37,583 nt of DNA from a virus. The notes beneath the pieces are model-generated. The model was not told the origin of the DNA. It saw only the letters and a program-made list of their open reading frames with translations, and made no database searches. Position 1 is the stretch's first letter. Each line of letters begins with the position of its first letter. The stretch covers positions 1 to 37,583 of IMG/VR virus record IMGVR_UViG_3300009488_000039; one strand, written 5' to 3'. A program made the translations under genes and the position numbers. This document shows, piece by piece, positions 1 to 37,583 of this stretch.

Positions 1-1029
1 GCCTTGCACGTATGATTCAGCCAGACCCTCCAGCACAGCTCGGTCGCCGTCGTACACAGCGGCGGCTATGTTACCAGCCAGCTGTTCCACAGATTCCTGA
101 GGTCCTTCCTGCGCAAGTCCTTCTGATGCTGCGCCACGAACAGCGCGTTGAGTTCTACCTAACCCTGCTTTACCTGTGATGACTGGTTGGAGGTATCGAC
201 CAGCCGCCGCCGATATTGCCCCGACCGCAACACCACCAATGAGAGGGGCAAGCCCTTGGGCTTCGCGGACGAGTTGATCCCTCGCGGCTTCCGGTGAATC
301 CATTTCTTGGAGTAGTTCTGCATATCTCGGTGACTCCGCGATGAGTTGGTCCTCAGGCATCTCCATTATACCGTCGGTAATATCGTTAGCGATAAAGCCG
401 ACAGATAGTCCACCTTCGGATGCACCGAGGTAGGTAATAGCGCCGGGGATTTTGAGGCGCATCATGACAGCGCCGGGGATAATAGTGCCGACCATCATCG
501 GCAGTGATTCCCAGAACTTATAGAGGACAGCTTCACCTACATCAAGTGGGCCACCCTTCCAGATTGTTTTGTCGGGATCGAGCGTAAGAAATTCTGCGCC
601 TTTCTTCTCAATCGCGTCGGGAGGCATCATATCGTAGATGTTCTCTCGGTACGCTCTCAGCTCACCACGTGTACCCTGTAGCCTAGAGGCTACATCCCCC
701 AGAAACTCTTGACCAGCACCGGGTTCCTCAGGAGCAAGCTGCCGTGCAGCGTACTCGACACCACCGACGAGTGCTTCAGCACCCATCGCAGTACCAGTCT
801 TTGTGAGGTCGGCCAGATTACCGAGGACACCTTGTTCCTCAGGGCCACCCCCAAAATCACCTATTGGTAAAGCACTTCGTCTTGGGGCCGGGGCCGGGGC
901 CGGGGATGCACTTGGAGCGCTCTCCTGTATATCGAGCGCACGCTGTTGGGTCCTGTCCTCTAACTCTATTGGATCATAGTCGGGGACAGGGCCAAAAAGT
1001 TCTTCGTACCTTTTTCTGAACGATGCCAT
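1..1029 (-). CDS. Large virion (injected) protein, N-terminal part only
   Basis: The start codon is at 1029 and the frame stays open to the left edge, so about 343 N-terminal residues are visible and the C-terminus is missing. The protein begins MASFRKRYEELFGPVP, followed by an Ala/Pro-rich linker. Further on it has two hydrophobic, Gly/Ala-rich stretches (around WESLPMMVGTIIPGAVMM and APLIGGVAVGAISAAAG) that could be membrane-active. It is the last visible gene of the structural operon, directly after two other probable internal virion proteins. In podoviruses this place is usually held by the large ejected proteins, sometimes with a transglycosylase domain. No catalytic motif is visible in this part, so the role is inferred from position and composition. 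Confidence 0.6.
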   Translation of the reverse strand, partial: MASFRKRYEELFGPVPDYDPIELEDRTQQRALDIQESAPSASPAPAPAPRRSALPIGDFGGGPEEQGVLGNLADLTKTGTAMGAEALVGGVEYAARQLAPEEPGAGQEFLGDVASRLQGTRGELRAYRENIYDMMPPDAIEKKGAEFLTLDPDKTIWKGGPLDVGEAVLYKFWESLPMMVGTIIPGAVMMRLKIPGAITYLGASEGGLSVGFIANDITDGIMEMPEDQLIAESPRYAELLQEMDSPEAARDQLVREAQGLAPLIGGVAVGAISAAAGRYLQPVITGKAGLGRTQRAVRGAASEGLAQEGPQESVEQLAGNIAAAVYDGDRAVLEGLAESYVQG

Positions 1030-1032
1030 AAC

Positions 1033-3321
1033 TTATCGGCGCGATAGGAGTCGATCCAGTTCGTCGAGAATGTCATCTGGACCAAGGCCGTCCTTGTATG
1101 CTTTCACGATGAACTCGCCGATCTCCATATTATCGAGGCTCGGGTACATTCGCTTGGCACGCGCACCTACAGCAGAGAGAGAATTAAAGTCGTCTGGGTC
1201 TACGTCGGGATCGTTGTAGATGATCTCGTTAAGCTGATCTGCTGTACCGCGATAGTCAGACTCTCTCAAGGGAGTGCCGCCTGCTGCTGTTGCTTCTGCA
1301 GCGCGGGCACGACCCTTTGCAGCTGCACCAAGGTCAGCTCGGTAGTCAGCTTCGCTCTGTGCTGTCATCTTGCCAGTTTCTTCGTACTCACGAATCTGCT
1401 GCTCCATCTCTCGCCAATCTTTTGTCCATGTACGCCACGCGGAAGGGTTGGTCGCGTTCTCTGCCATCACAGCTAGGGTCTCAGGTGTGATAGCCATAGT
1501 CTTACCATCGTTGATCGGCTCACCAGTTTTTTCATCCTTACCCATGCCCATCAATATGGGCTGGCCGCTCTCGCCTTTAGTTATGCCGAACCGTACATCT
1601 GTACCGTTGGGGAAGTACGAGTATGCGGCGTACATTGATCGTGCAGCGCTTTGTCCGTCACCGGCTACGAGAAGTCTCTGTGCTTGGTTCAGGTACCGAA
1701 GGAACCCACGCTGTTGCTGTTGGTCAATCGCCAGCATGGCAGCGTTGGGGTCTTGTCCCTGAGTAATAGCATAAGCAGCGGCGGAGTACCGCTCTTTCTC
1801 CCAATCCTCAACACTATGTGACGGCATATCCTCAGGCATGACGCCCTGCATCTCTGGACCCGCCATATCTATCTCGGGATCATCCTGTGCGGGAGCTGTG
1901 ATAGCTTGGTTGGGTGGACCATCTGGAGAACCGCCTGCGGGTTGATCAGGTGCAGGTTGGTCAGGTGAAGGTGCGGTAGGTGCAGGTTGGGCTGCTGTCT
2001 CATCTATCCCTGAAAGTTTGTTGACAACCCAATTTGATATGTCATCTGCGTAGCCCATCGTAATTGCATCGCCGATCTCTTGTAGTGTCCCAAGACCCCG
2101 CGCAAGAACATCGCCACCGAGGCGTACCAACTCGTTCTCGTCTCCAATCGGGTCCATACCCAACAGCTTTCTGTAGGTTTCGGTTTCGGTCAATCCAATC
2201 TCTGGATCAGTTATGTCCTGTCCAGTCGCTAAAGCACCGGCTGTCTTACCAAGATACTCCGCACCCTTCATGGCTGCAGGTAAGGCTAAAGCTCCTACAC
2301 CTCCGGATGCAACGATACCTTTAGCTCCACCGGCTTTGGTAGCGGCGGCGATCCTAGATAATGTCGGTGGCTTTTTGGCTTTTACCGCTACCTCTCGACC
2401 AGAGATAGCGCTTGTACGTGTCTTTGCAGCGGTCTCGGCGGCGGGCTTGGCTGGCTGGCGCTTAGCCTGATCACGTGCTACATCTTCCATTGGGGCTTTC
2501 GGTGCGGCAGGTGCTTCCGCTCTTGCGCCTGCTCTCGCTCTCTGCTCTCGAAGCTGCTTGGCACGTTTGAGTGCTTTCTCGTCTTCTGTTAAAGGACCGC
2601 CATCTTGCAGTGGCAGTGCAGTGCTGGCGGTGCTGCGGACATTTATCGGGGGCGTTGAGCGGCCACCATTTGCTAGCGTCTGTGGAACGCGATGGAGAGC
2701 AGATGAATAGTTACCGCCGTCAGCGAACATTACGCCGCCTCCCGGTATCTGACCAGTAGTCCTTCCCGGTGTTGATCGGTTGGCAGGTATGCCGCGTCCG
2801 CCATTAGCCAGTGGTGTTGGCTGCATCGACCTATTCACGCTCCCACCACCGTAATACGCCTTGACCATGTGGCGTACGGCACCGCCATGTTTATAAGCCT
2901 GTGGCTCTGGCTGCTGACGGAAGTCTGGTCCAAACCGACCCGTTGGTTGTGGCTGTTGCGCGATAGGCTGGATCACAGGTGCAGCGGCAGTGGGTGGGGT
3001 GCCGGGTTGAGTCTGCTCACCGCCACCAAAACCTATAGCACCACCGATAGCACCGCCGATCTTACCGGCCTGTTGCTTGGCCCAACCACCGAGCTTCTCG
3101 CCCCATGTTGGTTTCAGGTCGCCGCCGTAGTCCTCGAATTCTTCCTGCTCTGCCCTTCTTCGGAACTCATTAGCTCGTGACAGTTTGCCCTGTCGCTTCA
3201 GAGTGCCTTCAGCAATCTCCAAGTCAAGCGCTTTATTGATGCGCCTACGTTGGCGAGACTTCTGAACACCTGTGTAACCAGCACCGAAGCCTTCAGTGAA
3301 TGCAGCAAGTCCTTGGGCCAT
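1033..3321 (-). CDS. Probable internal virion (ejected) protein, 762 aa
   Basis: The 762-aa protein begins with a basic, helical segment (about residues 20-65). A low-complexity Gly/Pro/Gln region follows. Then comes a stretch (about 140-250) with repeated short GG motifs such as KHGGAV, LANGGRG, FADGGNY and LQDGGPL. An Ala/Lys-rich helical region, an acidic Pro-rich linker and a C-terminal helical domain (DPNAAMLAIDQQQQRGFLRYL) complete it. The start overlaps the previous stop as TAATG. No enzyme motif was seen. Position between two other candidate ejected proteins, and a composition familiar from podoviral internal proteins, suggest it is packaged in the head and injected with the DNA. A tail-associated role is possible. 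Confidence 0.6.
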   Translation of the reverse strand: MAQGLAAFTEGFGAGYTGVQKSRQRRRINKALDLEIAEGTLKRQGKLSRANEFRRRAEQEEFEDYGGDLKPTWGEKLGGWAKQQAGKIGGAIGGAIGFGGGEQTQPGTPPTAAAPVIQPIAQQPQPTGRFGPDFRQQPEPQAYKHGGAVRHMVKAYYGGGSVNRSMQPTPLANGGRGIPANRSTPGRTTGQIPGGGVMFADGGNYSSALHRVPQTLANGGRSTPPINVRSTASTALPLQDGGPLTEDEKALKRAKQLREQRARAGARAEAPAAPKAPMEDVARDQAKRQPAKPAAETAAKTRTSAISGREVAVKAKKPPTLSRIAAATKAGGAKGIVASGGVGALALPAAMKGAEYLGKTAGALATGQDITDPEIGLTETETYRKLLGMDPIGDENELVRLGGDVLARGLGTLQEIGDAITMGYADDISNWVVNKLSGIDETAAQPAPTAPSPDQPAPDQPAGGSPDGPPNQAITAPAQDDPEIDMAGPEMQGVMPEDMPSHSVEDWEKERYSAAAYAITQGQDPNAAMLAIDQQQQRGFLRYLNQAQRLLVAGDGQSAARSMYAAYSYFPNGTDVRFGITKGESGQPILMGMGKDEKTGEPINDGKTMAITPETLAVMAENATNPSAWRTWTKDWREMEQQIREYEETGKMTAQSEADYRADLGAAAKGRARAAEATAAGGTPLRESDYRGTADQLNEIIYNDPDVDPDDFNSLSAVGARAKRMYPSLDNMEIGEFIVKAYKDGLGPDDILDELDRLLSRR

Positions 3322-4349
3322 TAGCCTATCGCTCTCTGTTGTTCTGCGGGCGTGTGGAATTTCTCAAGTAGCTTATCGAAGAACTCCTCGCCCTTCGCTT
3401 GTACAACGTCAGCGGGGATCACATACTCACCGTCTGACAGGTATGCCGGAATCTGGTCATCGATACCGGAACCATCGCCCGGACCAGCGACATCACCTTC
3501 CGGATCGATGACTTCGTACTCGCCTTCGATGTAGCCGCCGTCGTTAATAGCCATAGCTGCGCCAGCAATACTGCCAATGCCTTGAAGCATCCCAGCAGTT
3601 TGTTGAACACCTGCGTTATAGCTCTGCATCTCGTTTCCAAAGCCCTGAGTCATGATGTTCGCGCCTTGGCCGTAACCCGACAAGGCTAGATTGCTGAACC
3701 CTTGGTTGCTCGTACGTCCTGCAATGCCCGACTGAGTGGTGGCTAATGCGCCCTGTTGAGCTTGCCCACCGGCTGCTCCAGCCCCGCCATACCACTGACC
3801 GGCACCAGTCAACACACCACGGCCAAGGTTGATCGCGTCACTACGAAGTTGCCGTCCTGTTCCCTCTACTTGCTGTCTGGCTGCACCGGCTGCACCGGCG
3901 GAGGCAGCGGCTTGCGCTGTTCGCACACCAACGTCAAGCGCGGCGTTGCGAGTTTGGGATGGATCAACACCGTATCTCTCAAGGCGTTGGAGAGCGTTCG
4001 TACGCTGAGCGTCAAACTGGCTGCTGACATCAGAGATCGCTCGTGCTTGTGCTTCAGCACGTCTCTGAGGTGTATCATATTCCTGCGCCTCTTTAACGAA
4101 GGCGTCTTCCATTGGCTTGAACAGAGTATTGTATCGCTCACGATCAGAACTCGCCTGCTCAAACTGCTCCCGCATAGCAGGAAGCTGAATATCCAGAACT
4201 TCTTGGAGAAGCGCTTGGTTCCTTGTATCTTGCTCCTTCGCCCAATCCAACTGCTCTCTAGCCGTCTCCTGATTGATACGAGCTACTTCCATGCTCGCTT
4301 CGGCAGCTGGCCCAAGATCGGGTGCGGGAGGTGGATCACTGCAACACAT
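3321..4349 (-). CDS. Probable internal virion protein with C-terminal GEYVIPADVV motif, 342 aa
   Basis: The 342-aa protein has a Cys-containing N-terminus (MCCSDPPPAP), a long charged helical region (about 20-150) and an Ala/Gly/Gln-rich middle (about 150-270) ending in a short hydrophobic helix. The C-terminus contains INDGGYIEGEYEV and the motif IPAYLSDGEYVIPADVV followed by EEFFDKLLEK. That LS-GEYVIPA-VV motif recurs, to my knowledge, in injected or core proteins of many podoviruses. A ribosome site (GAGGG) lies 7 nt before the ATG. The gene is coupled to the 762-aa protein by TAATG. Its size and place resemble T7 gp14-type channel proteins, but this is an analogy, not a detected homology. 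Confidence 0.6.
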   Translation of the reverse strand: MCCSDPPPAPDLGPAAEASMEVARINQETAREQLDWAKEQDTRNQALLQEVLDIQLPAMREQFEQASSDRERYNTLFKPMEDAFVKEAQEYDTPQRRAEAQARAISDVSSQFDAQRTNALQRLERYGVDPSQTRNAALDVGVRTAQAAASAGAAGAARQQVEGTGRQLRSDAINLGRGVLTGAGQWYGGAGAAGGQAQQGALATTQSGIAGRTSNQGFSNLALSGYGQGANIMTQGFGNEMQSYNAGVQQTAGMLQGIGSIAGAAMAINDGGYIEGEYEVIDPEGDVAGPGDGSGIDDQIPAYLSDGEYVIPADVVQAKGEEFFDKLLEKFHTPAEQQRAIG

Positions 4350-4352
4350 GTC

Positions 4353-4862
4353 TCAACCCTCTAACTTTTTCGTGTAGAAGATAGCGACGGGCTTGTACCC
4401 GCGCTTCTCCAGAAACGGTCCCAGATCAGGCCCACCAACGGGTGCCTTACTGGACATACCAATCATAGTGCAGCCGAGCTGCCTGAGTGCGTCTTCGGCA
4501 TAAGAGAGCATTGCCGGGGCTAGCTTCTGCCCTCGATGCTCCGCGACGACAAAAAATGCATCCTCCCGTGCCTGCTTCATCTGGGTGTGCATGTCGTTGA
4601 ATACATAGTACTGCAGGTAGCCTACCAGTGTCGAGCCTAGACGGACTGTAAACAGTATGAATTGCCCTGCTGCCTCGGACGCTCGGTAGCGGTCATACGA
4701 AGCATCGAAAGGAGTGTCGAGGTAGAGAGTCTCGGTCTCGTTGTAATGCGCCTCATGTAGTACTCGAAGCTCATCTTCAATATCCGCAAGACGCTCGATA
4801 CCAAAGATGGCATCCCCCGACGTGGCGGGTTGGAACGCATAGTACTTGTTAGTTTGGGGCAT
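4353..4862 (-). CDS. GNAT-family N-acetyltransferase
   Basis: The 169-aa protein fits the GCN5-related acetyltransferase fold. A beta strand (QFILFTVRLGSTLVGYLQYYV) is followed by the acetyl-CoA pyrophosphate-binding segment EHRGQKLAPAMLSYAEDALR, which carries the R-G-x-K/A signature. The C-terminal part has LGPFLEKRGYKPVAIFYTKKL, typical of the last strands. The substrate cannot be told from sequence. It starts by TAATG overlap with the preceding gene and precedes the internal virion genes. GNAT genes in this position are known from other podoviruses, where they could acetylate a host or virion protein after or before injection. The family call is good; the role is open. Confidence 0.75.
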   Translation of the reverse strand: MPQTNKYYAFQPATSGDAIFGIERLADIEDELRVLHEAHYNETETLYLDTPFDASYDRYRASEAAGQFILFTVRLGSTLVGYLQYYVFNDMHTQMKQAREDAFFVVAEHRGQKLAPAMLSYAEDALRQLGCTMIGMSSKAPVGGPDLGPFLEKRGYKPVAIFYTKKLEG

Positions 4863-5131
4863 TACTGCGACTGCCTCTCTAGGTATTCGAGGAACTTGGT
4901 AGAGAAGGCATCGACCTTTCGCTCAACTCGAACTTGGCTTTCCTTCATGACTCTAACTTCGGTCTGAAGTGTCACTACAGCAGGATGCTTGGAAGGGTCT
5001 TGGGCCAGCTCTCCCATTCGGCGCTCTACCTCAGTATTGATCCAGTAGGTACCGACTGTACCGAACACAGCAAGAAATGTGACGTACTCTGCGACCTTAA
5101 CAGCTGCAACTTTAACGGCGACGGGGATCAT
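4862..5131 (-). CDS. Small membrane-anchored coiled-coil protein in lysis cassette
   Basis: The 89-aa protein has one N-terminal hydrophobic helix (about residues 8-30, VAEYVTFLAVFGTVGTYWI). A charged helical region follows (TLQTEVRVMKESQVRVERKVDAFSTKFLEYL) that would form a coiled coil outside the membrane. It overlaps the upstream secreted-protein gene as ATGA. This topology, and its place after holin and lysozyme genes, resembles inner-membrane spanins (Rz-like), but the sequence is short for one and no spanin motif is conclusive. It could also be an auxiliary holin or an unrelated structural factor. Confidence 0.55.
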   Translation of the reverse strand: MIPVAVKVAAVKVAEYVTFLAVFGTVGTYWINTEVERRMGELAQDPSKHPAVVTLQTEVRVMKESQVRVERKVDAFSTKFLEYLERQSQ

Positions 5132-5529
5132 TGTTCCATTTCCATTAGCTCTGTCAAAGTCTGTTGGGCATACATCTTTCGGTTCTGCTCGTCCTCTTGC
5201 TGCTTACGAGCAACTGTTTCAAGTTTTTCGACTAGATTGTTATGTACTTCTACTTCTACTTCTTCGTGTTCCTCTTTTTCGCATACCAGTATAGGCGGTG
5301 GCGGTGGCGGTGGCCTCATGTTAGCTGCTACGCATTCCTCACGTGTAACGAAATGCTTTCTAACCTCCAAGATTCCGCAGCGCATAGTACCTGCCAGTTG
5401 GTATAAGCCCTTGGCATCGTACGCTTCAGCCGCACACCAATAGTCTAGGCGTGTGTTGCTGCTCCAGCAAGAGTCCGCATATGCGGAGGTGCAGAGTAAA
5501 AGTAAAGCGCTGGTTAGTATCGCTCTCAC
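5128..5529 (-). CDS. Exported protein with polyproline linker and coiled coil, 133 aa
   Basis: I place the start at the GTG at 5529: it overlaps the upstream stop as GTGA, has GGAG 5 nt before it, and begins a clear signal peptide (VRAILTSALLLLCTSAYADS). The longer upstream frame lacks a leader. The mature part has several cysteines (SCWSS, YWCAAEA, MRCGI, EECVA), a run of seven prolines, then a strongly acidic coiled coil (EEHEEVEVEVHNN). It lies between the holin candidate and a membrane/coiled-coil protein. A periplasmic lysis role, such as an outer spanin or spanin partner, is possible. There is no lipobox, and function is not established. Confidence 0.6.
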   Translation of the reverse strand: MRAILTSALLLLCTSAYADSCWSSNTRLDYWCAAEAYDAKGLYQLAGTMRCGILEVRKHFVTREECVAANMRPPPPPPPILVCEKEEHEEVEVEVHNNLVEKLETVARKQQEDEQNRKMYAQQTLTELMEMEQ

Positions 5530-5960
5530 TTCGACTCCACGTCTGAATCTCTCAGGCCGGGTGCGTTTAGTTTCGATGCGTTCTTGTGGCGTATACCATA
5601 GATCGCGAGGAAGATTGTAACGGTCAGTCCGACCGCCCAATACGGCATCTGTGCAAGATACTGGAAGCCGACCAAAACAGAGTCCTGTATACCCGGAATG
5701 AACGACCCGATGTATGGGTATAGTATGACGCCGAGGACGACCTCATCCTTGTAGCCGGAGTTGGCTATCTGAGCCATCTCCCAAGTATGGACGTTCTGTT
5801 GCTGCTGTACCTTGGCTAGCGCTGTAGCCTTCGCAACCTCTATCTTACCTTCCAACTTGGTAAGGGTGAGTTCTTGCTTGAGCTTCTGCCGATTATCGAA
5901 GTACTCGCCGATCTGCTCGGCAGCTCCGCCAGCCAAGAATTTTAAGATACCCTTTAGCAC
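5526..5960 (-). CDS. Putative holin (phage holin of the amphipathic-plus-TM type), 144 aa
   Basis: The GTG start at 5960 has AGGAG 6 nt upstream. An amphipathic start (MLKGILKFLAGGAAEQIGEYF) is followed by a charged helical stretch. Two hydrophobic segments then appear: EVVLGVILYPYIGSFIPG and PYWAVGLTVTIFLAIYGI, separated by VLVGFQYLAQM. The C-terminus is basic and polar. The pattern of a conserved W/YKDE...YP...FIPG...P-WA...YG matches a common phage membrane protein encoded beside endolysins and usually annotated as holin. Here it lies immediately downstream of the lysozyme gene. It probably forms the hole in the cytoplasmic membrane that releases the lysozyme. Confidence 0.65.
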   Translation of the reverse strand: MLKGILKFLAGGAAEQIGEYFDNRQKLKQELTLTKLEGKIEVAKATALAKVQQQQNVHTWEMAQIANSGYKDEVVLGVILYPYIGSFIPGIQDSVLVGFQYLAQMPYWAVGLTVTIFLAIYGIRHKNASKLNAPGLRDSDVESK

Positions 5961-5995
5961 ACATGGCTCCTACGTTAATAGGGCCATTCTACCTG

Positions 5996-6550
5996 CTATT
6001 TGAGGGTGTCGGCAAGCCCCATCAGGAATTTCGTGCCCCGGTTGTTCCAGCCTGCCGCGAACTTGGCTTGAAGGTTGAGGCCGAGTCCCTGTGCGACTTT
6101 CAGCTCCTTGTCAGATGAGACGAGACGGCCATACAGGCGAAGGCGGTAGGCGCAGACCTGTAAATACACGGCTATAGTGTTGGTACCGGCCACTTGGGTG
6201 AGTGTATTCGGTCCAATCCAGCCATCTTGCTTGGCTCCAATGGCCCGCTGTACCCACTTCGAGGCAGCGCGGACGCCGTGGTTCACACCGCAATCGACGA
6301 CGAGTGGAACCAACATGGGAGGCAGTTGGTGAAACTTCGGGCCGATGACGTACAGCTTCTCATAGAAGTCACGAGCCTGTGCCTCGGTGATAGCTTGTAC
6401 ATCCTGTTCAGAGACATCACGGCCACGGTACTCACCCCACGCCTTCAGGGTAATGCCCCACTTGGTGGGGCCACCCCGGTCGGCGGGATCGTTGGTGTAC
6501 TTATCCCAGCCCTCTGCCTTGAGGACATCGGTTATGATCTCGTCGATCAT
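5996..6550 (-). CDS. Endolysin: GH108 N-acetylmuramidase with peptidoglycan-binding domain
   Basis: The 184-aa protein belongs to the glycoside hydrolase 108 lysozymes, which cut the glycan strands of peptidoglycan. Near the N-terminus it has LKAEGWDKYTNDPADRGGPT followed by KWGIT; the Glu in AEGW is the expected catalytic acid. The C-terminal half carries the PG-binding motif WVQRAIGAKQDGWIGPNTL. No signal peptide is visible, so release should depend on the holin candidate just downstream. The start overlaps the upstream stop as ATGA. Length and domain order are those of a complete family member. Confidence 0.9.
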   Translation of the reverse strand: MIDEIITDVLKAEGWDKYTNDPADRGGPTKWGITLKAWGEYRGRDVSEQDVQAITEAQARDFYEKLYVIGPKFHQLPPMLVPLVVDCGVNHGVRAASKWVQRAIGAKQDGWIGPNTLTQVAGTNTIAVYLQVCAYRLRLYGRLVSSDKELKVAQGLGLNLQAKFAAGWNNRGTKFLMGLADTLK

Positions 6551-6828
6551 TTTTTCTTAATGGCCCGTAGGCGTTTGGACTTGACCTTTTTCTTTTTCGA
6601 GTTCGGCGTGCCGGGCGGCTTAGCCGGAGGGTTCGGTTTCTTGGGGTCTTTAGGAGGAGCGGTGCCGACGAGGGCAAGACTACCATTGCCGACCTCAAGC
6701 AAAAGTTGGTGCAGGATCAGAGCGCCTGCGGCGAAACACATCGGCACTGGTGCTTGGGATTTGGGGTCGGTCATGGCGAGGCCAGCTCCTACAGCTGCCT
6801 GCACTTGTTCTTTGGTGTAGTTTGCCAT
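6547..6828 (-). CDS. Small protein with hydrophobic core and Lys/Pro-rich tail, lysis operon
   Basis: The start is the ATG at 6828 (MANYTKEQ), 7 nt after GGAG; an upstream TTG frame would read through that ribosome site. The 93-aa protein has a hydrophobic stretch (VPMCFAAGALILHQLLLEV), then a Pro/Lys-rich linker and a C-terminus with many lysines. It is the first gene after a 58-bp intergenic gap with a candidate promoter. It is coupled to the lysozyme by ATGA. A holin or lysis-timing function would fit the position but only one weak hydrophobic segment is seen, so it is left as unknown. Confidence 0.65.
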   Translation of the reverse strand: MANYTKEQVQAAVGAGLAMTDPKSQAPVPMCFAAGALILHQLLLEVGNGSLALVGTAPPKDPKKPNPPAKPPGTPNSKKKKVKSKRLRAIKKK

Positions 6829-6853
6829 TGGGGTCTCCAATTAGTGGGCCTTA

Positions 6854-6882
6854 ATTAGACACTAATCGGTAGGGAAGTGCAA
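6854..6882 (-). promoter_or_regulatory. Candidate promoter for the lysis operon
   Basis: On the minus strand TTGCAC (6882-6877), 17-bp spacer and TCTAAT (6859-6854), 5 of 6 matches at -10 but only 3 at -35. It lies in the only gap between the fibre and lysis genes. An inverted repeat ATTAGTG/CACTAAT (6840-6866) overlaps the -10 and could be an operator. Confidence 0.4.
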
Positions 6883-6886
6883 GCTC

Positions 6887-7777
6887 TTATGCCAGTGTAA
6901 GGTCCACGATCCAGTCGGTGCCAGTATCGTCGGTGAACATCAGGATGTTAGGCGCGTCATCGCGTACCCATATCTGACCACGAGCAGTAACGCTGCTCAC
7001 TGCTGCTGCCCTTTCGGTCATAAGGAGCGGATCGCCCATTCGGAAGTGTGTAAAGCTGGAACCGAAGTCCATAAACACACTGTTGAAGTCGCTCCCGGCC
7101 AGCCCCATATTGGGGCCTTGGGCGGTGTACTGTAAAAACCATGTCGTGTCGTCCGACGGGTTGCGTAAATCAAGCTCGACACTCGGATCAAACTGAACAC
7201 CAGTAACGTCCGTAAACGTAATCTTGTTAGTGAATGTCACATCGCCGAGGACAGTCTGAGCAGCGACCAGAGCTTTCTGTAGATAAAACGAAGCATAGTC
7301 AGCGTCCACTGCAACGACCGCGCCAACTCTACCCACGAATGAATCGACATATAATCCTGCGTAGTCACCGACAACTGCAGTGACCGCACCCACCCTGCCT
7401 TCAAACGAATCGACACCGCCGCCACCGCCGCCGGGAATAGTTATGGTCTTGACGCCACCAGCGCCAGTTGCCGTTACACCTGCCCCAACAAAGTTAAGGG
7501 TATCGGCAAGGGTAGCAAGAGGGGTACCCTCATCCTCTACAGTAAGACTGCCGATGCCGCCGACCTCTAGGATAAGATCGCCCTCCTCGTTAATAATACC
7601 GAGGTCAACCAGCTCCCCGAACCGCACGAAAGAATTTAAGACATCACGATCTCTACGCTCATATGTTGCTATCGCTTCTCTGATGGTTTGTAGAGCAATA
7701 GTATGGGTAGCCGAATCATTGGTGATCTCGGGTATGCTCGGGTATGCCCTGTTTCCTATTGTAGTTAAGCTGGGCAT
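6887..7777 (-). CDS. Tail fibre / appendage protein with SFxGRVGAV repeats
   Basis: The 296-aa protein starts with a helical segment (TIREAIATYERRDRDVLNSF), has a Gly-rich hinge (PGGGGGGVDSF) and contains two copies of the motif DSFxGRVGAVxAVxxDYA. That motif is widespread in phage tail fibres and spikes just before the receptor-binding part. The C-terminal half is beta-rich (SVFMDFGSSFTHF, GQIWVRDDAPNILMFTDDTGT). GGAG lies 7 nt before the start. It directly follows the nozzle-like gene. It is probably a trimeric fibre or a fibre attachment piece; the receptor is unknown. Confidence 0.65.
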   Translation of the reverse strand: MPSLTTIGNRAYPSIPEITNDSATHTIALQTIREAIATYERRDRDVLNSFVRFGELVDLGIINEEGDLILEVGGIGSLTVEDEGTPLATLADTLNFVGAGVTATGAGGVKTITIPGGGGGGVDSFEGRVGAVTAVVGDYAGLYVDSFVGRVGAVVAVDADYASFYLQKALVAAQTVLGDVTFTNKITFTDVTGVQFDPSVELDLRNPSDDTTWFLQYTAQGPNMGLAGSDFNSVFMDFGSSFTHFRMGDPLLMTERAAAVSSVTARGQIWVRDDAPNILMFTDDTGTDWIVDLTLA

Positions 7778-7778
7778 C

Positions 7779-9668
7779 TTACACTCCGGATAATTGTTTC
7801 GGCGTCTCCGCTACCTGAAGCGAGTATACAGTTGTATTGCCACACAGCTCAAACTGGTACAGGTCGGCCTTAAAGCCAGTCGGCAGGCGGAGTATTTTCT
7901 CCTCCGTAACAACGGTATCCACTATCTTCCTATTGAATCTGCCTTTGTCCCGAATGTATACGATGAACCGTACCGAAAATGGTACTTGGAGTAGGTGGTT
8001 GATGTTGTATAGGAGGCTCCCACCTAACGGCTGTCGGATTTCAGCGGTGGGTGCAGTAACAAGGCCGAGACTTTGGGCAGGAGTGCCGCCGAGTGCGTGG
8101 CCGTTGAGCGTATTAAGGCTAGGTGCCGCTGCGAATAAGGCTTCGTTGTATGGTATCAGCGTCACCACGGTCGAGTACGGGTTAGTCATACTGCCGACAT
8201 CAAACTGGATTCTGGCTGCTCCGAAGTTTAGCGGTCTGGGGGCTTGCAGTAGCTTGCCCTTCCACTGCCACGGTATACGGTCGGGGAACAATCCCGGTTG
8301 AAGAATCTCGGGGTCCCATTCAGTGTACCGATCATCTTTGAGTAGGTACACGTTGCCTGTATACGGATCGGTCTCAATCCCCTCGACCTGTGTGATGCCT
8401 TCCAGTTCGACAAGTTTGCCGCTCGGCTCTTGTGGGTCGTAGATGAATCCGGTATTGCTGTCGCTAAAAGCGATATATTGCAGGCCGAGGTTGGATGCAA
8501 ACAGATCGGTTGGCCTGAATGTTGCCCACTCCTCTTTGGTAAGTATATCTCTCGTAATGACGCTGAGACCACTACCCGTTGCTGCGACCAATCCATCTAT
8601 TGATGGGTAGTACACACCGGCACGTGTAGAGACCATGCCGCGCCGAGACAGGCAAGGAATAACTTCATCGACCTTTTGGTGGGTGAACGAAACTGGGTGG
8701 ACGCCTTGCCCATAGTAAGGTTGCGACTCAGTACCGATCACGGCAGTGGCTCCAAAAACACCAATCGCCACAATAGGGAACTCGGTTCCTAGTTCGTACT
8801 CTACGGGCCATGCATGAGGACGATATGGCTCGCACATAACTAATCTGGTACCAACCCATCCGATCAGCCAGCCGTTAGGCATGACGACGAATCCTTCGAG
8901 GTCGGTGGGTGGCTCAGCAAAACCCGTAGACTCAAGAAGGTTACGGGAAGCAACTTCCACATTTGGGTTGAGGAGTTCCGTATCAGAATACGCGGTGTCT
9001 GTCAAAGGAATCTGCGCAACGAAAAAGAAACTTGTGCTAGCGTTACCCGCTACAGTGCGGTAGATATTTTTGACGTAGCCACCATCCTCAGAGACAAGCG
9101 TCGGGCGTTCTGATGCATCGGGGACAACTGTCTGTAGTCCAGTCAGTTCCCAATCTCCGTTCTCGGCTCCTGTAGCAAGTGTTGGCGGCGACGGTTGGCC
9201 TTCTTCTCCGTACGGGCTTTGGAACGTATATACATAGGCTCGGGTTTCGTCGGACCCAACAGGAGGTGTAACAGTTGGCGCTACAGTTACGCCGGGTACA
9301 CCTAAAAGGTACCCATCCAGTACGAGTCCGTCCCTTATATTTTGGCCGGTGTTCATTCTCGGGCGACCATCACCTGCCCAGAAGTAGCGGTCGAAGGCGT
9401 CGTTAATTAGCGGCGACTTAACGATGCTCACATCTCGTGAATCGAAAGCGATGAATGCGTCATCGGGAGTATCTGGCACGCGGAGTACTCGGCGCACCGT
9501 AGAGGCGAGACCAGTCAGGTCTTGCTGCGCGAACAGCTGGCGGAAGCCGCGTATCTCACCGTTGAGGAGTTTTGTATTCCGGGCTATCGTCGCCATCATG
9601 GGCGGCAGGAGACGTTCGGAGTAACGTGGCGCTAAACCTTGGAAGCCCTCTAGTTTGAAACCAGCCAT
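7779..9668 (-). CDS. Tail nozzle-like / packaged-DNA stabilisation protein, 629 aa
   Basis: The 629-aa protein opens with MAGFKLEGFQGLAPRYSERL, the typical start of podoviral neck or nozzle proteins that describe a ring around the DNA exit. The body is rich in beta strands with repeated GY/GW-containing turns (FVVMPNGWLIGWVGTRLVMC, AGVYYPSIDGLVAATGSGL, PYTGNVYLLKDDRY), as expected of the beta-propeller of T7 gp12 or P22 gp10-type proteins. AAGGTG lies 6 nt before the ATG. It sits between two fibre genes in the tail module. Function is inferred from fold-like pattern, size and order. Confidence 0.6.
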   Translation of the reverse strand: MAGFKLEGFQGLAPRYSERLLPPMMATIARNTKLLNGEIRGFRQLFAQQDLTGLASTVRRVLRVPDTPDDAFIAFDSRDVSIVKSPLINDAFDRYFWAGDGRPRMNTGQNIRDGLVLDGYLLGVPGVTVAPTVTPPVGSDETRAYVYTFQSPYGEEGQPSPPTLATGAENGDWELTGLQTVVPDASERPTLVSEDGGYVKNIYRTVAGNASTSFFFVAQIPLTDTAYSDTELLNPNVEVASRNLLESTGFAEPPTDLEGFVVMPNGWLIGWVGTRLVMCEPYRPHAWPVEYELGTEFPIVAIGVFGATAVIGTESQPYYGQGVHPVSFTHQKVDEVIPCLSRRGMVSTRAGVYYPSIDGLVAATGSGLSVITRDILTKEEWATFRPTDLFASNLGLQYIAFSDSNTGFIYDPQEPSGKLVELEGITQVEGIETDPYTGNVYLLKDDRYTEWDPEILQPGLFPDRIPWQWKGKLLQAPRPLNFGAARIQFDVGSMTNPYSTVVTLIPYNEALFAAAPSLNTLNGHALGGTPAQSLGLVTAPTAEIRQPLGGSLLYNINHLLQVPFSVRFIVYIRDKGRFNRKIVDTVVTEEKILRLPTGFKADLYQFELCGNTTVYSLQVAETPKQLSGV

Positions 9669-9677
9669 CGCAGCACC

Positions 9678-11057
9678 TTACGCTATGACTTCCATTTCAA
9701 ACCAACTCTGATTCGCGATTGTATTGGTCGGGTCCGTCTGTGCCGCCTGAGTCTCCAAAAAGCACTCAAAGTAATCACCTTCCGCTACGGAGATAATTGG
9801 TGAAATTATTTGACTGCCCTTTGGTCCGCCATTACCAGCTACTTCAAATGTACTAAAAGGTTTGAAATTAGCCATGCTGGGATCAACGCCTCCTGTACCT
9901 CCATTTTTCCTGATCTGCATATGGCGGCGTCCTCCGGGGTCGGTATCCCACTCGCAACCGAATGTAAGCCGGATCGCGGTGATGCCGCTACCGACGGGTA
10001 CCGTAAGCCGAGTATTATTAGAGCTATCGTTGTGAATCTCATCGACGCCTTCCGAGTCGAAAACCGTCGTATTAAATGGGTGCGGTGAAGGACTTTGGGG
10101 GAACGGATTCGTGCCTCCTGTATTTGGGGCGGGGAAGTTAATACTATGGGTTGCCAGAGCGCCGCGTCGATTCCCAGCTAGATTAGGGAAAGCAGAGAGC
10201 TTGGCGGGTGTAACTGCCTGCGTATCATCTACGCCAGCGTCCACCGTTGCTTGCTCGGCAATTGCGATAGTACCTATCTGTCCTTCTGCTGCAGCGGTAC
10301 CAGCAAAAGACTCTGGAGTTACAGCGCGATCATCGCTAGTACCAGCTTCCGTCTGCGTAATATTTGCAGTACGGAGCGTACCCCGTTGTGTCGGGGCTGC
10401 GGCGGTATCGCGAAACTTCAGTGGGGTAACGAAGCGAAGGTCATCCGTTCCGTCATCCATTTCCGTCTGATCAGCGATCTCAGCAATACCTTCCGAAGTC
10501 TCGGTGGCCGAGGCGACATCACCTGTAAGGTCATCACCTTCAACGCGGATGTTCGCGCCTCCAGCGGTGGCTCGGCTGGTACCGTCTATCGGTACAGCGA
10601 TTTCGTTGGTTGAGACGCCAGCGAGTCCGCGTAGCGGAACGTCAACGATCTCACCGTTAATCATCTGAGTGTTTGGTCCATCGATGACGGCATCGGTAAG
10701 GCTATTACCGTCCATGTCGAGGTCGCCTTCCATGATGTCGCCGTTACGTTGGATGAACTCCTCCACAACTACAGCGGTCAGGCGAAGTTCAATACGTGTC
10801 GTAGTCATCGCGAATGACTGTGCAACAGAGTTGTCGAACCCACGAACAACTGTCAGGAGATCGCCCACGCGCTGCGTGCATTGAACGACTTCGATGTTAC
10901 CAGCGTCGTCTTCCAGCGTAGCCACAAAAAACTCTGGAGCGGTAAAAACAGGGAATAGCGTACCGTCACCTGAACCCACTTGGATCACAGTGTCCAAGTT
11001 GTTTATCGATGCGGCGAGCAATGAACTCGCGTTATTTACAAATACAATGTCAGCCAT
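9678..11057 (-). CDS. Tail fibre protein with AVTP repeats and beta-sandwich tip
   Basis: The 459-aa protein has an N-terminal virion-attachment region (residues 1-110) with a VVRGFDNSVAQSF segment typical of fibre adaptors. Three to four repeats follow of the pattern G-IxIAxQxExDxGxDDxxxVTPxKF (about 190-290), the familiar phage fibre shaft repeat. The C-terminal domain (about 300-459, TVFDSEGVDEIHNDSSN to SWFEMEVIA) is beta-rich and looks like a C1q/TNF-type or carbohydrate-binding tip. It overlaps the upstream adaptor gene by 8 nt. It probably contacts the host surface. Confidence 0.75.
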   Translation of the reverse strand: MADIVFVNNASSLLAASINNLDTVIQVGSGDGTLFPVFTAPEFFVATLEDDAGNIEVVQCTQRVGDLLTVVRGFDNSVAQSFAMTTTRIELRLTAVVVEEFIQRNGDIMEGDLDMDGNSLTDAVIDGPNTQMINGEIVDVPLRGLAGVSTNEIAVPIDGTSRATAGGANIRVEGDDLTGDVASATETSEGIAEIADQTEMDDGTDDLRFVTPLKFRDTAAAPTQRGTLRTANITQTEAGTSDDRAVTPESFAGTAAAEGQIGTIAIAEQATVDAGVDDTQAVTPAKLSAFPNLAGNRRGALATHSINFPAPNTGGTNPFPQSPSPHPFNTTVFDSEGVDEIHNDSSNNTRLTVPVGSGITAIRLTFGCEWDTDPGGRRHMQIRKNGGTGGVDPSMANFKPFSTFEVAGNGGPKGSQIISPIISVAEGDYFECFLETQAAQTDPTNTIANQSWFEMEVIA

Positions 11058-12447
11058 TTCCGCCTAACCTTCTCACGTTATAACTCGGTGGATACGTCCA
11101 CTGCTGAGAGTTGTTGAAGCCCTGCTTCCGCTGGGCCATGTAGTAACCGATCCGGCGCAAAAAATTGTGCCGAAGTTGTGCTGCTACCGCAGGACTAGAG
11201 TACGGCTTGTTCGGGTGGTTGTATACCCGAGACAGGTACCCTTCTACGATTGCATCATAATACTTCAATGTGACCTGTCGTGGTAGGAGGAGAGTGTCGA
11301 AGGAAGGCATGACTGCTACCACTGCATCGGTCTCTCCTACAAGAGAGGTTTCCAGCCGAGGGAAATATAAGAACTCATCCGGGTTCGATGTAACGAACCA
11401 GCCTCGGGGGGCATCTGAAGTGAAGTCAGGATCGTCCAGCGGAGGTCGTTGACCAATCGGCGGTATCCTGACGTTCCTGAGTGTGAGGGTCAGTATCCCA
11501 ATGACCTCGGTATTCGGGTCAGCAGAGTTACTGGCATCGGAGAATGCTTCAGTTGGAGGTGTGAAATCAGCAGTTGTATATCGAGCAGTACCGACTGTGA
11601 AGCGGACTTCATCTATGTACGCATCTGCATCTGCGATATTTGCGCCCGGATTTTGATTTCTTGAACCAATGTTGATCGGTACGACGCCAGAGCCACCAAT
11701 CGTAACACCTGTTACATCAACTGTGGCACCGGACTTCACACCATCGATATGCGCAAACAGGTCATTGCCACTCCGAGTGATCTGGACGTGTGACTGGACA
11801 CCGTTCGCGGCCATCGCTCCAAAGAACGGAAAGTTATTGAAACTGCCACCGCCATTGTCAGAGTAAGCAAACTGTAAAACTCCGTTGGAATTCAGGACTT
11901 GCCAATTAGCTAATCCGCTACTTCCATCACCATGATTGATGTAGTCATGCCCACCGACCTGATTCTGTGCGTTGACAAAAAACTCAAGCGTCCAGTCGCC
12001 ATCGCCTGTTACGAACGCAGCGTTGTGGGGGATTTCCAGATAGTCCAATGGATCGCCGGTAGTCGCATCAAGTGAAGCTGTACCGAACTTCTTAAACGAA
12101 GTCGTTAGTGCTGCGGCTCCCTGAAATATTACTGAGCTATTAAGCGGCGAGTCATCGACCGCAACTACAGCGCCATCCACACCATCCAGACTCAGCAGAA
12201 GCACTACGTCGCCGAAGTCAGGATCGGCGTTTGCATCGACCGAACCGGGGACAACGATCTGAACGGGGACGTTACCGGCGGGTGTATCGATACCCGGAAC
12301 TTCTTCTATCCAAGCATACGACCGCTCAAAGAACTCTCGGCAGGCGAGGCGAAGCTCGCGTAGTGCTAGCTCCCGTATGATGCCCGGCGTCTGCGGAGAC
12401 GTATCCTTGAGTATTTGCTCAAAAGTTTCTGTGTACTCGATAGCCAC
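11050..12447 (-). CDS. Head-tail adaptor with inserted LamG-like (lectin-fold) domain, 465 aa
   Basis: A GTG start at 12447 has AGGA 7 nt upstream. Residues 1-70 (LALRELRLACREFFERSYAW, EEVPGIDTPAGNVPV) and the C-terminal 160 residues (PRQVTLKYYDAIVEGYLSRV, then YNHPNKPYSSP and LRHNFLRRIGYY) look like one phage neck protein. Between them, about 81-310, lies a foreign-looking beta domain with LamG / concanavalin-like features: LLLSLDGVDGA, FGTASLDATTGDPLDYLEIP, GDWTLEFFVNA, DLFAHIDGVKSG and YIDEVRFTVGTARYT. It is a domain insertion: the neck ring carries a likely sugar-binding decoration. Lectin activity is inferred from the fold only. Confidence 0.7.
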   Translation of the reverse strand: MAIEYTETFEQILKDTSPQTPGIIRELALRELRLACREFFERSYAWIEEVPGIDTPAGNVPVQIVVPGSVDANADPDFGDVVLLLSLDGVDGAVVAVDDSPLNSSVIFQGAAALTTSFKKFGTASLDATTGDPLDYLEIPHNAAFVTGDGDWTLEFFVNAQNQVGGHDYINHGDGSSGLANWQVLNSNGVLQFAYSDNGGGSFNNFPFFGAMAANGVQSHVQITRSGNDLFAHIDGVKSGATVDVTGVTIGGSGVVPINIGSRNQNPGANIADADAYIDEVRFTVGTARYTTADFTPPTEAFSDASNSADPNTEVIGILTLTLRNVRIPPIGQRPPLDDPDFTSDAPRGWFVTSNPDEFLYFPRLETSLVGETDAVVAVMPSFDTLLLPRQVTLKYYDAIVEGYLSRVYNHPNKPYSSPAVAAQLRHNFLRRIGYYMAQRKQGFNNSQQWTYPPSYNVRRLGGNG

Positions 12448-12448
12448 T

Positions 12449-12829
12449 TTAGAGTCCTATCACTTGGTTGCGGAACTGCCCAAGTAGCAGAGCCGCCCTT
12501 CCATCAGTAGTATACTCGTCGTCGAAGATTTCGGCTACGCCAACGAGGTATCCTACCAAGGGCGTATAGAATTGGAACTCAAGAGTGAAGACATCGGTCC
12601 AGTCGATCTGGCCTACGCCAGCGCCGGACTCAACTATCTCGGGAACATTCAGAGAGTTTGCAGCGAACAAGCCGTAGAAAACGTCAGGGCGCATCGTGCC
12701 CAAGTCTCGTAGTCCGCGATTAAGAAGCTCGATGAGGGTCTCATCGGTATAGCGTTGGAGGTTGGTATCTGTGTCCTGAAGCATCTTTCGTGCTTCTGTA
12801 ACCAAATTTTCGTAGGTCTTCGTAGCCAC
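12449..12829 (-). CDS. Small head-tail adaptor protein (DUF6682-like), 126 aa
   Basis: The GTG start at 12829 follows AGGAGG by 6 nt. The N-terminal half is helical (ENLVTEARKMLQDTDTNLQRY, DETLIELLNRGLRDLGTMRPDVF). This is the pattern of phage adaptor proteins that dock under the portal; the resemblance to DUF6682 members is from memory. The second half is beta-rich and ends in a helix (AALLLGQFRNQVIGL). It is the first gene after the terminator that follows the capsid gene, and directly precedes the larger adaptor, the normal order in this module. Confidence 0.65.
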   Translation of the reverse strand: MATKTYENLVTEARKMLQDTDTNLQRYTDETLIELLNRGLRDLGTMRPDVFYGLFAANSLNVPEIVESGAGVGQIDWTDVFTLEFQFYTPLVGYLVGVAEIFDDEYTTDGRAALLLGQFRNQVIGL

Positions 12830-12845
12830 CGATAGCCTCCTGAGG

Positions 12846-12880
12846 AAAACCCCAGCTGCACCCGAAGATACAGCCGGGGT
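12846..12880 (-). terminator. Rho-independent terminator after the major capsid gene
   Basis: Read on the minus strand, ACCCCGGCTG pairs with CAGCTGGGGT (10 bp, one G-U) around a 12-nt loop and is followed by four T. It sits 18 bp beyond the capsid stop codon and before the next gene's ribosome site. A partial terminator here would let capsid mRNA exceed that of the neck genes. Confidence 0.75.
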
Positions 12881-12898
12881 CTGTAGCCTTGGTAACTA

Positions 12899-13903
12899 TT
12901 AGGACTCGTTACCTTTCGATACGTGCGCCAAGCCGAGTGCAACGCCGTTCACGACTTTGAAGCCATAAACCTGCAAGCCACGCAAGAGGTTGGAGAACGA
13001 ACGCTCGGAGCGGATCGTTTCCAGCTTGGTGAACTGTGCGGCGAAGGTCAGCGCGGCAGTTGTGCCGAACAGAAGCGGATATGCGGTCGGGGTTCCGCCA
13101 GCCGGAAGGATCAGGTTCGACAGGTAGAGCGTGAACCTATCGATCATTCCGAGGCGACCGTTACGCAGGATCGACGTTCCGTCACCGGACAGAGATGCAT
13201 CTTTCAGCTCAGATCGCTTGATGCGAGCTGCGAGCCATGCCGGGATCACGAGGAATCGGCCAGACTCGGGGATGTTCTGCTCGTCGAGGACCTGACCACA
13301 CTTGATGATGAAGTCGATGATCTTCTCGGCGTTGGGGGCGTCGGCACCTTGAAGGTCGCCTGCACCGGAGCCAGAGACGAACTGCGGTGTTGCTGCCACA
13401 CCAATGTCCAGATCGCCGGAGATAACTCCAGCAGTCAGGCCACGGTTTTCAGCGGCAATATCTGCGCCGCCAAGAGCAACATCGGTGATGTCGTCAAGAA
13501 CCTGACCATCGACAGCAATCTTCATCTGCTCTGAGGCGTCTTCTGCCCAGATAGAAAGCTGGTCGATGTCGGCCTGAACTTCCATAACGTCATCAAGCGC
13601 GAGGTTGAAGTACTTACCACGGTCGATAAGTAAATCTTGAACCGGCTCGGATGGGCGCTGAACGTCCAGATCGATATTCGCTTCGTAATCAGTGATCACG
13701 ATTGTCGGACGAGAACGAATCTTCACCAAGTCGCCTTGGTTCTTGATTTCGCCTTCGTAGTCCGTATTGGCAATCGCGCCAAGAACGGTGGCTTCGTAGA
13801 ATTTCTCTACGAGCTTACCGCTCCAAACTTCCGGAATGAAGGTTCCGGAATACGGTGTTACTGGGTCTGACCCAGCGAAGGGGGTACCTAGAGGAAAACT
13901 CAT
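12899..13903 (-). CDS. Major capsid protein, 334 aa
   Basis: The 334-aa protein has the length and pattern of an HK97-fold coat protein of podoviruses. It has FIPEVWSGKLVEKFYEATVL near the N-terminus, a spine-helix region (DDVMEVQADIDQLSIWAEDA, then EQMKIAVDGQVLDDITDVAL), an exposed loop domain with GRFLVIPAWLAARIKRSEL, and LYLSNLILP plus GLQVYGFKVVNG near the end. AGGAG lies 9 nt before the ATG. It follows the scaffold gene and is followed by a terminator, as is usual for the most abundant virion protein. No N-terminal protease domain is seen. Confidence 0.9.
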   Translation of the reverse strand: MSFPLGTPFAGSDPVTPYSGTFIPEVWSGKLVEKFYEATVLGAIANTDYEGEIKNQGDLVKIRSRPTIVITDYEANIDLDVQRPSEPVQDLLIDRGKYFNLALDDVMEVQADIDQLSIWAEDASEQMKIAVDGQVLDDITDVALGGADIAAENRGLTAGVISGDLDIGVAATPQFVSGSGAGDLQGADAPNAEKIIDFIIKCGQVLDEQNIPESGRFLVIPAWLAARIKRSELKDASLSGDGTSILRNGRLGMIDRFTLYLSNLILPAGGTPTAYPLLFGTTAALTFAAQFTKLETIRSERSFSNLLRGLQVYGFKVVNGVALGLAHVSKGNES

Positions 13904-13933
13904 TTTTGACTACTCCTAATAATCGTTTAACGG

Positions 13934-15001
13934 TTAACGTAGCCTTCCTTCACGCTGAGCTGCGATTAAGTCCTTTTCGAGTTTCACATATTCGTCTGGG
14001 ACTGGTATTCGTTTCTTCGCAAACTCGTTTTTACTTGCGTAAAATCGGGCAATGTCTGCACGAGTCCATACTCGCTTACCGCTTTCGTTAGGAGCGCTGG
14101 TCGTCCCGGTTTTAGGCGTTCCGGGGGCCACGTAATCGTCGAGTTTTGCCTGTGGTTCCGGCGCTGGTGCTGCCGGAGTAGGCTCGCTCGGGTTTACGAC
14201 AGCGTTTTCTGTCTGAAAGCCCTTAAAAATCGCAATCAGCCTTACGGCGTCATTCGATTGATATGCTTCTGTGAGAAGTTGCCCTCTCGCGACCCCTGCG
14301 TAAGCGTCCTTTCCATTCAGCCAATGCAGGAAATCTTCGTTCTCGTTCTGTTGTTCCCAATCTGGGACCGCAGCTTCGAGAGCGTCAAGCACTTTGTCAC
14401 GATCTGATCTTGCCACACTCTGTTGCACATGGGAAGCGTTTTGTTCCACCTGTTGGAAGCGCTGATCTATACCGTCCAGACGAGCTGCGGTAGTTCCCGG
14501 CTGAAGTTTAGCCTCGGCTACCCGTTCAATCACGTCGATCAGGTCAGGGCCGAACTGTACTCGTTCTTCCTCTGTGATCCCGGCTGGTGCTGCGGCGGGT
14601 TCAGCGGCGGGGGCGGCAGCGGGAGCGGCAGTGGGTTGCATTGCGGCGAGCAGGCTCTCTGTGTTGTTTATGCGCTGCCGCATCTCAAGGATTACAGCTT
14701 TTTGTTCCTTCACTTCACCCTGCAAACGCGGAACTTCCGCATTGTATTTACCCTGCAGGACCCTGTACTTGTGTTCCGGGTCTTTCTCGGCGGGTTCTGC
14801 GGCGGGTTCGGCGGCGGCGGGTGCGGCGGGTGCGGCGGGTTCTGCGGCGGGTTCTGCCGTAGGCTCAGCGGGTGCGGCGGCGGGTTCGTTGGCTGCTGCT
14901 GCTGCTGCTGCCTCACGTTCCTCGGGCGTTCTGTTCATGTCTTCGACTATGGCATTCGCTACTGCAACTTGCTTCTGTACTTCTTTAGGGAGCGCACTCA
15001 T
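13934..15001 (-). CDS. Scaffolding protein, Ala/Glu/Pro-rich, 355 aa
   Basis: The 355-aa, acidic, mostly helical protein lies immediately upstream of the capsid gene. The first third is a low-complexity run of AAPAEPTAEPAAEP-type repeats (about 36-75). A coiled-coil segment follows (YRVLQGKYNAEVPRLQGEVK, then EMRQRINNTESLLAAMQ), then a second Ala/Pro run, another helical block and a basic C-terminus (DLIAAQREGRLR) that could bind the coat. This architecture is typical of internal scaffolds that guide procapsid assembly and then leave. AAGGTG lies 8 nt before the start. The DNA repeats at 14786-14912 make the length of the linker prone to change. Confidence 0.8.
   Translation of the reverse strand: MSALPKEVQKQVAVANAIVEDMNRTPEEREAAAAAAANEPAAAPAEPTAEPAAEPAAPAAPAAAEPAAEPAEKDPEHKYRVLQGKYNAEVPRLQGEVKEQKAVILEMRQRINNTESLLAAMQPTAAPAAAPAAEPAAAPAGITEEERVQFGPDLIDVIERVAEAKLQPGTTAARLDGIDQRFQQVEQNASHVQQSVARSDRDKVLDALEAAVPDWEQQNENEDFLHWLNGKDAYAGVARGQLLTEAYQSNDAVRLIAIFKGFQTENAVVNPSEPTPAAPAPEPQAKLDDYVAPGTPKTGTTSAPNESGKRVWTRADIARFYASKNEFAKKRIPVPDEYVKLEKDLIAAQREGRLR
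14786..14912 (-). repeat. GC-rich short tandem repeats in the scaffold gene
   Basis: Imperfect repeats of GGCGGGTTCTGC and GGCGGGTGC on the plus strand encode AEPAAEPA-type runs in the scaffold protein. A second smaller cluster lies at 14580-14640. Slippage here would change the length of a disordered linker without shifting the frame when whole codons are gained or lost. Confidence 0.7.
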
Positions 15002-15008
15002 GGCGTAT

Positions 15009-15254
15009 TCACCTTCGGGTTTGTGTCTTAAATTTCTCCAATACTTCCGGAGCCTCTGCGTTACCGTCCAGAATGTTGTTTATAGCTTCGGCTTTGCCCT
15101 GCGATCTGTAGAGCTTATTGCCTTCTGCTGTGCAGCATTCATCACGGAACTGCGTTCGGTGTTCCAAAATCCACTCAAGGACTGTCGCAAAATCCCGGCT
15201 TACCCGGAGATTCGTAAACGCTTGTGCTACTTTGGGTGTTAGCTTTACGTTCAA
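15009..15254 (-). CDS. Small conserved head-module protein, 81 aa
   Basis: The frame has no internal ATG and begins at a TTG that overlaps the upstream stop as TTGA, so translation is probably coupled. The protein is helical (VSRDFATVLEWILEHRTQFR, GKAEAINNILDGN) with a Cys pair (ECCTAEGN). Short proteins of this type are common between portal and scaffold genes of podoviruses; their function is not known to me. It is compact and continuous with its neighbours. Confidence 0.6.
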   Translation of the reverse strand: MNVKLTPKVAQAFTNLRVSRDFATVLEWILEHRTQFRDECCTAEGNKLYRSQGKAEAINNILDGNAEAPEVLEKFKTQTRR

Positions 15255-15493
15255 AAGAGGCCGAGTCCTACGACTTCACTCGAATCGAGATCAAGGCCGT
15301 ATCGCTCAGCTCTGGCCTTTTGGTCATCGAGCGAAAGGTTATTCGCTGCGGCAACCGCCTTGCCATCTTTTGAATAGTCGCCCCGCATTCGGGCGTCGTA
15401 CTTTGCCGGGCCGACGGAGACATCCTTGAAACCGTCAACACCCGACACACGAAATTGCTTATTTGGGCGAGTACCTTTATGGGATACTTTCAT
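15251..15493 (-). CDS. Small head-module protein, 80 aa, unknown
   Basis: The 80-aa protein is basic at the N-terminus (MKVSHKGTRPNKQFRVSGVD), with a mixed middle and a hydrophobic tail (SSEVVGLGLF). It overlaps both neighbours by one to four bases (TAATG upstream, TTGA downstream), which supports it as a real gene of the head operon. No motif was recognised. Confidence 0.6.
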   Translation of the reverse strand: MKVSHKGTRPNKQFRVSGVDGFKDVSVGPAKYDARMRGDYSKDGKAVAAANNLSLDDQKARAERYGLDLDSSEVVGLGLF

Positions 15494-15774
15494 TAGTACG
15501 AGTCCTTCCGCCCTGCATTTTTGCCGCCAGCCTTGTGCGGGCCGGGTGCATTACCCATGCTCACGCCTTCGGTGCGGTTGGTAGGCAGATCGCTGTTACC
15601 CTTCGTCGGGCCGCAGAACTTGTCTGCGCCTTTCGGCTTATGGGCTTCACCGCTTCCGCCGAGGCTATCGGCATAGTCGCGATTAGTTTCCAGATCGGCA
15701 TTACCCTTGGTGTCACCGAGAAACTTCTCGTTGTTGTGACCGTAGGGTGAATGTTGGCCTGTGTTCTTACTCAT
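15493..15774 (-). CDS. Small Gly/Asn/Lys-rich head-module protein, 93 aa
   Basis: The 93-aa hydrophilic protein has an internal repeat: KFLGDTKGNADLETNRDYAD and KFCGPTKGNSDLPTNRTEG share the core KF-G-TKGN-DL-TNR. It has almost no hydrophobic residues, so it is probably disordered or becomes ordered on binding the capsid or portal. AGGAG lies 6 nt before the ATG. It lies in the head gene cluster. Function is unknown. Confidence 0.6.
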   Translation of the reverse strand: MSKNTGQHSPYGHNNEKFLGDTKGNADLETNRDYADSLGGSGEAHKPKGADKFCGPTKGNSDLPTNRTEGVSMGNAPGPHKAGGKNAGRKDSY

Positions 15775-15832
15775 TTCAAAACTCCTGATACGTATGGGAG
15801 AGAGTTACAGGGCGATACTACCCTATATGACT

Positions 15833-16066
15833 CTACAGACCAAGTTCTTTCATCTGGCGCGCACGTGTATTCTTAATGGCGTCAGCTGTAGAGGCTGGCT
15901 TTTTGTTACCGGCCTTCGGCTTTTTGGGCTTATTCTGCTTTTTCACAGAATCGCCGTCAGCGTATCCGCCGTCAGCATAACCCTCACCGCCTTTCATACC
16001 GCCATAGTCATCGATGTGTACCGTGACTTGCGATGCATTTCCGTACTTCTTACCTTTGCTCGGCAT
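15833..16066 (-). CDS. Small basic head-module protein with YADGG motif, 77 aa
   Basis: The 77-aa protein has a short beta-like start (GNASQVTVHIDDYGG), the duplicated motif GYADGGYADGD, then a strongly basic Lys/Pro region and a final helix (DAIKNTRARQMKELGL). GGAGG lies 8 nt before the ATG. It follows the portal gene. The ADGG motif also occurs in the 762-aa candidate injected protein. A DNA-binding or capsid-internal role is possible; not known. Confidence 0.6.
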   Translation of the reverse strand: MPSKGKKYGNASQVTVHIDDYGGMKGGEGYADGGYADGDSVKKQNKPKKPKAGNKKPASTADAIKNTRARQMKELGL

Positions 16067-16070
16067 TGCT

Positions 16071-18206
16071 TTATCCTCCAGCCCTCATTCCGGGTCGCCC
16101 GGTTGGGCCTGTGAAATCGCCTTCAACCTCCTCACGTGCAGCCTCAGGTCCCGCCCTACCGTCCTTTGGGGCAGGTGTCTGGTTAGGATCACCCCCTTGC
16201 TCTGGCGGAACACCACCCTGCGCCTGCGCTGCTGCCGCCTGCTGTTGTGCCGCTAAGTTCTGCTTGATTGTATCATCATCTGGGATGGTTGCCTCATGTT
16301 CGAGGCCAAGATTATCGGCCACGCTTCGGAGGATATTCGCACGCCCCGGAATACCGAGAATCTGCATGTCAATCGGGTTCGCTGTGAGCTGCAAGAACTC
16401 AAGCTGGCGCATACGATCCTGCTCGCGTTTCACGGCGTGGTTCACGCCCTTAACGACGATCAGCTCATCGCCCCGGAACATGCCCGGCTCGGTTAGCATA
16501 ATCATGTCATATAACTGGTGCAGCATGGGGTTGATTACGTCGCGGTCAATGGATGCGGCGACATTTTGAAGCGTCTTGCTTGCGTTGCCCATGAGCATTG
16601 CCAAGCCAGACGCAGTACGACCAGCACCGCCAACCTTCTCGCTGCCTGTCATGTATTTCGGAATGGAACTGATCTCGTCGCCCATGACTGACCACTTCTC
16701 GTAGATACCTATGAGTTCGGCGGCGTTGATCTGCGGCTGGAAGAACTCGATTGCCTTCGTGCCAGAGGAGACGAGCGCCGGGTCGTAATTCACATGCCAG
16801 CGTTTCCACGGAAATAGATCGTCAGTCTCGAAAGGCTGCAGTACGGCGTCATTGATGACCACCTGCGGGCCTGATGCGATACCGGCATTATTAACCAGCG
16901 ACCGAGCGGCAGCGTTGCAGATCGTCTGGACATCTTCCATCAGGTCTACCACGCCGTAGCCCATCAAGCTACCGGGAATCTGCTCAAAAGCGGTGATGTA
17001 ATATGGAGCGCGGTCACTTGTAGTTGGGTTGATCTGGACCTTAATGACGTGCCGATCTATCAGCCACGCTGTTACGAAATACTCAGCACGCTCGTCAGGA
17101 ACTTCTTCCTCAGACTTACCCCATTGCCGTAACAGTCTTCCAGATATGTGTCCTGTAAACTCTGCAGTATCGATCAGCGAGGTGGCGGTCCTTGCCCATC
17201 TCTCACGATCCTCAAGCTCGGCGCGGGATGTGTCAATCGTGTCCCACCACTCGTGCAGGCCATCGACGTAGGACATATCCAGTACTGCGTTGATGGCATC
17301 GTCATTATAACCGGGAAGCCCCCTGACGCCGGATAGCTCGGCTCGTGTGACTTTTATGCGCTCCACGAACTCGGCTTGCGCGACGGTAGCAGCTCCGGGG
17401 GACCAATACATATCGAAGGGCGATACACGCTTCCAGAACATCTTCGGAATCGATTGTTTGACTGGCGCTCCGTTTACCCACTTGGTCTGGTGGACCCGAC
17501 GAACTTCTGGGCCTTTCATGACGGCAAACGGAAAAATAGGTAGGTCAATCAGGAACTCTGCAAACGCTTCGTAGAAATTACCTTCGACGAGAATATCGTC
17601 GAGTTTCAGGGTAGCTTTACCGGCCTCGTCATGAGCAACCTTTTTAGCAGCCTGTTCGGCAGCGACGCGGAGTCCCTCTACGCGGTCGGCGATCATCTGC
17701 TGGTCAATCTGAACACCGTTCTGCATGTTCGTATTCACCTCGATGTTCACTAACTGCTGGATTTCGCCTTCGATGTCTTTGGGTGTTTGGGGTTCTGGGG
17801 TTGGCGCAATGTCGTACGGACGTTCGCTGCCCAGATATACGTCTCGAAGGAGCGCAGTGGCGGCGCGACACTTAGTAGGTGTCACTCTGGCAAAGACCTC
17901 ACTGCCTCCAAAAGCTCTGATCTCGTTTAGCTTGCCCTCGTCGTACATGCCTTTGTAGGTACGTAACGAATTTAGTAATCTTTCACTGATACCCTCCGCA
18001 TTTCTAAAGTTGCGCATATCCGTCATTCTGGCCCGGATGTGCCCAGCGAGATTGTCGTTAACTTGGGCGTCTTCTTTTTCTTTTTCTTGCTGCGCGAATG
18101 CAGCTTGCTCTTGCTGAATGAGCTGGTCGTTAGAGACTATGCGAAGCAGCCCCCTGCCGACGCCGGGGTTGACAGGGATTGCTTGTGGTGTGCCGTTAAT
18201 AGCCAT
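16071..18206 (-). CDS. Portal protein, 711 aa
   Basis: The 711-aa protein has the expected size for a podoviral portal, the dodecameric ring through which DNA is packaged and to which the neck attaches. Recognisable stretches are RVSPFDMYWSPGA (wing region), then YYITAFEQIPGSLMGYGVVD and DVQTICNAAARSLVNN, a common portal stem/clip signature. The C-terminal part is helical and ends in a Gln/Ala/Pro-rich disordered tail (after about 640). It heads the head operon: a candidate promoter with TTGACA lies just upstream, in the gap it shares with a divergent plus-strand gene. Confidence 0.9.
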   Translation of the reverse strand: MAINGTPQAIPVNPGVGRGLLRIVSNDQLIQQEQAAFAQQEKEKEDAQVNDNLAGHIRARMTDMRNFRNAEGISERLLNSLRTYKGMYDEGKLNEIRAFGGSEVFARVTPTKCRAATALLRDVYLGSERPYDIAPTPEPQTPKDIEGEIQQLVNIEVNTNMQNGVQIDQQMIADRVEGLRVAAEQAAKKVAHDEAGKATLKLDDILVEGNFYEAFAEFLIDLPIFPFAVMKGPEVRRVHQTKWVNGAPVKQSIPKMFWKRVSPFDMYWSPGAATVAQAEFVERIKVTRAELSGVRGLPGYNDDAINAVLDMSYVDGLHEWWDTIDTSRAELEDRERWARTATSLIDTAEFTGHISGRLLRQWGKSEEEVPDERAEYFVTAWLIDRHVIKVQINPTTSDRAPYYITAFEQIPGSLMGYGVVDLMEDVQTICNAAARSLVNNAGIASGPQVVINDAVLQPFETDDLFPWKRWHVNYDPALVSSGTKAIEFFQPQINAAELIGIYEKWSVMGDEISSIPKYMTGSEKVGGAGRTASGLAMLMGNASKTLQNVAASIDRDVINPMLHQLYDMIMLTEPGMFRGDELIVVKGVNHAVKREQDRMRQLEFLQLTANPIDMQILGIPGRANILRSVADNLGLEHEATIPDDDTIKQNLAAQQQAAAAQAQGGVPPEQGGDPNQTPAPKDGRAGPEAAREEVEGDFTGPTGRPGMRAGG

Positions 18207-18213
18207 AGGGTCT

Positions 18214-18243
18214 ATTCTGCGTGTATGATGTAGGTCTTGTCAA
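18214..18243 (-). promoter_or_regulatory. Candidate sigma70-type promoter for the portal/head operon
   Basis: On the minus strand TTGACA (18243-18238) is followed after 18 bp by CAGAAT (18219-18214), 4 of 6 matches to the -10 consensus. It lies between the divergent portal and plus-strand genes and would give a very short leader for the portal mRNA. The -10 element is weak, so this is a candidate. Confidence 0.4.
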
Positions 18244-18259
18244 TCTACTTGTAGGTCGC

Positions 18260-18736
18260 ATGAACGAATTAGCCGTACGAGACGACCAGCTGGACCTTAG
18301 CCATCTGAGCGCCACTATCTGCGCGGAGTTAGCTGCAGGGCTTGCCGATGCCGATGGCATCAAGCAGAAGCACGAGCTATCCGATGCGCAGTGGGACAGG
18401 CTGAAAGTCACTCCCGCATTCCGGAACATGCTCAAGGATGCTCTCCAAAAACTGTCAGGAGACATGAATGCTGGTAAGCGGATCATGATGAAGGCGGAGG
18501 TTCTGCTGGAGGATTCGCTTCCCGTACTGGATAAAGTCATCCACGACCGCGAAGGAAGCACGCAGTCCAAGATTGACAGCATCAAGCAGCTCACTGTCCT
18601 CGCAGGCAAAACTGGAAAAATCGATGCGGAGGGGAATAACATCGGTCAGGGTTTCAATGTCTCTATCCATATCAATACTGGCGATGGGCAGGAAGCACAG
18701 CCGATTACGATTATCGATCAGCCTGCGGAAGATTAA
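18260..18736 (+). CDS. Candidate small terminase subunit on the opposite strand, 158 aa
   Basis: This is the only plus-strand gene within the structural half. I chose the ATG at 18260 (MNELAVRDDQLDLSHLS). The N-terminal half is helical and charged. It is followed by a helical hairpin (VLLEDSLPVLDKVIHDREGS, then QSKIDSIKQLTVLAGKTGKI) and a short beta tail (GFNVSIHINTGDG, ITIIDQ). Helices plus a C-terminal strand tail next to terL are what small terminases look like, but no helix-turn-helix is certain. Its TAA stop at 18734-18736 overlaps the terL stop on the other strand through TTAA. Alternative: an unrelated DNA-binding regulator. Confidence 0.65.
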   Translation: MNELAVRDDQLDLSHLSATICAELAAGLADADGIKQKHELSDAQWDRLKVTPAFRNMLKDALQKLSGDMNAGKRIMMKAEVLLEDSLPVLDKVIHDREGSTQSKIDSIKQLTVLAGKTGKIDAEGNNIGQGFNVSIHINTGDGQEAQPITIIDQPAED

Positions 18737-20172
18737 GTCCATGAACCCACCGGAGGAGCAGGCTTCGGTTTCCGGGGATTCATCGCAGCCATCACTTTCC
18801 CCAGATAATTCGCATTGGTACTCAATGCCATGTACTGGAGGCAATCGACTACATCGGACCACGGGTGAGTCTTCTCCGGTTTGTCTTCCAATACCCCCGT
18901 CTGTTTTCGACGGTAGCGGTACCAGTATTTCATAGCTTGAGTAAGCATCGTGCAGGCATCCGAGATTATAAGTTGGGGACCGCCGTCTACCTGATGCAGA
19001 AGTAGCTGCTCGACTGCGCGTATACGGGGATCGATAAAATTTGTGGGCGCAGCGTAAACATCAAATCCTAGCCGCTTCAGTACGTCGAATGGCGAGTCTT
19101 CGTTGGTCTGCCCCTTGTCACGACCTTTCGGGTCAGCGACCATGAATATTTTCTTGCCCACGTATTTCTCCGTCATGAGCAACGGCCTAAGCAGCGTCGT
19201 AGCGAACTGCTCGATCCCCATATCTTCCGACGTTAATTCGTCATGGGCGACGAGTCGTCCCCGGTTATCTATCTGTCCGAGTAGGCAGGCGGGCGTTCTA
19301 CCAAAGTCCTGTCCGATCATTATGGGCATCTGATCTATAATTAGTAATTCGTCAGCTTTGACGATATGGAAGCTCGGCTTGAATGATGCACGGAAGACAG
19401 CCTGTCCGCCGAGTGACTTGCCGTACTTCGCGTGGACATGAATATCTACCCAATCAGAGTTATTGTTGTCCGCGAGGTTCTGGTAGTAGCTGGTCCCGTC
19501 TGGAAGGTTGGGGAGGTTCTCGACGTTCTCTGCTTCTGGAGTCAGTCCACCCGGCTGGCGGAAGAATGCCCATGCGGGAGGTCTTTCAATTTCGAGCTTA
19601 GTATACCATGCAGAATCTTCATCGGGAGGGTTTGACTCAGCAACAATACCGTGCCATGTAGGCTTTGCGATTGCTTTAGAGGGGAAGCGCCCAAGACGAC
19701 CAGAAATCGCGTCGATGAGTCCAATATCAATCTCTCGAAACTCACTGATCCATGCTCCTGTGAGATTAAGGGAGAGTAGCCTTTGCTGATCTTGCTTAGT
19801 ATCCAGCGGAATGAGCATCCAATCGCTTTCCACTTTAGTTCCATCCGGCAGTGGGAAACGTACCTGAATCGTAGCGTCCGTGACACGATAGTGTGCGATG
19901 GGGGCGAGCCAGAGTATGATGTCAGCGAGACAAGTTTGCCGCAGTTGTTGCAGAGTGTTACGCACAATCGCAAACCGTGTTTGTCGAATTCCTCGTGCAT
20001 TAGGTTCCTGTAGCCTCGCTCGCCGCAAAAGTTCCATAAAGCAGCCAGCTGATTTTCCGGACCCGACAGGCCCCATGATTAGCCGAACAAAAGAATTGTC
20101 CAGCATGAACTTCCCGACAGTCGGCGGAGTAACGAACTTTAGCGCATTTGGGTCAGCGTCACCCGAACTCAT
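18733..20172 (-). CDS. terL: Terminase large subunit
   Basis: The 479-aa protein is the DNA-packaging motor. The ATPase part has Walker A GPVGSGKS at residues 34-41 and a Walker B-like strand GAWISEFREI. The nuclease part has GQDFGRTPACLLGQ, MVADPKGRDKG and DVVDCLQYMAL, which supply the acidic residues of the RNase H-like site. The length is normal for the family. AGGAG lies 8 nt before the ATG, and the start overlaps the preceding small gene by 14 nt. The 3' end meets the plus-strand candidate small terminase stop to stop. Confidence 0.93.
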   Translation of the reverse strand: MSSGDADPNALKFVTPPTVGKFMLDNSFVRLIMGPVGSGKSAGCFMELLRRARLQEPNARGIRQTRFAIVRNTLQQLRQTCLADIILWLAPIAHYRVTDATIQVRFPLPDGTKVESDWMLIPLDTKQDQQRLLSLNLTGAWISEFREIDIGLIDAISGRLGRFPSKAIAKPTWHGIVAESNPPDEDSAWYTKLEIERPPAWAFFRQPGGLTPEAENVENLPNLPDGTSYYQNLADNNNSDWVDIHVHAKYGKSLGGQAVFRASFKPSFHIVKADELLIIDQMPIMIGQDFGRTPACLLGQIDNRGRLVAHDELTSEDMGIEQFATTLLRPLLMTEKYVGKKIFMVADPKGRDKGQTNEDSPFDVLKRLGFDVYAAPTNFIDPRIRAVEQLLLHQVDGGPQLIISDACTMLTQAMKYWYRYRRKQTGVLEDKPEKTHPWSDVVDCLQYMALSTNANYLGKVMAAMNPRKPKPAPPVGSWT

Positions 20173-20353
20173 GTAGCGCTCTCCTAAGTAACGGTACTAC
20201 AAGCGGGTTCGCTGGAAATCTTTCCAAGTATTGAATGCTACCGCGCAGGTAGGAACCAGCGTTTGTGTCTCCGTTTCGCAGGTTCCGTATTGCTTTAATA
20301 ACTAACTCGGGGTTGTGAACACCCTTAAATAATTGTACTCTGGAAGTCTTCAT
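20159..20353 (-). CDS. Small basic helical protein before terL, 64 aa
   Basis: The likely start is MKTSRVQLFKG (20353), 12 nt after GAGGAG. A second ATG at 20365 touches the ribosome site and is less likely. The protein is helical and basic (PELVIKAIRNLRNGDTNAGS, LVVPLLRRALHEFG). It overlaps terL by 14 nt. It could be a packaging accessory or small DNA-binding protein; no motif supports a firm call. Confidence 0.55.
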   Translation of the reverse strand: MKTSRVQLFKGVHNPELVIKAIRNLRNGDTNAGSYLRGSIQYLERFPANPLVVPLLRRALHEFG

Positions 20354-20371
20354 GGCAGTCGTCATCTCCTC

Positions 20372-20395
20372 GCCCCCTTCTTGGGGGCTTTTTTT
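20372..20395 (+). terminator. Rho-independent terminator on the plus strand, opposite the minus operon
   Basis: On the plus strand GCCCCC pairs with GGGGGC around TTCTT and is followed by seven T. Read on the minus strand there is no T run after the stem, so it acts for plus transcripts only. The only plus gene upstream is at 18260-18736, so the expected transcript would run antisense to terL and end here. Confidence 0.7.
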
Positions 20396-20612
20396 ATGCG
20401 GCCATTGGCGGTGGGTCAAACACAAGCGGTGACTCCGGTAGCGAATCCTGCGGTATTACGAGAAGGAGTTTTGGCGCAAACGAATTCTCCCCAATCATGA
20501 TTGTTGGAAAACCATCACATAGCGTCTGAGCATGATGGGTACGTTGCAGATCATTGCCGGGGTTCGTGAACTCGACAAGCGTTGGTACTAAGATTACCGC
20601 CTGCTGTTTCAT
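20394..20612 (-). CDS. Small protein of unknown function, 72 aa
   Basis: The 72-aa protein (MKQQAVILVPTLVEFTNPGN) has alternating short strands and many prolines near the C-terminus (FDPPPMAA). It overlaps the upstream 38-aa membrane protein as ATGA, and its stop codon lies in the T run of the plus-strand terminator. The coupling supports it as a gene. No family was recognised. Confidence 0.5.
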   Translation of the reverse strand: MKQQAVILVPTLVEFTNPGNDLQRTHHAQTLCDGFPTIMIGENSFAPKLLLVIPQDSLPESPLVFDPPPMAA

Positions 20613-20725
20613 TTTCGTTTAATCAGCTTTGCGGTAAGTACCGTAGCGCACAATACCATTACGACAAACATAAACTCCGGTGAGTAAAGGTACGCCAGAA
20701 TCTCTCGCGTAATATGAACATCCAT
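20609..20725 (-). CDS. Small single-helix membrane protein, 38 aa
   Basis: A short open frame (MDVHITREILAYL...) has one hydrophobic helix, SPEFMFVVMVLCATVLTA, and a basic end KLIKRK, which suggests a membrane protein with the C-terminus inside. It starts within the stop of the ribbon-helix-helix gene (TGATG) and ends in an ATGA overlap with the next gene. Such perfect linkage on both sides supports translation despite the small size. Function is unknown. Confidence 0.55.
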   Translation of the reverse strand: MDVHITREILAYLYSPEFMFVVMVLCATVLTAKLIKRK

Positions 20726-20877
20726 CACTTCTTCTTCCCGAGGTACGTATCGACCGCTCGGCGCATCAACTCGCTCATAGGCAGTCCGCTCTTTTCGGAG
20801 AGCTTCTGCATACGGTTGTACTGCGGCTTTGTTAGGATTAGGTGGATGCGAACTCCATCCATTGACTTTCTGGGCAT
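20725..20877 (-). CDS. Ribbon-helix-helix (CopG/Arc-type) DNA-binding protein, 50 aa
   Basis: The 50-aa protein has the ribbon-helix-helix pattern: a beta strand VRIHLILT, helix one KPQYNRMQKLSEKSG and helix two PMSELMRRAVDTYL, with a Lys-rich tail. Such proteins bind DNA as dimers through the paired strands and act as small repressors. TAATG and TGATG overlaps link it to its neighbours. It is the only recognisable DNA-binding regulator in the window and therefore one candidate for binding the palindromes in the right half, though nothing shows this directly. Confidence 0.75.
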   Translation of the reverse strand: MPRKSMDGVRIHLILTKPQYNRMQKLSEKSGLPMSELMRRAVDTYLGKKK

Positions 20878-21224
20878 TAGCTTAACACCTTCAGTGCTAC
20901 TAGATTATCGAGCGCTTGTGAAACTCCATCACGCAGATCATCGGTGTAGATAGTGATGCTCTGTGCAGGAATATCGATCTTAAAACCGTTGTCGAATGGC
21001 TGAATAGTAATCTGCTTCTTTCGGGTAAACATCGAGTGTAGAATTGTTCTTTCGTCCTTCGTCGCCTGTGTATCCTCGGTATCGGCTAGCCCAGATAGTA
21101 CCGCTGCGACGGCAGTTGTATCGGGATCACCATATGGTCGCAATCCTTCGTTGACCTCTTTACTCAGCTCCAGCATCTCGCGATACGGTAGTGCGCTGAG
21201 CGATGATTTGATCCGGCGATTCAT
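20877..21224 (-). CDS. Protein of unknown function, 115 aa
   Basis: I prefer the ATG at 21224 (MNRRIKSSLSALPYREM), which overlaps the upstream stop as TAATG like the next genes in this run; an ATG six codons earlier is possible. The N-terminal half is helical (EMLELSKEVNEGLRPYG, TAVAAVLSGLADTED). The C-terminal half alternates strands (KQITIQPFDNGFKIDIPAQS) and ends in a helix. It lies just before the ribbon-helix-helix gene. No family was recognised. Confidence 0.6.
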   Translation of the reverse strand: MNRRIKSSLSALPYREMLELSKEVNEGLRPYGDPDTTAVAAVLSGLADTEDTQATKDERTILHSMFTRKKQITIQPFDNGFKIDIPAQSITIYTDDLRDGVSQALDNLVALKVLS

Positions 21225-21454
21225 TATGCGTCTGGTCTCCATTCCGGGTCTATCGATTGTCTGACGTTCATCGCGAATTCCTCGATGAGCTGTTCTTGTG
21301 TCACGTCGCCTTTTGCGGATCGCTGCCTCACATATGACGCAACCCAGAAAACCGTCTGCACGTACATCACTGCACGCCCATCCATCTCCGCCTCACGTAT
21401 CAGTACTTGACCGGGAAATTTGGTTGGCGGCTTTTCGTCGTCGCCAGCAGCCAT
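21224..21454 (-). CDS. Protein of unknown function, 76 aa
   Basis: The open frame extends further upstream, but there it would overlap the lipoprotein gene by 140 bases. The ATG at 21454 (MAAGDDEKPPTKFPGQVLIR) lies one base after that gene's stop and is the likely start. The protein has a helix (YVQTVFWVASYVRQRSAKG) followed by another (EQLIEEFAMNVRQSI). No family was recognised. Confidence 0.55.
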   Translation of the reverse strand: MAAGDDEKPPTKFPGQVLIREAEMDGRAVMYVQTVFWVASYVRQRSAKGDVTQEQLIEEFAMNVRQSIDPEWRPDA

Positions 21455-21455
21455 A

Positions 21456-21773
21456 TTACTGACACCAGTAGGAGTCGCCCCAATCGGGCGGGCAGGGGCT
21501 TCTGGAGCCGGGGCAGTAGCGCGGTGTGTGACGGCTAATCCAAATAGCACCGCCCCGCGCCTTACACGTCGCAGCATCTCTATAAAACTGTTCACGAAAC
21601 TGAGTATCCCTGTCTTCGCGACGATACTGCTCCTCTGCTTTCTTGCTGTCCAACGCTTCTACTAAGCATGTCTCTGTATCTTCCGATGACGAACATTTGG
21701 CTTTTTCCTCATCCGTGAGAGTTGTTGCGCAGGCAGTAAGCCCTAACATCAAAATAATCACGCAAAATCTCAT
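21456..21773 (-). CDS. Small predicted lipoprotein, 105 aa
   Basis: The protein begins MRFCVIILMLGLTACATTLT: a hydrophobic leader ending in the lipobox LTAC, so Cys15 should be lipidated and the mature part anchored in a membrane facing the periplasm. The mature part is charged and helical (EALDSKKAEEQYRREDRDTQ), then Cys- and Trp-containing (CKARGGAIWISRHTP, WGDSYWCQ). An outer spanin is one possibility, but it lies far from the lysis genes. A surface-exclusion role is another. It overlaps its upstream neighbour as ATGA. Confidence 0.65.
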   Translation of the reverse strand: MRFCVIILMLGLTACATTLTDEEKAKCSSSEDTETCLVEALDSKKAEEQYRREDRDTQFREQFYRDAATCKARGGAIWISRHTPRYCPGSRSPCPPDWGDSYWCQ

Positions 21774-21979
21774 ACTTCTAACTCCGGATTTTCGGGTTGC
21801 CTCACTGGTATTGGGTATCGACTACACTCAATTACCTTGTCTTCATTGTCAGCGTATTCCTTTCTTATCTCAATGGTTTTTACTAGCGCAACGGTACACT
21901 CGGCCCTCGAACTATATTCAAGATCGAAGGCTGTTACGCCGTGTGGCGTAATTACGTAAATTATCAGCCACCATTTCAT
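21770..21979 (-). CDS. Small exported/membrane protein, paralogue family member, 69 aa
   Basis: The 69-aa protein has a hydrophobic start (MKWWLIIYVITPHGVTAFDL), the pattern Y-SSRAECTVAL in the middle and ECSRYPIPVRQP near the end. The arrangement hydrophobic W/I start, central Cys, then Cys plus basic residue recurs in the next gene (21976-22215) and at 27795-27998. It is linked by ATGA on both sides. Function is unknown; the two cysteines would suit a disulfide if it is exported. Confidence 0.6.
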   Translation of the reverse strand: MKWWLIIYVITPHGVTAFDLEYSSRAECTVALVKTIEIRKEYADNEDKVIECSRYPIPVRQPENPELEV

Positions 21980-22215
21980 TCATTGACTGTAGCATCCTCC
22001 TCGCCTTCTGTCTCAGCATCCTCCTCACCCTTTGGTAAGAATTTAATCCTTCGACACTCGAAGCGGAAGATAAGCCCTTCTTCTGCCTCGAATAAAGGCG
22101 TCCAGCGTTCGATATTACCTTCGCAGAGTTCCTCAGACGCTACCGGGATGTATTGTACCTTCGGTGGCGTATTCGGCGGTATTGCCGTAAAGACAATAAT
22201 AATCCACTGCAGCAT
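21976..22215 (-). CDS. Small exported/membrane protein, paralogue family member, 79 aa
   Basis: The protein starts MLQWIIIVFTAIPP, has a central SEELCEGNIERW, and FRFECRRIKFLPKG, then a very acidic tail (EEDAETEGEEDATVNE). It shares spacing of its hydrophobic start and two cysteines with the neighbour at 21770-21979, so the two may be a diverged tandem duplication. Overlaps are ATGA downstream and TAATG upstream. Unknown function. Confidence 0.6.
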   Translation of the reverse strand: MLQWIIIVFTAIPPNTPPKVQYIPVASEELCEGNIERWTPLFEAEEGLIFRFECRRIKFLPKGEEDAETEGEEDATVNE

Positions 22216-22559
22216 TATCTGTCTGACTTGGCGAATTCGTCGTCGAACAGATCGCCCTGTACTGGAGCTTCAGGATCAACTTCTGCATTACTGAAGAAGT
22301 CGCTGAAGAAACCTTCTTTGCCGTTTTCGTCGGCAGCGGGTTCAGGCTCGCTGGAGACATCAGCGCCAACTGCAATGGCGGCTTTGGCAGTCGAGGCTGC
22401 TTTGTCTGATTGTTTTGTGACGAGGCGTTGATTTCCGCCGACCGTGAGATCGATAGAGTCGCCTGAGTTAACGAGGTGTTTTCCGCGACTGGTTACGCCG
22501 AGCAGAACTTCGACTTCTATACCTTCATCGCCGGTAGCTGTGATACGTACGTTGGACAT
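22215..22559 (-). CDS. Acidic protein of unknown function, 114 aa
   Basis: I chose the ATG at 22559 (MSNVRITATGDEGIEVEVLL), with GGAG 6 nt upstream. The first half looks beta-rich and ends in VGGNQRLVTKQ. The second half is Ala-rich, then acidic and probably disordered (EPEPAADENGKEG, FFSDFFSNAEVDPEA, QGDLFDDEFAKSD). An imperfect hairpin at 22571-22619 lies just before its ribosome site. It could be a minor virion or assembly protein; not recognised. Confidence 0.6.
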   Translation of the reverse strand: MSNVRITATGDEGIEVEVLLGVTSRGKHLVNSGDSIDLTVGGNQRLVTKQSDKAASTAKAAIAVGADVSSEPEPAADENGKEGFFSDFFSNAEVDPEAPVQGDLFDDEFAKSDR

Positions 22560-22570
22560 CTGAAACTCCG

Positions 22571-22619
22571 AATTTGAGTTGAGCGGGCACTGTAGCATAA
22601 AACGCCCACTAATCAAATT
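22571..22619 (-). repeat. Two-tier inverted repeat between genes (possible mRNA hairpin)
   Basis: On the plus strand AATTTGA (22571-22577) pairs with TCAAATT (22613-22619), and inside it AGCGGGC pairs with GCCCACT (one G-U on the RNA). There is no T run, so it is not a simple terminator. In the minus transcript it would fold immediately before the ribosome site of the 114-aa gene, and could be a processing or translation-control site. Confidence 0.5.
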
Positions 22620-22624
22620 GGAAT

Positions 22625-22999
22625 TTACAGGCTATCGATGTTGCTCTCGACTGCAGTGAGGACTTGGGCCTCGGTACGAGGGGTGAGGCTATGCTCGGCG
22701 CGGAGAAGGTTGATCTCTCCTACTACGCCTTGGAGAATCCCCAGCAAGCATTTGTCTTCGCTGAGCTTCGCCTTGGCAACGTCCCTGCTAGCCGTATTTT
22801 GGGTAGCGGCAGTAGCAGCGTCGTATGTCGATTGGTTCGCCTCGTAGTCAGATAGCGCTGCATCGAGCGCTGCCTGAGTAACATCGGGAACTTCCAGCTC
22901 AGTTGTGGCAGGGGAGTACATAGTCTGCTTCGGATCACCACCGGCAAGGTCAGCGATCTTCAACCAGTCCTGTGACGTTGTAACTACGACTTTAGCCAT
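22625..22999 (-). CDS. Helical protein downstream of the long fibre, 124 aa
   Basis: The 124-aa protein begins MAKVVVTTSQDWLKIADLAG, has a helical, Ala/Tyr-rich middle (QAALDAALSDYEANQSTYDA) and ends in helices (LGILQGVVGEINLLRAEHSL). It overlaps the fibre gene as TAATG. Position directly after a fibre gene suggests a fibre chaperone or accessory, and the small XkdW-like proteins of other phages have a similar middle, but this is only a resemblance. Confidence 0.55.
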   Translation of the reverse strand: MAKVVVTTSQDWLKIADLAGGDPKQTMYSPATTELEVPDVTQAALDAALSDYEANQSTYDAATAATQNTASRDVAKAKLSEDKCLLGILQGVVGEINLLRAEHSLTPRTEAQVLTAVESNIDSL

Positions 23000-25900
23000 T
23001 ACTGTACCCTCTCGACCGTCAGGATCGTCCGAACCGCTTCAAACTGTCCTGAGTCACCGCCGGGAATTTCTGTCTTTCTAAGCTGCAGTGTAACAAAATC
23101 GTTGGCTGTAAGATTGACGTAGAACGTAGTGCCGACATGACAGTTAAAGTTTTCGGAATCAAGCGACGTATCGCGGAATGAACCTTGCTGCGCGATAGAC
23201 CCCGGAACCTCTACGCCCGTGTCGTTTACGCGAACTCGACCGTCAGCGGTAATCAGCACACTGCCCGAGGAGATTGAGTTTTCGACATCGACTTCCCAGC
23301 CAATCTTGTAAAGGCCGGTTGTCTTGGCGACGATCCTATCGGTAACGGCGTCATGCTCGATCTCAGTGTCGTCGGATTCAACGTCTGTCGTATCGAGCGT
23401 GACATCGACGTAGGAGGTCGTGAGTATCAGGTCTGTCGTGCGACGAGCCTGTACTACATCGTTTACGACAACGGTTGGTATCTCTGATACGAAGGCCAGA
23501 GTCTCTGCACCTTGCAGGATACGTCCTGAAAGGCCAGTGATATTCCAATCGACTGTGGTCGTGAACGCGGTGAGGAAATCAGTCAGGTCGTGGCTGAACT
23601 CTGCGAAATCGGTATCGTCGGAGCTAGATATGCGGAAGGTGTATCCGTCGCGTAACCACATCCTATCTGCATCGTGGTCAAGCTCCCACTTTATGTTGGC
23701 ACCTTGGAAGATTGAGAACGCAGAAGTAGTAGGAGTACAAAGAAGTTGCAGGTCCGCGCCATTAAATAAGAACGACCAATCATTGCCTGTGCCGAACTGG
23801 ATACCAGTATTGTCAACCCAACCCCAAGTATTAGTAAGGGTCTCAGCGGAGGCTATCCTACCAAAGATTGTGCCATCCGTGATTTGAGATTCAAGGATAG
23901 TTAGAGCTGCTTCGTGCTGCGTAACGGCGCTTTCAGGCACATTCGCATCTGGAATGTCATCCCAGACAACTGCAGCGGTGAGATCATTGGCCTCGGCCCC
24001 TGCCAACTCGGACTGATAAGCATAGGTCTCAGCGCCTTGTTCCAATCGGCCTGTAGCGTGATCGAATAGAATGTTCGTGGCTCCTACTACTGCCAGTACG
24101 ACATCTCCATCGACTCCTGCGCCTGCTCCTGCACCACCTGTGATTACAGCGTCGCCACCGTCGCCATCAGAAGCGGCACTGACACCAGCACCACCCGTGA
24201 CTTCTGCATCGCCGCCATCGCCGCCATTATCGCCGCCGACACCACCGATGACCCGGCCTATTCCGCCAGTATTAGCGCCATTGCCGCCGACACCACCTAC
24301 TACCGCAGCTATACCACCGATACCGCCGCCAACTGAGCGACCGGCTTCTATTGTAGCCGTACCTCCGTCGCCGCCACCGCCAGTGCCGTTGCCTCCCATC
24401 GCTAGGAAGTCACCGCCGTCATCACCTGATCCACTTGCGTTACCGCAAAGGAGTGAAATATCACCGCCCTCTGCACCACCGCCTGCACCGTTGGTTGCTT
24501 CGATTACGACACTGCCGCCCTTCGCTCCACTAGCACCACTTGCGCCTGCTCTTAGTGTCAGGGTACCGCCAATGCCACTGGCGTCGGAGCCAGCCGTAAT
24601 ACTAAGGTCCAGCGAAGTGGTATCGAGGTTGGCAATGTCGAAACCGTTTGTATCCAGATCAGCGCCGAGCTGGGGCGTCGTATCCTCGACTATATTCTCA
24701 AGGTATGCCCCAAGATCGCTGATTTGCGATTCGGTGATCGAGATTGCTGCCTGAGTGAAATGCTCAGAGGCAAGGAAATTTGTGAGCGCATCGTGGTCGA
24801 TTGCGGCTTCGTGCTGCGTAACCGAACTCTCAGTGATGTTGCCGTCGGGGACATTTGCCCAAACGACAGCGGCGGTGAGATCGTTCGTTTCAGTAAACGA
24901 TGTGAGATAGGCTTGAAGGTCGCTAATATCTGCTTCGACCAATGCTCGACCAACATATCCGGTAGTGCCATTCGCGAGCAAGGCAAAGCGATTTGTATTC
25001 GTGGCGCTTACGACATCTGAAAGATCAGCGAGTTCTTCGCCGGTAATATCGAGCAGGTATGACTGTAGATCACTGATCTGTGACTCGGTAATCGTTAGCG
25101 CAGCTTCGTGCTGTGTAACGGCACTCTCAGGTACGTTTACGTCAGGGATGTTGTCCCATGTGACTGAAGCGGTAAGGTCGTTGATCTCAGAAGTATGCCC
25201 AAGATCGGAAATCTGGCTCTCGGTAATCGTCAGTGCGGCTTCGTGCTGTGTAACCGAACTTTCCGTAATATTCAGATCAGGAACATTCGCCCAGACGACA
25301 GCTGCGGTGAGATCGTTTAGCTCTGCAAGCAGGTACGACTGCAGATCAGAAATTTGCGATTCGGTGATCGTCAGTGCGGCTTCGTGCTGTGTAACCGCAC
25401 TCTCTGGCACGTTTACGTCGGGGATGTCATCCCACGTAACAGACGCGGTGAGGTCATTAACCTCTGTAACGCCACCAGCAGATGCAAGGCCGGTCGTGAT
25501 CAAAATTACGTCGTCGTTCTGTCCCGGCTCGGTACCTTCCTCAATTACGGATTGTATGCCGAATGTGCGGTAAACGCCGTTGTCCGTGCTGCTGCTAATC
25601 TCGATCATTACGAAATTAGCGGCGTCGGTTTGGTCCTGTATAAATAGCGCAGAACCGTCCTGAAGCAAAAGTTCGAGGAACGTCGAAACGTCTACGCCAC
25701 CTTCATTCGTCTCATGGAGATAGAACTCGGTAGCTAGCGAAATATTCGCGTTATTGAACCTGATTTGCCCAGTGGCCGGTGGCGCAGTCGTCTCAGTCCG
25801 ATATTTCCAAATTCCGAGTCCGGAAACACCTATTGTATGGGCGAGGTCGGAAATTTGGCTTTCGGTGATCGTAAGAGCGGCTTCGTGCTGCGTGACCGCG

Positions 25901-26283
25901 CTTTCGGGCACATTTACGTCCGGAATATCGTCCCAAACGACGGCGGCGGTCAGGTCGTTCGCTTCGGTGAGCAAATACGCCTGTAAATCGGAAATTTGGC
26001 TTTCGGTGATCGTGAGAGCGGCTTCGTGTTGGGTAACGGCGCTCTCGGGTACGTTCGCGTCCGGAATATCGTCCCAAACGACTGCGGCGGTGAGGTCATT
26101 GGCTTCGACAAGCAGGTAGGACTGAAGGTCGGTGATCTGGGACTCGGTGATCAGCAGCGCGAGCTGCATGACATCCATATCTACATGTTTATCCTCGACA
26201 TCGCCAGACTGGCGAACAATGAACTTGTCCGTCTGGGCAGCTGTTACTACAGGGTCTAGCTCGGGGATTCGCTTGTTAGCCAT
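22999..26283 (-). CDS. Long repeat tail fibre, 1094 aa
   Basis: The fibre starts MANKRIPELDPVVTAAQTDK, the common ELDP/IPELP-type virion-attachment start. Seven copies follow of a 28-residue unit built on NDLTAxVxWxxxPDxNxxES plus SVTQHEA, alternating with eight copies of TITESQISDLQxYL (together about residues 40-800, interrupted). A Gly/Ala-rich block (about 600-740, GGDGGDAEVTGGAG-like turns) lies before the last repeat. The C-terminal 150 residues look like a C1q/TNF-type beta domain (GLYKIGWEVDVENSISSGSV, NLTANDFVTLQLRKTE). It is probably the main receptor-binding fibre. A strong promoter lies just upstream. Confidence 0.8.
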   Translation of the reverse strand: MANKRIPELDPVVTAAQTDKFIVRQSGDVEDKHVDMDVMQLALLITESQITDLQSYLLVEANDLTAAVVWDDIPDANVPESAVTQHEAALTITESQISDLQAYLLTEANDLTAAVVWDDIPDVNVPESAVTQHEAALTITESQISDLAHTIGVSGLGIWKYRTETTAPPATGQIRFNNANISLATEFYLHETNEGGVDVSTFLELLLQDGSALFIQDQTDAANFVMIEISSSTDNGVYRTFGIQSVIEEGTEPGQNDDVILITTGLASAGGVTEVNDLTASVTWDDIPDVNVPESAVTQHEAALTITESQISDLQSYLLAELNDLTAAVVWANVPDLNITESSVTQHEAALTITESQISDLGHTSEINDLTASVTWDNIPDVNVPESAVTQHEAALTITESQISDLQSYLLDITGEELADLSDVVSATNTNRFALLANGTTGYVGRALVEADISDLQAYLTSFTETNDLTAAVVWANVPDGNITESSVTQHEAAIDHDALTNFLASEHFTQAAISITESQISDLGAYLENIVEDTTPQLGADLDTNGFDIANLDTTSLDLSITAGSDASGIGGTLTLRAGASGASGAKGGSVVIEATNGAGGGAEGGDISLLCGNASGSGDDGGDFLAMGGNGTGGGGDGGTATIEAGRSVGGGIGGIAAVVGGVGGNGANTGGIGRVIGGVGGDNGGDGGDAEVTGGAGVSAASDGDGGDAVITGGAGAGAGVDGDVVLAVVGATNILFDHATGRLEQGAETYAYQSELAGAEANDLTAAVVWDDIPDANVPESAVTQHEAALTILESQITDGTIFGRIASAETLTNTWGWVDNTGIQFGTGNDWSFLFNGADLQLLCTPTTSAFSIFQGANIKWELDHDADRMWLRDGYTFRISSSDDTDFAEFSHDLTDFLTAFTTTVDWNITGLSGRILQGAETLAFVSEIPTVVVNDVVQARRTTDLILTTSYVDVTLDTTDVESDDTEIEHDAVTDRIVAKTTGLYKIGWEVDVENSISSGSVLITADGRVRVNDTGVEVPGSIAQQGSFRDTSLDSENFNCHVGTTFYVNLTANDFVTLQLRKTEIPGGDSGQFEAVRTILTVERVQ
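23880..26170 (-). repeat. Dispersed repeats within the long fibre gene
   Basis: Near-identical segments encoding NDLTAAVVWDDIPD (seven copies) and TITESQISDL (eight copies) recur here, separated by variable inserts and the Gly-rich block at about 24.0-24.6 kb. Copies differ mostly by synonymous or single changes, so homologous recombination between them could add or remove fibre segments. Confidence 0.75.
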
Positions 26284-26309
26284 CTGGGTCCGCTCGTTGG
26301 TCTTTCTGC

Positions 26310-26337
26310 ATTATAGGGTATTGGGAGCCGAGGTCAA
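26310..26337 (-). promoter_or_regulatory. Sigma70-type promoter for the long fibre operon
   Basis: On the minus strand TTGACC (26337-26332), a 16-bp spacer and TATAAT (26315-26310), a perfect -10. It fills the 54-bp gap before the fibre start codon at 26283. It is one of two promoters with 16-bp spacing in the fibre region. Confidence 0.7.
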
Positions 26338-27345
26338 TCATCCGAAGACCTTCATTTCCTGATTGCTGCCACCAGCGTTCTGATCCTGCTGCACAAAAAG
26401 GTCGCCGGTAGCAGGCCGCAGGAATAACCCTCTCGGTATCGCCAGCGTCGTCGGTAGATTCACGTTGGGTCCGGTTACAAAACTTCCCGACGTAGAAACA
26501 TCGAATGGAGTACTGCAGTCCCACTGGCAGAGTAAATTCCCCGACGTGATGCTATACCACCTTGTTCCGTCGGATGAAAATGCCATGCTGATTGAACGAC
26601 CACCTGCATCAACTGTCGAGTCGAATGTCTGTATGGGCGTACTGTTAAAAGTAGTTAGGTCGAACGGTACGGTAAGCGCATAGGCGTTGACTATTCCGCC
26701 AAGGCGGTCAATATATATGACGAGTCCATCCGGCTTCCAATGCATATTGAACTCGCCACCGGGTAACGACGTGACGCTTCCAATCACTGCACCAAGAACA
26801 GTCGAGTCGAATGGAGTAGCCGACTGATCCCACTGATCGATCCGGCGGAAGCTACTGAACCATCGTCGGAGCATTGTCAGTCTTGTGCCGTCAGGACTCC
26901 ACTCGAATGTTCGAGCCAGACTTCCGCCGAGCAGTTGGTCCGATAAATGTGTCCAGTCACCGGGCGTGATCGACCATGCGGGAGACACGTCGTACTGCTT
27001 GAAACTAGCAAAAGCAGACGGATTATCGCGCCATGTCCATACACGAGTACCATCGGGTTTCCAATCCCAATCGTACCGGATCGAACCGGAAATACTCTCC
27101 GGATTGTTCCGCACCTGCAGTTGAACCATGCTGGCGACAGACTTGGGCGGGGGAATCGCAAAGAATGCGCCGCCGTCGATCCGGAGCGGCGGAGAAAGAT
27201 CGCTGGTCAGAAGTTTGCTTTGGTCGTTGTCGTTAATAAGTAGGTTGCACTCCCCGAGACCGGGAAGGGCACTGGCCGGAGTTCTGCGGCGACGTAGTAT
27301 CCGATCTTCGAGCGGATTACGTCTCTGGGGCCAAATCGAACTCAT
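26338..27345 (-). CDS. Beta-propeller-like protein, probable receptor-binding or tail protein, 335 aa
   Basis: The 335-aa protein has a basic N-terminus (WPQRRNPLEDRILRRRRTP). It then has a series of blade motifs: DWKPDGTRVWTW, EWSPDGTRLTML, HWKPDGLVIYI, FSSDGTRWYSI and LRPATGDLFV, each with the xPDGTRxxx turn of WD40/PD40-type propellers, with QWDQSATPFDST and QWDCSTPFDVST between. About five to six blades fit. It lies between two structural-type genes and upstream of the long fibre, so a virion-surface role is likely. Ligand unknown. Confidence 0.65.
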   Translation of the reverse strand: MSSIWPQRRNPLEDRILRRRRTPASALPGLGECNLLINDNDQSKLLTSDLSPPLRIDGGAFFAIPPPKSVASMVQLQVRNNPESISGSIRYDWDWKPDGTRVWTWRDNPSAFASFKQYDVSPAWSITPGDWTHLSDQLLGGSLARTFEWSPDGTRLTMLRRWFSSFRRIDQWDQSATPFDSTVLGAVIGSVTSLPGGEFNMHWKPDGLVIYIDRLGGIVNAYALTVPFDLTTFNSTPIQTFDSTVDAGGRSISMAFSSDGTRWYSITSGNLLCQWDCSTPFDVSTSGSFVTGPNVNLPTTLAIPRGLFLRPATGDLFVQQDQNAGGSNQEMKVFG

Positions 27346-27713
27346 TAGTCAACTTGCTCTGCTTGGAAAACACCCGGACTCGATTCCTCAATTACTGACA
27401 TGTGCGTGAAGGGCAGATCATTGCCGCTGTCTATCGGCACGGGGACAATCTGAACTCCTGCCAAAAACAAGCGCGATGCGTCATTGCCAATCGTCGCTGT
27501 TGCGACAACTGTGCCATCGCCGAACGCTACGTACACGTTCTCAGTAGCCGTAATCTCGATCAGTTCGGTGCCGGTGGGTAGTTGGATCAATTCAGCAGCC
27601 GGACCAGTAGTTACTCCGACTCGTTGACCTGTCCAGCGCGTGACCTGAAGCGCCTGACTGGATTTTGTTCCGAAGACATAATCTTCGTTTGCTACATCTC
27701 GTTTGAGGGACAT
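27345..27713 (-). CDS. Small beta-rich protein, possible virion decoration protein, 122 aa
   Basis: The 122-aa protein (MSLKRDVANEDYVFGTKSSQ) is beta-rich with a central IEITATENVYVAFGDGTVVA and LFLAGVQIVPVP. This pattern is common in small phage tail or decoration proteins. It is joined by TAATG to the propeller gene and preceded by a consensus promoter. It is probably a structural protein. Not assigned to a family. Confidence 0.55.
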   Translation of the reverse strand: MSLKRDVANEDYVFGTKSSQALQVTRWTGQRVGVTTGPAAELIQLPTGTELIEITATENVYVAFGDGTVVATATIGNDASRLFLAGVQIVPVPIDSGNDLPFTHMSVIEESSPGVFQAEQVD

Positions 27714-27745
27714 GGGGGTATCGCCTGAGAACTATTGGTTCCTCG

Positions 27746-27773
27746 ATTATAGATGGTTCGCGGGCGCTGTCAA
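27746..27773 (-). promoter_or_regulatory. Consensus sigma70 promoter with a dyad over the -35 box
   Basis: On the minus strand TTGACA (27773-27768), 16-bp spacer, TATAAT (27751-27746): both hexamers are perfect. The -35 box lies at the centre of an inverted repeat GGGCG/CGCCC (27762-27778), a possible operator. It precedes the 122-aa, propeller and perhaps fibre genes. Just upstream, GGCCCTAA is repeated in tandem (27783-27798). Confidence 0.8.
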
Positions 27774-27794
27774 CGCCCCACAGGCCCTAAGGCC

Positions 27795-27998
27795 CTAATT
27801 CTTTTCGAGCGCATTCATGTCCACGCACATCACGTTGTCGAACCGGAGTTCGCCGGGGATTTCCAAGTCAAAGAGATTCAGGGCCGTTGCAACGCATATG
27901 TCAAAAGATTCCATCGGTTGCTTTTGTGGCATGAGCGACTCGTTCCCCTGCGCGGAGATTGTCACGACCATGTACCAAAGTACCCAAGCAGTTTCCAT
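27795..27998 (-). CDS. Small exported/membrane protein, paralogue family member, 67 aa
   Basis: The protein starts METAWVLWYMVVTIS, has a central MESFDICVATAL and FDNVMCVDMNAL near the end, the same layout as the two small proteins at 21770-22215. GAGG lies 7 nt before the ATG. It is the first minus-strand gene at the divergence point, so it would be transcribed first in the leftward direction. Opposite-strand frames here look like shadows. Function unknown. Confidence 0.55.
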   Translation of the reverse strand: METAWVLWYMVVTISAQGNESLMPQKQPMESFDICVATALNLFDLEIPGELRFDNVMCVDMNALEKN

Positions 27999-28033
27999 AT
28001 ACGTGTCCTCAACCTATATTTCGTTCGGGGATT

Positions 28034-28054
28034 ATAGCCTCTGGGCTATTTTTT
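28034..28054 (+). terminator. Plus-strand rho-independent terminator in the divergent region
   Basis: ATAGCC pairs with GGCTAT around TCTG and is followed by a T run (28049-28054). It works only for rightward transcripts, yet no plus gene lies to its left, so it may block antisense transcription entering from the left. Its left arm overlaps the TATAAT of the leftward promoter candidate. Confidence 0.6.
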
Positions 28055-28245
28055 ACCTACATATATTCGGAAGTGCTGGTATTTTTGTCCGGTTGTCAAT
28101 CGACAACTAGAGCCGGGGGGCCGTGGGCGCATTGTGTGGGTATATAAAGCCCACTATTCATTTTTAGTAGCTGCGTATGTGAACTACCTAAACACACGCA
28201 TGGGGGTGGCCCCCCCTTGGCCCGGTACCCCACCCCCCGACGGAC

Positions 28246-28260
28246 TTACACACTGTGTAA
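28246..28260. promoter_or_regulatory. Dispersed palindrome, copy 1 (C centre)
   Basis: TTACACACTGTGTAA, perfect 7-bp arms with one central base, followed by C. It lies 53 nt before the start of the 182-aa gene, with a second palindrome and a hairpin in between. Confidence 0.8.
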
Positions 28261-28313
28261 CATCGTTCCTAGGAACCGTACTATGAGAGTACGGTAGCCA
28301 ACAGGAGGATGAT

Positions 28314-28862
28314 ATGGCTAAGGCAAAGAAGGAAGCGCCAAAGGTAAGCAAGGGTGCAACGAGAGTTGCAAACACGATTGCCAAAGTGTTTGGCGCAGTT
28401 GCAAAGCAGGGCAATGTGATTACACAGTGTGTAACTTCATTGGTCACAGTGTATGGCGGCAACGCTGTACCAAAGCAGGACGTGAATGCGATAGCCGACA
28501 CGGTTGCGCGTTTGCGTGGGTGGAGCGCCGTAAGCATGGCGGCTCGCAAGTCCGAGGTACGCAAGATCGTTCGGCAGTATCCGCGCATTGCGGAAGCGGT
28601 TGATCGGTACACGGACACCCATGATTCATTCACGTGGCACACTGCCATGCGATTGATCACGTGTCTGCATCGCGAACCGGCGCTTAACAAAGCGTTGGCA
28701 TTGATGGACGCAAGCAACGCGGCAAAGCAAATCACGCCGCTCAAAGCTACGGGTTCTTCAATCTCGCGAATCATGAACCTTGATGTACGTGCGGGGAGTC
28801 GGCTCGCTGGTTTCCAGAACGACTTGGAGACTCTGGCCTTCAAGCACTCAATCAAGTGGTAG
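28314..28862 (+). CDS. First rightward gene: basic helical protein, 182 aa, unknown
   Basis: AGGAGG lies 5 nt before the ATG. The protein has a Lys/Ala-rich start (MAKAKKEAPKVSKGATRVAN), then helices throughout (QDVNAIADTVARLRGWSAVS, RKSEVRKIVRQYPRIAEAVD), one Cys in ITQCVT encoded by a copy of the dispersed palindrome, and a basic end. It has its own leader full of palindromes and its own strong terminator (28870-28897), so it forms a single-gene unit at the divergence point. A DNA-binding or regulatory role is a reasonable guess, but there is no helix-turn-helix I can identify. Confidence 0.75.
   Translation: MAKAKKEAPKVSKGATRVANTIAKVFGAVAKQGNVITQCVTSLVTVYGGNAVPKQDVNAIADTVARLRGWSAVSMAARKSEVRKIVRQYPRIAEAVDRYTDTHDSFTWHTAMRLITCLHREPALNKALALMDASNAAKQITPLKATGSSISRIMNLDVRAGSRLAGFQNDLETLAFKHSIKW
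28420..28434. promoter_or_regulatory. Dispersed palindrome, copy 2 (G centre, inside the 182-aa gene)
   Basis: TTACACAGTGTGTAA inside the coding region, read as I-T-Q-C-V-T. It is about 107 bp into the gene, far from any start codon of its own. Confidence 0.75.
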
Positions 28863-28869
28863 GTAGATC

Positions 28870-28897
28870 GCCCCGGTTTCGACCGGGGCTTTCTTTT
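28870..28897 (+). terminator. Rho-independent terminator after the 182-aa gene
   Basis: GCCCCGGT and ACCGGGGC form an 8-bp stem closed by a stable TTCG tetraloop, followed by TTTCTTTT. It lies 7 bp after the stop codon. Confidence 0.9.
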
Positions 28898-28936
28898 GCC
28901 TACACGTGTGAGATCAGACAAACCTCATAACAGATG

Positions 28937-28952
28937 TTACACAGGTGTGTAA
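28937..28952. promoter_or_regulatory. Dispersed palindrome, copy 3 (variant with GG centre)
   Basis: TTACACAGGTGTGTAA: both 7-bp arms are intact but the centre has two bases, so half-site spacing is one base longer. No gene starts within 400 bp to the right. Confidence 0.65.
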
Positions 28953-29139
28953 CTTAGGAGGCGATGATGCGATGGGATTAAAACCCCCCGGCCCCAAGGC
29001 TTGACACGTGGTAGTTGAGGGGCCGTTATCATCGCAGCTACGTGGCAGGCTACTACTACACTGCGCGTGGACAAAGTGGACAAGGTGGACGTATCAGAGG
29101 CGGCAAAAACGTGATAGTATCAGTAGTTGTAGCTATTAA

Positions 29140-29265
29140 GTCTATAAAGTCCAATAGTAATAGAGAAGAACCCCCGTTTTGCTGCTTGGCCGAGGGGAGA
29201 TAGGTGCCTGACGTAAAATGTATGTGTCTATATCTGTTCACCAGAAACACGTGGACTTTATAGAC
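29140..29265. repeat. 13-bp inverted repeat enclosing 100 bp
   Basis: GTCTATAAAGTCC at 29140-29152 and its exact complement GGACTTTATAGAC at 29253-29265. A 13-bp perfect match at this distance is unlikely by chance. It may form the base of a structured RNA, or be a pair of protein sites. Confidence 0.65.
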
Positions 29266-29353
29266 ATGATGCGCCAAGGCCCCACGGCCCATCACATTAC
29301 GCGGCCAAAGGACATGGACGCACGTCCACTTCGTCCATCAACGCACACGAAAC

Positions 29354-29368
29354 TTACACACTGTGTAA
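29354..29368. promoter_or_regulatory. Dispersed palindrome, copy 4 (C centre)
   Basis: TTACACACTGTGTAA, 14 nt before the ATG of the 75-aa gene and directly abutting its AGGAG ribosome site. Confidence 0.8.
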
Positions 29369-29382
29369 CTAGGAGAACACGC

Positions 29383-29610
29383 ATGAGAAGCATAGATAGT
29401 GAAATGGTATTCGTCGGGCTGAGCCAAGACGACGCTGATGAACTGATCGCAGAACTGGATCACAACGATCATGGGTTCACCGCGCTGGGCGAGAGAATCA
29501 AGGCCCGCATCGAAGGACACCGCACGTTCCTCAAGGCTGTGACTGCGGGTGACGACGATCTCATCGCAGCGGCGGATCGCTCCATGCTCGAACTGTACCC
29601 AGAGAAGTAG
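29383..29610 (+). CDS. Small acidic helical protein, 75 aa
   Basis: AGGAG lies 7 nt before the ATG (MRSIDSEMVFVGLSQDDADE). The protein is helical and acidic (DELIAELDHNDHGFTALGER, FLKAVTAGDDDLIAAADRSM). It is the first gene of the long rightward series and has palindrome copy 4 immediately upstream. The pattern resembles small phage early proteins of unknown function. Confidence 0.7.
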   Translation: MRSIDSEMVFVGLSQDDADELIAELDHNDHGFTALGERIKARIEGHRTFLKAVTAGDDDLIAAADRSMLELYPEK

Positions 29611-29619
29611 GAGAATCGT

Positions 29620-29934
29620 ATGCCAAGCTACGAGATAGACTTGCGAGGCGGACACCAATCCAACATACATGCGGCGAGGCGATGGTGCCGACTGGACAGC
29701 ATGATCATGGAAATGATCTACCAGTTCAGGCAGGACTTGTTATACGAGTATGCAACAGTCCTATCATCCTACCGGGCGTCTCTGCGATGGCGCATAAAGG
29801 AACAGAACCATTGGACCATTGAACTGCTGGCCGATGAGTGGGAGGCGTTATCACTCGGGCTGCGGCACGCTCACGCCCCGCATGGGTTCATGAGCATGTA
29901 TCAGTGGTTGAATCTCAAGAAGGTGGAGGCATGA
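29620..29934 (+). CDS. Protein of unknown function, 104 aa
   Basis: AGGAG precedes the ATG by 6 nt. The protein is helical with many aromatic residues (MIMEMIYQFRQDLLYEYATV, ELLADEWEALSLGLRHAHAP, FMSMYQWLNLKK). It overlaps the next gene as ATGA. No family was recognised. Confidence 0.65.
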   Translation: MPSYEIDLRGGHQSNIHAARRWCRLDSMIMEMIYQFRQDLLYEYATVLSSYRASLRWRIKEQNHWTIELLADEWEALSLGLRHAHAPHGFMSMYQWLNLKKVEA

Positions 29935-30233
29935 GTCCGGTAGTTGAGCAATGGTTCGTCACCTGCCTGTTCGTCATTGGGCCGCAAGGCGAGCGCAGCT
30001 GGCACACGTACTTGGAGGACGCTGAGTATTTCTTTAAGAACTTCATCCCTAACGGCTCCGGCTGTGGATGGTACGCGCATTGGTACACGACTTGGGTAGA
30101 TGAACTGAAGGAGAAGGCAAGTGGGAATGCGACAGACTCGACGATTGCAGCGCGTAGAACGCGCACGAGAGATATATGTCGGGACGTTATTGGCAGTGGG
30201 ATTGCCGAGGCGCATGTTAGACCTGACTGCTAA
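29931..30233 (+). CDS. Small aromatic-rich protein, 100 aa
   Basis: The start overlaps the previous stop as ATGA, with GGTGGAG just before. Residues 1-63 (PVVEQWFVTCLFVIGPQGER, EYFFKNFIPNGSGCGWYAHW, TTWVDELKEKA) look like a real protein and resemble the pattern of the W-containing small proteins further right. The last 37 residues overlap the next gene by 113 bases in another frame and are Thr/Arg-rich, so the true end may be affected by a sequence change or the overlap may be genuine. Confidence 0.55.
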   Translation: MSPVVEQWFVTCLFVIGPQGERSWHTYLEDAEYFFKNFIPNGSGCGWYAHWYTTWVDELKEKASGNATDSTIAARRTRTRDICRDVIGSGIAEAHVRPDC

Positions 30234-30474
30234 GCACAAAGACGCACCGATTAGGCTGAGCGAGCCGCGATACGATTGGGACTGTACCGGCTGGCGCTCA
30301 CAGGTGTGTCAGTTCTATTTCGATTCGTTCCTGCCGACAGCTACACCCCCAAGCACCAAGGCCCAGAAGCGATTCGTGCGCGGGTTTACTAACTGGTGCA
30401 GGAAAGAAGTACAAGCGCGATCAGAGTACGAGGAGTACAGGTTCCACGGCGTGACTGGTCGCAGACGTAAATAG
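30121..30474 (+). CDS. Small W/C-motif protein (FTxWCR family), 117 aa
   Basis: A GTG at 30121 has GGAG 7 nt upstream; an ATG two codons later is also possible. The protein is basic at the N-terminus, with SQVCQFYFDSFLPTATPPST and the ending FVRGFTNWCRKEVQARSEYE. The FTNWCRK motif recurs as FTDWCRQ in the protein at 32324-32641 and YKNWFRR at 32127-32357, so these are related small phage proteins. Function unknown. The stop lies immediately before palindrome copy 5. Confidence 0.6.
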   Translation: MGMRQTRRLQRVERAREIYVGTLLAVGLPRRMLDLTAKHKDAPIRLSEPRYDWDCTGWRSQVCQFYFDSFLPTATPPSTKAQKRFVRGFTNWCRKEVQARSEYEEYRFHGVTGRRRK

Positions 30475-30489
30475 TTACACACTGTGTAA
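30475..30489. promoter_or_regulatory. Dispersed palindrome, copy 5 (C centre)
   Basis: TTACACACTGTGTAA, beginning right after the upstream stop codon and 19 nt before the ATG of the 100-aa gene. Confidence 0.8.
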
Positions 30490-30508
30490 CATCATCAAGG
30501 AGAAGTGA

Positions 30509-30811
30509 ATGGAAGTAAAATCGACGTACCTACTCGAACTCGTAGGTGGTGATCCAACCGAGAAACTACCCGTGTTGCTCAACACCGAAACGAACGAGTT
30601 GACGGAGACAGCACGACTCGTGCTTGAGTCTGCTGTACCGAGAGCTATTGGCTACGATCCTCTGAACTCGGCAGACAGGTTGGAACCGGATGATCGGTTC
30701 TTTCTTGTTGATGCGTTAGCCGACGAGGCCCGTAAGGACAGGCTGCGCGTGGCAAGTGGTGTTCCAAAACACGCGCTCGATTGGATCGAAGTCTTTGTAA
30801 ATGAAATCTAA
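30509..30811 (+). CDS. Acidic protein of unknown function, 100 aa
   Basis: AAGGAG lies about 7 nt before the ATG (MEVKSTYLLELVGGDPTEKL). The protein is acidic and mixed in structure (TETARLVLESAVPRAIGYDP, DDRFFLVDALADEARKDRLR). It is the first gene after palindrome copy 5. No family was recognised. Confidence 0.65.
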   Translation: MEVKSTYLLELVGGDPTEKLPVLLNTETNELTETARLVLESAVPRAIGYDPLNSADRLEPDDRFFLVDALADEARKDRLRVASGVPKHALDWIEVFVNEI

Positions 30812-30839
30812 CCGCACGACAACCAAGAAGGAAATCCCA

Positions 30840-31553
30840 ATGAAAAAATATCTACTCATACTGGCAATGGGCTTGGCGTTATCATCGCCGACGCTCGCGA
30901 ACGAGAACTCGGGATGCCAGAACCCTAACAATCCTCACTACCCATGTGATGAGGACGACGACAGTGACGGAGGCAATGGCAATGGAAACGGCAATGGTGG
31001 TGGTTCGGATTCTGTATCTGACGCTAGTGCTACCGCCGATGCTTCTGCTGCGAGCAATGCTAGTGCTTATGGTACGGGCATTGGTGTGGGTATCGCTGAA
31101 GGCGGCGATGCTTCCGCAACTGGCGGTAGCTCTGATGCTACTGGTGGTAATGCAACTGGTGTTGGTGGCGATGCTGCTGCGAGCGCTGGTGTACGTGGCT
31201 CTGGAAATGCTAGCAACCGCACTTCAGTGTCTACGGCATTCAACTACGAAGTGGCAGCGGCGAGCGCGGCGACGCTCATTACAGGTGTATGCCAAGACGG
31301 TACGTCAGTTCAGGGCGTAAAGTTTGGTATGTCGTCTGCGACGCAATCGGTCTTCTGTAAGTACACAACGCTCTCCCAACTTGCTTTCCAAGCAGGACGG
31401 GTAATGCAATGTGCCGTGGAAGATCACCAGTGTTGGGGTGACAAAGAATTCTTGCGCGAAGAAGGCGTAAGGAATCTGAATCAAGCGGCGATACTCGTAG
31501 GCAAAGAGGATCGCACCGGAGTATTCAAGGCCATATTCGGCTGGCTCTGGTAG
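30840..31553 (+). CDS. Secreted Gly/Ala/Asn-rich protein, 237 aa
   Basis: I chose the ATG at 30840, which begins a clear Sec signal peptide (MKKYLLILAMGLALSSPTLA, cut before NENSG); an upstream ATG would bury it. The mature protein has a Cys/Pro/Asp-rich segment (CQNPNNPHYPCDEDDDSDGG), then a low-complexity Gly/Asn/Ala/Ser/Thr region with repeats such as GDASATGGSSDATGGNATGV, then a C-terminal part with cysteines and a helix (QVMQC-like, DHQCWGDKEFLREEGVRNL). It is probably periplasmic or surface-exposed. It lies directly before the pseudopilin gene, with a GC-rich hairpin between. Function unknown. Confidence 0.7.
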   Translation: MKKYLLILAMGLALSSPTLANENSGCQNPNNPHYPCDEDDDSDGGNGNGNGNGGGSDSVSDASATADASAASNASAYGTGIGVGIAEGGDASATGGSSDATGGNATGVGGDAAASAGVRGSGNASNRTSVSTAFNYEVAAASAATLITGVCQDGTSVQGVKFGMSSATQSVFCKYTTLSQLAFQAGRVMQCAVEDHQCWGDKEFLREEGVRNLNQAAILVGKEDRTGVFKAIFGWLW

Positions 31554-31562
31554 AAACTGTGC

Positions 31563-31622
31563 GGCCCCCGCTCCCTATTCTGTTATGCCTTGTGACGGAC
31601 TGACAGTCATGGGGCGGGGGCC
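31563..31622 (+). repeat. GC-rich 12-bp stem-loop between secreted protein and pseudopilin genes
   Basis: GGCCCCCGCTCC (31563-31574) pairs with GGGGCGGGGGCC (31611-31622), one G-U, around a 36-nt loop. No T run follows, so it is not a standard terminator. It ends 4 bp before palindrome copy 6. It could stabilise the upstream mRNA 3' end or insulate the two genes. Confidence 0.65.
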
Positions 31623-31626
31623 AAAC

Positions 31627-31641
31627 TTACACACTGTGTAA
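31627..31641. promoter_or_regulatory. Dispersed palindrome, copy 6 (C centre)
   Basis: TTACACACTGTGTAA, 19 nt before the ATG of the pseudopilin gene, with AAGGAG between. Confidence 0.8.
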
Positions 31642-31660
31642 CTATTCAAGGAGAATAGAA

Positions 31661-32137
31661 ATGAAAATGTTCAAAGGCTTTACCCTGATTGAGTTGCTGA
31701 TCGCACTCGCGATTGCCAGCATACTCGCAATGTATGCGGGACCGCTGATACTTGGCGGCATCGACTGTAAGAACCAGAAGATCGGATGGATCACCAAGGC
31801 CAAGGTGACTGCTGCCATTGGTGATGTTGGTACGCTCAACCTCAAGCTGAAAATGTACAGGCTCGCGCACAATGATCAGCTGCCAACAGATATGTCCGAG
31901 TTCGGCTTGGATCGGTGGGGCAACCCGTACCAGTTCCTTGACTTCTCAACTGTCAATGGCAATGGACCGAAGCGTAAGAACAGGTCGCAAGTACCAGTCA
32001 ATCTTTACTTCGATATGTACAGCATGGGACCTGACGGTAAGACTGCCACGCCTATGACTTCCACGCCCGGTGAGGACGACATTATACTCGTCGGCCAGTG
32101 GATCGGAGTGGCTTGCTTCTATAACGATGGCAAGTAA
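31661..32137 (+). CDS. Type II secretion-like pseudopilin (GspG-type), 158 aa
   Basis: The N-terminus KGFTLIELLIALAIASILAM is a classic prepilin signal: a short basic leader (MKMFKG), cleavage after Gly6, Phe at +1 and Glu at +5. Later motifs match GspG, the major pseudopilin: DRWGNPY (84-90), YSMGPDG (120-126) and GEDDI (137-141), the last two corresponding to the calcium-binding loop. Two Cys (36 and 152) are unlike most GspG. It would be processed by a host prepilin peptidase and inserted in the inner membrane. AAGGAG lies before the ATG; palindrome copy 6 lies upstream. No other secretion gene is present, so it probably acts on a host system. Confidence 0.88.
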   Translation: MKMFKGFTLIELLIALAIASILAMYAGPLILGGIDCKNQKIGWITKAKVTAAIGDVGTLNLKLKMYRLAHNDQLPTDMSEFGLDRWGNPYQFLDFSTVNGNGPKRKNRSQVPVNLYFDMYSMGPDGKTATPMTSTPGEDDIILVGQWIGVACFYNDGK

Positions 32138-32357
32138 CTACGGAGAGGACGACTACGTTGCGTTCCTCGCATACGCAGGCCCGCCAGCCACAGAAATGCA
32201 AGCAAGGCTAGCTCAGATAAATATGGCAGAGGAATTCTGTCAGTCATGGTTCGCTGGTAAGTCAATCGACGGACAGTGGGCGGGCTTCTATACCGCATAC
32301 AAGAATTGGTTCAGGAGAATGGAATGGTCAAAGCAAACCAACAACTCGATGAATTGA
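32127..32357 (+). CDS. Small AYAGPP-motif protein, 76 aa
   Basis: The start at 32127 (MASNYGEDDYVAFLAYAGPP) overlaps the pseudopilin end by 11 nt; no clear ribosome site was found, so coupling is likely. The pattern LAYAGPP-E...R and FYTAYKNWFRRMEW is shared with the next gene (LLAYAGPPPRERM, FTDWCRQQ) and in part with 30121-30474. It may be a diverged duplicate. Function unknown. Confidence 0.6.
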   Translation: MASNYGEDDYVAFLAYAGPPATEMQARLAQINMAEEFCQSWFAGKSIDGQWAGFYTAYKNWFRRMEWSKQTNNSMN

Positions 32358-32641
32358 TTATGGCTGGGCAACTAGCCGATGAAGAATTCATCGACGCTGT
32401 ACCAAGCGTTATCATCCCGGCGCACGAGGACTTCTACAAACTGCTCGCGTACGCAGGCCCACCACCACGAGAGCGCATGACTCGCGGTGTCACCAAGTTC
32501 AGTAGTTACGTACCGTGGATACGGAAGGTATCGCTAGGACTGCACACGATGTATCCCGATATGAAAGAGTCGGATATTTATTCATTCACAATCCAGTTTA
32601 CGGACTGGTGCAGGCAACAGAGGACGAAAGGAAATGATTGA
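32324..32641 (+). CDS. AYAGPP / FTxWCR-motif protein, 105 aa
   Basis: I chose the ATG at 32324 (MVKANQQLDELIMAGQLADE), 6 nt after AGGAG. The protein has KLLAYAGPPPRERMTRGV in the middle and QFTDWCRQQRTKGND at the end, both shared with small neighbours. It overlaps them by 34 nt upstream and 8 nt downstream. It is a member of a small family in this region; the function is not known. Confidence 0.65.
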   Translation: MVKANQQLDELIMAGQLADEEFIDAVPSVIIPAHEDFYKLLAYAGPPPRERMTRGVTKFSSYVPWIRKVSLGLHTMYPDMKESDIYSFTIQFTDWCRQQRTKGND

Positions 32642-33371
32642 AATTAACGTAAGGATAAAGATAGACACGAACGACCCGAGGGAAGCGTACTTACAAGCAA
32701 TGAGTATGCTGTCATTCAGTGGACACATGTTCGACGTGTCCGACTACTGGCTCGCAAACGGCAAGCCAATCCCGAAACCCGTTGCGCAGTCGATCAAGGA
32801 ACCGATGCATTTCGTTAGGGATTGCGGAAGGGCAGTGCAACATGACCCCGGCTTGCGACTCATGCTGGAAGACTTGCGCGGTATCGCGAACATGACGCCC
32901 GATGCAGCGGAAGAACTCGACGTGATGATAGACAATCTCGTTGAAATGAATGAGCCAGAAGTTACACAGTGTGTAACTGTGCCGAGACTAAACGTGCTGC
33001 CTAATGCTGGTGGTGCGCGTAACATTGACGAGGAAATATCCAACCTCTTTGAGTGCATTCGTAACTCGTCGGAACCATTTCGCGCTCTTGACTTTGACGT
33101 TGGTGAGGCCGACGACCTGACCGAGCCGGATGAAATCCTTGGTTGCCGCTCCATTGATGTTGACATACCTATGGACGCGACGGACATAGAGATTGCTGAG
33201 ATTCTTGCACAGACAGTTCCCGGTAACAGGATCAGCAAGTACTTCAAGATCATGAACGAGTTGCCAGTGTTTGAAGAAGAATCAACACGCATAAAGATCG
33301 GCTCGTACTTCGACGTGACTGTATGGAAGTGGGTAGCGAATGCAGTAATCCCATACCGTGTGTCGCATTGA
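32634..33371 (+). CDS. Acidic protein of unknown function, 245 aa
   Basis: The start MIEINVRIKIDTNDPREAYL overlaps the previous gene by 8 nt. A helical N-terminal half (VRDCGRAVQHDPGLRLMLED, DAAEELDVMIDNLVEMNEP) is followed by VTQCVT, encoded by palindrome copy 7. The second half is acidic (DFDVGEADDLTEPDEI, DIPMDATDIEIAEILAQTVP) and ends with mixed strands (RIKIGSYFDVTVWKWVA). No family was recognised. It is one of the larger proteins of the rightward region. Confidence 0.7.
   Translation: MIEINVRIKIDTNDPREAYLQAMSMLSFSGHMFDVSDYWLANGKPIPKPVAQSIKEPMHFVRDCGRAVQHDPGLRLMLEDLRGIANMTPDAAEELDVMIDNLVEMNEPEVTQCVTVPRLNVLPNAGGARNIDEEISNLFECIRNSSEPFRALDFDVGEADDLTEPDEILGCRSIDVDIPMDATDIEIAEILAQTVPGNRISKYFKIMNELPVFEEESTRIKIGSYFDVTVWKWVANAVIPYRVSH
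32962..32976. promoter_or_regulatory. Dispersed palindrome, copy 7 (G centre, inside the 245-aa gene)
   Basis: TTACACAGTGTGTAA inside the coding region, read as V-T-Q-C-V-T, the same frame as copies 2 and 10. Confidence 0.75.
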
Positions 33372-33499
33372 TTCGGCTGATAGTTTACATCGCGTGGTTC
33401 ACCGTCACCGTTGCCTCGCTCATTGAGGGGCAATACTACTTCACGCCGCTGTTTGCATACTGCACATACGTGGCATTACCTGAGAGGGCAGAGGTATGA
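33368..33499 (+). CDS. Small membrane protein, 43 aa (TTG start)
   Basis: A frame starting at a TTG that overlaps the previous stop as TTGA encodes MIRLIVYIAWFTVTVASLIE and a polar end with AYCTYVALPERAEV. One hydrophobic helix is clear. No ATG is available and no ribosome site is visible, so translation would depend on coupling. It ends in a TGA that overlaps the next ATG. Real but weakly supported. Confidence 0.45.
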   Translation: MIRLIVYIAWFTVTVASLIEGQYYFTPLFAYCTYVALPERAEV

Positions 33500-33663
33500 A
33501 CTGGAATTTCATAGTTACACTCGTCGTGGTTGTATACATAGGCTTATGGATAGCTGACATTGTGACTGCGACCCCCGAGGCCCGTAAGCGAATCTTGCTG
33601 GAAGTTGTGGAGACAACTGCTGTCGCAATGATCTTCGGCACGTTCTTATGGTGGATGCTGTGA
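33496..33663 (+). CDS. Two-helix membrane protein, 55 aa
   Basis: The protein has two hydrophobic helices: NFIVTLVVVVYIGLWIADIV near the start and TTAVAMIFGTFLWWML at the end, joined by a charged loop (PEARKRILLEVVE). GAGG lies just before the ATG. It overlaps both neighbours by four bases. It is a holin-like size, but early position argues for a membrane function during infection, such as exclusion. Not assigned. Confidence 0.6.
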   Translation: MNWNFIVTLVVVVYIGLWIADIVTATPEARKRILLEVVETTAVAMIFGTFLWWML

Positions 33664-33902
33664 GTAGTCGAAGGGAGAGACAGCTACAGTTATTCATCAT
33701 GAGCGTTATCACCGCAGCGCTGTGCTTGTTCGCGCTGTACTTTGCAGTAGCAATCTTGGGAGTCGAAGAAGCGAAGGGCGATGAACTGCCCGAGGCCCCA
33801 AGGTACATGAACCTACCGCCAGCCCCGGACTGTTGGTACTTGTACAACAAAGAGGACAAGCATCGCGAGTGGGCGGCTTGCATGGGTGTCGGCTATGACT
33901 AG
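33660..33902 (+). CDS. Single-helix membrane protein, 80 aa
   Basis: I favour the GTG at 33660, which overlaps the previous stop as GTGA; an ATG four codons earlier is possible. A basic start (SSRRERQLQLF) is followed by a hydrophobic helix (IMSVITAALCLFALYFAVAI). The rest is soluble with PAPDCWYLYNKED and WAACMGVGYD, two Cys that could pair if outside. Function unknown. Confidence 0.6.
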   Translation: MSSRRERQLQLFIMSVITAALCLFALYFAVAILGVEEAKGDELPEAPRYMNLPPAPDCWYLYNKEDKHREWAACMGVGYD

Positions 33903-34083
33903 ATACCCGCTGGAAAAATACGGGCAATGGGCTGGCAACGAACGCGGCTACTCTTATAACCCTAAGCGATGTGCGAAAGAAGTGTGGCCTTCAAGCGGAT
34001 GGGTTTCCGCTCAGTGCAGTCGAAGGAATGGTCACGGCATCGACAAACTGTTCTGCAAGCAACATAAGAACACCACTGTGTAA
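33895..34083 (+). CDS. Small Cys/His (zinc-type) protein, 62 aa
   Basis: The ATG at 33895 overlaps the previous gene by 8 nt. The pattern RCAKEVW-...-VSAQCSRRNGHGIDKLF followed by CKQH gives Cys, Cys, His and Cys-x-x-His positions that could hold a zinc ion. Very similar short proteins (QC-R--GHG-DGLYCKQH) are common in tailed phages; their role is not known to me. Its stop codon lies in a decayed copy of the palindrome. Confidence 0.7.
   Translation: MTRYPLEKYGQWAGNERGYSYNPKRCAKEVWPSSGWVSAQCSRRNGHGIDKLFCKQHKNTTV
34069..34083. promoter_or_regulatory. Decayed palindrome over a stop codon
   Basis: The right arm TGTGTAA (34077-34083, then C) is intact and the left arm is degraded to an ACACCAC-like sequence. 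It contains the stop codon of the zinc-type gene. It lies 9 bp from the intact copy 8 and may be a remnant. Confidence 0.4.
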
Positions 34084-34092
34084 CGACCAAGG

Positions 34093-34107
34093 TTACACAG
34101 TGTGTAA
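34093..34107. promoter_or_regulatory. Dispersed palindrome, copy 8 (G centre)
   Basis: TTACACAGTGTGTAA within the 111-bp gap before the 46-aa gene. With its flanks (GG before, GGTT after) it is an inverted partner of copy 9, 59 bp to the right. Confidence 0.8.
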
Positions 34108-34166
34108 GGTTTGCGTTGGGTAACGGGATTTTTTGCATTCTCCTTGCCCGGAGCTTGGCGCGAACC

Positions 34167-34181
34167 TTACACAGTGTGTAA
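34167..34181. promoter_or_regulatory. Dispersed palindrome, copy 9 (G centre)
   Basis: TTACACAGTGTGTAA, 13 nt before the ATG of the 46-aa gene. With its flanks (AACC before, CC after) it mirrors copy 8, so the two form an extended 21-bp inverted pair with one central mismatch. Confidence 0.8.
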
Positions 34182-34194
34182 CCGAGGAAATGAA

Positions 34195-34335
34195 ATGGAA
34201 GAACTATTGCAGATTATGAAGAACACGATGAAGGACTACGAGAATCTACGAGGAACACGTGTGGCAATCTGTCTGGAAACTGAAGTTGAATTGTGGATCG
34301 AACACTTGGAGGGCTTAATCAATGAGGATGCTTAA
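34195..34335 (+). CDS. Small acidic helical protein, 46 aa
   Basis: The ATG at 34195 (MEELLQIMKNTMKDYENLRG) follows GAGGAAA and lies 13 nt after palindrome copy 9; the frame runs further upstream through the palindrome, but without a ribosome site. One or two helices (ETEVELWIEHLEGLIN). It overlaps the next gene by 14 nt. Function unknown. Confidence 0.6.
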   Translation: MEELLQIMKNTMKDYENLRGTRVAICLETEVELWIEHLEGLINEDA

Positions 34336-34567
34336 ATATATGTCATGGTCATTCTGGTGTGGGTTCATGACCGATGTTGGAATTCATATGGCTGTGCAAG
34401 ATTGGTACGGACTAGAGAGGTACATCGAGTTCTGCCGTGAACACTGGATCGACTTGCCTTGGACAGTCGGTGCGTTAATTGCGGGAGTCGCCGTTTACTT
34501 GTACATATCGCGGCGACTGCGCGTGTGGACTTTCATGATGGAGAACGACAATGAACAAACTGATTGA
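34322..34567 (+). CDS. Membrane protein, 81 aa
   Basis: The protein has an aromatic, possibly membrane-associated start (MRMLKYMSWSFWCGFMTDVG), a polar middle and a clear hydrophobic helix PWTVGALIAGVAVYLYISRR followed by basic residues. GGAGGG lies about 8 nt before the ATG. It overlaps both neighbours. Function unknown. Confidence 0.6.
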   Translation: MRMLKYMSWSFWCGFMTDVGIHMAVQDWYGLERYIEFCREHWIDLPWTVGALIAGVAVYLYISRRLRVWTFMMENDNEQTD

Positions 34568-34700
34568 TATGCTACTTGGCAAGCCCAAGGCCCATCAACT
34601 GGAACCGGGAATGAACCGCAAGCAAAAGCGCATACGTTCCGCGCAGTACCGCAAGCGCATGGCAGCACCCAAACGTAAGAAGCACGAGGGGAGAGGCTAA
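34551..34700 (+). CDS. Small, very basic protein, 49 aa
   Basis: GGAG lies 7 nt before the ATG (MNKLIDMLLGKPKAHQLEPG). The rest is strongly basic (MNRKQKRIRSAQYRKRMAAP, then KRKKHEG), with a net charge suited to binding nucleic acid. It overlaps the previous gene by 17 nt and is joined to the next by TAATG. It may be an early RNA- or DNA-binding protein; no family recognised. Confidence 0.6.
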   Translation: MNKLIDMLLGKPKAHQLEPGMNRKQKRIRSAQYRKRMAAPKRKKHEGRG

Positions 34701-34969
34701 TGGCTAAGTATCAATTCGCAGCAACAATGCAAGGGCGCGGCAACGAAGTGGAACGCTACGGCACGAAAGCATCCGGCGTTATCACGCAGGCGGCTGGCTG
34801 GCGCGGCTGCATTAAGACGAGGGTGTACCACGACGACAAAGGGCGTGACAGGTTCGTTGTTACAATGGAACCGTGGATGAATGGCGACGGTGGCATAACA
34901 GTACTCGCCGAAGGAATCCTTAACGCTACAATCACTGACCCGTTCATCGTCCCGGCGGTGTTCGCATGA
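34700..34969 (+). CDS. Protein of unknown function, 89 aa
   Basis: The start MAKYQFAATMQGRGNEVERY overlaps the previous stop as TAATG. The rest is beta-rich (CIKTRVYHDDKGRDRFVVTM, GDGGITVLAEGILNATI). It overlaps the next gene as ATGA. The pattern is that of a small compact beta protein; no family was recognised. Confidence 0.65.
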   Translation: MAKYQFAATMQGRGNEVERYGTKASGVITQAAGWRGCIKTRVYHDDKGRDRFVVTMEPWMNGDGGITVLAEGILNATITDPFIVPAVFA

Positions 34970-35385
34970 TCCTCTACCCCGATATGACCCGTCACCAGTA
35001 TGACGGGTCCGAAACATTTGTGTTTGCAGCGCCGTGTACCAAGTCAGAGTGGTACATCATGAAGTCAATGAGCGCAACCGAAGACGATGGTAGTCACTTG
35101 CCGTACCTGATAAGCGAAGAAGATGGCGAGGACGTATGCATCATCTTACGTTACCCAGAAACCATTGACGACCACGCCGTTGAGACAGCTGCATGGGTAC
35201 GTATCAGACACGAATTCACCGGCATGATCTATGCCATGAAGTACGATCCACAACCACCAAGTACGTCGATTGCATCCGTGATTGCGCGTACCGCTGGTGC
35301 CAACCCCAAACAGGTCGGACACTTCGACCTACAACACCACCAAAGGAAACAGCATGAACTTGAGACAAACGAAAAAGCTAATTAA
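34966..35385 (+). CDS. Protein of unknown function, 139 aa
   Basis: The start overlaps the previous stop as ATGA (MILYPDMTRHQYDGSETFVF). It is mixed alpha/beta (EDVCIILRYPETIDDHAVET, AAWVRIRHEFTGMIYAMKYD) and ends in a polar tail (HFDLQHHQRKQHELETNEK), whose last 32 bases overlap the ATPase gene. No family was recognised. Confidence 0.6.
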   Translation: MILYPDMTRHQYDGSETFVFAAPCTKSEWYIMKSMSATEDDGSHLPYLISEEDGEDVCIILRYPETIDDHAVETAAWVRIRHEFTGMIYAMKYDPQPPSTSIASVIARTAGANPKQVGHFDLQHHQRKQHELETNEKAN

Positions 35386-36421
35386 GTCTGTGTTCAAACG
35401 CCAGATAAAAACTGGCGAGCGATTCAGCATCGAGATTGTATCCGGTCCCGGCCTTGGTAAGTCAGAGGCTATGGCACAGGTAGCTCAAGAGTTAACGAAA
35501 GAGATCGCGGAGCCTGTAGGCTTTTCTCCGTTCTTTCTGTCTACGCTTGAGCAACCAGACGTGCGCGGCTTCGGTTTACCGGCCAAGGATTCGGATGGTT
35601 CTTCCATTATGAAGTACACCGCTGCACCGTGGATGCCGAGAGTCGGCGCACCGCAGCATGGCATTGTGTTCCTTGACGAGTTTCGTCAGGCTGGGCATGA
35701 CGTACAGAAACCCGCCGCCGAGCTTCTACTCAACGGACGAGTAGGAGAGTCACAGCTACCTCCCACGTGGATGGTAGTTGCAGCAAGCAACCGTGAGAGT
35801 GATCGGTCAGGCGTACAGCGCGAGCTTGCGTTCGTGTCCAACAGACGTATGGAAATCAAGGTCAGTCCCGACTTGGATTCATGGGTCGAGTGGGCAGAGG
35901 TAAGGGCAATTCATTGGGCCGCTATCGCATTCGCGAGGCACCAGCCCGGCCTTATCTTCAAGGAAGAAACCCCCGACAAGCCGGGACCGTTCACTACTCC
36001 CCGGTCCTTTGTCAAAATGTCCTACCTCATTGGTGAGTTGGATATGGAAATGTTCACGGAAGCAGCTGCCGGTATGATCGGCGAAGGCACTGCCGCCGCG
36101 TTCGTTTCATTCTTGAGAGTCGTGGAGCAACTACCGGCCTTTGAGGATATTGTCGCCGACCCGAAGAAGTGCAAGCTGCCCGACAAGGATCGACCTGATG
36201 CGCAGTACGCAACGATGCAGATGATCGCGCATCGGGTAGACGGAACCACTGCTAGGCCAGCATTCAACTATCTCAAGCGTATGGACAGAGAGTTTCAGGT
36301 TGCTGGATTGAAGGCGACGCTTCGGCGCTGCCCCGCAGTTTTACAGAGTCAGGACTTTGCCCATTGGGTTAGAGACAACAAAGACTTGCTCGTTAACGCT
36401 AACATGCTGGACGCCAGCTAG
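35354..36421 (+). CDS. MoxR-like AAA+ ATPase, 355 aa
   Basis: I chose the ATG at 35354 (MNLRQTKKLIKSVFKRQIKT), preceded by AAGGAAACAGC, since an earlier frame start lacks a ribosome site. Walker A is GPGLGKS (31-37), Walker B is GIVFLDEF (103-110) and the sensor-1 region is VAASNRES. QPDVRGFGLP before Walker B is the usual MoxR insert. MoxR ATPases act as hexameric chaperones that remodel partner proteins, usually with a VWA-domain partner. The next gene is an acidic protein and a VWA partner may follow beyond the window. Its target in this phage is unknown. Confidence 0.88.
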   Translation: MNLRQTKKLIKSVFKRQIKTGERFSIEIVSGPGLGKSEAMAQVAQELTKEIAEPVGFSPFFLSTLEQPDVRGFGLPAKDSDGSSIMKYTAAPWMPRVGAPQHGIVFLDEFRQAGHDVQKPAAELLLNGRVGESQLPPTWMVVAASNRESDRSGVQRELAFVSNRRMEIKVSPDLDSWVEWAEVRAIHWAAIAFARHQPGLIFKEETPDKPGPFTTPRSFVKMSYLIGELDMEMFTEAAAGMIGEGTAAAFVSFLRVVEQLPAFEDIVADPKKCKLPDKDRPDAQYATMQMIAHRVDGTTARPAFNYLKRMDREFQVAGLKATLRRCPAVLQSQDFAHWVRDNKDLLVNANMLDAS

Positions 36422-36429
36422 GAGGCACC

Positions 36430-37583
36430 ATGTCAGATTTTGACAGCGACATTGGAAAATTGCTCAACGATGTACTGGACGATAAGCCGGTTGTTTTGCC
36501 GGAAGATCAGCCAGCCACGCCCGAGGAAGTTACGGTAGTTGTTCAGGCAACCGAGCCTGATGAAACGAACGACATACTCGGGGACTTTATGCAAGAAATC
36601 GCGGACGAGCAGGTGGGCGTTATCACTACAGCACCTACGCCGCCACCCGACAGCCCTGAGGCAATCGAGCAGGAAGTTACACAGTGTGTAAGTAATGGCC
36701 TGTCTACCGAAGATGTCTTGGAGGGAATCATAGCCGAAGGCTTGGAACAGGAGTCGGAAGACGTTGGGCAAACCTCTATAGATGAGACGCCCATTCAAAC
36801 CGACGAAGCTGACGCTGGGGAGCTGGAGGCAGCCGACGGAGCTGACGCCGCGACCGTGCCTGAAGCGACTGAGATTTCCGAACACGTGTTCTCAGAGCCG
36901 ACAGACGAAGGCGTGACAGTGCCCGTCCCGACGTTCACCAGTGATGAGATTGCAGAGAACTTGGACATACGGAACTTTGCAACGCTCGTTACGTTGAACA
37001 CGGCTCGGTGGCACGCCAAGGTGAAGGACCACAAGGCTGCGAAGGATGCGGCTGATGCGAGTGGAGCCGATGCGGCGGCGTTTGAGGCACGTAAGAAGTT
37101 GCTGGTCGGAGCCGACGAGAAGCTGCGAGCAGTACACAAGGCGATTGACCTAGCACGTACCGAGCATTACCGCTTGACACTGCCGTGGTCAACAGTCGGC
37201 GTGAACGACCAAGGCAAGCGATCAGGTGGGCGGCTCATGCCCAACACGCTGTTCATGGAGTACACGACTGCTATGGCCCGCTGTAAGATGGATATGGACA
37301 CCAAGTTAACCGTCTTCGAGACTGCATACCCGATGCTAGTTTCGATTGCGGAACAGAACTTGGGTACTGCGTTCGATCCGTCCGAGTATCCTAACCCGTC
37401 GAGTATTCGCGAACACTTCCGACTGTCATTCGACTTCAATCCTATCCCGGTAGGGTCGGACTTCAAGGGACTACAGGACGCGCAGATACAGAAGTTGGGT
37501 ACGGCATTGGAGAGTAAGACGCGCACCATGCTGGAAAACGCGATGCAGGATGCGTGGACGCAGTTGTACGAGAGTGTGCAACA
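36430..37583 (+). CDS. Acidic ATPase-partner protein, N-terminal 384 aa (cut by the window edge)
   Basis: AGGAGG lies 4 nt before the ATG and the frame is open to the right edge. The first 140 residues are very acidic and Pro/Glu-rich, probably disordered (MSDFDSDIGKLLNDVLDDKP, ADEQVGVITTAPTPPP), and include VTQCVSN, encoded by palindrome copy 10. The second part is helical (WHAKVKDHKAAKDAADASGA, ADEKLRAVHKAIDLARTEHY), with LPWSTVGVNDQGKRSGGRLM and AYPMLVSIAEQNLGTAFDPS. Its place after a MoxR ATPase suggests a partner such as the DUF3150-type proteins seen in this context; this is a weak resemblance. Confidence 0.7.
   Translation, partial: MSDFDSDIGKLLNDVLDDKPVVLPEDQPATPEEVTVVVQATEPDETNDILGDFMQEIADEQVGVITTAPTPPPDSPEAIEQEVTQCVSNGLSTEDVLEGIIAEGLEQESEDVGQTSIDETPIQTDEADAGELEAADGADAATVPEATEISEHVFSEPTDEGVTVPVPTFTSDEIAENLDIRNFATLVTLNTARWHAKVKDHKAAKDAADASGADAAAFEARKKLLVGADEKLRAVHKAIDLARTEHYRLTLPWSTVGVNDQGKRSGGRLMPNTLFMEYTTAMARCKMDMDTKLTVFETAYPMLVSIAEQNLGTAFDPSEYPNPSSIREHFRLSFDFNPIPVGSDFKGLQDAQIQKLGTALESKTRTMLENAMQDAWTQLYESVQ
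36677..36691. promoter_or_regulatory. Dispersed palindrome, copy 10 (G centre, inside the acidic partner gene)
   Basis: TTACACAGTGTGTAA inside coding sequence, read as V-T-Q-C-V-S. It is in the disordered acidic part, where the encoded peptide should be tolerated. It is the last copy before the window edge. Confidence 0.75.

Follow-up and report, generated by a model that had tools for sequence, protein, structure and literature searches.

Why does a phage carry a single pseudopilin gene, and on what could its product act? The gene lies at positions 31661–32137 (+) of the window, by which we mean all 37,583 bases of the IMG/VR record, a record that may be incomplete. The open reading frame spans exactly these positions, starts with ATG behind a ribosome-binding site AGGAG (31650–31654, +) and encodes a protein of 158 residues, P0001. 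No genes of a gsp operon were recognised around it, and no prepilin peptidase gene was identified within the window. From the DNA alone, the original prediction had described the product as a phage-encoded GspG-like pseudopilin and had pointed to a complete prepilin signal, three GspG motifs, two atypical cysteines and a palindrome 19 nt before the start codon. These four observations hold, while the relation to GspG turned out to be less direct.

The protein begins with the leader MKMFKG (31661–31678, +), with a predicted cut before the phenylalanine of GFTLIE, continues as FTLIELLIALAIASILAMYAGPLIL and ends in a globular part that contains DRWGNPY, YSMGPDG and GEDDI. The leader is short and positive, glycine precedes the cut, Phe stands at +1 and Glu at +5, and a hydrophobic helix follows, so that the signal KG/FTLIE is complete; Pfam N_methyl (34.8 bits, cut-off 21.2, E 1.1e-8) and TIGR02532 (35 bits, cut-off 16.3) are both passed. 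The hydrophobic N-terminal helix region, FTLIELLIALAIASILAMYAGPLILGGID, covers 31679–31765 (+), and a structure prediction made from two sequences (pLDDT 37) places a helix at residues 9–30 of a low-confidence model. Behind the helix follows a 10-residue insertion, CKNQKIGWIT (31766–31795, +), that none of 14 aligned relatives has. The DRWGNPY motif lies at 31910–31930 (+) and the clade motif region RK....VPVN..FD.YSMGPDG...P...GEDDI at 31970–32083 (+); DRWGNPY, GPDG and GEDD line up with the matching motifs of E. coli GspG. The C-terminal loop of GspG has a calcium role, and in the alignment the acidic residues of the phage motif region match this loop region as a candidate site. The two cysteines, C36 and C152, occupy positions that are free of Cys in all 14 aligned relatives, several of which carry Cys elsewhere. 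Near the C terminus the alignment shows that two residues are missing from the otherwise conserved stretch DDIVRANNG. The identity of the protein as a pseudopilin is well supported.

Is it then a copy of the GspG of type II secretion? With GspG (TIGR01710, PulG, XcpT) it shares the prepilin signal, the helix and the PWGNPY, GPDG and EDD regions. Pfam T2SSG, however, is passed by less than 1 bit (21.8 bits, cut-off 21) and over residues 44–76 only (33 residues), and the NCBIfam GspG equivalog TIGR01710 gives 31 bits against a cut-off of 88.85. In the search with hidden Markov models that had been named as the check, N_methyl is passed clearly, T2SSG barely, and the equivalog is missed by far. 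A profile of lone bacterial pseudopilins, built without the phage protein, scores it at 112 bits (112.2), and at 92 after removal of the first 30 residues; the GspG profile gives 31 and 12 bits, respectively. A chance match to the clade profile is excluded, because 200 shuffles of residues 31–158 reach at most 25.1 bits. A maximum-likelihood tree puts the phage protein, which has a long branch (1.33), together with the lone pseudopilins on one side of a split and true GspG on the other; this split has a support of 100/100. The clade-specific motifs RK...VPVN and G.WIGVA are kept by the phage protein and absent from GspG. The two families are related (hhalign probability 99.8% between their profiles), yet in the lone clade the loop before PWGNPY is shorter and a different insertion, RKD...VPxNxDYD, follows this motif; in the phage protein the GspG loop between the helix and the first strand is missing. 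As judged from profiles and tree, the lone pseudopilins are relatives of GspG that form a separate sister clade. Of the original prediction, the lone, phage-encoded and GspG-like character therefore stands, and a copy of type II secretion GspG does not.

A Desulfobulbaceae protein with 38% identity over almost the full length came from a scan of 84,980 genomes. Thirteen of 198 sampled Desulfobacterota genomes gave matches at E 1e-7 or better (best identity 46%), and two lone pseudopilins are plasmid-borne, from Comamonadaceae and Legionella adelaidensis. Identity between the phage protein and the 14 aligned relatives ranges from 29 to 47% over the full length, and the order of the motifs is the same. 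The bacterial proteins are annotated only as GspG or as prepilin-type protein and, as with the phage copy, the neighbours read include no other recognised pilus-assembly genes. Of the 13 bacterial genomes with a lone pseudopilin, 11 also encode a true GspG that exceeds the cut-off, and other pilin-like proteins occur in genomes with clade members too.

What adjoins the bacterial genes instead is a receptor. The downstream gene could be read in 15 bacterial loci; in 13 of these it lies directly 3′ of the pseudopilin gene and encodes a receptor with an HD-GYP (n=10), a GGDEF-EAL (n=2) or a hybrid histidine kinase (n=1) output; the receptor neighbour is absent in L086 and L089, and L087 stops at the contig end. 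The gap between the two genes is 11–14 nt in 8 of 11 measured loci. The receptors consist of a transmembrane segment, a periplasmic domain, a second transmembrane segment and HAMP, followed by HD-GYP, GGDEF-EAL or histidine kinase. Their first ~300 residues, before HAMP, are alike across the three output types (E 3e-38 for L080 against L064, a GGDEF-EAL receptor; E 3e-29 for the input halves of L080 and L081), and in most linked receptors this input half is conserved while the outputs vary and are mutually unrelated. Because the input halves are alike and the outputs differ, the pseudopilin appears tied to the input half; as read from gene order and alignment, these two form the constant element of the bacterial loci. 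The bacterial lone pseudopilin is probably a partner on the receptor's input side. Pairing of a pilin-like protein with a receptor that has different output domains in different lineages apparently makes a hitherto undescribed input device, of which the phage carries the input part alone; we found no paper on a pseudopilin with an HD-GYP receptor in the part of the literature that was covered. The cassette of lone pseudopilin and exchangeable-output receptor was seen in L078–L085, L088, L090, L059, L064 and L081, often with a small lipoprotein-like protein (L080, L082, L083, L084, L085) or an upstream membrane protein (L079, L089). In the Comamonadaceae locus (L063:5427-5565) the annotated receptor gene has no input-half match and a similar start lies in another frame right behind the pseudopilin, which reads as a frameshift or sequence error.

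How does the gene sit in the phage? It is part of the phage genome. Leftward genes code for the portal, the large terminase, the major head protein and internal virion proteins, and among these virion genes lies an acetyltransferase-like gene (phrog_1249; 4353–4862, −). The nearest annotated phages are the Rhizobium phages RHph_TM3_14A / TM29 (portal 48%, large terminase 44%), which lack a match to the pseudopilin. By portal, 36 viral contigs match at 65–86% identity and a 37th at only 25%. In the sister phage G021 the order of several early genes is kept, with an ATPase downstream that is 75% identical; endonuclease, polymerase, exonuclease, helicase and primase genes follow the ATPase. A lytic life is likely, because nine related records, which may be incomplete, gave no tyrosine integrase; no tRNA was found in the window. 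Large-terminase relatives occur in 3 of 247 Desulfobacterota genomes at no more than 40% identity, and for this reason no host was called.

Upstream of the pseudopilin gene, a gene for a small secreted-type protein with a signal peptide and a Gly/Ser/Ala-rich middle (30840–31553, +) has no relatives in the annotated phages, and 107 nt with the pseudopilin's own palindrome separate the two. Downstream, the next early gene (MASNYGEDDYVAFLAYAGPP...; 32127–32357, +) overlaps the pseudopilin by 11 nt; it encodes a small protein with a relative in G021 (L040:4783-4992) and is not a receptor. The palindrome TTACACACTGTGTAA at 31627–31641, 19 nt before the pseudopilin start codon as originally noted, is one of nine such sites, which the window has only from 28246 to 36691. 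On both strands this gives 18 matches where 0.84 are expected, a count that none of 100 shuffles reached. The GC content of the gene (0.512) is close to that of the phage (0.531).

Among phages the gene appears to be rare, although its N terminus is not. Among 9138 frames from 66 loci of related phages, neither a family member nor a prepilin motif combined with a hydrophobic helix turned up; annotated phages gave no relative, and single-protein and family-alignment searches of viral contigs gave no other viral copy. One match in G021 (L038, E 4e-4) was rejected as an antisense frame over the end of the DNA polymerase gene. Because the family is absent from the related-phage frames, its presence here looks like a single gain. 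Several phage families in PHROG (3433 'pilin', 27437, 13280, 10597 and 11263) share the prepilin N terminus; these matches fall within residues 1–57 only and leave out the GspG-like domain. Likewise, 70 of 80 viral contigs read from a motif scan, some of which may be host DNA, encode a prepilin-type N terminus, and many of these look like ordinary pilins; the lone-clade profile scores the best of the 70 at 57 bits, compared with 112 for the phage pseudopilin. The original prediction had spoken of few phage examples with a calcium-loop GspG motif; the prepilin signal as such is ordinary in phages, and the GspG-like, receptor-linked domain is not. We found no paper on phage-encoded pseudopilins in the part of the literature covered. 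Two short, lone prepilin-like families recur across the scanned viral contigs, one (...GINGMTESRCIEGYKFVVGERG...) in L135, L138, L160, L163, L180 and L195 and another (...SKQSCIAAGGKWSEGIQYGRITQLC...) in L142, L201, L203 and L185.

We tentatively favour, at somewhat less than an even chance, the view that the phage pseudopilin is a captured envelope protein that acts on a host receptor of the linked type, as its ligand or as a decoy. Absence from the sister phages examined, a regulatory signal of its own and bacterial relatives are the features of a moron, and such an accessory gene would have been taken from the clade of bacterial lone pseudopilins, whose members would serve as periplasmic input partners of transmembrane receptors. 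Expressed as part of an early-type operon under palindrome-marked phage control, the protein would be placed in the inner membrane, and the host's prepilin peptidase would cleave it. It could then replace or compete with the host pseudopilin at the receptor, and a changed cyclic-di-GMP or phosphorelay output would alter pili, adhesion or motility during infection. This reading draws on the clade-profile score, the position in the tree, the identity to the aligned relatives, the clade-specific motifs, the receptor linkage in bacteria with its shared input half, the overlap with the next gene and the palindrome upstream. It assumes that the phage's own host has such a receptor and that bacterial pseudopilins and receptors bind directly. 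Having no receptor gene next to it, the phage protein is by sequence a member of the receptor-linked clade and not a complete pseudopilin-receptor system. Against the reading stand its long branch, the insertion, the two residues gone from DDIVRANNG and the fact that it is a single case; the first three suggest that receptor binding may have been lost. The wider proposal, that a transmembrane sensor whose outputs can be exchanged (HD-GYP, GGDEF-EAL or hybrid kinase) is gated by lone pseudopilins and that the phage took the pseudopilin alone to reset host cyclic-di-GMP or kinase signalling as ligand or decoy, is possible but on balance rather doubtful.

Could the protein instead poison host filaments? 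Next in rank, and the main rival, is that the protein, once processed by the host peptidase, joins type IV pili or type II pseudopili of the host and, by capping or destabilising them, prevents superinfection or re-adsorption that depends on pili; we regard this as possible though not probable. The complete signal and pilin helix would permit entry into such filaments, a partner gene would be unnecessary, true GspG and other pilin-like proteins are there to be joined in bacterial genomes with clade members, and the two Cys positions and the insertion are unique to the phage copy. The globular domain, however, groups with the receptor-linked clade and not with GspG or known pilins, host and receptor are putative, and the sister phages examined do without the gene. 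A host gene that was recently picked up and is retained although it does nothing for the phage would fit its presence in this phage alone among those searched and its bacterial nearest relatives. Such a passenger is improbable for a gene that is intact and runs into the next phage gene, is preceded by a good ribosome-binding site and a phage palindrome, fits the phage in composition and has kept its motifs over a long divergence from the bacterial members.

The suggestion in the original prediction that the pseudopilin helps to export the secreted-type protein encoded just upstream draws on adjacency and is very improbable, given the palindrome-bearing spacer between the genes and bacterial relatives that adjoin receptors and not secreted substrates. 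Least probable of all, to the point of being negligible, is a true GspG copy: N_methyl, the narrow T2SSG match and the profile-profile match of the clade speak for it, and the equivalog score, the position outside the GspG clade at 100/100 and the missing loop with its different insertion speak against it. 

To return to the favoured reading, a ligand or decoy at the receptor would let a virus reach cyclic-di-GMP and surface behaviour through the periplasm. It offers an alternative to the common view of phage pilin-like proteins as nothing more than pilus blockers. The phage may thus use the pseudopilin to interfere with host surface signalling or with pili.

Palindrome sites of the form TTACACA(C/G)TGTGTAA stand in several cases about 10–20 nt before early gene starts, and the sisters (L040, L050, L052 and L057) have their own versions: TTACAACnGTTGTAA ten times in L050, TACACAn3TGTGTA seven times in L040 and TCACAC..GTGTGA in L052, a pattern that looks like joint change of a phage-specific regulator and its sites. 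One early gene contains the palindrome within its own coding sequence (28314–28862 of the window and L040:981-1532, with GNVITQCV in both phages) and is a candidate for this regulator. To the eye, a set of small early proteins resemble one another and share an LL(A/V)xxGPP-type motif; they are encoded at 30121–30474, 32127–32357 and 32276–32641 and in several open reading frames of L040 and L050, and have apparently been duplicated and varied within each phage.
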